A DNA stretch of 64,000 nt. Source: Acidobacteriota bacterium (GTDB lineage: Bacteria; Acidobacteriota; Thermoanaerobaculia; Multivoradales; J023). Below the pieces are notes generated by a model. That model saw only the letters and a program-made list of their open reading frames with translations, was not told the DNA's origin and made no database searches. The translations under genes and the position numbers were made by a program. Location: contig JAJCXO010000043.1 of assembly GCA_029263395.1 (NCBI GenBank), positions 1 through 64,000 on the forward strand. Reading direction: 5' to 3'. Shown piece after piece: positions 1-64,000 of this stretch (its first letter is position 1; every line of letters begins with the position of its first letter).

Positions 1-3
1 CCC

Positions 4-376
4 CCCAGGGTTGACACCCTGGGCTACCGGATGCCGCCCTCCGGGCTCCGGACGGGTCGGGTCGAGCCCCCCCCTCCCAGGGTTGACACCCTGGGCTACC
101 GGATGCCCGCCCTCCGGGCTCAAGATTGGCCCGGCCACCCAGGGTTTACCCCCTGGGCGATGATTGCCTTTGTTTCTGGGAGCCCGGAGGGCGGAATCCG
201 ATAGCCTCGGGTGTAAACCCGTGGCGATGATGGAGTTCGGGCGTAAACCCGTGGCGGATCAGCGTCGGGTGCCGATCTGAACGATGGCGTCGGGTGCCGA
301 TCTGAACCGTGGCGTCGGGCCCCCCTCCCAGGGTTGACACCCTGGGCTACCGGATGCCGCCCTGCGGGCTTCGGAC
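4..376. repeat. Cluster of interspersed two-hairpin repeats (three direct copies plus an inverted block)
   Basis: A unit of about 50 bp appears at 4-53, 76-120 and 327-376. Each copy has two palindromes. The first is CCCAGGGTTGACACCCTGGG (8-bp arms, TGAC loop) and the second is GCCCTCCGGGC, joined by CTACCGGATGCC. A block at 180-228 carries the unit in the opposite orientation, with GCCCGGAGGGC followed by GGGTGTAAACCC. The same family returns at 3670-4047. No gene is supported here. Short open frames in this stretch only read through repeat copies. The layout resembles bacterial REP-type elements, but no RAYT transposase is seen in the window. Confidence 0.85.
262..307. repeat. 21-bp direct repeat, two copies
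   Basis: The sequence GCGTCGGGTGCCGATCTGAAC occurs at 262-282 and 287-307 with a 25-bp period, between copies of the two-hairpin repeat. No function is evident. It may be a remnant of slippage inside the repeat cluster. Confidence 0.75.
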
Positions 377-416
377 CGGACGATCGAGGCGCTCGGGCTT
401 CCTCTGTAAGAGGTTC

Positions 417-425
417 TGGTATAGT
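417..425 (+). promoter_or_regulatory. Extended -10 promoter candidate for the AraC-type regulator
   Basis: TGGTATAGT fits the extended -10 pattern TGnTATAAT at five of six hexamer positions, and sits 30 bp before the ATG at 455. There is no good -35 hexamer at the usual spacing, which extended -10 promoters can tolerate. It starts right after the last repeat copy, so the repeat cluster borders the promoter. Confidence 0.4.
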
Positions 426-454
426 CAAATGTATCAGAAACCGAGGGAGGATCG

Positions 455-1531
455 ATGTTATCGACTCGATTGGAAGCTCTTCGAGACGCTGCTGCGCGTC
501 CGATTCTGGATGGGATCCGTCGAGATCGCGCCCGGGCTCCACGCGAGCTGAAGCCCCTTTTGGCCTATTCTGAAGAGCATCTCTTTGATGTCGATTTCAG
601 CGTTCAGGAGATGAAGCGAGCCTGCCGGGCTCGTGACAACTCGATCGTGACTCGGTTCCGGCGCTTCTTTGGCTCGAGCCCGTCAGACTACGTCAAGGAG
701 TGTCGGCTCGCGGTGGGTGCGGAGCTCCTTCGTGGATCGACTGAAGATGTCTGGAAGATCGCGGAACTTTTGGGGTACAGCTCGCCGCAGCTCTTCGCGA
801 GAAACTTCAAGGAGTCGTTTGGAGCGCCGCCTAGGTCTTACCGCAAGCAACAGGGTCAGGGCGTAGAGGTGGCACCCTTGGGTGCTGAACGTGGGCCCCT
901 TTTGCATGAGCTACGCCAGGCTCTCGATGGTAGCCTCGACCCTGCCCGGGGCGAGGCGCTGATTCAGCACCTCGAAGCCCTGTACCGGCCGAGCAAATCA
1001 GATACCGTTCAGGAGCGCTCTTTGACCGATGGCATCGCGGATGCTCTGCGTTGCCTGCCGCTTGAGAGTGGGCTCGTCCCTGGGCGCGAAGGCCTCGCTG
1101 AAGTTGGGAGGTCAATGTTCGATTTCCTACGCCAGCTGAGCCGTCAGGTTGGTCGCCGCAACCGCCAACTGGGTGTCAGGCTGGCCCAGGTAGCCTTGGC
1201 TAGCTTGGAGGAGAACGCGCAATTACCGGATGACGAGTTGCCCGGTCTCAGATCCTTGGGGTGGGCTTGGGTCGGCAACGCACGGCGGCTAGCACTCGAT
1301 TTTCCGGGTGCCGAGCAAGCGTTCGAGCGTGCGGATGTCGAGTGGAATACAGCAAGAGCACCGCAGAACGATGCGATTAAAGCCGAGATCTGCACTGTCT
1401 TCGGGACCCAGTTGTCAGCTTGGCCAACAGACCCGTCTGAGAGTCGAGGATGGTCAGGTCGGGGAACTCTTGTAACTTATTGTAAAGAGCAGAGCCGGAT
1501 ACCGGCAACAGCGCGCCCAGGGGCCACCTGA
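455..1531 (+). CDS. AraC-type HTH protein with degenerate helical C-terminal region
   Basis: Probable DNA-binding transcriptional regulator of 358 aa. Residues about 48-135 form the double helix-turn-helix of the AraC/XylS family, seen in the stretches IVTRFRRFFGSSPSDYVKEC and IAELLGYSSPQLFARNFKES. There is no N-terminal cupin or other sensor, so the order is inverted relative to typical AraC proteins. The remainder is helical and resembles a TPR-like region, but it ends abruptly. The last 40 residues are rich in S, R, G and T and unlike what precedes them, which suggests a frameshift or truncation near 1410. The start has a GGGAGG Shine-Dalgarno 4 bp upstream. The target and inducer cannot be read from the sequence. 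Confidence 0.75.
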   Translation: MLSTRLEALRDAAARPILDGIRRDRARAPRELKPLLAYSEEHLFDVDFSVQEMKRACRARDNSIVTRFRRFFGSSPSDYVKECRLAVGAELLRGSTEDVWKIAELLGYSSPQLFARNFKESFGAPPRSYRKQQGQGVEVAPLGAERGPLLHELRQALDGSLDPARGEALIQHLEALYRPSKSDTVQERSLTDGIADALRCLPLESGLVPGREGLAEVGRSMFDFLRQLSRQVGRRNRQLGVRLAQVALASLEENAQLPDDELPGLRSLGWAWVGNARRLALDFPGAEQAFERADVEWNTARAPQNDAIKAEICTVFGTQLSAWPTDPSESRGWSGRGTLVTYCKEQSRIPATARPGAT

Positions 1532-2079
1532 GCGCGGCTGTGTCGGCCAGCAAGCGACGGGTCAGTTTTGCACCTCATAGCCGAAGGGGCCGAGTAGGAT
1601 TTCTATTTGGGCGGCTCTTGCGAATAGGCAAGAAGCACAGAGATCGCTGCCACAGCTAGTCTTTCGATCTTGGTTCCGAAAGACAAGTCGCATGTCATCA
1701 TCTCCGGACCTTCAAGGCCTGACCAAAAGAGTTTCCTAGAGGATCGATGTAGGGGCCGACAGCCGCAGGCTCAGCGGCCTTGGAAACTACCCCTAGCGGA
1801 TCGATGTAGGGACTGAATGATGGATACATAGCCTCACTCCTTCCGAGGCACGTCATCGCCATGCCACAACGGCTTAGCCCGCGTGCTCTATTTGGAGCCA
1901 GCTTACCGCTGATTCAGAGACCGAGTTCAGAGCTGTAGGCACATCTGCCTAGGAATTTCCCAGATGCACAGGACCATCGAATGGGGCCTGAGTGGGCATA
2001 CTGCGTTGGTGCTGGGCGCGGCCCAGGCACTGCCGCAATTTGCTCCAATTAGCCCTGACCGATGAGGGAACCAGGATCG
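1532..2079. other. Intergenic region with a 20-bp direct repeat
   Basis: No convincing gene is seen in these 548 bp. The notable content is a near-perfect direct repeat: CCTAGAGGATCGATGTAGGG at 1735-1754 and CCTAGCGGATCGATGTAGGG at 1792-1811 (19 of 20 identical, 57-bp period). The 5' part may hold decayed sequence of the preceding regulator gene, but no continuation could be recognised in any frame. Confidence 0.6.
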
Positions 2080-2637
2080 ATGACCGACCCATCAACCATC
2101 TCCCAAGACCTTCTCACGCTGGAAGACGTGGCACTGCTCGCCGACGGTGCGGATAGCCTGCCGACCTCCACCAAGCAGCGTTTGCGCCAGCTGGTATTGC
2201 AAGATCCCCGTTTCAGTCTTCACCTGGAGCAGCTCGAAGGGCTGGCACAAGAGGCCGGGCTCGGTGAAAGCCAAGATCGCTTGGGAGCGGCGCTGCTGGT
2301 CCATGGCCACTACCAGCAGCTCGAAAAGGCCGAGGGCTGGGAACATCCCGCCGAGGTGCTCGACCCGGATGGCACCATCGGCGTTCTTCACCGGGAGCTG
2401 CTCCACATCGCTCGCGTTCGCGCCCGTGGTGAGAAGACTGGGCGGTCCGCCGACATCCTGCGCAAGCTCGACGCCGCCTGGGCGGAGGAGCAGCGGCGCG
2501 ACGAGTTTGCCACCGGCTTCGTGACACGGCTGCTGGATTTTGATCCAGCGGAAGCCGAGCTGCTGCTGAGGCGAGTCGGGCAGGAGCTGCGGTGGAGCTT
2601 GCGGCAACGGCAACGGGCAGAAGAGGGGACGACATGA
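2080..2637 (+). CDS. Unknown protein, paralogue of the next gene
   Basis: Acidic, soluble 185-aa protein without signal peptide or membrane segment. I do not recognise its family. Residues about 9-50 (beginning LTLEDVALLADG) align with the start of the downstream protein (LSLFDVAQLLNA), and the C-terminal LLDFDPAEAE...LLRR stretch also has a counterpart there, so the two are likely paralogues. The N-terminal shape is reminiscent of the short helical domain of anti-sigma factors, but the zinc-binding Cys and His are absent and no sigma factor is nearby. The start at 2080 is preferred to the ATG at 2062 because CAGGA lies just upstream. Its stop overlaps an ATGA and the next gene begins 28 bp later, so the pair is probably one operon. 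Confidence 0.6.
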   Translation: MTDPSTISQDLLTLEDVALLADGADSLPTSTKQRLRQLVLQDPRFSLHLEQLEGLAQEAGLGESQDRLGAALLVHGHYQQLEKAEGWEHPAEVLDPDGTIGVLHRELLHIARVRARGEKTGRSADILRKLDAAWAEEQRRDEFATGFVTRLLDFDPAEAELLLRRVGQELRWSLRQRQRAEEGTT

Positions 2638-2665
2638 GCGGCTGGCGATTCAGCAAGGAGCAACG

Positions 2666-3625
2666 ATGAAATCAGCAACCCAACCCGGTGATCAGGAACC
2701 GCTGGAGCCCCCTCTCAGCCTTTTCGATGTAGCCCAGTTGCTGAACGCCATGGACTACAGAATTCCGGCGGTCACTCAAGTTGGCCTCGATACCTGGATG
2801 CGCTCCACCCCGGGCCTCGTTGAGCATCTGCGCGAGATCGAGCAGTTGAAAATAGACGCCGTGGTTTCGGATCCGCGAGAGGCTTACGACACGAAAAAGT
2901 ATCTGGAGCAGCTGTTGGCGGCGGATCCGCGTCAACATCCCGTGCATATCCTCGGTGCCGTCATGCTGGAAGTTTATGGACCGGCGATCGTACGTCTCGC
3001 CCGCTCCCAAGCCGCCCGCGCCGCCGACCCCAGCCGGCTCGAGGCATTGATACAGCGGCTGGAGAAAGCTCTGGGAGAGGTTGGGCCAGCTGGCTACCGT
3101 GCCGCCAAGCTGAAGCCGCCGCCAATGTTGGACAGTCAGTCGGAGGCGGCGCTGGGCAAGCTGGAGCATGCTGGCCTCCAGTGGGGGGTTGGGTTCCCGC
3201 CAGGCATGATCGCGGATCAGCTGGCCTGGCCAGCTGACGCGCCACTCTCGGAGACCGAGTTACGGGCCAAGCTCGAGGAGCTGGTGGTTGAGTTCGAGAC
3301 GGTGTTGGTGCAAAAACGGTCCTTGGTGGAGCGAGCCACAGTTTTACTAGACACCTTACCGGACGCCACGGAGCGGGAGATGGAAGCCGAGGTTCCTCTG
3401 AGTGTCTACGGGTGCCTCAACATTGCCTTGGCTTCGTTTGAGGGTGTGGCCATGGAAGACAGTCTGGCCGAGGTCACGTCGGCGCTTGCCGATACCCCGG
3501 AAAGCCTGAGGGCACAGTGGCTGCGGCGGTTATTGACCGATGTTAGGGGTGAGTTGACCACCGCTCGAGCCGATCAGATATGGGCGACATTTATCGCCAA
3601 CGATGCGTCGTTGTGCCTTGGCTGA
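2666..3625 (+). CDS. Unknown protein, larger paralogue of the preceding gene
   Basis: 319-aa, mainly helical soluble protein of unknown function. The first 60 residues share the pattern DVAxL...P...T...L...HLxxxEQL with the gene upstream. The last 45 residues (ALADTPESLRAQWLRRL) resemble the upstream protein's tail, so an extra middle section of about 130 residues distinguishes this copy. Start choice is firm, with AAGGAG 5 bp before the ATG. The gene ends only about 45 bp before a cluster of two-hairpin repeats. An anti-sigma-like or adaptor role is a guess from the N-terminal shape only. Confidence 0.6.
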   Translation: MKSATQPGDQEPLEPPLSLFDVAQLLNAMDYRIPAVTQVGLDTWMRSTPGLVEHLREIEQLKIDAVVSDPREAYDTKKYLEQLLAADPRQHPVHILGAVMLEVYGPAIVRLARSQAARAADPSRLEALIQRLEKALGEVGPAGYRAAKLKPPPMLDSQSEAALGKLEHAGLQWGVGFPPGMIADQLAWPADAPLSETELRAKLEELVVEFETVLVQKRSLVERATVLLDTLPDATEREMEAEVPLSVYGCLNIALASFEGVAMEDSLAEVTSALADTPESLRAQWLRRLLTDVRGELTTARADQIWATFIANDASLCLG

Positions 3626-3669
3626 AGATGCCACGGGAGATCCGCCACCCAGAGAGTGCCGGACCCCCA

Positions 3670-4047
3670 CCCAGGGTTTCCACCCTGGGCAACCGGATGC
3701 CGCCCTCCGGGCTTGAAGACCCCCGAATCCACCCCCGACCCAGGGTTTACACCCGTGGCGATGATTGAGCTTGTTCCCAAAACCTCTGTTTCTGGGAGCC
3801 CGGAGGGCGGAATCCGGTAGCCTCGGGTGTGAACCCGTGGCGATGATTGAGCTCGTCTCCCCTGCCCCCAGGGTTTCCATCCTGGGCAACCGGATGCCGC
3901 CCTCCGGGCTCCGGACCGGACCCCACCCCCTCCCAGGGTTTCCACCCTGGGCAACCGGATGCCGCCCTCCGGGCTCCGGATCGGTCGGACCCTCTCCCCG
4001 GGTTGACACCCTGGGCTACCGGATGCCGCCCTCCGGGCTCCGGACCG
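3670..4047. repeat. Second cluster of the interspersed two-hairpin repeat
   Basis: Direct copies begin at about 3670, 3867, 3932 and 3996. Each has the CCCAGGGTTTCCACCCTGGG-type hairpin, the link ACCGGATGCC and the GCCCTCCGGGC hairpin. A mixed block at about 3736-3840 holds an inverted copy, with GCCCGGAGGGC then GGGTGTGAACCC. Copies differ mainly in the loop (TGAC or TTCC) and in CTACC versus CAACC. The cluster fills the space between two plus-strand genes. Open frames running through it are artefacts of repeat composition. Confidence 0.85.
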
Positions 4048-4166
4048 GTGGTCAAGTCGGTCTCCGCCCCTCTAGAGGGTTTGGATCCAAGACCCAGGCG
4101 TCAGCGTCATCCTACAAATTTGTCCTACAACGGATGAGACTCGTCGGGTTATACTCCGTCCCGATC

Positions 4167-6029
4167 ATGGAAAAACTCAACGCGACGCGCCGTACCGGCC
4201 ATGATGGCTGGTGTCTTCCTTCTCTTCTCGTTGTGGCCAGCTTCGTGCTGGTCAACGGTGTGGCCTCCGCTGGAGGTGTCACGCCGAACGGTACCCAGCC
4301 GGGTCTCACCCACCCTATTCTCGAGCCGATGAATTGTCAGCTCTGCCATGGCGAGTACGACGACGACAACAATATCGAGCCGTACCCAACCTGGTCTGGA
4401 TCGATGATGGCCAACTCGGCCCGCGACCCGTTGTTCTGGGCCGCCCTCGACGTCGCCAACAATGACGCGCCGGGTATCGGTGATCTCTGCCTGCGCTGCC
4501 ACACCCCGTCGGCATGGTTGGCCGGACGTTCGGAGCCACCGGCTGGGAGCGTTGATGGCTGTGGTTTGATCGGCAACCTCGACGAACCGAACAACGATTT
4601 CGACGGCGTCAGCTGCCATCTGTGCCATCGTATGATGGTCAATGAGACCCCGCCTGCCGGGCAGGAAGAAGTCTATTTCCAGAACGCGTCGTTCTGGATC
4701 GACGACGAGGATTGCACCACCCCGGGCTCGGGTCCGTGCCGGCGCGGTCCCTACGACTACGAGCCTGGCGTCGGTGAGCCGCCGCATCAGTGGGAGTTTT
4801 CGGACTACCACGTCGCCTCTGATATTTGCGGCAACTGTCACAACATCACCAGCCCGCTGCTGACGCTGATCGACCAGAACGGTGACGACACCGGCCTGCC
4901 GTATCCGATCGAGCGGACGTTCAAGGAATGGCAGCAGAGCGACTATGCCTTACCTGACGGCAATGGCAACAGTGTGCAGAGTTGCCAAAATTGCCACATG
5001 CCGGACGCGACGGAAGATCCGGCGTTCGCCTGTGTGTTCCAGGAAAACAACCGCACCAGCGATATGCCCGTCCATCAGTTTGCGGGTGGTAATGCCTGGG
5101 TTCCAGAGGTACTGAAGAACGAATATCCCGCGCTCGATCGGGACGAGGCGTTTGATGCCACCGTCGCTTGGGCCTTCGACTTGCTGCAGAACCGTTCGGC
5201 GGTTGTCGAGGTCGTCGCCGATGAACAGGTGGCGCCGGGCGAGATGCTGGGTGTTGCGGTGCGGGTGACCAATCTCACCGGCCACAAGCTGCCGACGGGT
5301 TATACCGAAGGACGGCGGGTGTGGCTCAATGTCCAGGCGCGTGATGCCGAGGGCAATTTGTTCTGGGAGAGTGGCGCCTACGATTCCGCCACCGGCGTGC
5401 TGACCGAGGATGACCAGGTCAAAATTTACCAGGCGAAGCCGGGAATCTGGAACTCCAACGGCACCATGGAGTGTGACACCACCGACGCCATGGGCCGGCC
5501 CGAGTTCCACTTTGTGCTGAACAATTGTTGGTCGTCGGACAACCGGATTCCGCCACTTGGCTTCACCGGTGGTGACGACATCGAGACCCGGCCGGTGGGT
5601 TATACCTATCCCGAAACCGCTCCCGGCTCGGGCATCTTGGTCAACTACGATCTCACCGACTATGCGATCCCGGTACCGTTCAACACGCCGCTACCGCTCA
5701 CCGTCGAAGCGACCCTCAACTACCAGACGATGAGCAAGGAATACGTCGAGTTCTTGCGCGATCAGGCGATCGAAAATGACTTTCCAGACGATTGCCTACC
5801 GCGCAGCACCGGTTTAACCGGGATGAGCCGCGGCGAGTTTCTCTACGACTTGTGGGAACGTTACGATCGATCACCCCCGGTCCCGATGGCCGGCGCGTTG
5901 GTGGGAGTTGATGGCTCGGCGCTCGAAATCCCCACCGTCTCACCGGCGGGTCTAGTGCTGCTCGCGGGCGGGTTGTTGGTGGTCGGTTTCCGGCGGTTGC
6001 GTCGGCGGTCGAACGATCTCGAAGGATGA
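4167..6029 (+). CDS. Secreted multihaem c-type cytochrome with C-terminal sorting-type signal
   Basis: 620-aa exported electron-transfer protein. Residues 1 to about 36 form a Sec signal peptide ending in VASAGG. Five CxxCH haem sites are visible: CQLCH, CLRCH, CHLCH, CGNCH and CQNCH, all in the first half. The second half (from about residue 345) has no haem motifs and looks beta-rich. The tail reads EIPTVSPAGLVLLAGGLL followed by an RRLRRR cluster, the proline-hydrophobic-arginine layout of IPTL/PEP-CTERM sorting signals. The ATG at 4167 is chosen because the signal peptide follows directly; 4134 is an in-frame alternative. The frame is also open into the repeats upstream, which is not coding. 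Its 3' end overlaps the convergent gene by 78 bp. Redox partner unknown. Confidence 0.85.
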   Translation: MEKLNATRRTGHDGWCLPSLLVVASFVLVNGVASAGGVTPNGTQPGLTHPILEPMNCQLCHGEYDDDNNIEPYPTWSGSMMANSARDPLFWAALDVANNDAPGIGDLCLRCHTPSAWLAGRSEPPAGSVDGCGLIGNLDEPNNDFDGVSCHLCHRMMVNETPPAGQEEVYFQNASFWIDDEDCTTPGSGPCRRGPYDYEPGVGEPPHQWEFSDYHVASDICGNCHNITSPLLTLIDQNGDDTGLPYPIERTFKEWQQSDYALPDGNGNSVQSCQNCHMPDATEDPAFACVFQENNRTSDMPVHQFAGGNAWVPEVLKNEYPALDRDEAFDATVAWAFDLLQNRSAVVEVVADEQVAPGEMLGVAVRVTNLTGHKLPTGYTEGRRVWLNVQARDAEGNLFWESGAYDSATGVLTEDDQVKIYQAKPGIWNSNGTMECDTTDAMGRPEFHFVLNNCWSSDNRIPPLGFTGGDDIETRPVGYTYPETAPGSGILVNYDLTDYAIPVPFNTPLPLTVEATLNYQTMSKEYVEFLRDQAIENDFPDDCLPRSTGLTGMSRGEFLYDLWERYDRSPPVPMAGALVGVDGSALEIPTVSPAGLVLLAGGLLVVGFRRLRRRSNDLEG

Positions 6030-6953
6030 CGCGCCGTAGCTGAAGATCACCATGGCTTCGCCGCGGCGTGCGATTTCAGCCTCGATCCGTTCGATCAGTT
6101 TCGAATGTCGGGCGAGGAGGGAGCGCAGCCGCTGTTTGCCGAGAGTAGGTAAGAGACGTTCCGTGACAACCCGTTCGTCGAGCGCCTGAAGGCCTTGCCA
6201 CAGGCGCCGTGAGCAGCGGGTGATACGTTCGGGATCGAGCAGGGCGCGTTGTCGTCCGAAGGCGCGGGTGTGGTCGATCAGCCACAGCCTGCCGTTGGGG
6301 TCGATCAGGGTGTTGCCTTGGTTGCGGTCGACGTTGCCGATCAGCTCGTCGAAGACCTGGCGATCGGCCACTTGGCGATGCCAGCTGACGAGGTCCTTCG
6401 GCTGCTGACCGGTGTTCAGTTGGTCACCCTCGGTAACGGTGCCTTCGATCCACAGCTGAACCGAGCCTGGCACGCCGTCGATGGTGCGTTCGACGGTTGG
6501 CGGCACGTTGTCGATCCCGAGCAGCTGGGCAAGCTCGAAGGCGACCACCTCGTTAAGGTAGCTGTCGTGAACCCAGCGTGCGGTGCCGCCTCCGGGTCGG
6601 CGGAGCTCACGTTGGTTGGTGTCGCCGTAGCGGAAGATGGCGTGCGCCTGGATCCCGCTGGCCTCGAGCAGGAGCTGTTGTGGATTGGTCACGCCGGTGC
6701 CGATCGCCCGGGTCGAGACGACGGTCGCGTGCCGCAAGAAGTCCACGATCTCGGCGTGATCCTGGAAAGGTAAGGGATGACCCTCGGGGTCCAGCCACTG
6801 CTGAGGGGCGGTGACCTGCTGACCGGTGGTGGTGTTTTGCTCCGGTGGGCCGGCTGCTAACACGGCGGTCGACGTTGCCGAGACGACGAGGAGTGCCTGG
6901 AGCAGGACAAGCCCCGCGGTGTAAACGTCCGATGGTTGCATGCGTCGCATCAT
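5952..6953 (-). CDS. Secreted protein with kinase-like catalytic motif
   Basis: 333-aa protein with an N-terminal signal peptide (hydrophobic core about residues 12-33, ending VLAAG). The centre contains FDELIGNVDRNQGNTLID followed by GRLWLIDHTRAF. This D-x-x-x-x-N then later I-D pattern resembles the catalytic and metal-binding segments of the PI3/4-kinase, Fam20 and HipA-like kinase folds. A secreted kinase or kinase-like enzyme is therefore possible; the substrate is not inferable. It is convergent with, and overlaps by 78 bp, the multihaem cytochrome gene, and is divergent from the TonB receptor. Two adjacent ATGs (6953 and 6950) and one at 6941 are possible starts. The ribosome site is weak. 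Confidence 0.65.
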   Translation of the reverse strand: MMRRMQPSDVYTAGLVLLQALLVVSATSTAVLAAGPPEQNTTTGQQVTAPQQWLDPEGHPLPFQDHAEIVDFLRHATVVSTRAIGTGVTNPQQLLLEASGIQAHAIFRYGDTNQRELRRPGGGTARWVHDSYLNEVVAFELAQLLGIDNVPPTVERTIDGVPGSVQLWIEGTVTEGDQLNTGQQPKDLVSWHRQVADRQVFDELIGNVDRNQGNTLIDPNGRLWLIDHTRAFGRQRALLDPERITRCSRRLWQGLQALDERVVTERLLPTLGKQRLRSLLARHSKLIERIEAEIARRGEAMVIFSYGASSFEIVRPPTQPPETDHQQPAREQH

Positions 6954-7279
6954 GGATCACTCTCGATACGTGTGATTCCGGCGGACTTCTCGCCGTCGAG
7001 GCCGATAAGGGTACGAACAGTATGAAAAACAGGACGGGTCGCGTCGATGCCTAGACAGACCTGAGCTATTCTAGACAACGCAAATATTAGACAAGTTGTC
7101 TAATCGGTGATAATAATCGTCAGTTAACTCCCTAAATAGGGTCCACTCCGCGGTGGACTGACGGCCGGTTTTGACGCCTGAATGCGTGTTCAGACGCGGT
7201 GGGTGGAGGTTTGTCTCGAGTGTAGGCAGGATTCACCGCTGCGTATCGATAGGAGGAAGGAACCGTTAGGAGGAAAGTG
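6954..7279. other. Divergent intergenic region before the TonB receptor
   Basis: This 326-bp region separates the minus-strand kinase-like gene from the plus-strand receptor. It contains the TAGACA palindrome listed separately and two AGGAGGA ribosome-binding-like sequences, at about 7250 and 7268. The second serves the ATG at 7280. No additional gene is seen. Confidence 0.7.
7052..7104. promoter_or_regulatory. Operator candidate: 19-bp palindrome plus TAGACA half-sites
   Basis: ATTAGACAAGTTGTCTAAT at 7086-7104 is a perfect inverted repeat with 9-bp arms around one central base. Two extra direct half-sites, TAGACA at 7052-7057 and 7072-7077, precede it. The spacing between successive half-site starts is 20 and 16 bp. 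Such symmetry is typical of a site for a dimeric repressor or activator. The site lies about 180 bp upstream of the TonB receptor ATG and about 135 bp upstream of the divergent gene, so it could control either. The cognate regulator is not identified. Confidence 0.55.
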
Positions 7280-10200
7280 ATGAAGAAGAAGCTCGTTTCT
7301 CTTTCCGTCCTTCTGTTGCTACTGGCCGGAGCCCCGGTCGTGGCACAGGAGACTACAGGCGCCGTCGATGGCATTGTGACTGATGCTAGCGGCGGTGCAT
7401 TACCGGGAGTTTTGGTGGAGGCCAAGGGAGATCGTCTCGTGGGTGGTGCCCGAACCATCACCAACGAAAAGGGGCGGTACCGCTTCCCAGCTTTACCTTC
7501 AGGTACCTATGAGCTGACTGCCAGTCTCGAAGGATTTGTCACCACCAATGTGCCGCCGTTCCGACTTGGCCTGGGCGAAGGCCTGAGCATCAGCTTCAGC
7601 ATGGACATCGCGTCGGTCGAGGAGACCATCCAGGTCACCAGCGAAGCGCCGCTGATCTCGGTCACCCAGAGTGCCACCTCAACCAGTATCAGCGATGAGC
7701 TGATCGAGAGTTTGCCTCGGGGGCGTGATTTTACGTCCGTGGTGACCCAGGCCGCCCATGCTGCCGACGAAGATGCCGCTGGCGGAATCTCGATCGATGG
7801 TGCCAGTGGCTCGGAAAACCGGTTTGTCGTCGATGGTGTCGACACCACCTTCCTGATCAGTGGTACCTCGGGTAAAACCGTGGTCACCGACTTTGTTCAG
7901 GAAGTTCAAGTCAAGTCGAGCGGTTACGATGCCGAGTATGGCGGCTCCACTGGTGGTGTGATCAATGTCACCACCAAAACCGGGGGCAATCAATTCCACG
8001 GTAATGTTGGCGCCTATTATGAGGACCGGGGTTGGAACGGCGACGAACGGCCGATTCTGGAGCTTGATCCGCTGAATCCGGATCTGCCCAACCAGCCGGT
8101 CTTCGACGAGGACGACATCGAGACGATCGAACCTGGGTTTTCCCTCGGCGGCCCGATCTTGAGAGACAAGCTGTGGTTCTTCGCGGCTTATAGTCCACGT
8201 GAGATCGACACCAATCGCACCGTCGATTTTCGGGATGGCACACGCCAGACCTTCAATCGTAACGACGAGCGCGACTATGGGGTGCTCAATCTGACCGGCG
8301 CGCTGGGGGACAACGTCAGCTATCGGCTGGGTTACAACGTCAGCGACCGCTTACGGGACAATTGGAACCTGCCCGCTCAGTCGAACATCAACAATCCCAG
8401 TGATGCGAGTTCCGATCCGGCAGACTACGATGTCGATCGCGACCAGCCCAACGAGAGTTGGCACGTGGGCGCCGATTGGATCCCCACCAGCAATTTTTTC
8501 GTCAGTGGCCGCGGCGGACACTTCGAGTACGACTCACGTGACGTTGGCTTCAACAGGGACGTGTGGCTCAACTTCATCGGTTCTCCTGGAGCCAGCTTTC
8601 CGGGCCAGGTGCCGGCGGGACTCGACCGGCCGTCAGGGTTCAGCACGCCCAGGAACGATGGCAACGTATTCGATCTTCTGGAGCGCGATCAAGTCAGGGT
8701 CGATGGCACGTTCTACCTCGACGACTTTGGGGGCTCCCACAGCTTGAAGGTTGGCTTTCAACTCGAGGAAATCGCCAACCAGGTGCTCAATGGCTACAGC
8801 AACACCCGCAACCTGTTCTATTGGGACCGTTCCGTCACCACTTCAAGCGGTGTATCGCGACGGGGTACCTATGGTTACTACCGGCCGATCATCATTGCGA
8901 CCGATGGTGATGTGGCGGCGGAGAGCAGCGCGTTCTTCATCCAAGACAGTTGGACGTTGCCCAACGATCGTCTGACGTTCAACGTCGGCGTTCGGTGGGA
9001 GGCGGAGGAGATTCCATCGTTTGCCACCCGTGCGGACATTCCGTCGGTGGCACTCGACTTCGGCTATAGCGACAAGGTGGCGCCGCGTTTCGGCTTTGCC
9101 TATGACGTGATGGGTGATGGCGATTGGAAGGTTTATGGTAGCTTTGGCACCTTCTACGACACCATGAAGTTGTCCTTGGCGCGAGGTGCCTTCGGCGGCC
9201 AGAAGTGGATCGACAACTACTATGCCCTCGATACCCTCGACTGGCAGTCGATCGCCAACACCTGTCGCGTGGTTGACAACAGCATCACCGGTCCGCCGCC
9301 CGAGGGTTGCCCAGGGGAATTGCTGTTTCGTCTCGATCAACGTTCGGCGTCGAACGATCCGACCGATCTGAGGATCGATCCCAACCTGAAGCCCTACGAG
9401 TCGGAAGAGATCAGTCTCGGTGTGCAGCATCAGCTGTCGAGTCAGATGTCGATCGGCTTGCGTTACGTGCACAAGGAGCTCGTGCGTGCGATCGAAGATG
9501 TTGGCATCCTCGACGCCGAAGCTGAGGCCCAGATCTTCTTCATCGCCAATCCGGGTGAAGGGATCGCCGGCAACATTCTTGGGCCGGATTTCCCGAGCTT
9601 GCCTAAACCCGTCCGTGAGTACGACGGCATCGAGATCGACTTCCGGAAACGGATGTCGAATAGTTGGGCTTTTCACGCCACGTATCTCTACAGCAAACTC
9701 TACGGCAACTATGCTGGCCTGGCGTCCTCGGACGAGATCTCAGATGTCACCGGAATCGCCCGGACGGCGCCCAATGTCGAGCGTTATTTCGATTCTCTGA
9801 TTTCGAGTTACGACCCCCAGGGCAACCTGGTTTTCGGTCGTTTGTCGACGGATCGGCCGCATCAGTTCAAGGCGCAGCTGATTTACGAGACACCGTGGGG
9901 CACCACGGTCGGAGCCAACCAGTTCATCGGTTCTGGCACTCCGATCTCAACCGAATACGACGGGCCGGCAGGCAACCCGTTCTTTCCCTTCGGTCGCGGT
10001 GATCTGGGGCGGACCCCGACGCTCACTCAGACCGATCTCTACCTGGCGCACCCCTTTACGCTTGGGGATCGTTACGAGATCGAGCTGAGTGTGAACGTAC
10101 TCAACCTGTTCGATGAGGATACCGTCCGGAAAATCTACAACGAGGCGACCTTGCAGGCTCTGCCGTTGACCGACGAGCAGTTCTTCCAGGGCTTCGATCC

Positions 10201-10309
10201 CAACCAAGTTGTGGCGGACAACAACATCCCGATCGATCCACGGTTCGGCTTGGCGAGCATCTACCAAGCGGAACGCGAGGTGCGTGTTTCAGCCCGGTTC
10301 CGTTTCTAG
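7280..10309 (+). CDS. TonB-dependent outer-membrane receptor with carboxypeptidase-like N-terminal domain
   Basis: 1009-aa outer-membrane protein. It has a signal peptide (residues 1-23, ending VVAQ), a carboxypeptidase regulatory-like beta-sandwich at about 25-112, a plug domain at about 125-235 containing the conserved VDGVDTT and YDAEYGG...GGVINVTTKTGGN segments, and a beta-barrel to the C-terminus. The last residue is Phe in the VRVSARFRF strand, as expected for barrel insertion. This architecture is the abundant acidobacterial type; the transported substrate cannot be read from sequence. The ATG at 7280 follows AGGAGG by 6 bp. A GTG immediately upstream is less likely. A 10-bp-stem terminator follows the stop, so it is probably monocistronic. 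Confidence 0.92.
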   Translation: MKKKLVSLSVLLLLLAGAPVVAQETTGAVDGIVTDASGGALPGVLVEAKGDRLVGGARTITNEKGRYRFPALPSGTYELTASLEGFVTTNVPPFRLGLGEGLSISFSMDIASVEETIQVTSEAPLISVTQSATSTSISDELIESLPRGRDFTSVVTQAAHAADEDAAGGISIDGASGSENRFVVDGVDTTFLISGTSGKTVVTDFVQEVQVKSSGYDAEYGGSTGGVINVTTKTGGNQFHGNVGAYYEDRGWNGDERPILELDPLNPDLPNQPVFDEDDIETIEPGFSLGGPILRDKLWFFAAYSPREIDTNRTVDFRDGTRQTFNRNDERDYGVLNLTGALGDNVSYRLGYNVSDRLRDNWNLPAQSNINNPSDASSDPADYDVDRDQPNESWHVGADWIPTSNFFVSGRGGHFEYDSRDVGFNRDVWLNFIGSPGASFPGQVPAGLDRPSGFSTPRNDGNVFDLLERDQVRVDGTFYLDDFGGSHSLKVGFQLEEIANQVLNGYSNTRNLFYWDRSVTTSSGVSRRGTYGYYRPIIIATDGDVAAESSAFFIQDSWTLPNDRLTFNVGVRWEAEEIPSFATRADIPSVALDFGYSDKVAPRFGFAYDVMGDGDWKVYGSFGTFYDTMKLSLARGAFGGQKWIDNYYALDTLDWQSIANTCRVVDNSITGPPPEGCPGELLFRLDQRSASNDPTDLRIDPNLKPYESEEISLGVQHQLSSQMSIGLRYVHKELVRAIEDVGILDAEAEAQIFFIANPGEGIAGNILGPDFPSLPKPVREYDGIEIDFRKRMSNSWAFHATYLYSKLYGNYAGLASSDEISDVTGIARTAPNVERYFDSLISSYDPQGNLVFGRLSTDRPHQFKAQLIYETPWGTTVGANQFIGSGTPISTEYDGPAGNPFFPFGRGDLGRTPTLTQTDLYLAHPFTLGDRYEIELSVNVLNLFDEDTVRKIYNEATLQALPLTDEQFFQGFDPNQVVADNNIPIDPRFGLASIYQAEREVRVSARFRF

Positions 10310-10336
10310 GACGAGCTGAGTCACGTGTCCTTTGTG

Positions 10337-10360
10337 AGGCAGGGGCTCAGGCCCCTGCCT
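10337..10360 (+). terminator. Hairpin terminator after the TonB receptor gene
   Basis: AGGCAGGGGC at 10337-10346 pairs perfectly with GCCCCTGCCT at 10351-10360 around a TCAG loop, 28 bp after the receptor stop. The following TCGTTCT is only moderately T-rich, so this may be a weak intrinsic terminator. Confidence 0.7.
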
Positions 10361-10403
10361 TCGTTCTATACTGGGTTATGTTGAGCTCGATGGAAGCATC
10401 ACA

Positions 10404-12104
10404 ATGAAGCACCGAGGCGCACACTTGCTGACTGCACTGTTAGCTGTTCTGTTGCTGTGGTCATGGTCGCCAGCAGGCGCTCAGGCCGACGATGGCGTCG
10501 ACCCGCAAGCCGCTAACCTGTTCGTCGATACGGTCGACGTTGACGTGGTCAACGTCGAGGTTTATGTGACCGATAAGAAAGGCAACCGGATCGTCGACCT
10601 TTCCCGCGACGACTTCGAGTTGTTTGTCGACCGGGAGCAGCTGCCAGTTTCCTACTTCTATGCCGTCGAGGGAGGCGTCGAACGCACCGATCAAGCCGAG
10701 CCGTCGGGCGAAGCGGCCGTGCCGACACCGCAGCAGCGCGTGCAAGCGGAAGACATACCGGAAGAGCAGCGCCTGCATCTGGTGATTTATGTCGACAACA
10801 TCAACATCGTTCCATTAGAGCGCAATCGTCTATTCACCCATGTGCGCACCTTTCTGAAGAGCCATTTGCGCCCAGCAGACCGGGCGATGATCGTCAGCTA
10901 CGATCGCTCACTCAACCGTCGCCTCGCTTTTACCTCGGATCGCGACCTCGTCTCCGAGGCGCTGTACGATCTCGAGAAGCTCAGCGGTCACGCGGCGCGG
11001 GCGTCCGACGATCGGCGCGAAATCCTCGATGCAATTTACGAGGAAGCCAATCCTGATCCTCGCGATCAAGTTGTGGCTCGCGCCCACGCTCAGGTCCAGG
11101 CGATGTTCAGCGATCTCGAGTTTTCGATCGAAGCCCTCAAACTGGCGGTTGAGCAGTTGGCGGGTCTACCGGGACGCAAAGCGGTCCTCTACCTATCGAG
11201 CGGCATCCCGATGCGTCCTGGCGAAGATCTTTTTTATGCCATGCAAGAGCAGTGGGGTGACAGCCGTTATTTGATGGAGGCGAATCGTTTTGATGCGTCG
11301 CGCCGTTTTCAGGCGCTCGCCAATCAAGCGAATGCCCATCGGGTGACGTTTTATGCGGTAGATGCTGCCGGGCTGCGAACCCACACCTTCAATGATGCGT
11401 CGAACTCTTCGGCGACGGGTGGTGTGGCGATCGACGAATCACATTTTGCCAACCTTCAAAGTCCGCTCCAACTACTGGCCGAAGAAACCGGCGGCTTGGC
11501 GATCATCAACACCAACCTTTTCCAACCGAAGCTGGGGAGGGTTGCGGCCGACTTCGAAACCTATTATTCGTTGGGCTTCACCCCGGCTCCAGAAGACAAT
11601 GCCTACCGTAAGCTCGAGGTCAAAATCAAAGGTCGCAAAGACTTGCGGGTGCGCCACCGTGAAGGCTATCGCAACAAACCTGCGAGCGCTCGTATGACCG
11701 ATAGAACCCTGGCGGCCCTCAACTACGGTTATGAGAGCAACGATCTCGGCGTCTTGATCGAACTTGGTGAAGGAGAGTTCGAGGAGAAAAACGCCTTCCT
11801 AGTGCCGGTGATCGTCAAGATTCCGATCGCGGATGTTGCATTGGTGCCGCAGCAAGCCGTATATCGTGGCCAGGTGCGTCTATATCTAGCGGCCCAGAAT
11901 CAGGACGCATCGTCCTTCGTCTCAGAGGTTCCGGTGTCGATCGAAATCCCCTCGGACGAGATTGAGCGTGCTCGTGGCCATCTCTACCACCATCGGGTGA
12001 CGCTACGGATGCAGCGCGGGTACCAGCGGCTGGCGGTGGGTGTGCGTGACGAGATTGGCGCGGTGACCAGCGTGGTCATAACGGGGGCGAAAATCGGCAG
12101 TTGA
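10404..12104 (+). CDS. VWA-domain protein of the acidobacterial type
   Basis: 566-aa exported protein. The signal peptide (residues 1 to about 27, ending AGAQA) is followed by a short beta domain with VNVEVYVTDKKGNRI. A von Willebrand factor A fold then runs from about residue 128 to 390. The metal-site motif is degenerate: where DxSxS is usual the protein has YVDNINI. The ARADAH-type helical inserts and the SLGFTPAPEDN...KLEVKIKGRK segment match the VWFA-related family first defined in acidobacteria. The C-terminal 170 residues form a further beta domain. Function within this family is not established; adhesion or protein-protein interaction in the envelope is likely. GGAAG lies just before the ATG. 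Confidence 0.85.
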   Translation: MKHRGAHLLTALLAVLLLWSWSPAGAQADDGVDPQAANLFVDTVDVDVVNVEVYVTDKKGNRIVDLSRDDFELFVDREQLPVSYFYAVEGGVERTDQAEPSGEAAVPTPQQRVQAEDIPEEQRLHLVIYVDNINIVPLERNRLFTHVRTFLKSHLRPADRAMIVSYDRSLNRRLAFTSDRDLVSEALYDLEKLSGHAARASDDRREILDAIYEEANPDPRDQVVARAHAQVQAMFSDLEFSIEALKLAVEQLAGLPGRKAVLYLSSGIPMRPGEDLFYAMQEQWGDSRYLMEANRFDASRRFQALANQANAHRVTFYAVDAAGLRTHTFNDASNSSATGGVAIDESHFANLQSPLQLLAEETGGLAIINTNLFQPKLGRVAADFETYYSLGFTPAPEDNAYRKLEVKIKGRKDLRVRHREGYRNKPASARMTDRTLAALNYGYESNDLGVLIELGEGEFEEKNAFLVPVIVKIPIADVALVPQQAVYRGQVRLYLAAQNQDASSFVSEVPVSIEIPSDEIERARGHLYHHRVTLRMQRGYQRLAVGVRDEIGAVTSVVITGAKIGS

Positions 12105-12136
12105 TTCGGACTCAGAGGACCTAGTTCGAACCTCTT

Positions 12137-12152
12137 AGTCCCGTCAGGGACT
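12137..12152. terminator. Hairpin between convergent genes
   Basis: AGTCCC at 12137-12142 pairs with GGGACT at 12147-12152 around GTCA, followed by TTAT on the plus strand. It sits between the stop of the VWA gene and the TAA of the minus-strand TPR gene, and could end transcription from the plus side. The stem is short. Confidence 0.5.
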
Positions 12153-13796
12153 TTATCGCTGAGCGAGGGATTTCAACCCCGCGTGGTGCTCAGCGAGCTT
12201 GGCGTAGGCTGCGTAGGCTTCGGCCGCTTCGTCGCGACGCCCCAGGTGGTCGAGTAGGCTGGCCAGGTTTTGCCACGCTCCGCTGGACGTCGGCTCGAGC
12301 TCGACGGCGGAGCGGTAGGCGGCGAGGGCGTCTTCGAAGCGACCGCGCTGGCCGAGGCTGTTGGCGAGGCTGAACCAGGCGAAGGCTCTCTCGCGATCCG
12401 GTAGATTGAGCTCGAGCGCACGTTGCCAATGGGGCAGGGCGTCTTTGCCCAGGCCTTGGAGCGCGGTGGCGAGCCGCAGCCGTGCTCTGCCGTCGTCAGG
12501 ATAGAGTTCCACGAGGTGGCGGAGATCCGGTAAGGCTTCGCCGAATTGCTGAAGGTCGACGAGGGCGGTGGCACGTTTGAGCAGAATCTCGTGATCTTCC
12601 GGTTCAGCTTCTAGGTCGTGGTTTTCTAGGGCGTGGTTTTCGAGGACGTGGTTGTAGTGGTCGAGCGCTGCTTGGTAGTTCCCAGATTCCGCGAGGGCAT
12701 CGCCGAGTCGGACCGCAGCCGGCCAGAGCTCGGGTTCGAGTTCGAGGGCGGCGCGGAGATGCGGGATGCCGTCCGCTGTTTGGTTGCGTTGCATCAGCAG
12801 GGCGCCGATCACATGATGCAGACGAGCCCTCGTCGCATGATCACCAGCAAAGCCATCGAGCATTTGCTCGAGATCGGCCGTCGCTCGTCCGACGTCGCCT
12901 AGCTTGGAGAGCGCAAAACCGACAAGATCGTCGCTCGAGAGCTGCGAATCGGCCGCCATGTCGATCACCACCTCGGTTGCGGTTGCCGAGGCCAGCTGGC
13001 TGACCTCGTCGAGCAGCGGATCGGCAAACGCCACCGGGCGCTCGGCCCGTCGTTCGAGGTGGTGTCGTGCCTGGTCGAGCTGGCCGAGTTGGCGATAGCT
13101 GTGCCCCAGAGCATGGTGGACAACGCTATCGTCCGGCAGCAGGGTGATCGCACGTTTGAAGTGGTTGATGGCGATGGGGTGATCACCTCGGGCTGCGGCG
13201 GTTCGACCGAGACCCTGAAGGGCAGCAGCATGGATGGCATCGATCTCGAGCGCCCGTGTAAAGGCGGCTTCGGCTTCTTGAGTCAGGCCCAGTGCCATCA
13301 GCGAACGCCCGAGGCGGATCCGCGTCGCCAGGACGGTCGGATCGGTTGGATGTTTCGGGTTGCTCAAACTCAGTGTCTCGACCCGTTCGAAACTGTCGAC
13401 CGCAGCCTCGAGGTCGCCGCGTTGTTGGCGGAGGACACCGAGCAAGTAGTGCCAGGTGCGACTGTCAGGTTCGAGCTGCCGCGCATGGTCGAAGCAGGCC
13501 TCAGCAGCCTCTGGGAAGGTGTAGGCCATGTAGGCGCGGCCGAGAGCGCCTAATCCAGCCGCTCGTCGAACAGGCTCGGCATCAACTCCGGCGTTCTCCA
13601 CCTCAGCCCGCAAGTCCTCGAGCTGGCGACGGGCCGTCTCCTCCATCGCGCCGAGGTCGGGATGCGGAATCTCGACCAAAGCAGCTGTCGGCTGGCTCGT
13701 CGACGGAGCGCAAGTGGTCAGCAGGGTTGCCATCAGCAGGGTTGCCATCAGTAGGGCAGCCAGCACTGGCGTCGACCGGCGAGCGAGCGCATTCAC
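12153..13796 (-). CDS. TPR-repeat lipoprotein
   Basis: 547-aa protein made mostly of tetratricopeptide repeats, for example AFTRALEIDAIHAAALQGLG and AALELEPELWPAAVRLGDAL. The N-terminus is a lipoprotein signal, with LLTTC as lipobox at about residue 29. It contains an in-frame duplication (LLMAT twice) caused by a 15-bp repeat in the DNA. It is probably anchored in a membrane and acts as a scaffold. The GTG start overlaps the TGA of the upstream FG-GAP gene by 4 bp, so translation is likely coupled. This is the third gene of a minus-strand operon with the FG-GAP lipoprotein and the M28 peptidase. Confidence 0.85.
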   Translation of the reverse strand: MNALARRSTPVLAALLMATLLMATLLTTCAPSTSQPTAALVEIPHPDLGAMEETARRQLEDLRAEVENAGVDAEPVRRAAGLGALGRAYMAYTFPEAAEACFDHARQLEPDSRTWHYLLGVLRQQRGDLEAAVDSFERVETLSLSNPKHPTDPTVLATRIRLGRSLMALGLTQEAEAAFTRALEIDAIHAAALQGLGRTAAARGDHPIAINHFKRAITLLPDDSVVHHALGHSYRQLGQLDQARHHLERRAERPVAFADPLLDEVSQLASATATEVVIDMAADSQLSSDDLVGFALSKLGDVGRATADLEQMLDGFAGDHATRARLHHVIGALLMQRNQTADGIPHLRAALELEPELWPAAVRLGDALAESGNYQAALDHYNHVLENHALENHDLEAEPEDHEILLKRATALVDLQQFGEALPDLRHLVELYPDDGRARLRLATALQGLGKDALPHWQRALELNLPDRERAFAWFSLANSLGQRGRFEDALAAYRSAVELEPTSSGAWQNLASLLDHLGRRDEAAEAYAAYAKLAEHHAGLKSLAQR

Positions 13797-15622
13797 AATG
13801 CGGTTCCGGTTCCCTTGGTGAGGGTAGTGTAGGTGTTCAACGGCAACTCAGTCCAGGTTTCGACGTCACCGGAGGCCCAGTAGACGCGCATTCTCGTGAC
13901 TTTGGCGCTTTCGCCGAGTCCAAACAACAACCGTGGATCCCGTGCTGAGGCGTAACTGCCGCTTGTGCGGCTGACGCGCCATAGGGTTGGTGCACCCTCA
14001 CGGTCGAGGGCTACTCGGGTGCCTTCGACATCGCCAGCCCGATCGCTCGCCAGACGGATTCCGAGCCAAGCGGCGGGTTGATGTGGTGCTGGCCTCGGAC
14101 GTTGGTTGAGCAACAGTCGTGCAGGCCCCTGGTTGTTGGTGATCACCAGATCGGTGTCGCCGTCGTTGTCGAGGTCGCCGAAGGCTGCGCCACGGCTGGT
14201 CTCTGAAACGGCGAACGCCTCACCCGCTCGCTGAGTGATGTCGTCGAAGCGGAGGTTGCCGTTCACCAGGCGGTGGGCAAAGATCTGGTTGGGCTGGTGG
14301 TAAGGAAAGGGGTCCCCCTGCCGTGCTGGCCCTTCGAGGATCTTCACGGCGCCGTTGACGGTGACCAGGTCGAGCCGACCGTCGAGGTCGAGATCGAGGG
14401 TGCCGGCACCGAAAGCTGTCATCGGTTGGCTCGGGGTGCCGAGTCCGGTGGCGATGGTGCGGTCTTCGAAGATGCCGTTGCCGTCATTGAGGTAAAGCGT
14501 GTTGGTCTCGCCAACGAGATGGGTGACAAAGAGGTCGAGATCACCGTCACCGTCGATATCGGCGGCCTCAACACCCATCGACGCTTCAGAGAAGCCTTCA
14601 GCGTTGACCGCGCAGCCGGCGAGTTGAGCTTCATTGCGGAAGGTGACGGTGCCGTCCGCACTGCGGCCCGGTTGTTCCTGGCGGCCCTGGTTGATCCACA
14701 GATGGTTGGGTTGGCGATCGTTGGCAACGTAGAGGTCGAGCCAGCCATCGCCGTTGAAATCGGCGGCGATCGCCCCCAGTGTGGCGCCGAGCTCGCGATC
14801 GAGGCCGGTCTGTTGGGTGACGTCTTCGAAGGCAACCTGGCCGTCTGTGCCTACACCCCGGTTGCGGAACAGGCGATCCGGCGCACTCGGATAGGCGTCG
14901 GGTGCACAGTAGTCGCGCTCGCCGGTGACGCCTCGGCAGACTTTGTTGTCCTCGAGTGACACCGCCAGATAGTTGCCAACATACAGGTCGAGCCAGCCGT
15001 CGCGATCGTAGTCGAAGAAGACTGCTGGCACGCTCCACTGGTGGTCACCGGTTCCGGTGTGTTGGGTGACGTCGGCGAAACGGAGGGTCTGGGATGTTGC
15101 TGCTGCGTCCAAGGTGCTGGTGTTGCGCAGCATCCGATTGGCGCCGAAGGCTGTGACGTAGACATCGATCCGACCGTCGTTGTCGATATCGCCGGTTGCG
15201 ATCCCCATGCCGAACTCTGTGGTCGAGGCCGGGATCGCCTCGGTTACGGGCTCGAGTTGCACGGCCGCTTCGCCGGTCGTGGCGAGAGTGTTGCGATACA
15301 GACGGTCACCGTGGGTAGCTTGGACCAAATAGAGATCGAGGTCGCCGTCGTTGTCAGCGTCGAACAAGGCGGCGCCAGAGCCCATGATCTCCGGCGGGTA
15401 GAGATGCCCTGAGCTGCCGTTGTGGTGAACAAAGTCGAGACCACTGCGATCGGTGGCGTCGACGAAAATCGCTGCGGCCTCGGCCGGCTGGGATCGACCG
15501 TCGGTTGCTGGGTTGGCCTGAGGGGTGTCGTGTGCCGGGTCTGCGCAGCCGCAGATCAACAACAGCAGCACCGGTCCGAAACCCCTCGAGCGATCCCTTG
15601 AAGCCGCTACCTTTAAAGACAC
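13793..15622 (-). CDS. FG-GAP repeat lipoprotein with ASPIC/UnbV C-terminal domain
   Basis: 609-aa extracytoplasmic protein. After a lipoprotein-type signal (VLLLLICGC) come seven FG-GAP/VCBS blades, each with a calcium-loop motif such as DADNDGDLD, DIDNDGRID, DFNGDGWLD and DIDGDGDLD. The last 80 residues, with VSRTSGSYASARDPRLLFGL, match the ASPIC/UnbV domain. This integrin-like beta-propeller type (CRTAC1-like) is common in acidobacteria and often sits beside TPR genes; its role is thought to be binding at the cell surface. The start is uncertain. GTG at 15622, six bases after the stop of the M28 gene, is chosen; an in-frame TTG at 15643 overlaps that gene. Confidence 0.85.
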   Translation of the reverse strand: MSLKVAASRDRSRGFGPVLLLLICGCADPAHDTPQANPATDGRSQPAEAAAIFVDATDRSGLDFVHHNGSSGHLYPPEIMGSGAALFDADNDGDLDLYLVQATHGDRLYRNTLATTGEAAVQLEPVTEAIPASTTEFGMGIATGDIDNDGRIDVYVTAFGANRMLRNTSTLDAAATSQTLRFADVTQHTGTGDHQWSVPAVFFDYDRDGWLDLYVGNYLAVSLEDNKVCRGVTGERDYCAPDAYPSAPDRLFRNRGVGTDGQVAFEDVTQQTGLDRELGATLGAIAADFNGDGWLDLYVANDRQPNHLWINQGRQEQPGRSADGTVTFRNEAQLAGCAVNAEGFSEASMGVEAADIDGDGDLDLFVTHLVGETNTLYLNDGNGIFEDRTIATGLGTPSQPMTAFGAGTLDLDLDGRLDLVTVNGAVKILEGPARQGDPFPYHQPNQIFAHRLVNGNLRFDDITQRAGEAFAVSETSRGAAFGDLDNDGDTDLVITNNQGPARLLLNQRPRPAPHQPAAWLGIRLASDRAGDVEGTRVALDREGAPTLWRVSRTSGSYASARDPRLLFGLGESAKVTRMRVYWASGDVETWTELPLNTYTTLTKGTGTAL

Positions 15623-15627
15623 TAGGG

Positions 15628-17046
15628 CTACTCGCCACTCCAAGCGTTGGTGTCACCGGACTCGAAGCCGTCACTGAAGAGTGAGGTTTGAGCTCCGATC
15701 ATCTGTGCCATTGCAACCACGTTCATTTTTAAGGTCTCGCCGCCCATGGCGAGGGAAAGATTGCCGGCGGTGTCGCAGGTGTTGTGGTAGCAGGGGTAGG
15801 AGTCCCAATCGTTTTCGATGGTGAGCAACGCCGGCATATTGCGATTCAAATAGGGTACGTGATCCGAGCCGAAGGGGTTGAAGGAGACCACGATGCGTAG
15901 ATCAGTGTCGACCGCGGCGGCGGTGAAGGCGTCCACCAAGGCGGAGTTGCTGGACGACGTCTCGAGCAGACAATCGAGATCAGCGTCTCCGGTGTAACCG
16001 ATCATGTCCATGGTCAGGATCGCCTGCACTTGGTCATCGAGCCCGTCTGAAACCAGTTTGGAGGCATGGTCGTGACTGCCGAAGAGTCCCTGTTCCTCAC
16101 CCGAGTAACAGATGAAGAGCACGGTGCCTTCCGGCGGATGGGCGGTGAAGATCCGTGCCATCTCGAGCACCGCGGCGCAGCCCGAGGCGTTGTCTTCGGC
16201 GCCGGGGGCCGCGTTACTCGTCGATTGCGAGGTGGAATCGTAATGCGCGCCGATGATGTAGAGATCGCCGGGGCGGCTGCTGCCGCTCAAGGTCGCGATG
16301 ACATTGAACGCAGAGGTTGAGCCGACCTCGAAGATCGGCGTTTCCACGGTGAGTCCGGGCATCGCCTCGAACTGTTGTACCAGCCAATCCCGTGCCTGCA
16401 GAATCTCGCTGCCATGGGTGTGGCGATTGTAGGTTGCCAGCATCGAAGCGTCGTTGAACCAACGCTGGGGATCGACCTCTTCAGCGAGCATCGCAGCTTC
16501 AGGCAGCAAGATGTGGCGTTGAGCTGGGTTGTTCACCTGCTGACGTGCCATCACCAGATTGGGCTGGAACGGGCGCACCATGGCGTGATGGGCATGAGGT
16601 GGCGTCGGTTGGGAATCGCCGTGCGCCTGAATGACCGCCTGCCGGCCTCCGAAGGCAAGGACGTCGGCCGCCATCTCCTGAAAGTCGTCAACGCGGGCAC
16701 CGTACATCAAGAACAGGCGCTCCGGCTGCGGCTCGATAGCCAACCGTTCGACTGCAATGTTGCGGTCGAGGGCGGCCACGACGGCTTCGGTGGTCAGCAC
16801 GAGGAGCTGATCGTCGAGCTCCATCCACCAGGTGAAGCCTGGGTTTTGCACGAGTTCGCCCAGCCTGTCTGCACCGATAGCGTTGATGTTGATGCGGGCG
16901 TAGAGTGTTTTGCCGTCGACTTGAGACGACGTTGCATCAGACGATGTTGCGTCAGGCGACGTTGCTTCAGACGACGGCAGAATCCATGAAGATGCAGCCA
17001 CCAGGGCACAATAGATTGTTGTTTGGAGCCATCTGCGGTCCAACAT
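15628..17046 (-). CDS. Secreted M28-family zinc peptidase with C-terminal DGFESG tail
   Basis: 472-aa exported aminopeptidase-type enzyme. The metal-ligand and catalytic segments are IIGAHYDSTSQ, AEDNASGCAA, CYSGEEQGLFGS, LTMDMIGYTGD and FGSDHVPYL, as in peptidase family M28. The start at 17046 is preferred over the ATG at 17070 because AGAGGAGA lies 5 bp upstream and a signal peptide follows directly. A low-complexity SPDATSSDATSS linker comes after the signal and arises from a short tandem DNA repeat. The C-terminus ends with FSDGFESGDTNAWS, a short motif that recurs on secreted proteins of related bacteria and may be a sorting or attachment tag. It is the first gene of the three-gene operon. 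Confidence 0.88.
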   Translation of the reverse strand: MLDRRWLQTTIYCALVAASSWILPSSEATSPDATSSDATSSQVDGKTLYARININAIGADRLGELVQNPGFTWWMELDDQLLVLTTEAVVAALDRNIAVERLAIEPQPERLFLMYGARVDDFQEMAADVLAFGGRQAVIQAHGDSQPTPPHAHHAMVRPFQPNLVMARQQVNNPAQRHILLPEAAMLAEEVDPQRWFNDASMLATYNRHTHGSEILQARDWLVQQFEAMPGLTVETPIFEVGSTSAFNVIATLSGSSRPGDLYIIGAHYDSTSQSTSNAAPGAEDNASGCAAVLEMARIFTAHPPEGTVLFICYSGEEQGLFGSHDHASKLVSDGLDDQVQAILTMDMIGYTGDADLDCLLETSSSNSALVDAFTAAAVDTDLRIVVSFNPFGSDHVPYLNRNMPALLTIENDWDSYPCYHNTCDTAGNLSLAMGGETLKMNVVAMAQMIGAQTSLFSDGFESGDTNAWSGE

Positions 17047-17418
17047 GCGCTCTCCTCTGCGGGGCGACACCGGGTCAGGCGTCGTGGGGTTTGATGAGGC
17101 TGGCTGCTAGGCGTGTATCGCTGATGTACGGTCAGCGACAGCGGGTAGGTCAGAGTGAAGGCATCATAACAGCCTGATCACTGCGGCGATGCTCGGGTGG
17201 TCTTTTCGGTCAGTACGGCGCCAACCTGGTTCACGGATGGCTGTCCGGCCGAGTCCCCGCAGGGTTGACGTTTCTCGGGATGGAAAGCTTTTAGCGACCG
17301 GGAGTAGCGTTGGCATCTTCGAGCATGAGAGAAGCACCAGCGTGTATGTTCTATAGACCGACTCTTCTAAAGACTGAGTCTTCTAGGACTCTGAAGACTC
17401 TTCAATAAGGGAGCTGCC
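17047..17418. other. Divergent intergenic region
   Basis: 372 bp between the divergently transcribed M28 and EEP genes. No gene is evident. The part next to the EEP gene is AT-richer and contains the inverted repeats listed at 17376-17400. Both promoters should lie here, but no convincing -35/-10 pair stands out. Confidence 0.6.
17376..17400. promoter_or_regulatory. Inverted repeat before the EEP gene
   Basis: GAGTCTTC at 17376-17383 and GAAGACTC at 17393-17400 are perfect inverted 8-bp arms, with related GACTCTTC copies at about 17360 and 17396 overlapping them. The site ends 18 bp before the ATG at 17419, so it could be an operator or fold into a leader hairpin close to the ribosome-binding site. 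Confidence 0.45.
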
Positions 17419-18522
17419 ATGCCGTACTACTCTAGTTTGAGGCCTTCACGTCCGATCCGGGACATCAGTACTGACGACCGGCGTCGTACCATCGCCGGAC
17501 TGCAACGACTGCGGGCGCAGAAGACGGCCGAGATCCCAACGCGGACGCTGAAGGACACGCTGCTGCTCGCGACCTGGAATATCCGTGATTTCGGCAACGA
17601 GGACAAGCGAGCGACGCCGGACGGGCAGAGTCAACCCGGGCCGCGGCTCGAAGAGTCCTACTATTACATCGCCGAGGTCATTTCCGCGTTCGACATCGTG
17701 GCGATTCAAGAGATCAATACGATGGCGGCCTTGGAGCGCGTGATGCAGATCCTGGGCCCGTCATGGGACTATCTGACCACCGACATCAAGCCAGACCAAA
17801 CCGGTAATCATGAGCAGATGACCTTCGTTTACGACAAGCGTAAGGTCTGGTTCAAACATGTCGCCGGGCAAATTGTGATCGACGGCACTCAATTTGTACG
17901 GACGCCATACTATGCAGCGTTTCAATCCGGCTGGTTCAGGTTTTCCCTGAGTACCGTGCACATCCTGTACGGCGATTGGAAAGACACCAGCGAGCGTATC
18001 CGCGAGATCGATACCATCGCAGAGTTCCTGTCCAACCGTGCCGACCGCACCGGCGAAAATATGATTCTGCTCGGTGACTTCAACATCCTGAGCCGCAAAG
18101 ACCCGACCTTCGAGCCGCTGAATAACCATGGCTGGACGGTACCGCTCGATTTCAAGACCAACGTCAACAAGAACAAGTCCTACGATCAGATCGCCTTCAA
18201 GACCCAGAAAGGTAAGCTGCGGCGCGGCCCGAGCAAGCCGAATGCTGGCGCCTTCGACTTCTTCAAGTCGGTGTTTCGCAAAGACGAGTGGCAGGGTTAC
18301 TACGACGTTGCCGCTGCCACTGGCCGGCCAATGACCAGCTGGGACCACTCGATCAACTGGCGAGATCGCGACAAACCCAAAGACCAACAGCGCCACCTCA
18401 CCCGGGCGCAATATTTTGACCAATGGCGAACGTGGCAGGTCTCGGACCACATGCCGCTATGGATCGAGCTCCAGATCGACTTCACCGATGACTACCTGAA
18501 GCGACTGGCGAAGATGAAGTAG
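17419..18522 (+). CDS. Endonuclease/exonuclease/phosphatase-family protein
   Basis: 367-aa protein with the DNase I-like (EEP) fold. The diagnostic motifs are in order: ATWNIRDFG (about 52-60, metal and substrate Asn), IVAIQEIN (about 93-100, catalytic Glu), ILLGDFNI (about 215-222, Asp and Asn) and VSDHMPLWIEL near the C-terminus (catalytic Asp-His). It is likely a Mg-dependent phosphodiesterase acting on nucleic acid or another phosphoester. No signal peptide is visible, so a cytoplasmic location is expected. GGGAG lies 5 bp before the ATG. It appears monocistronic, with no functional neighbour. Confidence 0.85.
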   Translation: MPYYSSLRPSRPIRDISTDDRRRTIAGLQRLRAQKTAEIPTRTLKDTLLLATWNIRDFGNEDKRATPDGQSQPGPRLEESYYYIAEVISAFDIVAIQEINTMAALERVMQILGPSWDYLTTDIKPDQTGNHEQMTFVYDKRKVWFKHVAGQIVIDGTQFVRTPYYAAFQSGWFRFSLSTVHILYGDWKDTSERIREIDTIAEFLSNRADRTGENMILLGDFNILSRKDPTFEPLNNHGWTVPLDFKTNVNKNKSYDQIAFKTQKGKLRRGPSKPNAGAFDFFKSVFRKDEWQGYYDVAAATGRPMTSWDHSINWRDRDKPKDQQRHLTRAQYFDQWRTWQVSDHMPLWIELQIDFTDDYLKRLAKMK

Positions 18523-18556
18523 AGGTGGCCCGATATGAGATCATGTGTCCGATGAC

Positions 18557-18724
18557 TCAAGTCACGTCACCTGGTTGCGCACGCCGGGGGATATCCATCA
18601 GGACGTCACAGAACTCTCCGAGGGACGGCTCAAGCTGGTGGAAACGATGCTCCCCGGTAGCGCACCCTAATGAGAAGTTCTGAGACTTGCCTGCCGCTTC
18701 AGTGGCTGTAATAGTCGTGGACAT
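18557..18724 (-). pseudogene. Decayed Phd/YefM-type antitoxin gene
   Basis: The frame starting at 18724 reads MSTTITATEAAGKSQNF, which matches the N-terminal pattern of Phd/YefM antitoxins (MSTTITATEAARxFSxLL). The next conserved stretch, LIRVRYRGASF, is present but shifted by one frame, and a later EPSLGEFCD stretch is back in the first frame. Two compensating frameshifts therefore seem to have broken the gene. No PIN or RelE toxin gene follows on the same strand; the EEP gene faces it. A perfect palindrome upstream (18736-18750) would suit autoregulation of the former antitoxin. The identification rests on motif recall only. Confidence 0.5.
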
Positions 18725-18735
18725 GCAGTCAGCGT

Positions 18736-18750
18736 ATCTGACTATCAGAT
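18736..18750. promoter_or_regulatory. Palindrome upstream of the antitoxin remnant
   Basis: ATCTGACTATCAGAT has perfect 6-bp arms around CTA and lies 12 bp before the start of the Phd-like remnant. Type II antitoxins usually repress their own operon by binding such sites, so this may be a relic operator. Confidence 0.4.
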
Positions 18751-18889
18751 AATCAAGCCAACGCCTCACGGTGTGTGACCGTTGCGCCGTTCGTTTAGAA
18801 CCTGGCGAAATTCGTGTTGGCGATTGCCATACTGCAAGAGAGGCAAGAGTACTAGGCGCGAAGACTCGCGCCGTTCTCAGGAGAGTTCG

Positions 18890-19558
18890 ATGAGCGAGAC
18901 CACAATTCACGGCTACTTGGCGGATCTCGACCGCCTGGCGAAAATCTCTGGCTCTGGCGATCTGGCTCTGCGTGACGCCATCCTGCGGGACCAGGCCGAG
19001 ACCCTAGAAGATATTGGCCACCGGTTGGACCAACCCGGCCTGCTGTCTGCACACGATGCGCTCACTATGTTGATCAACGGTCCGGCCGAAGAAGGCCATG
19101 CCTACGAACTACGCTGTGTCGTCGAACCGATCCTCGACCACGTCGCCACCCAACTCGACGACGACACGGAGGAGCGTAGCTTGTGGTTCAATCAGGCCTT
19201 CTGGGTCGACGACTTCGAGAAGATCTTCGAAGCCTTGGGAATGACTGCGCTGGCATCACACTGGCTCGATGGCTCGAGTCCGTTGCCGGTTCCCGAAGGC
19301 GATTGGCCAACCTTCACGACGCTGCGTCGCGAGGACGCACTCGCCGCATTGGCCGAGTTCGGGAAACTCGGCTCAGAGACCTTCGAAGCGTTACCCGATG
19401 GGCTGTTTCTAGAAAAATCTGACGAGGACGATATCGACGAGCAACGCGGCATCATGTTGGAGAACCTTGCCCAGTTGCGCCGTTGGCTCGAGCAAGTCAC
19501 CGCGTCCGATCAGCTGTCCAGCGTCGGGCTTGTCCTGCTGTTCGACGGCGATTCTTGA
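18890..19558 (+). CDS. Unknown acidic protein
   Basis: 222-aa acidic soluble protein, rich in Asp, Glu and Leu, without signal peptide or membrane segment. I do not recognise a family with confidence. It has several Trp-containing segments (WFNQAFWVDDFEKIFEALGM and GDWPTFTTL) and helical N- and C-terminal parts. The ATG at 18890 is chosen because CAGGAGAG precedes it; the frame is open further upstream but without a ribosome site. It is flanked by toxin-antitoxin remnants, so it sits in a recombining stretch. Confidence 0.6.
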   Translation: MSETTIHGYLADLDRLAKISGSGDLALRDAILRDQAETLEDIGHRLDQPGLLSAHDALTMLINGPAEEGHAYELRCVVEPILDHVATQLDDDTEERSLWFNQAFWVDDFEKIFEALGMTALASHWLDGSSPLPVPEGDWPTFTTLRREDALAALAEFGKLGSETFEALPDGLFLEKSDEDDIDEQRGIMLENLAQLRRWLEQVTASDQLSSVGLVLLFDGDS

Positions 19559-19666
19559 GTCGCCGTTCGGATTGAAGCGACTGTTGGACTGCGGATTTGA
19601 GATGACCTAGGACATCGTCCCCTAAGTTCTGTCCGGGTTCAGCCAGCAAGAATCGAACAAGGCCCT

Positions 19667-19910
19667 GGCCCCGTAGGGGCCGAATCGTATAGCCCGGGGC
19701 TGGCGTCGCGGAGCCCCAGCGACGCGGCGTGAGCCCCGGGTTTGCGGATCCCGTCTCCCGCCGCCCTGGAGGGGCGGGACATGGCGCCAACTGGTCGAGG
19801 TTGCGCCTCTACAGGGCGCGGCAGGCTGGTGGCAGAGACCCCGGGGCTCGCACGGCGTCGCTACGCTCCTTGTGCGGCCCCGGGCTATACGATTGCGCCC
19901 TTTCAGGGCG
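19667..19910. mobile_element. MITE-like element with 18-bp inverted repeats
   Basis: AATCGTATAGCCCGGGGC at 19683-19700 is matched by its perfect reverse complement at 19877-19894. Outside these arms lie small terminal hairpins: GGCCCC/GGGGCC at 19667-19681 and CGCCC/GGGCG at 19896-19910. The interior (about 175 bp) has more short GC hairpins and no transposase. The element, about 244 bp, lies immediately downstream of the truncated PIN-like reading frame. It fits the definition of a non-autonomous miniature element. No clear target-site duplication was found. Confidence 0.7.
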
Positions 19911-19945
19911 AGATCTAGGCGCTTTGAGGCAATACGCTCTTTAAG

Positions 19946-20089
19946 GGCAGTCCATGCGAGGACTTTCGGATCTGCGGCGCCGAATACGTCAGAATCTTGG
20001 ACGCGGATCACGTCGAGCCGAGGTTCCTTGCGGAGTAGTCCTCGGACGATTCGACCGTTGAAGTCTTCGTCCGCAGCCAACCGAATCAT
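19946..20089 (-). pseudogene. Truncated DUF5615 PIN-like toxin gene
   Basis: The first 48 codons from the ATG at 20089 read MIRLAADEDFNGRIVRGLLR and then VIRVQDSDVFGAADPKVLAW. This is the N-terminal pattern of DUF5615 PIN-like proteins, with the Asp-Glu-Asp-Phe-Asn metal-site segment. The remaining half, including the usual LLTHD segment, is missing. The frame instead runs into repeat-derived sequence (ALKERI..ALKGRN) and the MITE-like element. The gene is therefore broken. An open stretch of about 28 codons ends with TGA three bases before this ATG and may be the tail of a former partner gene. Confidence 0.6.
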
Positions 20090-20180
20090 GGCTCAAGAGG
20101 GCGCTTGCTGTAGGCGAGCGAGCAATCGCTCGCGTAGGCCACGTTGATTGAACCGTTGTGCGTTGGCCTGACGAACGGTC

Positions 20181-20395
20181 TCAGCCTGTTTCGACACTTG
20201 CCGAATCGACTCGACGAGGCGCGTCAACCTGTTTCGGCACCTGCCGAATCGACTCGACGAGGCGTGTCAGCCTGTTTCGACACTTGCCGAATCGACTCGA
20301 CGCGGCGTGTCAAACGGCTTCGGCATCTGAAAATCGAGCTGCCGAAGCGCGTCAGCCTTTTTCTGCACCTGCCGAATCGACGTTGAGCCCCTGCC
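20181..20395. repeat. 43-bp tandem repeat, three good and two diverged copies
   Basis: Units of exactly 43 bp start at 20181, 20224 and 20267, each built around TTGCCGAATCGACTCGACG or a close variant. Diverged copies follow at 20310 (42 bp) and 20352. The period is not a multiple of three, so it does not encode a peptide repeat. There are no unique spacers, so it is not a CRISPR. More scattered copies of GCCGAATCG continue to about 20465. Confidence 0.8.
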
Positions 20396-20534
20396 CAACC
20401 GATTCGGCATCCGCCAACCGGGCGAACGGACCTCGCCAACTCGATTTGCAGATGCCGAATCGAGCAGTGTTCGAGGTCTCCGGGTTGCCGTTCGCCAACT
20501 TGTGGCACGGGCTGTCAGCGATTGTTACAGCGTC

Positions 20535-22133
20535 TCAGCCGTCGCTTGCCTCGACGTCGTCAGCACTTTCGTCCTTAGCCGCAATGGGCGGTTGCGGATC
20601 GAGAGGCTGCAACTCGCGACCACTGAGTGCCGGGTGATCCGGCGGGATCCGTGAAGCGCGGAAGACGGCGTGGGTGAATTCGTCCACCGGATGGGGTGGG
20701 GAGCCGTCGGGTAGCTTCACGACGCCCTGGCGGGGATCCCAGAACTCCCAGACGATTTCGCCGTCGGGCGTGACTTCGAAGAGGCGGCCTTGGGGTCCGG
20801 AGCAGATCAGGGTGTTGCCGTTGGGTAGGCGTTCGGCACCGGAGATGAACGGAGCGAAGAAGAACGCTTCGGCGGTTCCACGGTAAGACCAGGTGGGTTC
20901 GGCCGGGCCGAAGGCGCCTTCTTCCGGCACGAGGTAGCTGCCGTCCGCGGCGGTTGGAGGGGCGATCTCGTAGACCGCGGAATACGGACCGGAGTCGTCT
21001 TTCATGTCGTTGCTGAAGACCGTCATATTGCCGGCGCCTGGAGTCCCTTCCGGTATCCAGCGGATATCGTGTTGGTAGAACAGCTGTTGTGCGGTTTCGT
21101 CGCCACGACCATAGGCAGCGGGATTTCCCCAGCGATACAGTAGATCACCGCCTTTGCCCCAGCGGCCGCCACTGCTGCCGGCGGCTTCTTCGGTGGTTGT
21201 GCTGTGATCAATGATCCAGATTTCGCTGAAGCGGCGTACGCTGAGGGCGATTTGGTCGAGCTCGGCGTTGTAGTCGATGCCGTTGCTGTGAAAGAGGTCG
21301 GACTTGAGGTCCTCTTCGGTGGTGTCGTCCGAAATGTAGCCGAGAGTTTTTAGGCTCTCGAGCTCTTCCGCTGTCGTTTCTTCGGTGAGATCGGCGTTGA
21401 CGTTGATGCGGCCTAGATGCTTCGCCGGGTCGCCGTAGTGTTCTAGACGGGGGTTGCGGTCTTGCACCAAGTGATCCCAGGCATGCCACTCCCAGACGAT
21501 GCGGCCGCCGTCGAGCCCCTGCGGCTCGATCTCGACAATCATGTCTGGCCACATACCAGCCTCAGGCACCTTGTCTGGATCGCGTCCCGCGTACCGGGCC
21601 TCTTCTGCGCTTTTGAGTTCCCAGGCGATCGCCAACACGTTGCCATTTGGCATCCGTGCAATATCGTGATGCAGCAGATGTTGGTCGCTGGCAAAAAGGA
21701 AGTCCCACACCAGCTCGCCGTCCCAGGTGAATTCTTGGATTCTGCCACCCTGGCCGCCACCTTCGAACCGTTCGACATCCGGCTCGCGAGCGGTACGCAG
21801 CAGATTGCCGTTGTCGAGCAGGTAGATGCCTCCCGACGGCGCGAGCTCGGCGGTCCAGGTATGGACAACTTGCCCCGCGTTGTCGATCAAGTAGGTGGTA
21901 TCGGAAAGCAACGGACCAAACAGCGTGTAGCCGGGTTGCGCAGCGGGTTGGTTGATCCGGAGCCCGCGTGGCTCATTGGCGCCAGCAAGATCCATATCCG
22001 GCTTGGCGGTGTCCGGTGCGTCAACGGCTGGTGTCTCGGTTGGAGCCCCTCCGCACCCTGTCGCGATGACCAGTAAGGCTGCCGACAACAGATGCCCGAT
22101 AGGGTGGCGATACTTCGAGTGGTGATGATTCAT
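20535..22133 (-). CDS. Arylsulfotransferase-family lipoprotein
   Basis: 532-aa exported protein of the bacterial arylsulfotransferase (ASST) family, a beta-propeller. The N-terminus carries a lipoprotein signal ending VIATGC. Family features include GYTLFGPLLSDTTYLIDNAG at about 68-87, HHDIARMPNGNVLAI at about 155-169, repeated GxxVWEW/F strands, and NGNTLICSGPQGRLFEVTPD near the C-terminus. Family members with the right histidines transfer sulfate from aryl sulfates; many acidobacterial and planctomycete members are uncharacterised, so activity is an inference. GGAGAG lies 4 bp before the ATG. It appears to be a single-gene unit. Direct repeats upstream (22167-22197) may be regulatory. Confidence 0.82.
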   Translation of the reverse strand: MNHHHSKYRHPIGHLLSAALLVIATGCGGAPTETPAVDAPDTAKPDMDLAGANEPRGLRINQPAAQPGYTLFGPLLSDTTYLIDNAGQVVHTWTAELAPSGGIYLLDNGNLLRTAREPDVERFEGGGQGGRIQEFTWDGELVWDFLFASDQHLLHHDIARMPNGNVLAIAWELKSAEEARYAGRDPDKVPEAGMWPDMIVEIEPQGLDGGRIVWEWHAWDHLVQDRNPRLEHYGDPAKHLGRINVNADLTEETTAEELESLKTLGYISDDTTEEDLKSDLFHSNGIDYNAELDQIALSVRRFSEIWIIDHSTTTEEAAGSSGGRWGKGGDLLYRWGNPAAYGRGDETAQQLFYQHDIRWIPEGTPGAGNMTVFSNDMKDDSGPYSAVYEIAPPTAADGSYLVPEEGAFGPAEPTWSYRGTAEAFFFAPFISGAERLPNGNTLICSGPQGRLFEVTPDGEIVWEFWDPRQGVVKLPDGSPPHPVDEFTHAVFRASRIPPDHPALSGRELQPLDPQPPIAAKDESADDVEASDG

Positions 22134-22166
22134 CGTCTCTCCGGCGGGGAATGGTTGGCGGATGCG

Positions 22167-22197
22167 GTCAACCCGGTCGATATTCTGTCAACCCGGT
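22167..22197. promoter_or_regulatory. Direct repeat upstream of the arylsulfotransferase gene
   Basis: GTCAACCCGGT occurs at 22167-22177 and again at 22187-22197. The 20-bp period is about two helical turns, so both copies face the same side of the DNA. They lie 34-64 bp upstream of the minus-strand start at 22133, a usual place for an activator or repressor site. Confidence 0.45.
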
Positions 22198-22763
22198 TTC
22201 ATTCTATCGTGTGGTATCTCGAGCCCAGGAGGCTCTGGCTAACGGGTTTCGAGGCCGTGCGCGGTGTCTTGCGCGCACGTGGAGGGTGTGATTTCCTGAA
22301 GGGTTGTGCGCGCGTGGCGGCACGTGGACGTCTCTAAAATGTCCCTTGATAATCAAACAGAAAATGTTGTCGAAGAGACGTTTGTTTCTTCTGAAAGTGC
22401 GAATTTCGGATCAAGCTGCTGTGCCTGTCTGCGCATCAGACATGCCACTCAGGTGCAAAAGGTGCCATTCAGGGCATAGGTCCTACGTTGTCGATCGTCT
22501 TCCGAATGATTCAGGGTGTCGGTCCCATGTTGGCTTTTGCGTTCTTAAAGAGTTGAGACGGATTCCGACGCACGCCATCGTGTCTTGGATCATCCAGATC
22601 ACAAAGGACGACGTGGGACCGATGTTCTGTTTGCAAAAATTTGTGCCTTGGGACGTTGCCCTCATGCACTTTTTAGAACAAAACGCCACCTTGGACTTGG
22701 GGTCGGCGCTCGATCGGGGAAGGAAAGACACGTTGGCCCCGGGAGGCATACCCTAGAAACACG
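22198..22763. other. Intergenic stretch, AT-richer, no supported gene
   Basis: About 565 bp between the ASST promoter region and the oxidase operon terminator. A 150-codon plus-strand frame is open from 22304, but its composition (Cys-rich, no ribosome site) and the absence of any recognisable domain argue against a gene. The base composition is less GC-rich than in the neighbouring genes. Confidence 0.5.
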
Positions 22764-22788
22764 AACGCCCCCGAGAACCGAGGGCGTT
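22764..22788 (-). terminator. Intrinsic terminator of the cytochrome oxidase operon
   Basis: On the minus strand AACGCCCTCG pairs with the complementary half of TCGGGGGCGTT (10 pairs, one G-U) around a short loop, 28 bp after the stop of coxB, and is followed by CGTGTTT. This is a good stem with a moderate T tract at the 3' end of the operon. Confidence 0.75.
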
Positions 22789-22816
22789 GAGCAAACGATG
22801 GAGACGAGACTGGGAT

Positions 22817-23620
22817 TCAACCCCAGAATTCGTCTTCGTCTTCGCCGCCCAGGTAGCTTTGTTCTTCTTCCATCCAGGCGTCAAAATCGGCCTGACTGTG
22901 GATGGTGGCAAAGCCACGCATACGGTAGTGGCCGAGGCCACAGAGCTGAGAGCAGCCGATTTCGTAGTTGAAGTCGTCACCGTACTTCTCGCGCATCTCG
23001 TTGGTGGTGACCGTCGGCACGAACCACAATGGAAATTCCATGCCGGGGATCGCGTCTTGTTTGACCCGCATGGCGAGAATGAAGAAGCTGTGGATTACGT
23101 CCTTTGACGACAGTCGGATGACGGCTGGTTTGTCGACCGGCAGATGCAGCTGGTTGACAGTGGTGACGTCATCCGCGGCGCCCTCCGACTCACGATCGAG
23201 TCCGATCGGGTTGGATTCGACGTCGATCAGCTCTGGGCGGGTGTCTCCGAAGATCCCATCTGGTCCGGGATAGTGGGAATTCCAGGCGAACTGTTCCGCG
23301 ATGACTCGCACCACGACGGCCTCGGATTGGTCAGGGACGTCATCGACGCGCTCGGAGTAAAGCGGGATCGAGAAGCCGAGCAGCAACACAACCTCGAACA
23401 CCGCAACAGCAACTTCACCGTAGCTCGACAGGTGGCTTTGCAGCCCCTTGTAGCTCGCCTTCGGATTGCGGCCTTGCCGGAACCTGAACAGGATAAAAAC
23501 GAACAGAGCTCCCCAGATAATGAAGAGGGCGAACATCAACCAATGCACCAACTCGGTCGCATAGTCGAGGCGTGCCCCGTGCTCCGAGGCTAGATCCGGA
23601 AGTCCTAAAAACCGATCCAT
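22817..23620 (-). CDS. ctaC: Cytochrome c oxidase subunit II
   Basis: 267-aa membrane protein holding the CuA centre that accepts electrons from cytochrome c. Two transmembrane helices lie at about 25-46 and 69-90, followed by a periplasmic cupredoxin domain. The CuA ligands are complete: His177 (SKDVIHSF) and Cys223, Cys227, His231, Met234 in GCSQLCGLGHYRM. There is no cytochrome c fusion, so this is not a caa3-type subunit. No signal peptide or lipobox is seen before helix 1. AAGGAG lies 8 bp before the ATG. It is the last gene of the oxidase operon, which is unusual because subunit II normally comes first. The tail is acidic (GGEDEDEFWG). Confidence 0.93.
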   Translation of the reverse strand: MDRFLGLPDLASEHGARLDYATELVHWLMFALFIIWGALFVFILFRFRQGRNPKASYKGLQSHLSSYGEVAVAVFEVVLLLGFSIPLYSERVDDVPDQSEAVVVRVIAEQFAWNSHYPGPDGIFGDTRPELIDVESNPIGLDRESEGAADDVTTVNQLHLPVDKPAVIRLSSKDVIHSFFILAMRVKQDAIPGMEFPLWFVPTVTTNEMREKYGDDFNYEIGCSQLCGLGHYRMRGFATIHSQADFDAWMEEEQSYLGGEDEDEFWG

Positions 23621-23635
23621 GCCAAAGCTCCTTGG

Positions 23636-23899
23636 TTAGTGGGATCGAGCGTCGGCAGGCGACGCGATCTGCAGCTCGGCCAAGCGTCGGGCCCGGCGTC
23701 GCAACAAGATGAAAGTCGTCACGCCGCCGAAGAGCAGAGTGTAGGTGACCGCAACCAGAAATATGACCGAGGCCTCCAGGCCCTTGACGATCGGCGCGTC
23801 CGAGTCGCCGAAGCAAACGGTGCACCCGAACGCACTGCTCGCCAACGCCAACATCGCCAGGCTTGCCAGTCCGAGGAGGAGACTACGCTTGCGGTTCAT
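23636..23899 (-). CDS. Small membrane protein of the oxidase operon (CxxCFG type)
   Basis: 87-aa protein with a signal-like N-terminus (about residues 5-25) followed at once by CTVCFGDSDAP, then one transmembrane helix at about 43-66 ending in RRRARR. Small proteins with a C-x-V-C-F-G motif occur beside oxidase genes in several phyla; their role is unknown, possibly copper or assembly related. The ATG at 23899 overlaps the stop of the upstream small gene by 4 bp. The frame is also open upstream to 23992, but that part overlaps the neighbour and is not coding. Confidence 0.7.
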   Translation of the reverse strand: MNRKRSLLLGLASLAMLALASSAFGCTVCFGDSDAPIVKGLEASVIFLVAVTYTLLFGGVTTFILLRRRARRLAELQIASPADARSH

Positions 23900-24102
23900 A
23901 CGTACCCCACTTTCTTCATTTTCTTCAGGAACCAGACACCATAAATCGGCAGCGCGCCGGCCATAAGGATTGCCAGGATCGCCAGCACCCAATCACCGGT
24001 GTTGCCGGAGGCTTGCACCTGTTGAACGGACCACACACCGAAGCCGACAGCAATGGCCGTCGCGACGACGATGAAGAAGATGTGTACTGCTTTGAGAGAC
24101 AT
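23896..24102 (-). CDS. Small two-helix membrane protein of the oxidase operon
   Basis: 68-aa protein with two transmembrane helices (about 5-27 and 37-59), the second followed by KKMKK. It lies 2 bp after the subunit IV gene and overlaps the next gene by 4 bp (ATGA), so it is translated as part of the oxidase operon. No catalytic motif is visible. It may be an accessory or assembly subunit. The family is not recognised with certainty. Confidence 0.65.
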   Translation of the reverse strand: MSLKAVHIFFIVVATAIAVGFGVWSVQQVQASGNTGDWVLAILAILMAGALPIYGVWFLKKMKKVGYV

Positions 24103-24104
24103 GG

Positions 24105-24410
24105 CTAGGACCCTAGATCGATGTTGTTCATCTCAGTGATCAAAGGCACAGTGAGCTCAAAGATGAAGAACACCACCGCCAGACCCATGAGCCAATAGAT
24201 GAACTTCTTCTCGTCGATCAGATGCATGAAGAAGAGCACCACCAGCGAGCCTTTGGCGGAGGCGATGAGCAAGGCTAGCGCGATCGCCGGTCCGGTGGGG
24301 AGGTGGATGTAAGAGGCCCCTACCGTCAGGATCGTGCCGACGATGAGGGCGGCGAACACCATCATGTAGGTGCGGACCGTCTTGTCGATATCAATATCGT
24401 GATGGCTCAT
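24105..24410 (-). CDS. Cytochrome c oxidase subunit IV family protein
   Basis: 101-aa protein with three transmembrane helices, the length and layout of prokaryotic subunit IV (CtaF/CoxD type). HDIDIDKTVRTYMMVFAALI starts the first helix, and GSLVVLFFMHLIDEKKFIYW between helices two and three is the characteristic segment. GAGGAG lies 6 bp before the ATG. It stands directly after subunit III in the operon and probably stabilises the complex. Confidence 0.85.
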   Translation of the reverse strand: MSHHDIDIDKTVRTYMMVFAALIVGTILTVGASYIHLPTGPAIALALLIASAKGSLVVLFFMHLIDEKKFIYWLMGLAVVFFIFELTVPLITEMNNIDLGS

Positions 24411-24422
24411 TAGATCTCCTCA

Positions 24423-25022
24423 TCAAAGCAGGTAGAGCACCGGGAACAGGAAAATCCACACCAGGTCGACAAAATGCCAGAACAGGCCGGAGGCTTCGAC
24501 TCGATTGGTGAATTGCTCAGGGGCCGTCTCCCACATCTTGGCGCCGGGTCCCCACAAGTAGGCGTTGTAGCCCATACCTGCAATCACGTGGATTCCATGC
24601 AGGCCGGTCAACGTGAAATACAGTGCCAAGAAGATGTGGGTCGAAGGGTAATAACCGTGGCTGAACTTGGAGGTGTACTCGATGTACTTGATCACCATGA
24701 AGCCAAGGCCGCAAAGCACTGTGATTCCCATGTACAGGCGGTACTTCGAGAAGTCCTTGCGGATCAAGGACGCCCAGGCCATCACCATAGTGACCGACGA
24801 GGTGATGAGCACCAGGGTGTTGGTGAAGGCTAGCGGCACCGACAGGCCGAAGGCAGAGCCCGGCTGCCAGTCGGTAGATCCAACCCGCAGAATGATGTAG
24901 CCAGCGAACAGACCGCCGAAGAGCATCACTTCCGAGGCCAGGAAAAGCCAAATGCCAATCTTGACGTTGTTGAGGCCGGTATCAGGCCTCGGCTCAACGG
25001 TATAAGGGATCGCCATAGACAT
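24423..25022 (-). CDS. ctaE: Cytochrome c oxidase subunit III
   Basis: 199-aa, five-helix member of the oxidase subunit III family. Conserved segments are IGIWLFLASEVMLFGGLFAGY, with the helix-III Glu, and YFTLTGLHGIHVIAGMGYNAY. HFVDLVWIFLFPVLYLL is the usual C-terminus. It supports proton uptake and stability of subunit I. GAGGAG lies 8 bp before the ATG. It follows subunit I by 26 bp in the operon. Confidence 0.93.
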   Translation of the reverse strand: MSMAIPYTVEPRPDTGLNNVKIGIWLFLASEVMLFGGLFAGYIILRVGSTDWQPGSAFGLSVPLAFTNTLVLITSSVTMVMAWASLIRKDFSKYRLYMGITVLCGLGFMVIKYIEYTSKFSHGYYPSTHIFLALYFTLTGLHGIHVIAGMGYNAYLWGPGAKMWETAPEQFTNRVEASGLFWHFVDLVWIFLFPVLYLL

Positions 25023-25048
25023 TAATTGATCTCCTCAGAAGAGCGCGT

Positions 25049-26812
25049 TCAAGGTGTGGCAGCGGCTGGCTTGGCCTGCGCATCCGCCTGGAATTGAGGT
25101 AGGTAGTCTTCGTCGTGGTCTGGGTGGCTGTACTCATAGGCCGCACGGTAGACCGTCGGCAGCTCGGTGAAGTTGCCATGCGGCGGTGGCGATGGCGCCG
25201 CCCACTCGAGCGTCGTGGAGTGCCACGGGTTGTCACCGGCTGTCTTCGGCTTCCGGAGGCTGGCGAAGAAATTGATGATGAACGGGATCTGCGCCAGGGC
25301 CAAACCCCAGGCGGAGATCGAGATCACCTTGTGCCAGTGCAGTGCGGTCTGTGTGTGAGCGTAAATCTCACCGCCGTCGTAAAGCCGTCGCTGCATGCCA
25401 GCCAAGCCCTGGATCATCATCGGCATGAAGATGCCGTTCATGAAAATCAGGCTGGGCCAGAAATGGAGCTTGCCCAAGAAGTCGCTCATCTTGCGGCCAG
25501 TGGCTTTGGGGTACCAATAGTAGATGCCCGCAAACATCGCGAACAGGGTTCCTGGTGCCACCACATAGTGAAAATGCCCGATCACGTAATAGGTGTCGTG
25601 CAAGTGGATGTCGGTCGAGGCGAGACCCAGCGGCAAGCCAGTGAGGCCGCCGATGCCAAACATCGGCAGGAAGGCCAGAGCGAAGAGCATCGGTGTCGTG
25701 AAGCGGATTGAGCCACCCCACAACGACAAGATGAGCGCCGTCAGGATGATCACCGAGGGAATCGAGATGATCATCGTCGTGGTCTGGAAGAAGGCTGACA
25801 TTGCCGAGCCCATGCCGGTCAAGAACATGTGGTGAGCCCACACGATGAACGACATGAAGCCGAGGAAGATCAGCGAGTAGACCATCGACTTGTAACCCCA
25901 GAGCGGGCGCCGGGTGTTGTTGGCGATCACTTCGGCGACAATTCCGAGGGCCGGTAAGATTAACACGTAGACTTCGGGGTGGGCCAAGAACCAAAACAGG
26001 TGCTGCCAAAGAATCGGGCTACCGCCACCGGTGGCCTCTGACAGCTGGCCGCTGATTACCAGCCCCTCTGGCATGAAGAAGCTGGTGCCAAAAACTCGAT
26101 CCATGAGCTGGAAGAACGACGCAGCCTGCAGCGGCGGGAAGGCCAGCAGCAACAAGAACGACGTTACGAACTGGGCCCACACGAAGAATGGGAAGCGGAA
26201 GAAGGTCAAGCCTGGCGCCCGCAGCTGAATGATCGTAGTGATGAAGTTGATGGCACCGAGCAGCGAGGAAAAGATCAACGCCATCATGCCCATGAGCCAC
26301 CAGGTCTGGCCGGAGGGAGCGATGTCGGAGAGCGGCGGGTAAGAAGTCCAGCCAGACTGCGCCGCGCCACCGGGAACGAAGAAGCTGGCAAACATGATCA
26401 CGCCGCCGACAAAGTAGCACCAGTAGCTCAACATGTTGAGCCGCGGAAACGTCATGTCCGGGGCACCGATCTGCAGCGGTACTACGAAGTTGCCGAAACC
26501 ACCGACGGCCAGCGGCACGACGCCCATGAACACCATGATCGTGCCGTGCATGGCGCCGAGTTGGTTGTAGAACTCGGGCAACATGATGCCGTCTGGCATG
26601 CGATCGGCGCCGAAGAGCGCGCCAATGATCGGCAGGGCTTTGCCGGGGAAGGCTAGCTGCCAGCGCATCAGCATCATCAGGCAGAAGCCGAAAAAGAGGA
26701 AGAACAGCGCTGTGACGGTGTACTGGATGCCGATCACCTTGTGATCGGTCGAGAAAACGTACTTGCGCCAGAAGGACAGTTCTTCGTGGTGCTCGTGCTC
26801 GTGATCGCTCAT
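25049..26812 (-). CDS. ctaD: Cytochrome c oxidase subunit I, A-type
   Basis: 587-aa catalytic subunit that reduces oxygen to water with proton pumping in the cytoplasmic membrane. The haem a ligand His89 lies in AMHGTIMVF. The CuB site and the cross-linked Tyr lie in FLAHPEVYVLILP, the CuB His pair in VWAHHMFLTGM, and the haem a3/a ligands in HDTYYVIGHFHYV. The Glu of HPEVY marks a D-channel (A1-type) enzyme. The cytoplasmic N-terminus is His-rich (SDHEHEHHEE). It has about 12 helices and full length. AGGAAA precedes the ATG. The operon order is unusual: I, III, IV, two small proteins, II. Confidence 0.95.
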   Translation of the reverse strand: MSDHEHEHHEELSFWRKYVFSTDHKVIGIQYTVTALFFLFFGFCLMMLMRWQLAFPGKALPIIGALFGADRMPDGIMLPEFYNQLGAMHGTIMVFMGVVPLAVGGFGNFVVPLQIGAPDMTFPRLNMLSYWCYFVGGVIMFASFFVPGGAAQSGWTSYPPLSDIAPSGQTWWLMGMMALIFSSLLGAINFITTIIQLRAPGLTFFRFPFFVWAQFVTSFLLLLAFPPLQAASFFQLMDRVFGTSFFMPEGLVISGQLSEATGGGSPILWQHLFWFLAHPEVYVLILPALGIVAEVIANNTRRPLWGYKSMVYSLIFLGFMSFIVWAHHMFLTGMGSAMSAFFQTTTMIISIPSVIILTALILSLWGGSIRFTTPMLFALAFLPMFGIGGLTGLPLGLASTDIHLHDTYYVIGHFHYVVAPGTLFAMFAGIYYWYPKATGRKMSDFLGKLHFWPSLIFMNGIFMPMMIQGLAGMQRRLYDGGEIYAHTQTALHWHKVISISAWGLALAQIPFIINFFASLRKPKTAGDNPWHSTTLEWAAPSPPPHGNFTELPTVYRAAYEYSHPDHDEDYLPQFQADAQAKPAAATP

Positions 26813-26873
26813 GACTTTTCCTATCGCGGTTACAGGGGACCGTGGCGGGTGGCGACTTCGGCTCTACGTCGAT

Positions 26874-26911
26874 GCGCCTCCGCCTGTGTTAAAGGGCGAG
26901 GTCGGAGGCGC
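26874..26911. promoter_or_regulatory. Hairpin between the cupredoxin-like gene and ctaD
   Basis: GCGCCTCCG at 26874-26882 and CGGAGGCGC at 26903-26911 are perfect 9-bp arms with a 20-base loop, in the 130-bp gap between the two genes. Without a T tract it is not a strong terminator. It may act as an mRNA stability or attenuation element that sets different levels of the two products. Confidence 0.5.
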
Positions 26912-26942
26912 CCGGTCGCTAAGCTCGCTGAGGCCGCGAGGC

Positions 26943-27644
26943 TTATTTCTTCGCGGGTACCTTGAACGAGAAGTCGGCGCTGGCAGCGCCGCCGGAGACC
27001 TTGACCTCGGTGGTCTGGGTACCGAGCTTCTCGTGCCAGGCTTCGATTGTGTAGGTGCCGTCCGGCACGTCGCCGATCTCGAACTTGCCGTCCATGCCGG
27101 AAACTGAGAAGTACGGGTGGCTCATCACAGCAATATAGGAGTTCATCCAAGGGTGCACGTCGCACTTGACCTTGAATAGCGGCTCCGGCTTGTTGAGGAC
27201 CTGGTCTTTCTCTTTCAGGCTCGGTGGCATGCCGATGTTGAATTGACGATTGACCTCGGGCAGACCATGGACATTGTGAAGAATTCCATCGGAATTCTTG
27301 AACTTGATCGTCTGACCAGCCATCACGCCTGCGACGTGGGGGATATAGCGGCAGCCCTGTTGGTCGATGACAACGGGCTCGCTGGGGGCAGCAGCGGAAG
27401 ATGCCGGGGCGTTCTTGATCTGCACAAAAACATTGCCGAGGCTGTTGCCATCGCCGACTACGAGAAATTCAGGGAACACAGGGCTAGTGTGTTTGCTGGC
27501 ACAGTCTGGGTCTGCATCCATTTTGATCGGTCGCAGCTTTGGCACCTTGTCATCGTAGGTGATCGTACCAGTGATAGAGCCGGCGAATGCCGCCGTACCG
27601 AGCAGAAGAGAGCACAGAAGTGCCATAAAAATTGTTCGACGCAT
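26943..27644 (-). CDS. Secreted cupredoxin-like protein with carboxypeptidase-like C-terminal domain
   Basis: 233-aa exported protein. A signal peptide (residues 1-21, ending AAFA) is followed by a beta-sandwich with possible copper ligands: the histidines in DGILHNVHG and the cluster KVKCDVHPWM (Cys-x2-His-x2-Met), the arrangement seen in type-1 copper proteins. From about residue 172, GMDGKFEIGDVPDGTYTIEA is a carboxypeptidase regulatory-like domain. Copper binding is inferred from these residues. Its place immediately upstream of the oxidase genes, on the same strand, suggests a role in electron supply or copper handling for the oxidase. AGGAGA lies 11 bp before the ATG. Confidence 0.75.
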   Translation of the reverse strand: MRRTIFMALLCSLLLGTAAFAGSITGTITYDDKVPKLRPIKMDADPDCASKHTSPVFPEFLVVGDGNSLGNVFVQIKNAPASSAAAPSEPVVIDQQGCRYIPHVAGVMAGQTIKFKNSDGILHNVHGLPEVNRQFNIGMPPSLKEKDQVLNKPEPLFKVKCDVHPWMNSYIAVMSHPYFSVSGMDGKFEIGDVPDGTYTIEAWHEKLGTQTTEVKVSGGAASADFSFKVPAKK

Positions 27645-27825
27645 AGCTATTCATTCTCCTAGCGTGATTTGAGGAGCCGGATGACAGGCCATGGAGGCGG
27701 ACCACGGAAGTCTCGAAGTGCTGTGAAGGATACCATCGACTCAAGAGGCGTCGCAAGCAAGGCCGAGACGGCTCTCCGATGAGCATCAGTCAACCGTGGT
27801 GTATGGTCAGGAGTCCCCGAGACCC

Positions 27826-29031
27826 ATGCGTAGCAACACCGATTCCGACTCACGCCGTTGGCGCATTTTGGCGCTCTTGACCAGCGCTGAGCTGCTCGGT
27901 GTGTCGCCTTGGTTCACGGCCAGCGCCGTGTCGCCACAGCTTCGTGTGTTGTGGGATCTGTCGGTTGCTGAGGGTGCCTTGCTGGTGACGATGGTACAAA
28001 TTGGCTTTGTTGCCGGGACGGCCATGGCGGCGGTCTTGAACCTCGCTGACCTGGTTCCAGCCCGGCGGTATTTTGCGGTCAGTGCTCTGCTGTCCGCGGT
28101 GGCCAATGGGGCCTTGATCGTCGCGCCCACCTATGGCCAAGCTTTGACCCTACGTTTCCTCACCGGTTTTTTCATCGCTGGCGTTTATCCGCCCGCGATG
28201 AAGATGATCGCTACTTGGTTCCGCGGTGCAAGAGGCTTCGCTATCGGTTCGATAGTCGGTGCTCTTGTCATCGGCAAAGCGACGCCCTACTTGATCCGGG
28301 CGTTGGGCGACACCAGCTATCGTACGGTGGTGCTTTCGGCGTCCGCGGCGGCGCTGGTGGCCGCAGTGTTGGTTGCTGTCGGCTATCGCGATGGCCCCCA
28401 TCGCTTCGCTAGCAAGCCTTTCTCATGGTCGTTGGTAGGCACCGTCCTGCAACATCGCCCCACTCGCCTCGCTACTTTTGGTTACCTTGGGCACATGTGG
28501 GAGCTGTATGCCATGTGGGCTTGGATTCCAGCCTTCCTGCTGGCCAGTGCCCAGGCCCGTGCCGGTGTCGGAGCTGATGCCACAGCGGCCGATATCCCAT
28601 GGGTAGATGCGGCAGCGTTTGGCGCTATCGCCGCGGGTGGCCTGGGCTGTGTTTGGGGCGGTAGGGCGGCAGATCGGACCGGGCGTGGCAAGTTGGTCAT
28701 TCAAGCGATGGCCGCCAGCGGCCTATGCTCGGTAGTGATCGGCTTCACTTTTGGTGCCAGCCCATGGCTCGTGGTGCCCCTCGCCTGGGTCTGGGGTTTC
28801 TTCGTTGTCGCCGATTCAGCGCAGTTTTCGGCGCTCGTCACCGAAGTTGCGCCTCAGCACGCAGTCGGCACCGCGTTGACCCTCCAGACCTCACTGGGTT
28901 TCCTGCTCACCACCGTCACCATCCATCTGGTACCTGAGCTCGTCGAGTTGTTCGGCTGGCGGTGGGCGTTCCCGCTGCTGGCCTTGGGGCCGGCAGCGGG
29001 AATTGCGGCGATCCGTCGGCTGCAGAGTTAA
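27826..29031 (+). CDS. MFS transporter
   Basis: 401-aa major facilitator with about 12 transmembrane helices. The loop 2-3 region (LADLVPARRYFAVSALL) and the segment RFLTGFFIAGVYPPAMKMIA in helix 4-5 fit drug or nitrate/cyanate-type MFS carriers; GRAADRTGRGK marks the loop between helices 8 and 9. The substrate cannot be decided. The ATG at 27826 is chosen because it begins the normal N-terminus. An in-frame GTG at 27796 is an alternative, and AGGAG lies 12 bp upstream, a long spacing. It stands alone and is convergent with the SMP-30-like gene. Confidence 0.85.
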   Translation: MRSNTDSDSRRWRILALLTSAELLGVSPWFTASAVSPQLRVLWDLSVAEGALLVTMVQIGFVAGTAMAAVLNLADLVPARRYFAVSALLSAVANGALIVAPTYGQALTLRFLTGFFIAGVYPPAMKMIATWFRGARGFAIGSIVGALVIGKATPYLIRALGDTSYRTVVLSASAAALVAAVLVAVGYRDGPHRFASKPFSWSLVGTVLQHRPTRLATFGYLGHMWELYAMWAWIPAFLLASAQARAGVGADATAADIPWVDAAAFGAIAAGGLGCVWGGRAADRTGRGKLVIQAMAASGLCSVVIGFTFGASPWLVVPLAWVWGFFVVADSAQFSALVTEVAPQHAVGTALTLQTSLGFLLTTVTIHLVPELVELFGWRWAFPLLALGPAAGIAAIRRLQS

Positions 29032-29070
29032 CCCGCCTCTCGCTGCGGAGTTGGTGAGAAGGCCGGGTTA
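29029..29070. terminator. Bidirectional terminator between convergent genes
   Basis: TAACCCG at 29029-29035 pairs with CGGGTTA at 29064-29070, and the stem extends imperfectly inward (CCTCTC with GAGAAGG). The two outer ends coincide with the stop codons of the MFS gene and of the minus-strand SMP-30-like gene, so one hairpin may serve both. Confidence 0.55.
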
Positions 29071-30057
29071 AAACTCGAACGGTGCGCCCGGGGTATCGAC
29101 CCTTAGCCGCATCAGGCTGGGGCGGAAGGTGGTGGTGAAGATGGGGAAGGCGGCGTTGGTGATGTAGAGGTTGCGGCGATTCTGGCCGCGGCGACCAAAG
29201 GCGACGGAGGTTGGACCGTCGAGGAGGTCGTCGGCGGTGAGGAGAATGTCGCTGGAGCCGTCACGGTTGAGACGGACGATGGTGTTGAAAGGATCGGTGG
29301 TGCAGTAGATGCGTCCACGGATGTCGAAGGTGAATTCGTCACAGCCTTGTGGGACGGGCAGAGTGGCCTTGACGAAGGCCTGCCCGGCGGTGCCGTTGTA
29401 GCGGATCGGAATGCCGACGATGGTGCCGGTGGAGGAGTTGGCGACGAAGATTTTGCCGCGGAAGAACTGGAGGCCATTGGGGCCGGGGAAGACGGCTCCT
29501 GGCGGCCGTTTGAGGAGCGGATCGTCGGCCCAGATTTCAGGGCTGCCGCCGTCGAGGGGGATACGCCAAACCAGGCCATCGAAGGTATCTGCGGCGTAGA
29601 TGAAGCCGCGGTGGACGTCGATACCGTTCCAAATGGTGGTGCTCGGTGCGTTGGCGATCAGTTCAATCGAGCCGTCGTCGGTATCAACTTTCCAGATTCC
29701 GGTGTTGGACGGGTCACAAGCGGTGACCGCAACATAGAGCCGGTCGAAGATGTCGATGGCTAGGCCTAGGGCGAGGGTGGGTGCCATGCCGCAGGGCGCG
29801 CCGATCGGCATGAAGGCGAGGGAAGTTTGGGAGAAATCGGGAGCGATCTTGCGGATCTCACCGGTGGTCGAGAGCGTGATGTAGGCGTTGTCGTGGCGGT
29901 CGATGACGATACTCTCGGGAGTCTCGGGTGGCGGCGTCGGATCGAACAGGATGAGGGTTTCAGCCTCTTGGGCGAAGGCTGGTTGACCCAGTGCCAAGAC
30001 GAAAAGTATGAGCAGCATCGGGACACGGGTCGTTCTGAAGTTGTGAATTTTCGGCAT
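29068..30057 (-). CDS. Secreted SMP-30/NHL-type beta-propeller protein
   Basis: 329-aa exported protein. The start at 30057 is chosen because GAGGAG lies 7 bp upstream and a signal peptide follows (MPKIHNFRTTRVPMLLILFV, ending AFAQ). The frame is open for 82 codons further upstream without a ribosome site. The body is a six-bladed propeller with the SMP-30/gluconolactonase pattern: PESIVIDRHDNAYIT, WNGIDVHRGFIYAADTFDG, PNGLQFFRGKIFVANSSTG and DEFTFDIRGRIYCTTDP. Lactonase activity is possible but not shown by sequence alone. It is monocistronic, with no metabolic neighbour. Confidence 0.8.
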   Translation of the reverse strand: MPKIHNFRTTRVPMLLILFVLALGQPAFAQEAETLILFDPTPPPETPESIVIDRHDNAYITLSTTGEIRKIAPDFSQTSLAFMPIGAPCGMAPTLALGLAIDIFDRLYVAVTACDPSNTGIWKVDTDDGSIELIANAPSTTIWNGIDVHRGFIYAADTFDGLVWRIPLDGGSPEIWADDPLLKRPPGAVFPGPNGLQFFRGKIFVANSSTGTIVGIPIRYNGTAGQAFVKATLPVPQGCDEFTFDIRGRIYCTTDPFNTIVRLNRDGSSDILLTADDLLDGPTSVAFGRRGQNRRNLYITNAAFPIFTTTFRPSLMRLRVDTPGAPFEF

Positions 30058-30320
30058 GTCTGGCTCCTCTGAATTCGAAGGTTGCGCTACGTCATGCAAC
30101 AAGAGCGTATTGCGCCATGGAAAAGTGACGCGCTTGGACAGAAACGCACCGATTGCGGGTCGCTCTAGTAGATAGGGCGTTTTTGGCAACCCAATCGGAC
30201 CGTTGTTCAACGACAACGACCACAGATTGCTGTCGCTCGGGCCACGGTGCCGGGCCACGGTGCCTGTCAGCGGTGCTGCTGTCGCGCTGGCGGTCGAGGG
30301 CAACCCAGGGGACGCTGGAG

Positions 30321-32048
30321 CTAGTCTGCGTCGACGATCGCGGGTAGCTTGTCGCCGGGTTGCCAGCCGGTGTTTGCTAGCTCTCGGACGTACTCGAGCA
30401 CCTGTCCACGCTCTTCATGGGCGATGAGCAGTAGCAGATCCCCGGGCTGGGCCCAACGCAGGGCCTGCTCGACGGCAGCAAGCTCGGAAGGGGCGCGCTC
30501 AAGCGCTTCAGCTGTGGCGCCGAGCTGGCGAAACTCGTCTTCCATCAAGGCTGGCACATCACCGAGTTCGCGCCCGCGTAGGTTCTTGACCAGCTCCTTC
30601 AGGATCACCCGATCGGGACGTGCCTTCCACACCATCCGGGGTAGCTCACGGATGGCGTCGTCCTCGCGGTCACCGGCCTGGCCGACAAGGACCAGACGGC
30701 GCTTCGCTGGCAACGCGCGACCCATGTCGAGCAGTGCTTCGAGGCCATGTGGGTTGTGGGCAAAGTCGACGATCGCCTGCACGCCACCGAGGTCGAAGCG
30801 GTTGAGACGACCGGGATTCTGATCCGCTGAGGAGTCGAAGCTGGCGAGGCCTTGTCGGATGGCTGCCGTTGGTAAGCCGAGCCGGCGAGCGACGCAGATG
30901 GCGCCGAGAGCGTTGTAAACGTTGTGGCGGGCAGCGCCCCCGAGAGTCATCGGTACCTCGGCGAGGCGGGCGATCACCTCACGACCTTCACGATTGTGAA
31001 CAACCAGCTCGTCACCTTCCAGCACCGCGGTTTCGTCCCCGGTCTCGACGTTGGCTTGCACCACCATCGTGTCGTGTTCACAACCGAACCAGATGCGGCG
31101 TAAGCCTTCACGATCCGGCCGTGAGCGCAGCTTGAGGTCATCGGCGTTGAGCACCAGGTGCCGGGTGCCCTTTTCGACGACAAACTTGGTTTCGACCAGC
31201 TCGTCGAGATCGTGCACTCCCCATTCACCGAGATGGTCCTCGGCGACATTGGTGATGAGTGCGACATCGGCGCGCTCGACGCCCAAGCCGCGGCGCAACA
31301 TGCCACCGCGAGCCGTCTCGAGCAGCGCCAGATCGACGCGCCGATCCCGCAAGACCAAGCGCGCGCCACCCGGCCCTGAGTAGTCGCCTTCGCCAATCTC
31401 TTCACCCGCCACCCAGCAGCCGTCAGTGGACGATAATCCTGGCTCGCGTCCCGCGGCCCGCGCTATCGCGGCGAGCAAACGGACGGTGGTGGTTTTGCCG
31501 TTGGTGCCGGTGATCAGAGCTACCGGAATGTTGTGGACAGCTTGCCAGTCGACCGACGCAGGCTCAGGGATCGCATCCGCAGCCCAGGTGCGTGAGCCTT
31601 GCCCCATGCCCACCGAAACCTCATCGTCGTCCCATAGGAAGGCGACCCGACGCTCGGCGGCGGCGGCTTGCATCGCGAGCACGGCCGGGTTGCGCTCTTC
31701 TGCGATGGCCTGTTGCAGTTGCCGGGCAGCCTCAGCGAGGTCGGGAAGCGGTTGGCCAGCGAGCTCCGCACCAGCGGCCTCGAAGGCCCATTCGTTGACC
31801 TCCGTGGCGGCGTAGAGGGCGTCGATTGGCGCCGAGATCGCCAGGCTGACACCGGTGGCGAAGATCCGATGCGTTAGCTCTTCGGTGCCCCAGCCGACCG
31901 CCTGCAAGATGCGTCGTGCCTGCCGCTGCCAGGCGTCGATGACCGATGTGACCTCTTCGTCAGGTTCCAACGAGACATCGATCACCGCACTGGCGCGGTG
32001 CCACAAAATGTTCGGGCCGGTGAGGCGCCGGGAATCGCGCAGTTCCAT
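30321..32048 (-). CDS. Mur-ligase family protein, cyanophycin-synthetase-like
   Basis: 575-aa ATP-dependent ligase-type enzyme. After a unique N-terminal part of about 175 residues comes a Mur-ligase module with the P-loop ITGTNGKTTTVRLLA (about 177-191). LLETARGGMLRRGLG, TNVAEDHLGEWG and the C-terminal VDFAHNPHGLEALL follow, all as in the C-terminal half of cyanophycin synthetase. The ATP-grasp half is missing, so it cannot be a full CphA. It could act on cyanophycin building blocks, or make another amide polymer precursor. It starts 6 bp after the cphA stop, so translation is probably coupled. Divergence from cphA is considerable. Confidence 0.8.
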   Translation of the reverse strand: MELRDSRRLTGPNILWHRASAVIDVSLEPDEEVTSVIDAWQRQARRILQAVGWGTEELTHRIFATGVSLAISAPIDALYAATEVNEWAFEAAGAELAGQPLPDLAEAARQLQQAIAEERNPAVLAMQAAAAERRVAFLWDDDEVSVGMGQGSRTWAADAIPEPASVDWQAVHNIPVALITGTNGKTTTVRLLAAIARAAGREPGLSSTDGCWVAGEEIGEGDYSGPGGARLVLRDRRVDLALLETARGGMLRRGLGVERADVALITNVAEDHLGEWGVHDLDELVETKFVVEKGTRHLVLNADDLKLRSRPDREGLRRIWFGCEHDTMVVQANVETGDETAVLEGDELVVHNREGREVIARLAEVPMTLGGAARHNVYNALGAICVARRLGLPTAAIRQGLASFDSSADQNPGRLNRFDLGGVQAIVDFAHNPHGLEALLDMGRALPAKRRLVLVGQAGDREDDAIRELPRMVWKARPDRVILKELVKNLRGRELGDVPALMEDEFRQLGATAEALERAPSELAAVEQALRWAQPGDLLLLIAHEERGQVLEYVRELANTGWQPGDKLPAIVDAD

Positions 32049-32054
32049 CGGAGG

Positions 32055-34844
32055 TTAGTCCCCCTCCTCCCGTGCCAGGCGTACACCGCGCTCGTCGCGG
32101 ACGAAGCTGCTTTTCGGGTCGAGGTCGAGATCCTGTTCGATGAAGTCGCCGGGTTCGATTGGGATGCTGGCAGTGGTGTTGTCGTGGCGCTCGGTTGCGC
32201 CTTCAGGGGAGAACTGGGTGATTTGATTCCAGCTGCGCTGGATGGCATCGGCGAACACCAACAGCAGGTCACCGGGGCGGGCCAGCTCCAAGCCGCGCTG
32301 CAAGGCTTCCTGCTCATCCGGGATGAGCTCGATTTGGTCCTCGTCGACACCAGCTTCGAGCAATGAGGCGCGCAGCATGCGGGGGACCTCTTCGGGGCCC
32401 CGGCCGCGGGTCGAATCGTCGCGCCGGCAGACGTAGTGGTCGAACTTGCCGGCGCACAAGCGAGCAATTTCTTGGACGTCTTCGTCGCGCCGGTCGCCGG
32501 GAGCGGCGAGCACGACCAGCCGTCGACCCTCGGTCTCGAAGTGCTCGACCACTTGCACCATGGCTTTGATTGCTGCCGGGTTGTGACCGTAGTCGAGAAT
32601 GACCTTGAAGGGGTGCTCGTCGAACACATTCATGCGCCCCGGGGCCTGGAAGAACGTTGTGTCAAAGGTGCGCAAGCCATGGCGAATGTCTTCGAGCTTG
32701 ACGTCCATGCTGTAGGCGATGGCGGCGGCGAACATCGCGTTCTGCACGTTGTGCATCGCCCGTCCTTCGAGCGTGGCTGGAATCAGGTGCGTCCACAACA
32801 ACGGGATGTGAGCGCCGCCACCGTAGAAGGTGATCATGTGGCCGTTGATACCCTCTTCGAGCACCGCTGCCCGGCCGCCAGAACGAATGTGTTCGCGGAC
32901 CAACGGATGTTTGGGATTCATCGTGACGTAACACAAGTGTTCCGCTTTGGTGTAGTCGGCCATCCGCAGACACAAAGGGTCGTCGGCGTTGAGGACCGCG
33001 GTGTCTTGCGCCACTTCGACGACCACCCGTTTGACTTTGGCCAGGTCCTCGAGGGTGTTGATACCGCGCAGCCCGAGGTGGTCAGCCGCCACATTGAGCA
33101 CCGCGCCGACATTGGGGCGACGGTAACCCATGCCGCGACGCAACAGACCGCCACGGGCGGTCTCCAGCACCGCGACATCAACCGTGGGGTCGCGTAACAC
33201 CATACGTGCTGATGCCGGGCCGGTCATATCGCCATCAACCGTCAGATGGCCGTCGATGTAGACGCCATCGGAGGTTGCGACGCCCACATGGTGGCCAGCC
33301 AGCTTGAAGATGTGCGCCACCATGCGCGTGGTGGTGGTTTTTCCGTTGGTGCCGGTGATCGCTGCAATCGGAATTCGCGTCGGTGAACCTGCTGGGAACA
33401 GCATGTCGATCACCGGGCCAGCCGCATCTCGCGGTTGACCCTCACTGGGGGCGACGTGCATGCGGAATCCGGGGGCAGCGTTGACCTCGCAGATTGCACC
33501 GCCAGTTTCGCGATAGGACTTCGAGATGTCGGTGGTCAAGAAATCTACCCCGGCGACATCGAGGCCGATGGCCTTGGCGGACCGTTGCGCCATCTCGCGA
33601 TTGTCGGGATGCACCAAGTCGGTGACATCCACCGCGGTACCGCCGGTGGAGAGATTGCCAGTCGAGCGCAGGTAGACGACCTCGCCGTCGGGTGGCACGC
33701 TGTTGACGTCGTAGCCTTTGAGCTCCAGCAACCGTAACGCTTGGTGGTCGAACTCTAGGCGGGTGAGCACTTTCTCGTGGCCGATGCCACGGCGCGGATC
33801 TCTGTTGACTTCTTCAACCAGCGCCTCGACCGTTGACGTGCCATTACCCACGATGTGCCCCGGCACGCGTTTGGAGGCAGCGATCAGCTCGCCATTGACC
33901 ACTAGCAGCCGGTGGTCGAGGCCTTCAATGAAGCGTTCTACCAGGATGCCACGACTATGCTGGCGGGCTTGCGCATAGGCGACTTTGACCGCTTCTTGAT
34001 CCGTCAGGTTGATCGACACGCCGCGGCCGTGGTTAGCGTTGAGGGGCTTGACGACAACCGGGTAGCCAAGGCGCTCCGCTGCTCGCATCGCCTCGCGTTC
34101 GCCATAAACCAAACGTTGGCCGGGCACTGGCAGTCCGAGGTCGCCGAGCAGGTTGTGAGTCTCTTCTTTGTCGGAGGCGATTTCGACTGCGATGTTACGA
34201 GTCTCGCTGGTCACCGTCGCCTGGATCCGTTTGCCATAGCGGCCGTGGCCAAATTGCACCAGGCTGTAGCGGTTGAGACGTTGCCACGGGATGTCACGCT
34301 CTTCGGCGGCGCGCACCAGTGATGCGGTTGATGGACCGAGGGCCCGCCGTTGAGCGTAGCGGATGAAGGAATCCCGGGCCTCCCCGAAGTCGAACTCGTC
34401 GTCGACTGCACTCGTCTGAAGGGCCTCCGGCAGCAGGCTGGTGAGCAGCTGCAGAGCAAGTTCGCCAGCAGCCATGCCAACGTCTTCCTGCTCGTACTCA
34501 TAAACCACATCGTACTCGCCGGGATTGCCGTTGCCGCGAGTCTTGCCGAACGTTACCTGAGCACCCGCTACATTCTGCAGTTCGATCGCCACATGTTCGA
34601 AGATGTGGCCCATCCAGGTGCCTTCGTCTTCGGTCAGACGACGAACGAAGCCGCCCGGCTCACCGTAGGAGCAGCCGTGTTCGTGCAGGCCGGGTAACTC
34701 GGCTAGGAGTGCGTCGGTGAAAGACGTTCCAAGTTTGACGGAAGGCCACTCTTCGAGTTCTTCGAGGTCCACCGTCAGTCGGATGACTGGAAAGAGGGCG
34801 TAGAGACTAGGGCCGACGTAGACCGATCTCTCGAGGATCTTCAC
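32055..34844 (-). CDS. cphA: Cyanophycin synthetase
   Basis: 929-aa enzyme that polymerises Asp and Arg into cyanophycin without a ribosome. Order of domains: an N-terminal domain (1 to about 160), an ATP-grasp domain (about 200-480, with GYPVVVKPLNANHGRGVSIN and GVDFLTTDISKS), and a Mur-ligase domain with ITGTNGKTTTTRMVAHI (about 495). VLETARGGLLRRGMGYRR and LDYGHNPAAIKAMV follow. Length and order match the family. The GTG start has AAAGGAG 10 bp upstream. It is followed by a second Mur-ligase homologue and preceded by cphB, forming a three-gene storage-polymer operon. Confidence 0.93.
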   Translation of the reverse strand: MKILERSVYVGPSLYALFPVIRLTVDLEELEEWPSVKLGTSFTDALLAELPGLHEHGCSYGEPGGFVRRLTEDEGTWMGHIFEHVAIELQNVAGAQVTFGKTRGNGNPGEYDVVYEYEQEDVGMAAGELALQLLTSLLPEALQTSAVDDEFDFGEARDSFIRYAQRRALGPSTASLVRAAEERDIPWQRLNRYSLVQFGHGRYGKRIQATVTSETRNIAVEIASDKEETHNLLGDLGLPVPGQRLVYGEREAMRAAERLGYPVVVKPLNANHGRGVSINLTDQEAVKVAYAQARQHSRGILVERFIEGLDHRLLVVNGELIAASKRVPGHIVGNGTSTVEALVEEVNRDPRRGIGHEKVLTRLEFDHQALRLLELKGYDVNSVPPDGEVVYLRSTGNLSTGGTAVDVTDLVHPDNREMAQRSAKAIGLDVAGVDFLTTDISKSYRETGGAICEVNAAPGFRMHVAPSEGQPRDAAGPVIDMLFPAGSPTRIPIAAITGTNGKTTTTRMVAHIFKLAGHHVGVATSDGVYIDGHLTVDGDMTGPASARMVLRDPTVDVAVLETARGGLLRRGMGYRRPNVGAVLNVAADHLGLRGINTLEDLAKVKRVVVEVAQDTAVLNADDPLCLRMADYTKAEHLCYVTMNPKHPLVREHIRSGGRAAVLEEGINGHMITFYGGGAHIPLLWTHLIPATLEGRAMHNVQNAMFAAAIAYSMDVKLEDIRHGLRTFDTTFFQAPGRMNVFDEHPFKVILDYGHNPAAIKAMVQVVEHFETEGRRLVVLAAPGDRRDEDVQEIARLCAGKFDHYVCRRDDSTRGRGPEEVPRMLRASLLEAGVDEDQIELIPDEQEALQRGLELARPGDLLLVFADAIQRSWNQITQFSPEGATERHDNTTASIPIEPGDFIEQDLDLDPKSSFVRDERGVRLAREEGD

Positions 34845-34883
34845 GATAGCGAACTCCTTTTCTGTGGGTCTGTGCCGGCTACT

Positions 34884-35696
34884 TTACGAGTCTTTGTCGG
34901 CGGGTGGGGGGCTGGCGCGTCGGGTTTTGATATTGAAGGTTGCGCCTTCGATCAGCACGTGCAGACGGATACCGATCACACACACCGGATCATGCGGCTT
35001 GACCGAATCCATCGACGAGTATTCGACTTCTGAAGGGTCGACGACGGTGATGCCGCCAGAGCCGACAACTTCTAGCGTGCCGCCGGGTGCTAGGAAGGCG
35101 GCGGTGTCTTCGTCGAGGCCGATGCCGATTGGCCGCGGATTGTAGGCCAGAGCGGTGATCAATCGTCCGAGGCGGTCGCGCTGGCGAAAATGCTGGTCGA
35201 TGACGGCGAGCTGGGTGAGCCCGAGACCCGGCACCAGTTGCACCATGTCACTACGTGGGGTCATACCCTCTTTTCCATAGGCGATCATGTGCTCCGACAT
35301 GAACGATGCGCCAGCCGAGGTACCGGCGACGTGGAGGCCTTCGAGGTTACGTTCGCGCAACAGGTCGGAAACCGGCGAGCCACCGATGGTTGTCGCCAAC
35401 CGCAGTTGATTACCGCCGGTCATGAAGACTCCATCAACCTCTTTCAGCACGTCGATCCAATCCTGGCGTTTACAGTCTTCGCGCTGCTGGAACGGTAAGG
35501 TGGTGACTTTGGCAGCACCCAGGTCGCCAAACACGGATTCGTACCGTTCCCCTGCGTCTTCGAGCTGAGAGGCGGTCGGGATGACAGCGATATGTGCCTG
35601 GTCACCGCCGCAAATCTCGACAAAGCGCCGCAGAATCGCCCGGTTGTTGACCTTGGCTTCAGCGCCGCCGATAGGAATGATGTAGCCGCGAGTCAC
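34884..35696 (-). CDS. cphB: Cyanophycinase
   Basis: 270-aa serine hydrolase of peptidase family S51 that cuts cyanophycin to beta-Asp-Arg dipeptides. The nucleophile Ser128 lies in AGTSAGASFMS, with FMTGGNQLRL (91-100), PIGGAEAK at the N-terminus and GIGLDEDTAAF as further family segments. The GTG at 35696 is selected because GGAGG lies 10 bp upstream and the protein then has the normal N-terminus. The frame is open upstream to 35762. It lies 39 bp before cphA, so synthesis and breakdown are encoded together. No isoaspartyl dipeptidase is seen in the window. Confidence 0.9.
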   Translation of the reverse strand: MTRGYIIPIGGAEAKVNNRAILRRFVEICGGDQAHIAVIPTASQLEDAGERYESVFGDLGAAKVTTLPFQQREDCKRQDWIDVLKEVDGVFMTGGNQLRLATTIGGSPVSDLLRERNLEGLHVAGTSAGASFMSEHMIAYGKEGMTPRSDMVQLVPGLGLTQLAVIDQHFRQRDRLGRLITALAYNPRPIGIGLDEDTAAFLAPGGTLEVVGSGGITVVDPSEVEYSSMDSVKPHDPVCVIGIRLHVLIEGATFNIKTRRASPPPADKDS

Positions 35697-35780
35697 GATC
35701 AACAAACCTCCATCTGTGTTCCGACCGCACGCATCCAAGCCGAATCGGGCGGTCGTGAGCAATCAAAGGCGAGCGGGAAA

Positions 35781-36506
35781 CTATATCTGTTTCAGCATCT
35801 GCTTTGCCCGTTGGGCCCAAGCTCGGTTTTTCCGACGCACGTATTTCGGCGCGTGCTCGAGTTCGTGCAGCCCGGTTCGCAGCTGCTCGCCAGCTTGGTC
35901 ATGGCGACCACTCTGGATCAGGTAGTGCGCATGTAGTACCCGGTGAGCTAATCGCGGACTTTTGGTCACCAAAGCATCCAACAGTTCGTGGACCTCGTCC
36001 ATACGGTCGCTCTCTGCCAAAACATGGGCGAGATCCGAGTAGCCAGCATAGTCGCGAAACGACGGCTCGAGTGCGATCAACTCTCGGAAGTGACCGATTG
36101 CGAGCTCGTATTCGGTCAAAGCGCTGTGAGACAAGGCTAATCCGTAGAGCGCGTCGCGGGCGTCGCTTTGCATGCCGAGCGCGTCGGTGAACAAGCTTAC
36201 GGCCTCGCGATAGGCACCCTGGTCGTAAAGCGCTTGCGCCAGCATTGTTGTGTTGGTGAAGCTCGGAGATGTTTCAGCTCGGTGGCGCAGTTCGGCGAGC
36301 GTAACCTTGCGAGTGGTTGCTTTGTTGTAAAGCTCGCGTAGCCACTCGAATTCAGGGTCGTGAATTTTGATCGAGAAGAAATAGATCCACTCGCCGAACG
36401 GCATCATGATGATCGGGTACCAATAGTAGGCGGCGTTGCGACGGATCGCGTCGACCACCAGCCAGAGACTGATCGCCAGCTCTGCAAAGAGGATCAATCG
36501 GGGCAT
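35781..36506 (-). CDS. Membrane-anchored TPR protein with PLDc_N-like start
   Basis: 241-aa protein. The first 45 residues form two membrane segments (LILFAELAISLWLVVDAIRR and WYPIIMMPFGEWIYFFSI) like the phospholipase D N-terminal helical motif. The rest is a TPR array, with AQALYDQGAYREAVSLFTDA and GLALSHSALTEYELAIGHFR. It probably serves as a membrane scaffold. The start at 36506 begins the membrane segment; the frame continues upstream, but that part lies over the next gene. It is located 17 bp after the DUF4388 protein gene and is likely co-transcribed with it. Confidence 0.7.
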   Translation of the reverse strand: MPRLILFAELAISLWLVVDAIRRNAAYYWYPIIMMPFGEWIYFFSIKIHDPEFEWLRELYNKATTRKVTLAELRHRAETSPSFTNTTMLAQALYDQGAYREAVSLFTDALGMQSDARDALYGLALSHSALTEYELAIGHFRELIALEPSFRDYAGYSDLAHVLAESDRMDEVHELLDALVTKSPRLAHRVLHAHYLIQSGRHDQAGEQLRTGLHELEHAPKYVRRKNRAWAQRAKQMLKQI

Positions 36507-36523
36507 CCGTTGGCCACCACGAC

Positions 36524-38053
36524 TCAATTCGCCCGCGGTTGTAACAAGCGCATGACCCCGAGCAGACTGCGCGGCGCGTGGGTGGAAACCTTCCACTTCT
36601 GTGTTTTGGCAGTGAGCTCGGCTGCTGCTTTCTGGGCGGCCGGCGTGCAGGCAACCAGCATCCCCGCCGCCGGCCCGCTGGATCCTTCGAGGCGCTCTAT
36701 GACGCGTTTTACGAGCTCCATCTCCTCCGCGCTGTCCAGCCACAACAGCACTCCGGCACAGACTGGCACGATCGCTTCCACCAGCTGGCGGGCACCACTC
36801 AATGGCTGCACGTGTAAGGACAACTTGCCGAGGTCGGTTTTGAAGGTTGCGCTACCGCCCCTGCCTTGCTGCGTTTGTTCTACCAGAGCACGCAGCGCAT
36901 CGTTGCGTAGGAAACCCGGGACGCTGGCTGGAAGTTGTTGTAGCTCGGGCCAGGCACCGGGGTCGGCGAGTAGCAGGCAAGGCAGCGCAGTGACGTCGAA
37001 GCCAGCGTTACGAGCCGCGGAGAGCAAGCTGTTGACGGCGACATCGAGCACAACTGAGGATGAAATCTCAGTGGTCGACATCGCCTGTTGCGACAAGCTC
37101 TCGTCGACCGGCGACACAACACCAAGCTCTGCCAGCCAAGTGACTGCGAGGCGGATTTTCTCAGGTGCCGCAAAGCCCGCGGTCATCAAGTCGTACAGAC
37201 GCAAGCCGCGCTCTTGGCCGAGCCGCTCGAAAACCGCCTCGATCGGCAGGAACCGAAAAGCTTCCTCGATCGTCGGCAGACTGTTGATCAGGCGCTCGAG
37301 CGGTGCGCTGGTAGCAGGCGAATACCGACGACGTTTGGCAAGTTGATCCTCGATCCATGCCGCCTGCATCAGCATCTCAGTGATCTGCAGTCCTTCCGGC
37401 TGGGTTTGCCCAGCCACCACCGGCCGGGCTTGCCCAGCCACCGCCGGCTGTCCGGAGGTGAGTTGGAAGCGGCCTTCTTTCATGCCGATGATCGCCAACA
37501 TGGCGTCGCGGCCATGAAGTTTTTCCCAGCGTGCCGCGATCACCCTGCCGCGCTGCAACTGCAGTCGTCCAGAGCTTTTGCTGCCGGAGATCCTGAGATC
37601 TCCGGTCTTGGCTGATTGCTGGATGTATTGCAGCAGCTCCCAGATCGGATGACTGGTGAGGTCACCTTTCAAGACCGGCGGCGCGGACTTCTTGCCGAGC
37701 AATCGATCCAGCCGGAGCAGCAACTCCTCGGGGTCGCACGGTAGCGACAGGTAGTCCTCGGCACCGGCTCGCAGCGCCTCGATGCGAGACGCGCTATCGT
37801 CGTTGGCCGATAGAACGACGATCGGCAAGGAGCTCGTTTCGGTTTGCTGTCGCAGCTGGCGAATAGTCTCGAGACCCGAGACGCCGGGCAATGCCATCGA
37901 CATCACGAGCACATCTGCTTGGCCTTCAGTGCAGATCGAGACCGCAACTACAGGCTCCGCGACCAGAGTCGACGAATGGCCGGAGACCAGCAGGCGGTCC
38001 TCGATAACCGCGGCAAAGACCGGATCGAGCGCCAGTAAAAGTACTTTCGCCAC
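36524..38053 (-). CDS. Degenerate receiver domain with DUF4388 (PATAN-type) module
   Basis: 509-aa protein. Residues 1 to about 120 have a response-regulator receiver fold, but the phosphoacceptor Asp is replaced by Ser52 (VLVMSMALPGVSG) and the conserved Lys by Leu (YLSLPCDP). It therefore should not be phosphorylated in the usual way. From about 128, GDLTSHPIWELLQYIQQS begins a DUF4388/PATAN module, often found in gliding, motility and predatory regulators. An in-frame 8-residue repeat (VAGQARPV, VAGQTQPE) follows at about 208. The C-terminal 250 residues are unrecognised. It probably acts as a protein-protein adaptor in signalling. It lies between the ACIII genes and a TPR gene. Confidence 0.75.
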   Translation of the reverse strand: MAKVLLLALDPVFAAVIEDRLLVSGHSSTLVAEPVVAVSICTEGQADVLVMSMALPGVSGLETIRQLRQQTETSSLPIVVLSANDDSASRIEALRAGAEDYLSLPCDPEELLLRLDRLLGKKSAPPVLKGDLTSHPIWELLQYIQQSAKTGDLRISGSKSSGRLQLQRGRVIAARWEKLHGRDAMLAIIGMKEGRFQLTSGQPAVAGQARPVVAGQTQPEGLQITEMLMQAAWIEDQLAKRRRYSPATSAPLERLINSLPTIEEAFRFLPIEAVFERLGQERGLRLYDLMTAGFAAPEKIRLAVTWLAELGVVSPVDESLSQQAMSTTEISSSVVLDVAVNSLLSAARNAGFDVTALPCLLLADPGAWPELQQLPASVPGFLRNDALRALVEQTQQGRGGSATFKTDLGKLSLHVQPLSGARQLVEAIVPVCAGVLLWLDSAEEMELVKRVIERLEGSSGPAAGMLVACTPAAQKAAAELTAKTQKWKVSTHAPRSLLGVMRLLQPRAN

Positions 38054-38069
38054 CGGGCTGTGTGCTCCC

Positions 38070-39269
38070 CTAGGGGTTCTCGAACGCCAGCGACTCCTGG
38101 AGTCGCGGATCCTTTACCGGGATCAACGTGCTGCGTTGCATCAGGCTGAAGAGGACAGCGAGGAACAATCCGCCGATGCCGAGCCAGCAGGTGAAGTCGA
38201 GCACGCTGAGCTGAAACGCTTCATGGTGCAGTGTTGGCATCACCAGCCAGTAGATGTCGACATAGTGCATGAACAGCATCCACAAAGCTGCGAGTGTCAA
38301 GGTCAGTCTCTGCCGTTTGACCCATTGAGTGATCAGGAAGAAGAACGGTACGACAAAGTGGCCGGCAGCGAGGAAGATCGAAGTCCACCGCCACGTGGGA
38401 TCGTCCCAGCGCATATCGAACCAGAAGGTCTCTTCAGGGATGTTGGCATACCAGATCAACATGAATTGGGAGAAGCCGATATAGGCCCAGAACACGACGA
38501 AACCAAAAAGTAGCTTGCCAAGGTCGTGGAAGTGCTCCCAGGTGACGATGTGGGTCAGTGCGCCGCTGCCCTTGAGTTGCAAAACCAGCAAGATCAGGAA
38601 AGCGAAGATCGATACCACGCAACCGGCGAAGATGTAGACCCCAAAAATGGTCGAGAACCAATGGGGTTCTAATGACATCAGCCAATCGAAGGAGGCGAAC
38701 ATTATGGTGACAGCAAAGAGCACCATGCCGGGAGCGCTGCGGGTTTGCAGCCGTTGAGTGATGTCAGGGTCACCGCTCTTGTCCTGCTGGGCCGATTGAC
38801 TCCGGAAGTACATCGACAGCATCGTCCAAACCGCGAAGAAGAAGGCGGCTCGGATGAAGAAGAACGTCTCGTTGAGATAGGGCGCCTTGTGCTGCAGTAA
38901 GGGATCGTGGGCCACTGCATCAGCGTGGGTCCAGTGGTAGAGGTCGTGCATCCCCAACGCCACCGGGATAAATAGCAGAACAAACACGGGTAAGGTTCCC
39001 ATCACATGTTCAGCCTGTCGGCGAACGACCACACTCCAGCCTGAGCGTGCCAGGTAATGCAGGAGGACAAAAAACAATCCGCCCAGCGCCAGGGTCAACC
39101 AGTACATGAAACCGGTCAAATAGGAGAAGCTGAACTGCTGGCTGCCGTGCCCCATCATGTATGAGGCGATAAGGCTGATGAGGCCGACGCCACCGGCGAT
39201 CATAGGCAGCTTGTTCCAGCTCTCCGGCAGCGAGATCTCTTCAGGGGATACTGAGATTTCGTGTTCCAT
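38070..39269 (-). CDS. actF: Alternative complex III subunit ActF
   Basis: 399-aa membrane protein with about ten helices, the quinone-binding subunit 2 (ActF) of the quinol:cytochrome c oxidoreductase known as alternative complex III. Typical segments are GMHDLYHWTHADAV, LNETFFFIRAAFFF, FASFDWLMSLEPHWFSTIFG and FLAAGHFVVPFFFLITQWVK. It receives quinol-side electrons together with ActC. It is encoded 100 bp after actD; the cytochrome subunit ActE that normally stands between them is missing here. Confidence 0.88.
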   Translation of the reverse strand: MEHEISVSPEEISLPESWNKLPMIAGGVGLISLIASYMMGHGSQQFSFSYLTGFMYWLTLALGGLFFVLLHYLARSGWSVVVRRQAEHVMGTLPVFVLLFIPVALGMHDLYHWTHADAVAHDPLLQHKAPYLNETFFFIRAAFFFAVWTMLSMYFRSQSAQQDKSGDPDITQRLQTRSAPGMVLFAVTIMFASFDWLMSLEPHWFSTIFGVYIFAGCVVSIFAFLILLVLQLKGSGALTHIVTWEHFHDLGKLLFGFVVFWAYIGFSQFMLIWYANIPEETFWFDMRWDDPTWRWTSIFLAAGHFVVPFFFLITQWVKRQRLTLTLAALWMLFMHYVDIYWLVMPTLHHEAFQLSVLDFTCWLGIGGLFLAVLFSLMQRSTLIPVKDPRLQESLAFENP

Positions 39270-39369
39270 GCGGTGGGCGCTTTCTTATCGGGCAGTCTCG
39301 TCGAACGGGTTCTCGTGGGTGCCGCGTCGTTGTTGCCTGGTCTGTGAGTTCAGGTCTGTTGGTTAACAG

Positions 39370-39924
39370 TCAAGCCGCGACTGGTTCCACGTAGGTGGCA
39401 CCAATCTCTTCCAAGAAGCGTGGGGTCTCCGCGGAGTCGTATTGGGGATCCTGCGCCTCGATCGAGATGAAGAAGGCGTCGTCGGTGACTTTTTTGAAGC
39501 GCTCGGAATTGAACAACGCGTGGTGATGGCGCGGCAAGCGAGCCATGATCAGTAGGCCGAGAACCGCTCCGGAAGCACCTCCCAGGACACCGCACTCGAA
39601 GGTGATCGGAATAAAGGCTGGCCAACTGAAAAAAGGTTTACCGCTGATCACCAAGGGGTAGGCTTTGCTCGCCACCCACCATTGCATGATCATGCCGAGG
39701 ACGGCTCCAGAAAGGCCCATTACCAGCACAAAAGCCGAGACCCAAGAACGTTTCAATCCCATCGCCTTGTCGAGCCCGTGGATCGGAAACGGAGTGTGGG
39801 CGTCCCAGATCGAGAAGCCTTTGTCTCGCACCTTGGCACAGGCGTGCATCAATGTTTCGGGTGAGGAGAATTCGGCCAGGACCCCAAATGTTCCGTCGCC
39901 TGCTGTCACCTTGTCGTCTGCCAT
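39370..39924 (-). CDS. actD: Alternative complex III subunit ActD
   Basis: 184-aa protein of the DUF3341 family, ActD. The N-terminal domain has FGVLAEFSSPETLMHACAKV and WDAHTPFPIHGLDKAMGLKR, then two helices (about 65-88 and 106-128) and a short C-terminal domain ending in FLEEIGATYVEPV. ActD is a structural membrane subunit without cofactors. AGGGAA precedes the ATG. It follows actC by 39 bp. Confidence 0.9.
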   Translation of the reverse strand: MADDKVTAGDGTFGVLAEFSSPETLMHACAKVRDKGFSIWDAHTPFPIHGLDKAMGLKRSWVSAFVLVMGLSGAVLGMIMQWWVASKAYPLVISGKPFFSWPAFIPITFECGVLGGASGAVLGLLIMARLPRHHHALFNSERFKKVTDDAFFISIEAQDPQYDSAETPRFLEEIGATYVEPVAA

Positions 39925-39963
39925 AGTGCAGTTTTCCCTTGTTTCTCGGTGGCAGGTTTGCCG

Positions 39964-41352
39964 CTACTCGGGACGGTTGTGGACGTGAGCTTGCGGTAAC
40001 ACGCTCTTGACTTCGGCCATCGCCACCATCGGCATGAAGCGAACGAAGAGGGTGAACATGGTGAAGAACAAGCCGAAGCTACCGGCGAAGAACGCGAAGT
40101 CCCAAAAGGTCGGCGTGAAGTAATCCCAACTCGACGGCAGGAAGTCGCGATGTAATGAGGTGACGACGATCACGAAGCGCTCGAACCACATCCCGATGTT
40201 GATGAAGATCGAGGCGATGAACAGCGTCGGGATGTGAGTGCGCGCTTTCTTGAACCAGAACACCTGCGGCACAACCACATTACACGTCACCATGATCCAA
40301 TAAGCCCAAGCAAACGGGCCGCGGGCACGGTTGAGGAACGCAAAAAGCTCAACCTCGGTGCCGCTGTACCAGGCGATGAAAAATTCTAGCGAGTAGGCCA
40401 AGCCGACGAGTGAGCCGGTCAACAGGATGAGCCTCGCCATGCGGTCGAAGTGCAACATGTTGATGACGTGCTCGAGCTTGAAGATCACTCGGCAGATCAC
40501 CATTAGAGTGATCACCATGGCTAGCCCGGAGAAGATGGCGCCGGCCACGAAGTAGGGTGGGAAGATCGTGGTGTGCCAACCCGGAAGTTGGGCGGTGGCG
40601 AAATCGAACGACACCACCGAGTGCACCGAAAGCACCAGCGGCGTCGCCAAGCCGGCGAGCAGTAGATAAGCTTTTTCGTAGTGCAGCCATTGCCGGAAGG
40701 AGCCGCGCCAGCCGAGGGCAAAAATGCCGTAAATGACTTGGCGTGTGCGTGTCGTAGCGCGGTCGCGAGCGGTGGCGAGATCTGGAACCAGACCGATGTA
40801 CCAGAACAGCAGCGACACTGTGCCGTAGATCGACACCGCAAACACATCCCACATCAGGGGGCTGCGAAACTGCGGCCACATGTCCATCTGGTTGGGAATC
40901 GGGAACATCCAGTAGGGTAGCCATGGGCGGCCGATGTGGATGCCAGGGAAAACCAGGGCACACATCACGGCGAAAATGGTCATCGCCTCGGCGGTGCGGT
41001 TGATCGAGGTTCGCCATTTCTGGCGGAAAAGAAACAGTACAGCCGAGATCAGTGTTCCGGCGTGGCCGATGCCGACCCAGAAGACAAAGTTTACGATCGG
41101 CCAAGCCCAAGCAACTGGGATGTTGTTGCCCCAGATGCCGGTGCCTTCCCAGAACAACCAGCCGATCGAGAATCCGAAGAGTCCCAGGAAACAGAGAGAC
41201 ACTCCCAGGAAGATGTACCACCCGAGAGGTGGTTTCCACTCCATCGGAGCCGAAACGACTTCGGTAATGTCGTGAAAACTGGGGTCGCCTTCGATTAACG
41301 GCGCGCGACCGGCGACCGGATCAATGTCGGCTACTACTGCTGCGTGCGCCAT
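39964..41352 (-). CDS. actC: Alternative complex III subunit ActC (NrfD family)
   Basis: 462-aa integral membrane protein of the NrfD/PsrC family with about ten helices, the quinol-oxidising subunit ActC. Family segments are [60 protein letters not shown] and [20 protein letters not shown]. It should oxidise quinol and pass electrons to the iron-sulfur subunit ActB and haem subunit ActA, but neither gene lies in front of it; a HemY-type gene does. It begins the actC-actD-actF group on the minus strand. Confidence 0.92.
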
Positions 41353-41427
41353 CGTAGGGCTTCGCCTCGCTCAGGTTGATTTGAATGCTGATCAGCGGCG
41401 GTATTCTGCACGCCAGAAAGCCATGGG

Positions 41428-42900
41428 TCAACCTGGGCGACGGTTAAGGTAGATCGAGATCTGCTGCGCGACCTCGGTTGCGCTGCGGATACAGTCCGGT
41501 AATCCGACCCCGTGATAGGCGCTACCGACGACAAAAACACCCGGTGGCAGAGCCGTTTCGAGAGTGCTCACGCGCTCGAGATGACCCACTTCGTACTGCG
41601 GATAACCCTGTGGCCAGCGGTAGAGTCGGGTCATCCTGGGTTCGGCATCGAGTCCCATCATGGTAGCGAGATCACGCTTGACCGCGTGGATGATTTCGCC
41701 GTCATCGAGCTCGAGCAGGTCTTCGTTGCCAGCACCGCCGAGAAAAACTCTCAGCAGGGCCATGCCCTCGGGGGCGCGCTGATCGAACTTGGTCGAGGTC
41801 CAGGTGCAGGCCAGTACGGCGTGAGACTGCCCGCCGCGTTGGGGACGCCGAGGCACGAAAAAGCCGAAGCCATCCATGGGATGGCCCACGTCGGCTCGGC
41901 GGTAGCCAAGGGAGAGGGTCGCCATCGACACGTAGGGGATCGAGCGTAGCTTGGCGGCGAGCGCGGGATCGAGGTCGGCAACCAGATCACTGGCTGCATA
42001 AGCAGGGGTCGCCAACACTACCGCGTCGGCTTCGAGTTCCTGGCGACCGTCATCGAGGCCATCGAGAGTGACCCGATAGCTTTGCTTGTTTTCGGCTCGG
42101 CAGATCTTGTGGACGCGACAGGCGAGATGTTGCGTTGCCGGATCCAACCGGGCAACGAGTGCGCTCACCAACTCGGACATGCCCCCCTTCAGCGCCCAGA
42201 ACACCGGTGGTGGCGAGGTGGTGACTCCAGCTGCGCGATGCTGCGTTCGCATCGCACTAACTCCGCGTTGGATGCTGCCGTACTTTGCCTCGAGAGCCGC
42301 TAGCCGTGGGTAGGTCGCACGCAGGCTCATGCGTTCGATGTTGGCGACGTGGATGTGGGCTAGTAGCGGTTCTGCCAGATTCCACAGCGCACCGGCTCCC
42401 AATCGTCGTCGGACGAAGTCTGCCAGACTCTCGTCGTCGACCGATTGTTGCGGGGGCACTATCCGCTCCAGTGCGAATCGGAGCTTGGCCGGCCAAGAGA
42501 GCAGTGGGGAACGCAGGAACTCGCCCCAATTGCTCGGCGCGAGCAACAATAGACCGTCGGGTATGCGCTCCAGCCGACCCTCGTGGAGCACAAAGGCTCC
42601 ACGTCGCTCGTCTTTCGACGGCAGCAATCGATCGTCCAATCCGAGTTCGCTGATCAGCTGCATACCCCAAGGCTTGTGGGGAATGATCGCGTCCGGCCCG
42701 CCTTCGACCACGAAGCCGTCGACTTGGTCCGTGACGACCTTACCGCCGAAACGCGACGTGCTCTCTACCAGATGGCACGTCAACGGCTCGCCGAACTCGC
42801 CGCGGAGCGAGTTGGCTTCTTGTTGTAACGAGTCCTGTTGCAGGCGAAAGGCTGTCGCCAGACCGGCGATGCCCCCGCCGATCACGACGACGTTTGGCAT
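41428..42900 (-). CDS. hemG: Protoporphyrinogen/coproporphyrinogen oxidase (HemY family)
   Basis: 490-aa FAD enzyme of oxygen-dependent haem synthesis. The dinucleotide-binding motif VVVIGGGIAGLATAFRL is at the N-terminus, and RFGGKVVTDQVDGFVVEGGPDA is the second family segment. The C-terminal FVVGSAYHGVGLPDCIRSAT binds FAD. The protein could be the proto- or the coproporphyrinogen-type enzyme; sequence alone does not separate them. The ATG at 42900 starts the normal N-terminus; a frame open to 43020 adds 40 residues with no family counterpart. No clear ribosome site. Its place beside actC-actD-actF and a radical SAM gene fits respiratory haem supply. Confidence 0.88.
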   Translation of the reverse strand: MPNVVVIGGGIAGLATAFRLQQDSLQQEANSLRGEFGEPLTCHLVESTSRFGGKVVTDQVDGFVVEGGPDAIIPHKPWGMQLISELGLDDRLLPSKDERRGAFVLHEGRLERIPDGLLLLAPSNWGEFLRSPLLSWPAKLRFALERIVPPQQSVDDESLADFVRRRLGAGALWNLAEPLLAHIHVANIERMSLRATYPRLAALEAKYGSIQRGVSAMRTQHRAAGVTTSPPPVFWALKGGMSELVSALVARLDPATQHLACRVHKICRAENKQSYRVTLDGLDDGRQELEADAVVLATPAYAASDLVADLDPALAAKLRSIPYVSMATLSLGYRRADVGHPMDGFGFFVPRRPQRGGQSHAVLACTWTSTKFDQRAPEGMALLRVFLGGAGNEDLLELDDGEIIHAVKRDLATMMGLDAEPRMTRLYRWPQGYPQYEVGHLERVSTLETALPPGVFVVGSAYHGVGLPDCIRSATEVAQQISIYLNRRPG

Positions 42901-43108
42901 AGGTTGTACCGCGAGCGAAGAGAAGAGTCCTATCTCGGTCGCCGAGTTTAGCCCACCGTCTACTCGGTTGGCAGCTGGTGCGTCGAGTCGTTCGTTGTCA
43001 GACGAAAGACGTCTCCGCATCCAGAGATTGGCGATCGCCCTTCGATGCGCGTGTTTCTACGCGACCTGTTCGAACAACTTCGTCAAGAAATAGCTCGCTG
43101 AACCGTGC

Positions 43109-43590
43109 TCACCGTCCGCTCGGGTTCAACCCAGGCAAGACGAGTTGGCTGCCGTCTGCTCGTTGCTCGGTGGATGTTGCTTGTCGTCGATCGAGTTTAC
43201 GAGGCGGTCGATGTTGCCCAGTTGGGCCGAAGACGGTTCGGCCGCCATAATCAGTGCTGCGACGGTGCTCGTTGGCGATGAAGGCATCGAAGCCGGCCGA
43301 CTCGTTGCCGAGCTCTAGGTTGTGCTCCAGATGGCGCGCTTGGCGATCTAGTCGACGTAGGGCTTGCAAACGATCCTCGTTGCCGAAGAGTGCCAGTCCA
43401 TCCCCATGACGGCGCCGAAGGATTGGAACCAGAAAGGGTGCGCCAAACGTCGGAGTAGCTCGTCACGACCATAGTGCAGGATCACCGCCTCGACGATCAC
43501 CCGTCCGAGGCGCTCCATCCGTCGTGCCAGCCAAGGCGGCACGCGGCCGTTGTGGAGGGGGAGATCGGCACTTCCGCTACGTTGGGCCAT
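43109..43590 (-). pseudogene. DUF763 gene with internal deletion
   Basis: The frame starting at 43590 reads RSGSADLPLHNGRVPPWLA and FWFQSFGAVMGMDWHSS, the N-terminal signature of DUF763 proteins. It then stops after about 80 codons. A second frame, shifted by one base, continues from the same point with LFGNEDRLQALRRLDRQARH and runs to 43109, resembling the family's C-terminus. DUF763 proteins are around 370-440 aa, so a central part of roughly 200-280 residues is gone and the junction is out of frame. The remnant lies 3 bp after the methyltransferase gene. Confidence 0.65.
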
Positions 43591-43593
43591 GAG

Positions 43594-44421
43594 TCAGTAT
43601 CCCTGGCGACGTCGCTTGAGGAGCCGCTTGCCAGCCGCCTGGGCGATCTGGAGCGGGTTCTGCAGCCAGGCGAAACCAGTCGATGTAAGGAGCCGCGATA
43701 AATCGGAGGCTCGGCGCAGTGCAGAGGGGTTCTTGCGCGCTCGCAACAAAACGATGAATTCGTTGCCGAAGAGTGCGGTGTTGTCACACCGAGCGAGGGC
43801 GAAGGGAGCAACGTTGCGGCTGTAGAGGTAGAGCAGCAGGTGAAGGATGTCTTGCAGCACCCAGACGTGATTGTGGACGGCGAAGCCGTTTTCGAATCGG
43901 TCTTCGATCCAGTTTTTCCACTCCGGCGAACCGGGTGCAAACCTTTCGACATGGGTCGCCCAGTCGACGAGATGTTCGAAGTTCTTGAGCCGTGGATCGA
44001 GGGTATTGTGGGAGTCGGCAACCAGATGCGATAGCGGCGTGCGGCGTCGATTGACGTCGAAGGTGTAACGTTTATCGGGCAGGGCCACCATCGCCAGGCC
44101 GCCATCCCTCAGGATACGGTGCCATTCGGTCAAAGCGCGGATCGGGTCGGTGAGATGCTCGAGGACGTGATTGGCGATCAAGAAGTCGAAGGTATCGTCT
44201 TCGACGGTAGGGAACGATTCGCTATCGCTCAGGATGTCCGGATGGACACCCCCTGGATAGTGGCGGTCGATCTCCTCCGGCGGCAAGATGTCGGAGTAGA
44301 CGACCTCGACGCCGTCACCGAGCTCAAAAGGGTTTCTGAGTGCGCCGATCTCGAGCCCACGGCCGCACAGCAGGCGAGCGTAACGGGCACGGCGGGGATG
44401 GGCTGTTGGCGGCACCGTCAC
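43594..44421 (-). CDS. SAM-dependent methyltransferase
   Basis: 275-aa class I methyltransferase. LCGRGLEIGALRNPF is the SAM-binding glycine loop (motif I), VVYSDILPPEE motif II, and DDTFDFLIANHVLEHLTDPI and LRDGGLAMVALPDKRYTFD the later motifs of the UbiE/type-11 group. The C-terminal 90 residues form an extra helical part seen in glycan-associated methyltransferases. The substrate is unknown. The GTG start overlaps the TGA of the binding-protein gene by 4 bp, so it is translated with that operon. Confidence 0.82.
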   Translation of the reverse strand: MTVPPTAHPRRARYARLLCGRGLEIGALRNPFELGDGVEVVYSDILPPEEIDRHYPGGVHPDILSDSESFPTVEDDTFDFLIANHVLEHLTDPIRALTEWHRILRDGGLAMVALPDKRYTFDVNRRRTPLSHLVADSHNTLDPRLKNFEHLVDWATHVERFAPGSPEWKNWIEDRFENGFAVHNHVWVLQDILHLLLYLYSRNVAPFALARCDNTALFGNEFIVLLRARKNPSALRRASDLSRLLTSTGFAWLQNPLQIAQAAGKRLLKRRRQGY

Positions 44422-45599
44422 TCCGGCGGCTCGGGAGTGACCAGACTGTGGAAGACAGCCTCTCCATCCAAGTATTGCAGCATCACGGTGCTACGGATCG
44501 GGTCGCCGCTGCCTTCGTAGGAAATGGATCCGGTAACTCCTCGATAGCCGTCGAGTTCAGCCAGGCCTCGACGCAGAGCTTCAGAGTCGAGACTGTTTTG
44601 CGACTCGATGACTCGGCCGAGCATGCCAACCGCATCGAAGCCGAGAGCCGCGCCACCTCCCGGGGGGAGATCGTATTCTGTTTGATAGGCGACCAAGAAT
44701 TGTTGGCTCTCGACGTTGCCGATATCGGGGTGCCAGTGGTCGCTGATGTAGGCCCCCTGGACGCCGGGTTCACCAGCCAGGACGTTCTTGCTCCAGCTGT
44801 CGCTGCCGAGCAGAGTTGCTTCCAGTCCGAGCTCGCGAGCTTGCTGTGACTGCAGCAGGACATCGTAGGACAAGTTGGGTAGTAGCACAGCTTCGGCATC
44901 GCTTACACGAATGCGCTCGAGGGCTGAAGTGAAATTTTTTTCACCGCTGTAGTAATGCTCGCTGGCGACGACGAGGGCACCGAGGCCTTCGAACTCGCGC
45001 TGAAACGTCTCGGCCACATTGCGGCTGTGTGGAGTTGCCATATCGAACAGACTGGCCACTCGACGGATGTTGAGTTCGTCGAAGACAAAACGAGCCAATG
45101 CCCGGGCTTGAGAGGCATCCAAGAAGGAAACCCGGAAGACGAATTGTTTACCGGCGGTGACGTCCGGATGGGTAGCTGTCGGACTGATCATAGGCACGCG
45201 GGCTTGCTCGGCTGCGACCGCTACAGGAATGGCGGTGTCGCTGTTGAATGGGCCGATCAGGGCGACGATTCGATCGCGGTTGAAGAGCTCGAGGGCGCCT
45301 TCGAGGGCTTGTTCCGGCAAGGCGCCGGTGTCTCGGACCACAAGTTCGATCGGACGCCGCTGCCCTTCGACGAGCAGGCCACCGGCACGGTTGAGTTGTT
45401 CGACGGCCAGCTCGACTCCACTCAGGTCCATCTTGCCGTAAGCGGCAGCTTCACCGGAAAACGAGGACAGGAAGCCGATGCGGATTGGGGCCGTCGGCTC
45501 GGTAGTTTCGTTGGACCCGCAGCCGGTGAGCACAAGGCTGAGCGCTAGTCCTGCCGAGATTCCGGCAAGCTGCCAAAATCGGTAGTCTGGCGTGCGAAT
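44418..45599 (-). CDS. Branched-chain amino-acid-binding-type lipoprotein, non-canonical start
   Basis: Periplasmic-binding lipoprotein of the Leu/Ile/Val-binding (type 1) family, about 393 aa. IRIGFLSSFSGEAAAYGKMD starts the mature domain, and FNRDRIVALIGPFNSDTAIP and PTATHPDVTAGKQFVFRV are typical. The lipobox is LVLTGC. The only ATG/GTG/TTG codon near the start is the GTG inside this lipobox (45533), which would remove the signal. The open frame upstream encodes a proper signal peptide (RFWQLAGISAGLALSLVL) and begins after a TAG. ATT at 45599, behind AGGGG, is the best start candidate. No permease or ATPase genes adjoin, so it may be a sensor or orphan receptor. Confidence 0.7.
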   Translation of the reverse strand: MRTPDYRFWQLAGISAGLALSLVLTGCGSNETTEPTAPIRIGFLSSFSGEAAAYGKMDLSGVELAVEQLNRAGGLLVEGQRRPIELVVRDTGALPEQALEGALELFNRDRIVALIGPFNSDTAIPVAVAAEQARVPMISPTATHPDVTAGKQFVFRVSFLDASQARALARFVFDELNIRRVASLFDMATPHSRNVAETFQREFEGLGALVVASEHYYSGEKNFTSALERIRVSDAEAVLLPNLSYDVLLQSQQARELGLEATLLGSDSWSKNVLAGEPGVQGAYISDHWHPDIGNVESQQFLVAYQTEYDLPPGGGAALGFDAVGMLGRVIESQNSLDSEALRRGLAELDGYRGVTGSISYEGSGDPIRSTVMLQYLDGEAVFHSLVTPEPPE

Positions 45600-45605
45600 C
45601 GGCCC

Positions 45606-46907
45606 CTACTCCGCTACCGGGCGTTTCCCCGGTGCAAACGACGGCATACCCTGAAAAGCAGGTGCGGCACGTCCGGAGCCCTGCAACCCTGCGTCGTAAA
45701 GCTCGAGGGTGATCTCACGGCTGCCTTGGCTACGAGCATACCCTTCGAGACCGAGTGCAACCTTCTTACGGATGAACTTGATCGGGATGCGTTCCAGCCG
45801 TGCCCGGGCCGCGTCGGTCCAGACGATGGGCACGAGTTCGAGTGGGATGCCGGTCGGGACGTGTGGGCACGCCGGATCTTCTTGCAGGTAGTCGTCGAAA
45901 CCGGCATAAGCTCGGCAGCGGCAACCGCCACACAATTCCTTGAATTCACAAGCGCCGCAGCGTCCTTTGAGTTGGTTGGGGTCGCGGAGCGCATTGAGCA
46001 CTGGCGAGTCGTTCCAGATGTCGGTGAAGCTCTGCTGACGGATGTTGCCGGCGGCAACAGTCATGTACGGACACGGTGTGACGTCACCGTCCGGGGTGAT
46101 CCGGCAGTACTCGGTGCCCGCCATGCAGCCGCCGCTTTCGAGCCCAGTGCGCCCGAGGTCATAGGCGATGCGCTTGAACTGAGGCGCACACTTCGAGCGC
46201 ACCAACATCGGTCGATAGTCCTCCTGAGCGTCCACCAGCTCAGTGAGCATGATCTCGGTTTCGACGGCAGACAGGTCGTTCATGCGCTGACCCCGGCCGG
46301 TCTGGACCAGAAAATAGAGGTTGAACGACCATGCGCCGCGCTCCTTGGCGAAATCGATCAATTGTGGGATCTCGTCGCGATTCATGTCCATGACCGTCGT
46401 CTGGACCAACACCTCGAGGCCGTTGGCCTTGGCGATTTCGAGAGCTTTGACCGAGTACTCCCATGAGTCGGGCCCACCACGAAAGCTGTTGTGTTTGGCC
46501 GGGTCGATCGAGTCGATCGAGATGCCGACGCCTTTGACGCCGCATTCGACCATCTTCTTGGCCACTCGTTCGTTGAGCAGCACACCGTTGGTGCCCATCA
46601 CCACCCACATACCGTGACTCGCGGCGGCGTCGGCCAGATCGTAGATGTCTTTGCGTAGCAGGGGCTCGCCACCGGTGAGGATGACCATTTCGGTACCCAG
46701 GCCCTGCATTTCGCCCATCAGACTCAGGCATTCGTCGGTGGTGAGCTCACCGTCGGCCTTTTTGCCGGCCGAGAGATAACAATGCGGGCATTTCAGGTTG
46801 CAGAGCCGAGTGAGATTCCAAGAAATCAACGACGGCCGGAAGATTTCGGGCGGTGTCATAATGCTGCCTTGGGTACTGCTCGGAGTCTCCGCGTGTGCTG
46901 TAGTCAT
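45606..46907 (-). CDS. Radical SAM/SPASM protein with C-terminal PCP_red domain
   Basis: 433-aa iron-sulfur enzyme. The radical SAM cluster ligands are Cys36, Cys40 and Cys43 (LCNLKCPHCY). ILTGGEPLLRKD and VGISIDSIDPAKHNSFRG follow. A SPASM region with CMAGTEYCRITPDGDVTPCP and CGACEFKELCGGCRCRAYAG supplies further clusters. The C-terminal WTDAARARLERIPIKFIRKK and LEGYARSQGSREITLELYD form a PCP_red domain, known from light-independent protochlorophyllide reductase. Fusions like this resemble AhbD/NirJ-type tetrapyrrole-modifying enzymes, so haem side-chain chemistry is likely, but substrate is inference. It stands first in an operon with the binding lipoprotein and methyltransferase. ATG 46859 is an alternative start. 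Confidence 0.85.
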   Translation of the reverse strand: MTTAHAETPSSTQGSIMTPPEIFRPSLISWNLTRLCNLKCPHCYLSAGKKADGELTTDECLSLMGEMQGLGTEMVILTGGEPLLRKDIYDLADAAASHGMWVVMGTNGVLLNERVAKKMVECGVKGVGISIDSIDPAKHNSFRGGPDSWEYSVKALEIAKANGLEVLVQTTVMDMNRDEIPQLIDFAKERGAWSFNLYFLVQTGRGQRMNDLSAVETEIMLTELVDAQEDYRPMLVRSKCAPQFKRIAYDLGRTGLESGGCMAGTEYCRITPDGDVTPCPYMTVAAGNIRQQSFTDIWNDSPVLNALRDPNQLKGRCGACEFKELCGGCRCRAYAGFDDYLQEDPACPHVPTGIPLELVPIVWTDAARARLERIPIKFIRKKVALGLEGYARSQGSREITLELYDAGLQGSGRAAPAFQGMPSFAPGKRPVAE

Positions 46908-46928
46908 CGGTTTAGGATACCAGGCTAG

Positions 46929-47426
46929 TCACACGTCGGTGCCGCAACAGCGACGAAACCAAGGACGCCAAGCGGTGTTGATCAGGAAGCCCAAGATGAT
47001 CAGCATCAGCAAAGCATTGATCAGCATCCGGGGCATCGGCGGTACCGGTTCCATAGAAAAGGCGAAGGGGCTCCAGGACAGGCCGGGTTTCCAGCCGATG
47101 CCGTTGGCACTGAAAAGGAAAGTACGGACCAGCGCTGACAGCGTGAGCAGCATGGTGAGCTTTTCCCGCGCCCACAGCCCAGCCCGTTCAGCAGCCTCTG
47201 GCTCACGACCGATCAGCCGCCACAAAGCCGCCACCGGGCGATTGCCATAGGCGATCCCGAGCGCGAAGAGGGCGAAGAACGGCAGGCCAATGAGCAGGTG
47301 GACGAGGTCGGTGCGGCGCTCCGGGGAAGCCAGCCCTGGGGTCAGGACCGTGATCGCCATGACCGTCGAGCCGAGCACAAAATAGACAGCGCCGGTGAGG
47401 TGGTAAGGGTCAGAGGGCTTCTTCAT
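46929..47426 (-). CDS. Four-helix membrane protein of unknown function
   Basis: 165-aa protein with four predicted transmembrane segments (about 10-30, 40-60, 82-102 and 132-150). The family is not recognised. It lies 21 bp upstream of the radical SAM gene on the same strand, so it may be the first gene of that operon. The start at 47426 (MKKPSDPYHL) is chosen because it precedes helix 1 directly; the frame continues 15 codons upstream through the 17-bp tandem repeat. Confidence 0.6.
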   Translation of the reverse strand: MKKPSDPYHLTGAVYFVLGSTVMAITVLTPGLASPERRTDLVHLLIGLPFFALFALGIAYGNRPVAALWRLIGREPEAAERAGLWAREKLTMLLTLSALVRTFLFSANGIGWKPGLSWSPFAFSMEPVPPMPRMLINALLMLIILGFLINTAWRPWFRRCCGTDV

Positions 47427-47460
47427 TGGCTGAGGATATCCGAGCACTGGCTGCGCTGTC

Positions 47461-47511
47461 ATGAACGTCACGGTCTCATGAACGTCACGGTCTCATGAAC
47501 GGCACGATCTC
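47461..47511. repeat. 17-bp tandem repeat, three copies
   Basis: ATGAACGTCACGGTCTC is present at 47461-47477 and 47478-47494, followed by a variant, ATGAACGGCACGATCTC, at 47495-47511. It lies between two minus-strand genes, just upstream of the small membrane protein, so it may affect its promoter. Confidence 0.75.
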
Positions 47512-47566
47512 ATTGCGTGCAACGGCGTCAGCAGACTCTAGGGCTGAAACACTAGGACTCTGAATC

Positions 47567-48319
47567 TTACGGTGCCAACCACAACTTGACGGCGAAGACG
47601 ACGATGGTGGCCGTGACGACCCGTTGTAGCCAGTGATGGCCCTGCCGAATGGTCAGCCGGGTGCCAAGCAGGCCGCCGAGGATTGTGCCGCTAGCCAAGC
47701 TGAGGCCGACGAGCCAGTCGACTCGACCTTGCCAGGCGAAGATTGCCAACGCGATGCCGGTGAGGCAGAGAATCGTCAAGACCTTGACGGCGTTGCCTCG
47801 CACCAGGTCCAAGCCGGCAGCGGTGGTCACCGCCAACACTAGAAAGCCAACGCCAGCTTGGACAAAGCCGCCGTAAGCGCCCGTCACGAAGAAGCCTGCA
47901 GCGATGACGAGTTGGTGCGGTGCGTCCTTGGCATTTGTGGCCCCGTCGGGCTTTGATCGGCCGGACCACAGCGTCCACAAAGTGATCGCCACCATGAGCA
48001 ACGCCAAAACTTTCTGGAACGCGTTGTCCGAAATGGTCAACGCGAGCCAGGTGCCAGGGATGGCCCCCAACGCCGCAGGAATCGCCGCCCAGAGTAGCGA
48101 ACGAGTCTCCAATACGCCGAAGCGCTTGAAGCTCCACACGGCGCCGACGTTTTGGAGAAAAATGGCGACCCGATTCGTCGCGTTGGCGATTCCGGGCGGC
48201 AAGCCGAGAAAGATCAGGACCGGCAGCGTCAAGAAGGAACCGCCGCCAGCAATGACATTGAGAGTCCCAGCCATCACGCCGACCACGAACAACACCGGAA
48301 GTTGTAACCAAGGTTCCAT
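47567..48319 (-). CDS. TauE/SafE-family (TSUP) permease
   Basis: 250-aa membrane protein with about eight helices in two similar halves. The family signature is NVIAGGGSFLTLPVLIFLGL at the N-terminus, with a second GAYGGFVQAGVGFLVLAVT in the second half. Members export small organosulfur anions such as sulfite or sulfoacetate; the substrate here is not defined. It is monocistronic, with no sulfur-metabolism neighbours. Confidence 0.85.
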   Translation of the reverse strand: MEPWLQLPVLFVVGVMAGTLNVIAGGGSFLTLPVLIFLGLPPGIANATNRVAIFLQNVGAVWSFKRFGVLETRSLLWAAIPAALGAIPGTWLALTISDNAFQKVLALLMVAITLWTLWSGRSKPDGATNAKDAPHQLVIAAGFFVTGAYGGFVQAGVGFLVLAVTTAAGLDLVRGNAVKVLTILCLTGIALAIFAWQGRVDWLVGLSLASGTILGGLLGTRLTIRQGHHWLQRVVTATIVVFAVKLWLAP

Positions 48320-48510
48320 CGGCGCCGGAGCTTAGCAGCCACTTGTGGCCGTGATCTGGGGCGGTCGTGATTCAAGGTTTCCAGAGTCGAACCACGTTCT
48401 GTCTTGCTGCCCAGGGTATCGCTTGCTGTACAATTCGCAGCGATCGAGTTCTCCTCTAAATTCTTTTCTCCCAGCGCCTTTTTTCTGCGGGCCTTTCGGC
48501 TGAGTGTTGA

Positions 48511-48569
48511 TCAGCTGTCACTTCCGCTACGGGTCGGTGTGTTTCATGGCGCGGTCCAGTGACAGCTGA
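48511..48569. repeat. 12-bp inverted repeat with 35-base loop
   Basis: TCAGCTGTCACT at 48511-48522 is the exact reverse complement of AGTGACAGCTGA at 48558-48569. The arms could form a stem in a leader transcript, or bind two regulator dimers about 4.5 helical turns apart. It is about 240 bp upstream of the ADOP start. Confidence 0.7.
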
Positions 48570-48600
48570 CGGTTCGGATCGCACGGTCTGCTCACTAAAA

Positions 48601-48678
48601 AGTCTTAGACAGGAAGGTCTTGGACAGGAAAGTCTCTGGACAGGGAGGTCTTTGGACAGGAAGGTCTTTGGACAGGAA
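48601..48678. repeat. 15/16-bp tandem repeat, five copies
   Basis: Five units of the pattern GGTCTTTGGACAGGAA follow one another at 48601, 48616, 48631, 48647 and 48663. The first two are 15 bp and the others 16 bp. Each contains a purine-rich AGGAA/AGGGA block resembling a ribosome-binding site, but no start codon is suitably placed after them. They lie in the leader of the ADOP gene. Confidence 0.8.
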
Positions 48679-48806
48679 GAGTCAAAGGGGAACGGAGTTT
48701 TGGCTACCGAATCGGTGGCGCAACAAGGATTACCGATTTCTATGTGTTCGATCCGATCAGCTTCCCTCGATCTCTGGCGGGGACAGCCTCGTCAACAGGA
48801 GCGGCG

Positions 48807-51269
48807 GTGAGTTGGCTTCAGGACTTGCGATTCGCGGCTCGGTCGCTGATTAGGCGACCCGGATTCTCGCTGCTCAGCATTGCCTTGTTGGGCCTCGGCA
48901 TCGGTACCACCGTAGCAATGTTCAGCGTGACCCACGCATTGTTGTTGGAGCCGTTGCCTTATGCGAATGCGGACCGCGTGATGGTCGCATGGCGGATCGT
49001 CGAGGGGGTCGACGGCGCTATGCCGTTCTCGTTTCCCACCGTCGATGATCTCAGAGAGCGCAACCGGTCCTTCGAGTCGATGGCGGTTTATGTCGAGAAA
49101 GATCTCAATCTGACCGGAACGGACGGCGACCCCGAGCGCCTGCGCGGTTTGCTCGTCTCCGGCGAGCTGCCGGCGACTCTCGGTGTGGCTCCCAGTATTG
49201 GGCGGAGTTTCACCACTACCGACGATCGACCCGGCGCGGCGCGCACGGTGTTGCTGAGCCACGAACTGTGGAATCGGCGTTTTGGGGCCGACGAAGGGGC
49301 ACTGTCACAGCCGATCATCCTCGATGGTTTGTCCTACACCGTGATCGGGGTGCTGCCGCCCAATCTCAGAACTCGCAAGCTTGGCCCTTATCGAGTTGGG
49401 GATTTCTGGGTGCCAGTGGGGCTGTTTCGCGATCAGCTCGCCTCCAGCCGTGAGGATAGTCCTGATCTGTTCATGGTCGGGCGGCTGAAACCCGATCTCC
49501 AGCCCGAAGATGGACGCGAAGACCTCGAACGGATCGCTCGCGAGTTGTCGCAAGAGCACATGATCCTGCGGCGTAGCGACTTTGCGGCGATCGAGTTGTT
49601 CGAAGATACAGTGGGGGAAGTGCGGCCGGTCTTGAGGCTGTTGATCGGCGGGGTGGGCTTTGTGCTGATCATCGCCTGTGCCAACTTGGCCAACCTATTG
49701 TTGGTGCGTGGTATCCGCCGTCGCCAGGAGTTTGCCACCCGCGCCGCGGTTGGGGCTGGCCAGCTGCGTTTGGTGCGACAGATGATCACCGAGACATTGG
49801 TGCTCGGCCTGCTCGGCGGTATGGTCGGTTTGTTGTTGGCCCAACTCAGTCTCGATGTGTTGGCTGGCCGGCTACCTCCCGAGACCTTGGGGCATATCAA
49901 CATCGCGATCAACGGTACGGTGGTATTTTTTGCCTTGTTGGTGACCCTGGTTGCGGTCTTCGGCGCCGGCTTGGTGCCCGCTCTGCGGGCGCCCCAGGCG
50001 AACTTTCGAGCCGCTCTGCTGGCTCCGACCAACCGTGCACCTCAGCGAGTCGAGAAAGTGCTGGTGAGCGCCGAGATTGCTGTGGCTCTGGTGCTGTTGA
50101 TCGGTACAGCGTTGATGTTCAGCAGCCTGTTACGCCTGCGCGATCAAGATCCGGGATTTGATGCCGAAAGCCTGTTGAGCGCCCAAGTCACGTTGCCGAT
50201 ACCCAAATATGCCGAGGTCGGCAAAAGAATCCAGTTCTTCGACCGCACGTTAGAAGGGCTAGGTGGGCTCTCCGGGGTGCGTGGGGTGGCGCTGACGAGT
50301 AATTTGCCGTTGGTGGGTAACAGCGAAGACCTCTCGTTGGTGGCGGCTGGGGACCGGCCGTTGCCGACCATGGGCCAGTTTTCGCACACACTCTTTCAAA
50401 TGGTGAGTCCTAATTTCTTTCGCACGATGGGTATTCCATTGCTGCACGGGCGTGATTTCACGAGTCGGGATGATGATCTGCTCGAGGCTCCCCCTGTGGT
50501 GGTGATCAACCGTGCCCTGGCACACCATTTCTGGCCTGGTTCCGACGAGCAGGCAATCGGCAAGAAGATTGCGTTCGAGATCGATGGCACGCCTGAAAAT
50601 CCCGACTTCAAGTGGCGCGAGGTAGTCGGTGTGGTCGGCAACGTCAGGCATGCCAGCTTGCGGTCGACCTCGCGCCATGCGCTCTACGTGGCACACACCC
50701 AACCCGGGCTGTTCTATCAAGATCATTGGCCGACCATCGCCCTGGTGGTCAAGACTGAGACCGACCCGATGACCCATGCTGCGGCGGTTCGTCTCGGATT
50801 GCAGGAGATTGACGCTGAGCAACCGATCCACGGAGTCCAACCTCTATCCTCGGTGATCGCTAGTGAAGTCGACGACCTGGAGGCGGTATTCACCCTCTTT
50901 GTCGCCTTTGCGGGTCTTGCCGTGTTGCTGGCGGTGGTCGGAGTTTACGGGATCATCAGTCAGGCAGTGGCCAGCAGTACGCGGGAGATCGGAACGCGGG
51001 TGGCGCTCGGAGCTGGGCCGAAGCAAGTGATGATGGGGCTTCTGAGGCAAGCCGCGGTGCTGATGTTGGTAGGGTTGGGTAGTGGGCTGTTGGTGGCGGC
51101 GATTGTTAGCCGTTCCCTGGCGAGCCTGTTGTACGGTATCGGCTCAGTCGACCCGATGGTCTACGCCGGGTCCGCTCTCATGGTCGGCCTGGTGTCGGTG
51201 CTTGCGATCCTCGGACCCGCTTGGCAGGCGGCGCGTCTCGATCCGAGTGAGGCGTTGCGTCAAGATTGA
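48807..51269 (+). CDS. ADOP-type ABC transporter permease (MacB/FtsX family)
   Basis: 820-aa membrane protein. Helix 1 (FSLLSIALLGLGIGTTVAMF) is followed by a MacB-like periplasmic domain and a first FtsX block at about 285-420 (IIACANLANLLLVRGIRRRQ). A second periplasmic domain follows, and a second FtsX block at about 700-810 (VVGVYGIISQAVASSTREIG, ending LDPSEALRQD). Two FtsX blocks in one chain are the mark of acidobacterial duplicated permeases. The GTG at 48807 is preferred since AGGAG lies 5 bp upstream and SWLQDLRFAARSLIRRPGF is the usual N-terminus; an ATG at 48744 adds 21 residues. No ATPase gene adjoins, so the partner is encoded elsewhere. Confidence 0.88.
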   Translation: MSWLQDLRFAARSLIRRPGFSLLSIALLGLGIGTTVAMFSVTHALLLEPLPYANADRVMVAWRIVEGVDGAMPFSFPTVDDLRERNRSFESMAVYVEKDLNLTGTDGDPERLRGLLVSGELPATLGVAPSIGRSFTTTDDRPGAARTVLLSHELWNRRFGADEGALSQPIILDGLSYTVIGVLPPNLRTRKLGPYRVGDFWVPVGLFRDQLASSREDSPDLFMVGRLKPDLQPEDGREDLERIARELSQEHMILRRSDFAAIELFEDTVGEVRPVLRLLIGGVGFVLIIACANLANLLLVRGIRRRQEFATRAAVGAGQLRLVRQMITETLVLGLLGGMVGLLLAQLSLDVLAGRLPPETLGHINIAINGTVVFFALLVTLVAVFGAGLVPALRAPQANFRAALLAPTNRAPQRVEKVLVSAEIAVALVLLIGTALMFSSLLRLRDQDPGFDAESLLSAQVTLPIPKYAEVGKRIQFFDRTLEGLGGLSGVRGVALTSNLPLVGNSEDLSLVAAGDRPLPTMGQFSHTLFQMVSPNFFRTMGIPLLHGRDFTSRDDDLLEAPPVVVINRALAHHFWPGSDEQAIGKKIAFEIDGTPENPDFKWREVVGVVGNVRHASLRSTSRHALYVAHTQPGLFYQDHWPTIALVVKTETDPMTHAAAVRLGLQEIDAEQPIHGVQPLSSVIASEVDDLEAVFTLFVAFAGLAVLLAVVGVYGIISQAVASSTREIGTRVALGAGPKQVMMGLLRQAAVLMLVGLGSGLLVAAIVSRSLASLLYGIGSVDPMVYAGSALMVGLVSVLAILGPAWQAARLDPSEALRQD

Positions 51270-51332
51270 ATTAGGCTGAAACGGACCATCGGACTGAACC
51301 GTGAACCTGGACTGAGGTAGGATCCGGCTGTC

Positions 51333-52100
51333 GTGAAGATCCTGGCGTTATACAACATCAAGGGCGGTGTCGGAAAAACCGCTAGTACCGTCAATCTGTC
51401 GTTCTTGGCAGCACTGTCGGGTGCCCGGGTTCTGGTTTGGGATCTCGATCCGCAAGGTGCGGCGTCGTTCTATTTTCGGGTCAAGCCAAAGATCAAAGGC
51501 GGCAGTGAGCGGCTGCTCAAGAAGAAGTATCGGGGCAAGCTCTACGAGCAGATCCGCGGCACGGACTATGAGGGGCTCGACCTCGTCCCCGCCGATTTCT
51601 CCTATCGCCATCTTGATCTTTCCCTGGATGCGAAGAAGGATCCCAGCCGCCGGCTCGGCCGTCTGTTGGAGCCCCTCGCCGACTACTACGATGTCGTGTT
51701 TCTAGACTGTGCGCCCTCGATCTCGTTGACGTCCGAAAGCATTTTTGCTGCCGCGGATGCCTTGCTGGTACCCACCATCCCGACACCCTTGTCACTACGC
51801 ACATTGGTCCAGCTCGATCGTCATCTGTCGCAGGAAGGACCTGACAACGTCCAGGTATTGCCGTTCTTGAGCATGGTCGACCAACGCCGGAAGCTACATC
51901 GGGCGACTCGCGAGCAGTTCGAAGAGAACACCACCTCATTCCGACGAATCTCACCGCTGCTCGATGCTGAGATCCCGTATTCCAGCCTAGTTGAGCAGAT
52001 GGGGTTACAACGCACCCCGCTGCATGTCTTTGCTTATCGCAGCAAGCCGGCCCAGGCTTACATGCGGTTATGGCGTGAGATCAACTCGAGGCTCAAATGA
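51333..52100 (+). CDS. ParA/MinD-type ATPase without ParB partner
   Basis: 255-aa P-loop ATPase. The deviant Walker A motif KGGVGKT (residues 10-16) has the signature Lys. Walker A' is VWDLDPQGAAS and Walker B VVFLDCAPS. Such ATPases bind DNA or membrane as ATP dimers and position plasmids, chromosomes or protein cargos. There is no ParB, no parS-like site and no chemotaxis or carboxysome gene. Instead the CYTH gene follows after 13 bp, and polyphosphate genes continue behind it. It may therefore position polyphosphate granules or their enzymes, which is inference from context. Start is GTG at 51333, with GAGG upstream. Confidence 0.85.
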   Translation: MKILALYNIKGGVGKTASTVNLSFLAALSGARVLVWDLDPQGAASFYFRVKPKIKGGSERLLKKKYRGKLYEQIRGTDYEGLDLVPADFSYRHLDLSLDAKKDPSRRLGRLLEPLADYYDVVFLDCAPSISLTSESIFAAADALLVPTIPTPLSLRTLVQLDRHLSQEGPDNVQVLPFLSMVDQRRKLHRATREQFEENTTSFRRISPLLDAEIPYSSLVEQMGLQRTPLHVFAYRSKPAQAYMRLWREINSRLK

Positions 52101-52102
52101 TA

Positions 52103-52128
52103 GGTACTGAGATATGGGTACTGAGATA
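52103..52128 (+). repeat. 14-bp tandem duplication across the CYTH start codon
   Basis: GGTACTGAGATA occurs at 52103-52114 and 52117-52128, a 14-bp period. Removing one copy restores an ATGA that overlaps the ParA stop codon and reads MIGTEIERK in frame. The duplication seems to have shifted the old start out of frame, and the ATG created within it (52114) now serves. Confidence 0.6.
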
Positions 52129-52578
52129 GAGCGCAAATTCCTGGTTGGGGACAACTCCTGGCGGGTCGGTGCCGAAGGCAAGCTGTACCGGCAGGGTTAT
52201 TTGTCGACCGCGGCCGACCGTAATGTGCGGGTACGGATCATTGGCGATCAGGGATTCTTGACCGTCAAAGGTCGAGCGTCCGGGATCACCCGATTGGAGT
52301 TCGAGTACGAGATTCCTGTCGAGGACGCCGATCGCATGCTCGATGCGCTGTGCCTCAAGCCGTTGATCGAGAAAACACGATACAAGATCGACTACCGCGG
52401 CGCGACCTGGGAGGTGGATGACTTTGCCGGTGACAATGCCGGCTTGGTGGTCGCCGAGGTTGAACTCGCCAGCGAAGACCAGCACGTCGAGCTGCCGTCG
52501 TGGATCGGCGAGGAAGTCTCGGACGATCCACGTTATTTGAATTCGAGCTTGGTCGAGAAACCGTTCAAGACCTGGTGA
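52114..52578 (+). CDS. CYTH-domain protein (inorganic triphosphatase type)
   Basis: 154-aa protein made of one CYTH domain. The signature EIERKFLV is at residues 4-11, followed by charged strands of the tunnel fold: RVRIIGDQGFLTVKGR, LEFEYEIP, KTRYKIDY, WEVDDFAG and AEVELASE. These Glu, Lys and Arg residues bind triphosphate and metal. Stand-alone bacterial members hydrolyse inorganic triphosphate (ygiF/TTM type). It follows the ParA gene by 13 bp and converges on ppk1, so it belongs to the polyphosphate island. The start is discussed under the 14-bp duplication. Confidence 0.88.
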   Translation: MGTEIERKFLVGDNSWRVGAEGKLYRQGYLSTAADRNVRVRIIGDQGFLTVKGRASGITRLEFEYEIPVEDADRMLDALCLKPLIEKTRYKIDYRGATWEVDDFAGDNAGLVVAEVELASEDQHVELPSWIGEEVSDDPRYLNSSLVEKPFKTW

Positions 52579-52590
52579 CGAGATCGTCTC

Positions 52591-54870
52591 TTACGACGAC
52601 GGATTGGCTTTTTTGCGTTTGTGCCGCCACGACCGGCGATGTTCCAACATCAACTGTTGGGTAGCGAGCCCGGTACCATCGGCTGGTCGCAACGATTTGA
52701 AACTGCCATCCGACCGCAGGCATCGTGCAGAGTGGGTGTCGCGCAGGTGAGTGAACAAAATGTCGTCACGCACCGCTTCGCGAATGGTCGCGTCGTCGAT
52801 TGGGAAGAGCGTTTCGACGCGCCCACCGAGGTTGCGAGGCATGAGATCGGCGCTGCCGGTGAGAATCTCTTCGTCACCACCGTTGTGGAAGTAGAAGATG
52901 CGGGAGTGTTCGAGAAAACGCCCGACGATCGAAGTCACCGTGATGTTCTCGCTGATGCCGGCAACCCCTGGGCGCAGGCAGCAGATCCCGCGAATTTGCA
53001 GCTCCACTTTGACTCCGGCACGGGAGGCGCGGTAAAGCGCCTGGATGCAGGCTTTGTCGGCCAGCGAGTTGAGTTTGAAGGCGATATGTCCCTTGCCGTG
53101 TACTGCGTGGCCTTCGATCTCGCGCTCGATACGTTGCAGGATCTCGGAGCGCATGATGGCCGGAGCTACCAGCAGTCTGCGATAGGACTCCTTACGCGAG
53201 TAGCCGGTGAGGGCGTTGAACAGATCCGAGACGTCGGTGGCGAGTCTGGGCTCGGCGCTGAGATAACCTAAGTCGGTATAGATGCGAGCTGTCACCGGGT
53301 TGTAGTTGCCGGTGCCGAGATGCACGTAGCGGGTGATGCCGTCCTTTTCGCGCCGCACCACTAGGCTCATCTTGGCGTGGGTTTTGAGCCCGAGCAATCC
53401 GTAGACCACGTGTACGCCCGCGTTTTCCAGCGCCCGTGCCCAGACAATGTTGTTGGTCTCGTCGAAGCGTGCCTTGAGCTCCACCAGCACCGCCACCTGT
53501 TTACCGTTCTCCCGGGCCTCCATCAGCGCCTTGACGATGGGCGAGTCCGGCCCGACTCGGTACAGCGTCTGCTTGATCGTGAGGACGTCGGGGTCCGTCG
53601 CCGCTTCGCGGATGAAGTCGACCACTGGATTAAAGCTGTCGTAGGGGTGATAAAGCAGGATACTGCGTCGCTTCAGCAGCGAGAACAGACTCTCTTCACC
53701 CGTCAGGGCAGACGGTATGTAGGGCAGAAAGGGCACATCCTTGAGCTCGGGCCGATCGAGCTGGTAGAGCTCGATAACATCGGCCAAGCCGATGGGCCCA
53801 TCCACCGATTGGGTCTGGTAAAGCGCCAGTTCGAGATTGCGAATCAGAATGTCGCGGACGCGCTCCGGCATCCGATCGTCGACTTCCAGGCGTACCGCGA
53901 AGCCGAAGTGGCGCTGGCCGACGATTTCCTCCATCGCTTCCAATAGGTCGGAGGCTTCGTCTTCCTCAATCTCGAAGTCGGCGTCACGCGTGACCCGGAA
54001 GGGGTAGGCCGCCGAAATCTCGATGTCGGGAAACAACATGTCGAGATTGGCTGCGATCACTTCTTCGAGCCACACAAAATGGTTGGAAGAGCGCAGTTCG
54101 GCCAAGCCGAGCTGTTCATAAGCCTCGGCTTTTTCTTCGGTGGGAATCCGCAGCAGTCGGGGAAAGATCTGTGGCACCTTGAGCCGTGCAAAGCGCTCTT
54201 CGCCACTGGGGTGATTGACCACCACCGCCAAATTGATGCTGAGATTTGAGATGTGTGGGAATGGATGCCCGGGATCGAAGGCCAGCGGCGTCAACGCTGG
54301 GAAAATCTCTTGTTTGAAATGCCGACGTAACAGCTGACGCTGTTTGCGCTTGAGATCGGCGTAGGCCACGATCTCGATGTCGGCCTGCTTCAGCTTGGGC
54401 ATCAGGTCCGATTTCCAGCACTGCGCGGCGCTGGCGAGCATCGGCTCGAGGCACTCTCGGATGCTGGCGAGCTGTTCGGCTGGCGTCATACCGTCCGGCG
54501 GTGCGGTCAACACACCGGTCGCCAACTGGCGCCGCAGCCCAGCCACACGGATCATGAAAAACTCATCGAGATTCGACGAAAAGATCGATAGGAACTTGAC
54601 CCGCTCGAGCAGAGGGTTGGAATTGTCGAGAGCTTCTTCCAACACTCGGCGGTTGAACTCCAACCAGCTCAGCTCACGGTTGATGAACAGGCCAACATCG
54701 TCGAGATCGGGACCTGGTGGTGACTGCTCGGAGGTCACGGTGGGGCTGAGATCACCGCCGTCCTCGGGAGCCTTAGAGGTCCGGGGAGCCTTGGAGGTCC
54801 GGGGAGCCTTGGAGGTCTGGGCGGCTTTCGATGGGCGCGGTTTGGTCGACGACATGAGCTTGTCTTTCAT
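52591..54870 (-). CDS. ppk1: Polyphosphate kinase
   Basis: 759-aa enzyme that builds polyphosphate from ATP. The N-terminal domain is RELSWLEFNRRVLEEALDNS (about 61-80), and the catalytic part has TIKQTLYRVGPDSPIVKALM, KARFDETNNIVWARALENAG and YGLLGLKTHAKMSLVVRRE. YVHLGTGNYNP and FLEHSRIFYFHNG follow, with the catalytic His in FLEHSRI. The extreme N-terminus is a Lys/Ser/Pro-rich tail with three SKAPRT-type repeats, from an 18-bp DNA duplication. ATG 54870 is chosen; the frame stays open into the ppx gene but that is not coding. It follows ppx by 44 bp. It is convergent with CYTH. Confidence 0.93.
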   Translation of the reverse strand: MKDKLMSSTKPRPSKAAQTSKAPRTSKAPRTSKAPEDGGDLSPTVTSEQSPPGPDLDDVGLFINRELSWLEFNRRVLEEALDNSNPLLERVKFLSIFSSNLDEFFMIRVAGLRRQLATGVLTAPPDGMTPAEQLASIRECLEPMLASAAQCWKSDLMPKLKQADIEIVAYADLKRKQRQLLRRHFKQEIFPALTPLAFDPGHPFPHISNLSINLAVVVNHPSGEERFARLKVPQIFPRLLRIPTEEKAEAYEQLGLAELRSSNHFVWLEEVIAANLDMLFPDIEISAAYPFRVTRDADFEIEEDEASDLLEAMEEIVGQRHFGFAVRLEVDDRMPERVRDILIRNLELALYQTQSVDGPIGLADVIELYQLDRPELKDVPFLPYIPSALTGEESLFSLLKRRSILLYHPYDSFNPVVDFIREAATDPDVLTIKQTLYRVGPDSPIVKALMEARENGKQVAVLVELKARFDETNNIVWARALENAGVHVVYGLLGLKTHAKMSLVVRREKDGITRYVHLGTGNYNPVTARIYTDLGYLSAEPRLATDVSDLFNALTGYSRKESYRRLLVAPAIMRSEILQRIEREIEGHAVHGKGHIAFKLNSLADKACIQALYRASRAGVKVELQIRGICCLRPGVAGISENITVTSIVGRFLEHSRIFYFHNGGDEEILTGSADLMPRNLGGRVETLFPIDDATIREAVRDDILFTHLRDTHSARCLRSDGSFKSLRPADGTGLATQQLMLEHRRSWRHKRKKANPSS

Positions 54871-54914
54871 CTTGAAATGAAGAGTTGTTTGAGGATCAGG
54901 TAACCGTTCGAAGT

Positions 54915-56483
54915 CTAAGTTGATGCAACCGGATCGTTTTTGCCGAAACGGAGTTTGATACCCGCTGCTTTGAGATACGTTTTTTCGAGCGCCAAATCGG
55001 CGGCGGTCAACGGATGCTGGGCCAACCAGCCCATCGGAAACTCGAGTTCGAGTTTGTGTGGGCAAGCGATCAGCCGGATCTCGGGTAACGTCCGTTGGCT
55101 GCGGCTTCGGTTGAGCAGGCAGCTCAGCCGCAACAGCACACACAACTGGATCGTGGTGTGGGCAGTTTTGGGCGGCAGCTCGGCGAACAGAGCTCGAGGG
55201 AACTTGCGTCGTACACCGCGCACCAGTCGCGACAGGATCCGTTGATCCGGGAGCGAAAAGCCCGGCATATTCGAGTGGTCGAGAAGATAGGCGCCATGTT
55301 TGTGAAATCCGCTGTGCCCAATACCCAGACCGATCTCGTGCAGATTAGCTCCCCAAGTGAGCAATAGCCGAGAGCGTTCGCGATCCAAATCCCAAGCGTC
55401 CGCCACCTGGTCGAGGCAGCGCAGAGCTGTTGCCTGGACGCGACGAGCCTGTGGCACGTCGATATGGTACTGCTCGACAAAGCGCTGAATCGTGCGATCG
55501 CGGACGTCCTCGCGACGGATGCGTCCGAGCAAGTCGTAGAGCACTCCCTCACGGAGTGCGCCGGTGGAAACCATCATCTGTTCAACGCCGAGACTGTCGA
55601 ACACCGCACTGAGAATTGCGACACCGCCAGGCAAAACTTTGGCGCGATCGGCTTTGAGCCCGGTGAGCTCGAGCTGGTCCACATGGCCCACGCTGCAGAT
55701 CTCTTTCCGCAACCGATTGAGACCCTCAGGGGTGATGCCGCGTTCGCTCCAACCATTCTGGCGCAGGATCCCGGCGACCGCATGAATAGTGCCTGAGGCA
55801 CCTGCGCAACTTTCCCAACCCACGTAGCGGAAGTCGGCCGCTATCGGGCGCAATTCGAGGTTGGCGGCGGTGGTTGCTTTGCGCATTCGCTTGCGGCTGA
55901 TCTTGCCGCCGGGAAAAAAGGCCAGGGTGTAGCCGACGCAACCCATGTAGAGGCTCTCGGCGCGAATCGGCTCGAAGGCCTCACCTACAATGCACTCCGT
56001 CGAACCGCCGCCGATATCAACTACCAGCCGTTTGCTCTGGGCACCGGGAAGGCTGTGACAGGCTCCCAAAAAAATCAGTCGGGCCTCTTCTTGACCCGAA
56101 ATCACTTCGATGCTGTGGCCCAGGGCAGTTTCCGCTCGATCGAGAAACCCACCGCTGTCGCGCGCTTTGCGCAGGGTATTCGTACCCACCGCACGCACGC
56201 TGCTATGGGGAAAATCGCGCAGTCGTTGTCCGAACTTCTGCAAACAATCGAGGGCGCGCCGTTCGCCTTCGGCGGTCAGTCGTTTGAGTGAGTCGAGGCA
56301 CTCGGCGAGGCGGACGCCCTCGCGCAGGCGATCGAGCAAACGCAACTCGTCGTTGACTACGCGTGCGATCACCATGCGAAAGCTATTCGAGCCGAGATCA
56401 ACAGCGGCCAGAATCTGAGGCCGTCGTGGTGCGGGCTCTCTGCCTGCACTCATTTCGTCATAGTCCGTGTTGCCGTAGTCCAT
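54915..56483 (-). CDS. ppx: Exopolyphosphatase / GppA family protein
   Basis: 522-aa member of the Ppx/GppA phosphatase family, an ASKHA fold. LAAVDLGSNSFRMVIARV and LVVDIGGGSTECIVG are the phosphate-binding loops; GASGTIHAVAGIL follows. The C-terminal half is the HD-like helical domain, with LHEIGLGIGHSGFHKHGAYL. It releases phosphate from polyphosphate, or hydrolyses pppGpp; its position 44 bp before ppk1 favours the first. ATG 56483 or 56453 may start it. The divergent CYTH-CHAD gene begins within about 90 bp, so the two promoters share a short region. Confidence 0.9.
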   Translation of the reverse strand: MDYGNTDYDEMSAGREPAPRRPQILAAVDLGSNSFRMVIARVVNDELRLLDRLREGVRLAECLDSLKRLTAEGERRALDCLQKFGQRLRDFPHSSVRAVGTNTLRKARDSGGFLDRAETALGHSIEVISGQEEARLIFLGACHSLPGAQSKRLVVDIGGGSTECIVGEAFEPIRAESLYMGCVGYTLAFFPGGKISRKRMRKATTAANLELRPIAADFRYVGWESCAGASGTIHAVAGILRQNGWSERGITPEGLNRLRKEICSVGHVDQLELTGLKADRAKVLPGGVAILSAVFDSLGVEQMMVSTGALREGVLYDLLGRIRREDVRDRTIQRFVEQYHIDVPQARRVQATALRCLDQVADAWDLDRERSRLLLTWGANLHEIGLGIGHSGFHKHGAYLLDHSNMPGFSLPDQRILSRLVRGVRRKFPRALFAELPPKTAHTTIQLCVLLRLSCLLNRSRSQRTLPEIRLIACPHKLELEFPMGWLAQHPLTAADLALEKTYLKAAGIKLRFGKNDPVAST

Positions 56484-56572
56484 GGTGCTCTAGTGTAGCT
56501 CGGATAGCTTACGTTGGATGCGGTGACGGTGCGAAGACGTGCTGGTGGACTTGGTGGGTCGACAACTTCGAA

Positions 56573-58237
56573 ATGGGTATCGAGTTGATCGCAGCAGATG
56601 AGTTTAGAATCTGTGGTGTGAGTTTTACCAAACTAAAAAGTGTCACGTATGTAATGCCACCGGAGATGGACTTCGAACGTCTCCGTGCCGAGCTGAGTCC
56701 GCACTTCCGGCTGTTGGCAGTAGCTGGGCGTCCTCACCGAGTGGCCGATTTCGATACCTTCGATTGGCGGCTTCATCGAGCGGGCGGTCGTTTGCGTCTG
56801 GCGCCGGCTACCCGAGGGGTGTTGCCTACTCGGGGAAGTGTGCTGAGCTGGTCCCGGGTGCACGGGGCAGCATCCGATGTGTCGTGGGCGACGCGGACGG
56901 TGCCGTCGCTGATCAGAGACTTCCCTGCCGGGCCGCTACGCGAGACCCTAGCACCGATCGTGCAGATGCGTTGTCTGCAACCGGTGGTTGAACTCGAGGT
57001 GAGCAGTTGGCAAGTGCGAATCCTCGATCGGCGCGACAAAACCGTCGTGCGGTTACAGTTTGAGCAATCGGTTGCCGTCGAACCGGGAAGCTCGGCCGAG
57101 CCGGTGCCCTTGCCGCCACTCCTCAGGCTTCGTCCGGTGCGAGGTTATGCCAAGGCCTGGAAGCGCCTGGTGCAGTATCTCGAGTCCGAGTTGGATCTCG
57201 TCGAGCTTGCCGGTTCCGAACTCGATCTTGCGCTGGCCGCGATCGGACGTCATCCCGGGGACTATACGTCGAAGGTGGTGATCGATCTCGATCCTGAGAT
57301 GCCAGCAGGCGAAGCAACCCAGCACATTCATCGCGAGTTGTTGGCAGCGATGCGGCGCAACGAGCTCGGCACCCGCAAGGATCTCGACTCCGAGTTTCTG
57401 CACGATTTTCGTGTTGCGGTGCGCCGTTCTCGCTCGGCCCTGACACAAATCAAGAACGTTTATCCCGCCGCCGCCATCGCTCGTTTCAAACCCGAGCTGG
57501 CATGGCTTGGCGGGATCACCGGTCCCACTCGAGACCTCGACGTCTATCTGCTGAAGATGGAAGACTATTCGGATCAGCTGTCTGCCGCCGCCCGGCCGCA
57601 TTTCGAGCCGCTGATTGACCACTTGCGCAGCGAGCAGCGGCGCGCCCAGCGACGGATGGCGCGGGCGATGAACTCACGTCGTTATCGGGATCTGCTGGCG
57701 GCTTGGGAGCACTTTCTGACGGTGCCACTCGATCTTGGGCCGTCCGATCCCGGGACATCCGATCTCGAAACGCCGGCTAACGCCGCACGACCAATCGCCG
57801 AGCTTGCCTCGGAACGAATCTGGAAGGTTTACCGTCGGGTGATCAAACGTGGCGGGATGATTAATGACGACACGCCCGCTGATCCAGTCCACGAGCTGCG
57901 CATCGAATGTAAGAAGCTGCGCTACTTGATGGAGTTCTTTCGCGGCTTCTACGACGCACCAGCGATCAACCAGTTGATCAAGTCGCTCAAACAGCTCCAG
58001 GACAACCTCGGCAACTTCAACGACTGTGAAGTCCAGCGTGGGGGGCTGATCGGTTTTGCTGAAGCCATGCAGCGCCAAGGCAAAGCGCCAGTGTTCACGC
58101 TGATGGCGATCGGTCGGTTGGCAGACGATCTGGAAGCCGGGCAGCTACACGAGCGGCGTGTTTTTGGCCAGAAGTTTGCCCGCTTTTCTACGCCTGAGAA
58201 TCAGCATCTGGCAAAACAGCTGTTTGGTCCTTCCTGA
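56573..58237 (+). CDS. CHAD protein with CYTH-like N-terminal domain
   Basis: 554-aa protein. Residues about 25-230 resemble a diverged CYTH domain (DTFDWRLHRAGGRLRLAP). From about 260 a CHAD domain runs to the end, with two helical bundles carrying the conserved basic/His motifs FLHDFRVAVRRSRSAL and PVHELRIECKKLRYLMEFF. CHAD domains bind polyphosphate and locate to polyphosphate granules, so this product is a likely granule-associated protein. The start is uncertain: ATG 56573 is used, GTG 56618 and ATG 56654 are alternatives, and none has a good ribosome site. It is divergent from ppx and upstream of pstS. Confidence 0.8.
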   Translation: MGIELIAADEFRICGVSFTKLKSVTYVMPPEMDFERLRAELSPHFRLLAVAGRPHRVADFDTFDWRLHRAGGRLRLAPATRGVLPTRGSVLSWSRVHGAASDVSWATRTVPSLIRDFPAGPLRETLAPIVQMRCLQPVVELEVSSWQVRILDRRDKTVVRLQFEQSVAVEPGSSAEPVPLPPLLRLRPVRGYAKAWKRLVQYLESELDLVELAGSELDLALAAIGRHPGDYTSKVVIDLDPEMPAGEATQHIHRELLAAMRRNELGTRKDLDSEFLHDFRVAVRRSRSALTQIKNVYPAAAIARFKPELAWLGGITGPTRDLDVYLLKMEDYSDQLSAAARPHFEPLIDHLRSEQRRAQRRMARAMNSRRYRDLLAAWEHFLTVPLDLGPSDPGTSDLETPANAARPIAELASERIWKVYRRVIKRGGMINDDTPADPVHELRIECKKLRYLMEFFRGFYDAPAINQLIKSLKQLQDNLGNFNDCEVQRGGLIGFAEAMQRQGKAPVFTLMAIGRLADDLEAGQLHERRVFGQKFARFSTPENQHLAKQLFGPS

Positions 58238-58322
58238 AGCCGTCGACAAGGCCGAACCGGCATTCGGCGCGAGGTCAGGTACTTTGGGGTGAAATGGCTG
58301 TTTCAGCCACGTTGATGATGAT

Positions 58323-58340
58323 CTTCACCAGATCTTCATC
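58323..58340 (+). promoter_or_regulatory. PHO-box-like direct repeat upstream of pstS
   Basis: CTTCACC at 58323-58329 and CTTCATC at 58334-58340 form a direct repeat with an 11-bp period. This spacing is the hallmark of PhoB/PhoP sites, and the sequence resembles the GTTCACC repeats known in Streptomyces. It lies about 265 bp before pstS, farther than usual, and no regulator gene is in the window. Confidence 0.45.
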
Positions 58341-58425
58341 AAGCCTGAGTGGCACGTTTACGTGATCCTCACATGATACGGCTACTTTCCCCTTGTAACC
58401 CCCAGCGGGGTTCCTTGGGCGAGAT

Positions 58426-58455
58426 GCCGACGGGACCAGTGCCGACGGGACCAGT
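58426..58455. repeat. 15-bp tandem repeat, two copies
   Basis: GCCGACGGGACCAGT is exactly repeated at 58426-58440 and 58441-58455 in the 367-bp gap between the CHAD gene and pstS. The rest of this gap holds the PHO-box-like repeat and GGAGGAAAG before pstS, and no gene. The purpose of the repeat is unknown. Confidence 0.75.
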
Positions 58456-58604
58456 GGACTTGGTGCATGAGCTTCCCGAGACCGGTCTAGGTCAGACACC
58501 ACGGCTGAGGCACCGCTGACGGGAAGTTGGAACTCCGGGCTCGAGTCCGTTGCTTCCATGGCCCAGGCGAGATTCGCTGAATCAGAACTCATTGGAGGAA
58601 AGCA

Positions 58605-59585
58605 ATGGTCAAATATCGCAATACTGCCGCCGCCGCCGTCTGTGCTCTCTTGGTGGCGGGTCCAGCTGCCGGCCAAGTCAAGGTTGACGACAATCTCCCC
58701 ACCTACAAAACCGTTTCGGGAGTGGCCGGAACGATCAAGAGTGTTGGCTCTGACACTCTCAACAACCTCATGACCCTGTGGGCTGAGAAATTCAAAGAGA
58801 AGTATCCCAGCGTGCAGGTCGAGATCGAGGGCAAGGGTTCCTCGACCGCGCCGCCGGCTCTGATTGCTGGTGCTTCCAACTTCGGCCCCATGAGCCGGGC
58901 GATGAAGGACAAGGAGCAGGACGAGTTCGAGAAGAAGTTTGGCTACAAGCCGATCGCCGTACAAACCTCGATCGACATGCTTGCGGTGTACGTGCACAAG
59001 GACAACCCGATCGCCAAGACCGGCCTGTCGTTGCCGCAAGTGGACGCCATCTTCTCCGCCACCCGCAAGGGTGGCCACGATAGCGCCATCGACACTTGGG
59101 GCCAGACCGGACTCAGTGGCAACTGGGCCAACAAGTCAATCAGCCTGTACGGTCGTAACTCGGCCTCGGGAACCTACGGATATTTCAAGAAGCATGCCCT
59201 CTTCAAGGGTGACTACAGGGACTCCGTGAAGGAACAGCCGGGTTCGAGCTCGGTGGTCCAGGGTGTGGCCAGCGACATGGGTGGCATTGGTTACAGTGGC
59301 CTCGGCTACAAGACGGCTGACGTCGCCACCGTACCGTTGGCCAAGAAGCACGGCGACAAAGTGATTCCCGCCTCCCCGGACGCCGTTGCCAACTATCCTT
59401 TGGCCCGTTTCCTCTTGGTCTACGTCAACAAGCAGCCGGGCAAAGATATCGATCCCCTGCGTCGTGAATTCCTCAAGCTGATCTTCAGTAAGGAAGGCCA
59501 GGAAGTGGTCGTCAAAGACGGTTATTTGCCGGTCTCGTACGACATCGCCAAGAAGACCCTTGCTGGGGTCGGGATCGATATCTAG
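58605..59585 (+). CDS. pstS: Phosphate ABC transporter substrate-binding protein
   Basis: 326-aa periplasmic phosphate-binding protein. The signal peptide (1-23) ends with PAAGQ and has no lipobox. Phosphate ligands lie in GSDTLNNLMTLW (about 48-59), GKGSSTAPPALIAG (about 76-89) and SLYGRNSASGTYGYF (about 180-194), the usual Ser/Thr-rich loops of PstS. GGAGGAAAGCA precedes the ATG. It is the first gene of pstS-pstC-pstA. The 353 bp to pstC probably allow the higher PstS expression typical for binding proteins. Confidence 0.93.
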   Translation: MVKYRNTAAAAVCALLVAGPAAGQVKVDDNLPTYKTVSGVAGTIKSVGSDTLNNLMTLWAEKFKEKYPSVQVEIEGKGSSTAPPALIAGASNFGPMSRAMKDKEQDEFEKKFGYKPIAVQTSIDMLAVYVHKDNPIAKTGLSLPQVDAIFSATRKGGHDSAIDTWGQTGLSGNWANKSISLYGRNSASGTYGYFKKHALFKGDYRDSVKEQPGSSSVVQGVASDMGGIGYSGLGYKTADVATVPLAKKHGDKVIPASPDAVANYPLARFLLVYVNKQPGKDIDPLRREFLKLIFSKEGQEVVVKDGYLPVSYDIAKKTLAGVGIDI

Positions 59586-59938
59586 TCGAAGGGATCCCGG
59601 TTGCTGGAGGCAGCTAGCCTCCGAGTCAGCCGTTGTTGATAAGGAGGAGTGGGCTGGCCCTTCTTCTCCTGGGTGGTGGCGTCGGCTCTCATCGCGGAGA
59701 GGAGGGTCTCGCCCCACCCGTCTTGGTTTCGTTCGTTGAGTCCTCTCCGCATACTCAGGGCGCCTCTTCCCATCCCGCATGACACCACTTTCCGTAAGAG
59801 ACCCTCTCCCCCATGCCACCCATCTCGCACGAGTCCCATCTCCGCATGGGACCCACCCACACAATGCCCACTAGCTCGCTGGTGTCCCAGTTTTTCGTGA
59901 TCCTTGGGGGATGACCGAAATTCTTCGAAGAAGGTTTT
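59586..59938. other. pstS-pstC intergenic region with hairpins
   Basis: 353 bp with no gene. Two perfect small hairpins are visible: GGAGGC/GCCTCC at 59606-59622, close after the pstS stop, and GTCCCAT/ATGGGAC at 59833-59852. The first may limit read-through and so raise PstS over the permease. No T tract follows it. Confidence 0.5.
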
Positions 59939-62779
59939 ATGGAAAGCAAAAAATCATTCACCGGCCGGACCCGCAAGCGCAAGACCAGTCGTAGGGTTTT
60001 ATGGGCCGATCGAATCGCCAGCACTCTCATCACAATCGGCGGTATCGGCACGATTCTGGCGGTGCTGGGTGTCATGATGTTCCTGGTCTGGGTGGTGGTG
60101 CCGTTGTTTCTGCCGGCCGAGGTTGAGCATCTCGAGGCGTTTGATCGCCAGGCGGTCGGAGCCGAGGGCGGAGTCCCCATTGTCCACCTCGGGGTTGACG
60201 AGTACCAGGTTCTTTCCTGGGTACTGTTGCCCAGTGGCAAGATCGAGGTCTTCCGGCTCGACACCGGTGAGCCGCGGGAGGAGATTCAGCTGTTTCCCGA
60301 GGGCCAGATGCTGACCTCGTCTTTCCTCATCCGGGGTGATCTCGCCGCTTTTGGCCTGGCCGACGGCACCGTCCAGCTGGCTACGGTCGGTTTCACCTCC
60401 AGATTCCTCGAAGCGGACGAGCTGCCCGCGGACACGTTGCAGGCCATCGAAGCGAGTCCGGGAGTGCCGATCAGCTTCGAGAATGGCGTGGTGGAGCGCA
60501 CGCCGACGGGGCAATATCGAGTTCAGCATTTTGCGGCCGAGATGGGGGATTCGATCCAAGTTGCCAACGGTCCGGTACGTTTGCTCCGCCATGTGATGCG
60601 CTCCAGTGGTCCGCTGGTGATCGCTCTCGCCGAGCAAGGCCCGACAGAGGAGGTCCTAGCAGAGACAGACGGTGATCCGTCGGCGGTTAGTGATGAGATG
60701 ACTTTGGTGCCGGCGGCTGAGGAGGGCAGCGAAGCGTCGAGCCTTTCAGCTCAGGGAGACGTTGTCGCTCTCGCCGCGGCACCCGGAGATGATCTTGCCC
60801 CCGAGTCGCTGCGTCTGGTGGCGATCTCGGGTGAAGAGAGCTCGAACTTTCTGACCGGCGCGACCACGTTGGAGTTCGATGCACCGGTCGATCTGCCGTT
60901 CGATCCGCCAGCCGAGCGCGGAGCCCCAGGCCATATCGTCATCACCGGTTCTGGCAGCGACGTGATGCTGGTCTGGAAAGACGGCTTGATGATGCGCATC
61001 CGTCGCTCGGATACCGAGGATGCTTTCCTCACCGAGCAGGGAAACCTTCTGGCCGACGGCCGGTCCCTCGAAAGCCTCGACTTCATTCTCGGCAATACGA
61101 CATTGATCTGGGGCGACTCCGACGGCGTTGTCCAGGGTGGTTTCACCGTTCCGAAGGAGGGCTTCGAACTCGAAGGGTTGCGGGCGGTCGAACGGGATCC
61201 GCGGGGCCGCGATGTCTTCACCACCACCAAGCAGCTGTCTTCGAAGGGTGCCGCCGCCATTTCCCTGGCTTCGTCGGCGCGCAGCCGTCTCCTATGGACT
61301 GGTTTTGCGGACGGCGAAATTCGCCTCTACAACGTCACCAATGCCACGCAGCTCAGGTCGTTCTCCTTGCCTGCCGGCCCCGATGGCCAGCCCGAACCGG
61401 TGCTGGCGTTGGCGATGGCGCCAAAAGAAGACGGGCTGGTTGCGGTCACGACGAGCCAGATCTTCCGTGCCGATATCGATCCACGCCACCCGGAAGCCAG
61501 CCTCGCTGGGCTTTTCCGTCCGGTGTGGTACGAGGGTTATGGAGCACCACAACACACCTGGCAATCGTCCAGCGGTACCGATGATTTCGAAATGAAACTC
61601 GGCCTCTGGCCGTTGATCTTCGGCACCCTCAAGGCGACGCTCTACTCGGTCTTGTTCGGCGCCCCTTTGGCGTTGTTGGCGGCGATTTTTACCAGCGAAT
61701 TCCTGCACACCCGAGCCAAGGGCGTCCTCAAGCCGAGCATCGAGCTGATGGCGAGTCTGCCGAGTGTAGTGTTGGGTTTCCTTGCCGCCTTGGTGTTTGC
61801 GCCCTATGTCGAGAAGGCGATCACCGTCAGCTTGGCGGTTTTTGTCGGGTTGCCGTTGGCATTCTTGCTCGGGGCCTATCTCTGGCAGTTGTTGCCGATT
61901 CGTCTCGCGGTACGCTTCGACACTTGGCGCTTCGCTTTTATCGCGCTGGCCTTGCCGGTGGGTATCGCGGCGGCTTTTGGCTTGGGCTCGATCGGCGAAC
62001 AATGGCTCTTCGCAGGTGACTTCCGTAGCTGGCTGTCGGCGGGTGCCGGGGGTGATGAACGTTTCGCCAGTCCGATCGGTGGCTGGATGATCCTGTTGTT
62101 GCCACTGTCAGCGTTTGCGGTCGCTTTGTTCTTAGCTCGTCTGGTAGCGCCGATGCTGCGCAACCAGACCGGATGGGATCGACGCCAATATGCGCTGGCG
62201 GATCTCGGAAAATTTGTGCTGGCGTTTGCTGCGACCTTGATCTTGGCCTATCTGGCGGCGGCGTTTTTGGCTAGCTTCGGGTTCGATCCGCGCGGTGGCG
62301 TGCTCGATACCTATGTCCAGCGCAACGCCCTGATCGTTGGCTTCGTGATGGGTTTCGCCATCATCCCGATCATCTACACCATTTCTGAGGATGCCTTACA
62401 GGCGGTACCTGAACATCTCCGCTCGGCCTCCCTCGGCGCGGGTGCAACGCAATGGCAGACTGCCACCCGAATCATCATCCCGACCGCTATGAGCGGCTTA
62501 TTCTCGGCGTTGATGGTCGGACTCGGCCGAGCGGTGGGTGAGACGATGATCGTGCTGATGGCGGCCGGTAACACGCCGGTCCTCGAGTGGAACATTTTTA
62601 ATGGTTTCCGCACCCTGTCGGCCAACATTGCTGTCGAGCTGCCTGAGGCGGTCAAAGACAGCACTCACTACCGCACTCTCTTCTTGGCTGCCCTGGCTTT
62701 GTTCATCATGACGTTTGTCGTCAACACGGTAGCCGAGATCATCCGTCTGCGCTTTCGCAAAAGGGCGTATCAACTATGA
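59939..62779 (+). CDS. pstC: Phosphate permease subunit PstC with large N-terminal periplasmic domain
   Basis: 946-aa protein, roughly three times the size of E. coli PstC. Helix 1 lies at about 28-58. A periplasmic beta-rich region of nearly 490 residues follows, with repeated blades such as IEVFRLDTGEPREEIQLFP and LWTGFADGEIRLYNVTNATQ that suggest a beta-propeller. The permease begins at about residue 547 (LGLWPLIFGTLKATLYSVLF) and contains the ATPase-coupling loop SASLGAGATQWQTATRIIIP and GRAVGETMIVLMAAGNTP. Large PstC versions are known in some proteobacteria and planctomycetes. The stop overlaps the pstA start by 4 bp (ATGA). Confidence 0.9.
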   Translation: MESKKSFTGRTRKRKTSRRVLWADRIASTLITIGGIGTILAVLGVMMFLVWVVVPLFLPAEVEHLEAFDRQAVGAEGGVPIVHLGVDEYQVLSWVLLPSGKIEVFRLDTGEPREEIQLFPEGQMLTSSFLIRGDLAAFGLADGTVQLATVGFTSRFLEADELPADTLQAIEASPGVPISFENGVVERTPTGQYRVQHFAAEMGDSIQVANGPVRLLRHVMRSSGPLVIALAEQGPTEEVLAETDGDPSAVSDEMTLVPAAEEGSEASSLSAQGDVVALAAAPGDDLAPESLRLVAISGEESSNFLTGATTLEFDAPVDLPFDPPAERGAPGHIVITGSGSDVMLVWKDGLMMRIRRSDTEDAFLTEQGNLLADGRSLESLDFILGNTTLIWGDSDGVVQGGFTVPKEGFELEGLRAVERDPRGRDVFTTTKQLSSKGAAAISLASSARSRLLWTGFADGEIRLYNVTNATQLRSFSLPAGPDGQPEPVLALAMAPKEDGLVAVTTSQIFRADIDPRHPEASLAGLFRPVWYEGYGAPQHTWQSSSGTDDFEMKLGLWPLIFGTLKATLYSVLFGAPLALLAAIFTSEFLHTRAKGVLKPSIELMASLPSVVLGFLAALVFAPYVEKAITVSLAVFVGLPLAFLLGAYLWQLLPIRLAVRFDTWRFAFIALALPVGIAAAFGLGSIGEQWLFAGDFRSWLSAGAGGDERFASPIGGWMILLLPLSAFAVALFLARLVAPMLRNQTGWDRRQYALADLGKFVLAFAATLILAYLAAAFLASFGFDPRGGVLDTYVQRNALIVGFVMGFAIIPIIYTISEDALQAVPEHLRSASLGAGATQWQTATRIIIPTAMSGLFSALMVGLGRAVGETMIVLMAAGNTPVLEWNIFNGFRTLSANIAVELPEAVKDSTHYRTLFLAALALFIMTFVVNTVAEIIRLRFRKRAYQL

Positions 62780-64000
62780 GTGATTCGGCGTCCAAAGACG
62801 GTGCTTCGACTGCAGACGGTGCTGCTACCGGAAAAAAAACCGTCCGCCGTCGCCAGCGCGCCGGCTCCTCGTTGTTCGCTGTCGGCGAGCCGATGGTGTG
62901 GCTCACCGGTGGCGCGTTGGTCATCTGTGCCGCGATGGTGGCCGGATTGCTGGCATTGGTGTTCTGGAAAGGTGGCGTGACCTTTTGGCCGGTGCCGGTC
63001 ATCCGGGTCGAGACTCCCGTGCTCGAAGGTGGTTCGCAGGTCTTCATGGGTGAAGTCACCCGGGTGGATACCTTCCGGCCAGATCAAGGTGTGATCGACG
63101 CGTTACCGCCCGCGATCGGACGTCAAGCCGAGCCTCAGCTGCGCGACCGCGACGGCGAGGCCGGCCGACGGCTATTCCGGACTGGCAACTTTCGTCTCAC
63201 TCAGAACCACTTTCGTTGGGTGAGTGACTTCGAGATCGCGGACGAGAGTCGACCGGAATGGGCGATGGTCATCGAACGGCTCGAATGGGGACGTTTTTAT
63301 GGTTTTCCGGAGGCGTTTCTGGAGCTCAGCCCGGTTGCTGACGGCGACCCGGCGAGGGCTCGCGAAATCGCCAGCGGGTTATCCGCATCAGCAGGTCAGG
63401 AAATCCAGCTGTTGGATCGTCGGTTCGAGGACGGCGCCGAGCGCGACGTGCTGATCCCGTTGTCGAAGCTCGACAGTGCCCACAACGTGCAAGCCGTGGC
63501 CCTGGTCTCGAGCGGCCCAGAAGCTGCTTGGGATCAACTCGGCGAGCACCATGATGCGGTCCGCGAACGGTGGCAGGAACGGCGTGACCTGGAGAAATTC
63601 GACACCGGTAAAGTGAGCCACAAGCAGGAGCAAACCCGCCTCGCGGTGCGCGATATCGAACTCGAATTGAGCAACATCGAGAAGCGCCGGGGGGTAGATT
63701 CCAAAGCCTACGCCACAGCCGAGATAGAACTCGATGAAGCCCGTACTCATTTCGACGAGGTCGAAACCTGGGCGCACGCGGAGTTCGATCGTATCCGGGT
63801 TGACATCGACAACATCAACCAGCAGAACGCCAAGTTCCAGCTGATGATGCGCACCGCCGGGGAAGGTACCATCGCCAGTGAGACCACGCTGGTACCCCTC
63901 GACCAGATTGTGCGTGCGTATCCCGCCAACCGACTGTCGATGGGAGCGAAGGTCGGTATCTACTTGGCCCGTTGGAGCGAGTTCTTGATCGACGAGCCGC
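62776..64000 (+). CDS. pstA: Phosphate permease subunit PstA, N-terminal part, cut by window end
   Basis: At least 408 aa, running off the window. A Lys/Arg-rich cytoplasmic start is followed by helix 1 (MVWLTGGALVICAAMVAGLL, about 38-57) and a long periplasmic section. That section includes a coiled coil at about 245-360 rich in Glu, Arg and Lys (DIELELSNIEKRR). The permease domain itself must lie beyond 64000. Large PstA proteins of this layout pair with large PstC proteins. Identity is inferred from position and overall layout. A separate pstB ATPase gene is expected downstream. Confidence 0.7.
   Translation, partial: MSDSASKDGASTADGAATGKKTVRRRQRAGSSLFAVGEPMVWLTGGALVICAAMVAGLLALVFWKGGVTFWPVPVIRVETPVLEGGSQVFMGEVTRVDTFRPDQGVIDALPPAIGRQAEPQLRDRDGEAGRRLFRTGNFRLTQNHFRWVSDFEIADESRPEWAMVIERLEWGRFYGFPEAFLELSPVADGDPARAREIASGLSASAGQEIQLLDRRFEDGAERDVLIPLSKLDSAHNVQAVALVSSGPEAAWDQLGEHHDAVRERWQERRDLEKFDTGKVSHKQEQTRLAVRDIELELSNIEKRRGVDSKAYATAEIELDEARTHFDEVETWAHAEFDRIRVDIDNINQQNAKFQLMMRTAGEGTIASETTLVPLDQIVRAYPANRLSMGAKVGIYLARWSEFLIDEP

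Follow-up and report, generated by a model that had tools for sequence, protein, structure and literature searches.

A two-hairpin repeat family matching Rfam RF01687 is probably REP-like DNA from the ends of small Y1 transposons

Two clusters of hairpin repeats in a 64,000-nt stretch of an Acidobacteriota genome (hereafter the window) are very probably REP-like DNA, made up of dispersed terminal elements of a small Y1 (HUH) transposon of IS200-like subclass 1.2. The initial annotation considered two options: REP-like DNA served by a transposase encoded elsewhere, or an mRNA-level element. The first option is now supported by a transposase gene on contig C132 of the same genome, which is flanked on both sides by inverted copies from one and the same repeat subfamily, and by the recurrence of this link in many phyla. 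An orphan Rfam family, annotated as noncoding RNA in ordinary genomes, can thereby be given a specific, testable interpretation as transposon DNA.

Repeat Copies in the Window and Beyond

The repeat unit measures 47 nt and contains two hairpins. A repeat search recovered the seven direct and two inverted copies described initially, in two clusters (4–373 and 3670–4042) that both sit between predicted genes. The direct copies span 59 nt and start at positions 1, 73, 324, 3667, 3864, 3929 and 3993. The two GC-rich hairpins ascribed to each unit are present, as judged by the match to RF01687 and by the stem alignment of the copies. Chance can be excluded as the origin of the family: the pattern of spacer plus hairpin A, with up to 3 mismatches, occurs at 29 sites in the genome, compared with 1 for a backward control. 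A covariance model (R1) built from 27 elements of this genome, including the nine full window copies, scored these copies at 61.6–74.1 bits and detected four weaker matches in the window (Table 1). Against the RF01687 cut-off of 37 bits, three window copies score above and seven further window matches below. The foot reads GTTG in three of the nine full copies in the alignment, and a strict test for the hairpin A–NTAG–B unit recovered only five units in the window.

Table 1. Repeat elements detected in the 64,000-nt window
Feature	Position (nt)	Strand	Evidence
Two-hairpin copy	4–50	+ (Rfam orientation; GTAG foot on - strand)	RF01687 39.3 bits; R1 74.1 bits
Element copy	76–123	+	R1 65.8 bits; RF01687 35.7 bits (below cut-off 37)
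Partial element, hairpin B region only	138–178	+	R1 26.3 bits; repeat family D3
Inverted copy, foot ATAG; repeat block ~179–227	178–224	-	R1 61.6 bits; RF01687 26.1 bits (below cut-off)
Element copy	327–373	+	RF01687 38.9 bits; R1 67.6 bits
Element copy, foot GTTG	3670–3716	+	R1 63.3 bits; absent among RF01687 matches
Inverted copy; repeat block ~3795–3843	3794–3840	-	R1 62.2 bits
Copy, foot GTTG, first in tandem run (period 64–65 nt)	3867–3913	+	R1 63.5 bits; spacing
Copy, foot GTTG, second in tandem run	3932–3978	+	R1 67.6 bits
Copy, foot GTAG, third in tandem run	3996–4042	+	R1 69.6 bits; RF01687 28.9 bits (below cut-off)
Lone lower-scoring match	12134–12183	-	R1 39.6 bits
Inverted pair (REPIN-like), left element; long-loop hairpin B subfamily	19664–19740	-	R1 29.5 bits; RF01687 22.3 bits (below cut-off)
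Inverted pair, right element, 99 nt from partner	19840–19913	+	RF01687 37.8 bits; R1 34.1 bits

The family is not limited to the window, a finding that would have counted against the initial annotation: alongside the 29 pattern sites, at least 65 model matches were found genome-wide. All copy counts are lower bounds because part of the candidates was scored (the best 150 of 6372, the best 150 of 2170, or 38 per genome). The Rfam family that the window repeats match, Acido-Lenti-1, is a candidate small RNA associated with group II introns. Of 149 genomes in the phylum, 35 carry it, and so do 26 of 30 whole genomes examined, 19 of which were chosen for a hit; among the 11 chosen for breadth, 4 gave no RF01687 match. 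Roseimaritima sediminicola, a carrier that is in culture, has 103 matches. The window repeats belong to the same sequence–structure family as RF01687, which Weinberg et al. (2010, PMC2864571) list as probably RNA. A recent paper suggests that RF01687 may regulate protease genes (PMC13298647).

A Transposase between Inverted Repeats

The Y1/HUH transposase gene on C132 is intact, and one of the copies flanking it is identical over 47 nt to window positions 4–50. The C132 copies are oriented opposite to the commoner arrangement. Three complete genes of this kind occur in the genome (on C132, C282 and C30), each bracketed by inverted two-hairpin repeats. Those on C282 are 59 nt long with 100% complementarity and those on C30 57 nt with 96%; their feet are AAAG and CCAG, not NTAG. 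Only one of the five genes in this genome that match A1, a profile derived from the genome itself, passes the strict unit test.

The enzyme is best read from its motifs as an IS200-like HUH/Y1 transposase matching subclass 1.2 of Quentin et al. (2018). Its presumed catalytic tyrosine on C132 is Y114, as placed by alignment. The enzyme passed the NCBIfam IS200 model (66 bits, cut-off 55), and its nearest solved protein is 2a6m (E 1.1e-6). The initial annotation had called for a Y1/RAYT gene: a Y1 transposase was indeed found, but it is not a canonical RAYT, as the enzyme did not pass the REP_Tyr_transpos model (20.9 bits, cut-off 80). All three proteins fit subclass 1.2 in length (~150 aa) and in the motifs DH[IV]H, WQ and Y---Q--HH. 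Across 80 transposase loci, sampled mostly from other phyla, these motifs occur in 78, 76 and 75 proteins, respectively; the first two counts hold partly by construction, since DHVH and WQ were in the scan patterns behind these loci, whereas Y---Q--HH was not. The YxxxNP motif was found in only one of the 80 proteins. In the published tabulation of Quentin et al., subclass 1.2 is entered without REPs, and it has been described as lacking IS properties.

Element and transposase also go together across genomes. Within the phylum, the transposase is present in 25 of 35 RF01687-positive and in 7 of 114 negative genomes (Fisher p 2e-14), and in 24 of 34 positive genomes after removal of the genome that supplied the query. 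The remaining 10 of the 35 have no A1 match, and three of these ten (G036, G041 and G140) have no Y1_Tnp match whatsoever. Completeness is 99% for two of the three, and G036 has 31 RF01687 matches.

At the level of single loci, only 21 of the 80 contain RF01687 matches that reach the cut-off, 56 in total. In each of the 21, at least one match lies no farther than 200 nt from the transposase gene; 32 of the 56 matches fall in this zone, which makes up 9% of the flank sequence, and the most distant match of all lies at 969 nt. No Rfam family other than RF01687 and two tRNAs reached its gathering score across the 80 loci. Inverted repeats bracket 68 of 78 transposase genes (two of the 80 loci, with short flanks, were dropped), compared with 20 of 379 and 0 of 141 in controls, where the 20 of 379 is probably inflated because the mismatched control includes related loci. 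Among loci of the phylum, inverted repeats score at least 14 in 38 of 49 (one of 50 was dropped), including C30 and C282. Locus L192 and five near-identical loci of genome G087 (26–30% identity) all score below 14. The association is specific: a hairpin A–NTAG–B unit adjoins 52 of the 80 genes but no other Y1 gene in sets of 13 and 19, the second set coming from ten other genomes with approximate gene positions.

Architecture of the Ends

Read on the strand opposite to that of Rfam, a typical end runs from hairpin A over ~8 nt to a TAG foot and hairpin B, and then over ~22 nt to an inner hairpin beside the gene; the other end of the unit is its inverted copy. The NTAG foot is found in 31 of 75 and 33 of 76 arms, compared with 4 of 75 and 3 of 76 on the other strand and 0 of 128 in controls. 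The whole end design occurs at 38 of 80 and 33 of 78 ends, compared with 6 of 80 and 6 of 78 on the other strand, 1 of 294 in controls and 0 of 158 in shuffles.

These ends set the elements beside several known systems. Rfam types RF01687 as an sRNA gene, whereas we read the opposite strand as the DNA of a transposon end. The ends of IS200/IS605 elements are not known to be inverted copies of each other; here they are, as the bracketing of the 68 genes attests. The nearest solved proteins to the enzyme come from this group (IS608, ISDra2), yet the signatures WQ and Y---Q--HH differ from the published W[TS] and Y[IV]ENQ. With REPs and REPtrons of class 2 RAYTs (TnpA-REP), as published, the present system shares a Y1 gene flanked by inverted NTAG-foot hairpin elements, dispersed copies and dimers; it differs in its subclass 1.2 enzyme, tabulated without REP, and in a two-hairpin element accompanied by an inner third hairpin at near-fixed spacing (PMC6006769, PMC8266576). 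The TIRtrons described by Di Nocera et al. (2013, PMC3733652) likewise carry a Y1 gene (TIRYT) between terminal inverted repeats, some of them doubly palindromic and some genome-repeated, Acidobacteria included. Like the REPINs described by Bertels and Rainey (2011, PMC3116915), the repeats form gene-less inverted pairs, but here each half comprises hairpins A and B plus the inner hairpin, and the two elements are ~100 nt apart.

We slightly favor the view that subclass 1.2 enzymes with three-hairpin inverted ends form their own kind of single-strand transposon, distinct from both IS200/IS605 and RAYT/REP. The two spacers (~8 and ~22 nt) would be near-constant in length, with the longer one drifting in sequence; the gene-less unit would have the same structure with a short loop in place of the gene; and all of the Rfam sRNA family would be the footprint of such transposons in DNA. 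Read as REP-like transposon DNA, the repeats give subclass 1.2 candidate substrates and a sharp end architecture, and they bring to the question of how single-strand transposases were domesticated a third arrangement beside IS200/IS605 and RAYT/REP.

If it works like the enzymes of REP/TnpA-REP and IS608, systems that have been tested, the transposase may bind folded hairpins on single-stranded DNA, with the NTAG foot serving as a guide, and may cut and then rejoin the strand. Whole units, gene-less inverted pairs or single elements would thereby be copied around the genome; the choice of strand and a present activity of the enzyme are likewise presumed. The window clusters would be such non-autonomous copies, with the C132 gene as the likeliest source.

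Conservation of the Stems

Stem pairing was analyzed in 27 elements (25 distinct, two subfamilies; 300 pair cells) against 500 shuffles. Standard pairs fill 98.3% of the cells, compared with 85.7% in shuffles, a value that none of the 500 reached; sliding the partner along lowers stem pairing to 58% or less. The earlier statement that stems stay paired holds in the main but not without exception: in the alignment, the copy at 3996 and both inverted copies have a single broken pair each. In the inverted copies, the pair beside the broken one has switched from A-T to C-G. Compensatory changes, a check proposed in the initial annotation, were found: 36 cells are changed on both sides, compared with 8.2 in shuffles (0 of 500 reach this number). 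By two cruder measures over the same 27 elements, there is no excess of pairs with two-sided change (6 compared with 4.9; 155 of 500) or of further pair types (10 compared with 11.1; 446 of 500). Folded singly as DNA, the copy at 3993 has a z-score of -1.18 and the copy at 1 has a z-score of -2.53. Two-sided stem changes are expected of folded single-stranded DNA, a caution for RNA searches: covarying stems can be selected as DNA.

Alternative Explanations

The Rfam type (Gene; sRNA) implies a structured small RNA that is made per locus and acts in trans. The listing by Weinberg et al. as probably RNA, the two-sided stem changes and the orphan copies in genomes without transposase agree with this, but such stem changes are also to be expected of folded single-stranded DNA, and the tandem and inverted clusters, the proximity to one transposase lineage and a conserved foot on the opposite strand do not fit. 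Moreover, no promoter-like site was found inside either window cluster, and terminator-like sites in positions 1–4300 number 4 compared with 2.6 in shuffles, one of them (155–169) in the first cluster. We consider such an RNA very unlikely. Hardly more credit is due to an mRNA-level element (terminator, attenuator or stabilizer) kept for its effect on neighboring genes, with the transposase link being secondary. The intergenic position of both clusters suits this idea, and REPs are thought to have such roles (as mentioned in PMC3733652); it leaves unexplained the inverted brackets around transposase genes and the pairs at fixed spacing, and the full copies lack a following T-run. Terminators in particular were rejected, as the terminator-like sites are not above shuffles. 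An mRNA-level function is possible as a side effect of the repeats.

It seems extremely improbable that these are ordinary REPs of class 2 RAYTs or the TIRYT repeats described by Di Nocera et al. The GTAG foot, bracketing copies, dimers and clusters are common to those kinds, as published, and to the present repeats, and the C282 repeats contain the TIRYT motif GGGGWSAS, as does the second window cluster at two sites. Class 2 was nevertheless rejected by the model scores and motifs of the enzyme, with REP_Tyr_transpos far below its cut-off and Y---Q--HH in place of YxxxNP, and by the absence of the unit at other Y1 genes, which also speaks against TIRYT. The latter was rejected because the 26 published TIRYTs are assigned to subclasses 2.1, 2.2 and 2.5, and because GGGGWSAS is rare over the 80 loci (5 of 80 and 3 of 80; other strands 1 of 80 and 4 of 80; control 1 of 74).

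Inverted Pairs and Movement

REP-like transposon DNA is also the reading under which we consider the gene-less inverted pairs, with elements ~100 nt apart, of which the window has one (Table 1) and three other genomes have further examples. Among the matches listed (88, 33 and 14), 33 of 34 close pairs have one and the same sense. The unit halves could be parsed in 14 of 16 cases in G160 and in 7 of 8 in G170. Transposase loci of sister genomes in one genus have the element in common, but the pairs compared do not share long flanking sequence, so that only a same-genome duplicate speaks for movement. In one genome, a gene-bearing unit of 729 nt is present twice in different flanks, and its boundaries fall at the repeat ends.

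The two-hairpin element in the window and its genome

The window starts within a repeat cluster, and the seven direct copies (59 nt) and two inverted blocks that the initial annotation had described near this end were found at the places it gave. Each copy consists of an eight-pair hairpin closed by a four-base loop, followed by the conserved GGCWA, a spacer, and another short hairpin; the copies at 3867–4042 form a direct tandem run with a period of 64–65 nt. Three window copies score above the curated threshold of the Rfam family RF01687 (Acido-Lenti-1), and seven more matches fall below it. The foot, a tetranucleotide at the 5′ base of hairpin B on the strand opposite to that of Rfam, reads NTAG in six of nine full window copies and GTTG in three. 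A model of the own-genome elements located further copies in the window (Table) and matches at least 65 sites in the 10.68 Mb genome, a lower bound, since 150 of 6372 candidates received a score. The family thus extends well beyond the window. Four contigs (C43, C82, C132, C274) start or finish in, or a few bases from, a copy, which fits the tendency of assemblies to break at repeats.

Further copies of the two-hairpin element in the window
Feature	Position	Strand	Basis
Further copy	12134	-	model of own-genome elements
Further copy, left of inverted pair	19664-19740	-	model of own-genome elements
Further copy, right of inverted pair	19840-19913	+	model of own-genome elements

Across 27 own-genome elements, standard pairs fill 98.3% of pair cells. 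Compensatory changes in the stems are evident from 36 cells with two-sided changes, compared with 8.2 in shuffles; two cruder measures on the same elements (pairs with two-sided change and further pair types) gave no excess over shuffles. A 155-aa reading frame without Pfam match (19622–20089, minus strand) passes through both elements of the inverted pair; it may be a gene that the pair has split, or not a gene at all. Two-copy 25-nt direct repeats at 262–311 and 1735–1816 are unrelated to the element.

Association with a Y1 transposase

The initial annotation had envisaged, as one possibility, a transposase encoded outside the window. Searching the genome for Y1_Tnp, the domain of Y1 (HUH) transposases, revealed a gene at 81266–81604 of contig C132 that sits between two RF01687 matches; over 47 nt, one of the flanking copies has the same sequence as window copy 4–50. 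Complete genes on C282 and C30 are each enclosed by an inverted pair of two-hairpin repeats of their own (59 and 57 nt). The profile A1, made from these three complete transposases, also matches incomplete genes near inverted two-hairpin repeats on C46 and C140. The own transposases carry the motifs DHVH, WQ, and Y---Q--HH, a signature that the accessible text of Quentin et al. 2018 assigns to subclass 1.2, with REP "no" and a description as lacking IS properties. Unlike RAYT, the REP-associated class, this enzyme falls far under the cut-off of the REP-associated NCBIfam model and is IS200-like instead. Tandem repeats occur near these genes, with periods of 41–42 nt on C46 (L045 2671–2795) and C30 (L044 3955–4112) and of 82 nt on C140 (L046 2080–2400). 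The C140 match (L046, about 2541–2840) takes in just positions 1–86 of the 151 in the profile, and an inverted repeat arm starts near where it ends.

Within the phylum, RF01687 is present in 35 of 149 genomes, the own genome included, and in none of 14 control genomes. A1 (E 1e-8) matches 25 of the 35 positive genomes vs 7 of the 114 others (p = 2e-14), two of these seven matches being weak. Adjacency was examined at the best 80 of at least 443 transposase relatives from a scan of named genomes, with titles including Planctomycetota, Verrucomicrobiota, Acidobacteria, Bacteroidota, Proteobacteria, and a Victivallales. At the Rfam gathering score, 21 of these loci contain 56 RF01687 matches; all 21 have one less than 200 nt from the gene, and the farthest lies 969 nt away in flanks of up to 2500 nt where the contig allows. 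An inverted repeat (score ≥14) spans the gene in 68/78 loci, vs 20/379 mismatched flank pairings and 0/141 shifted windows. The unit of hairpin A, NTAG, and hairpin B adjoins 52 of the 80 genes. It was found beside none of the 13 other Y1 genes of the own genome, beside none of 19 Y1 genes in RF01687-positive genomes that A1 does not match, and at no place in the 59.6 kb that served as window background. The strict test for this unit was passed by one of five own A1-matching genes and recovered five units in the window.

RF01687 was held by 26 of 30 genomes reached via transposase loci, with up to 103 matches each; 19 had been chosen since their locus had a match, and of the 11 picked for breadth seven were positive. 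Three metagenome-assembled records with relatives of the transposase are titled Klebsiella pneumoniae or Akkermansia muciniphila (L167, L175, L183) and may be mislabelled bins. A 1.1-Mb genome titled Candidatus Magasanikbacteria (L127/G158) has 29 RF01687 matches, nine among the matches listed sharing 55.8 bits. In Roseimaritima sediminicola (L169), matches spaced 98–100 nt from one another form runs to either side of the transposase gene.

End architecture and probable mobility

On the expected strand, the strongest hairpin among those within the nearest 200 nt carries NTAG exactly at its 5′ foot in 31/75 arms upstream and 33/76 arms downstream (other strand, 4/75 and 3/76; controls, 0/128). 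The full order of an end is outer hairpin, 8 nt (IQR 8–9 and 7–9), TAG, hairpin B, 22 or 21 nt (IQR 20–24 and 20–23), inner hairpin. This order is complete in 38/80 and 33/78 arms; the corresponding figures are 6/80 and 6/78 for the other strand, 1/294 for controls, and 0/158 for shuffles. In gene-less units of two other genomes, the linker after hairpin B measures 22.1 ± 0.9 nt (G160) and 25.0 ± 0.9 nt (G170), with pairwise identities of 42% vs 86% and 28% vs 69% for hairpin B, respectively. A linker that keeps its length while its sequence drifts points to a putative protein complex of fixed geometry.

According to the accessible text of PMC8266576, TnpA-REP enzymes cleave REPs at CT when these are single-stranded, the GTAG foot is their recognition motif and in one case also a guide, and IS608 chooses its site by pairing with guide tetranucleotides. 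By analogy, hairpins A and B would form a single-strand end complex in which NTAG might serve as the guide, and cleavage would occur close to CTAN, its complement in the inverted partner.

In Planctomycetota FR_29, a stretch of 729 nt (88%) is common to two transposase loci. This stretch starts 7 nt beyond the upstream arm and stops precisely where the downstream repeat has its outer end; the flanks beyond it contain no other long match. Gene-less pairs are similarly regular: among the matches listed for G140, G160, and G170, 33 of 34 close pairs share one sense of inversion, almost always at a distance of 98–124 nt, and the window pair has a gap of 99 nt. G140 (L229–L248), where no Y1_Tnp match was found, has about 97 RF01687 matches; its inverted pairs contain an inner hairpin pair and are set in flanks that are partly shared, and the repeat is therefore longer than the pair.

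Alternative readings and relation to the Rfam family

The initial annotation left a choice between a REP-like element and one acting in mRNA. The accessible text of Weinberg et al. 2010 (PMC2864571) tabulates Acido-Lenti-1 as probably RNA and not cis-regulatory, and a 2026 paper, as far as its accessible text goes, calls its function little known. An RNA-level side effect of the two-hairpin element is possible. The CUA that follows the first stem in Rfam is complementary to the TAG foot, which makes it unlikely that the Rfam strand is the one that acts. The REP-like reading gains support from the Y1 gene link, co-occurrence, adjacency, bracketing, and specificity, and can be made more precise. 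Several observations run against it. A1 has no match in ten RF01687-positive genomes, three of which, two of them 99% complete, also lack a Y1_Tnp match; these may be orphan populations after gene loss, as has been described for many strains of E. coli. The feet of the C282 and C30 repeats are not NTAG, and the arms at C132 have the opposite orientation. The four Proteobacteria genomes searched contain no RF01687 match, though their transposase loci are mostly bracketed by inverted repeats; RF01687 therefore covers only part of the superfamily.

No printed link between RF01687 and a transposase was found in the searches, which were confined to the open literature, and none of the papers listed when Rfam was searched together with REPs and transposases mentions Rfam. 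REP-like elements that go with a Y1 enzyme are a known kind; within the searchable literature, what appears to be new is the lineage of the enzyme that has such elements, the architecture of the ends, and the identity of the Rfam family.
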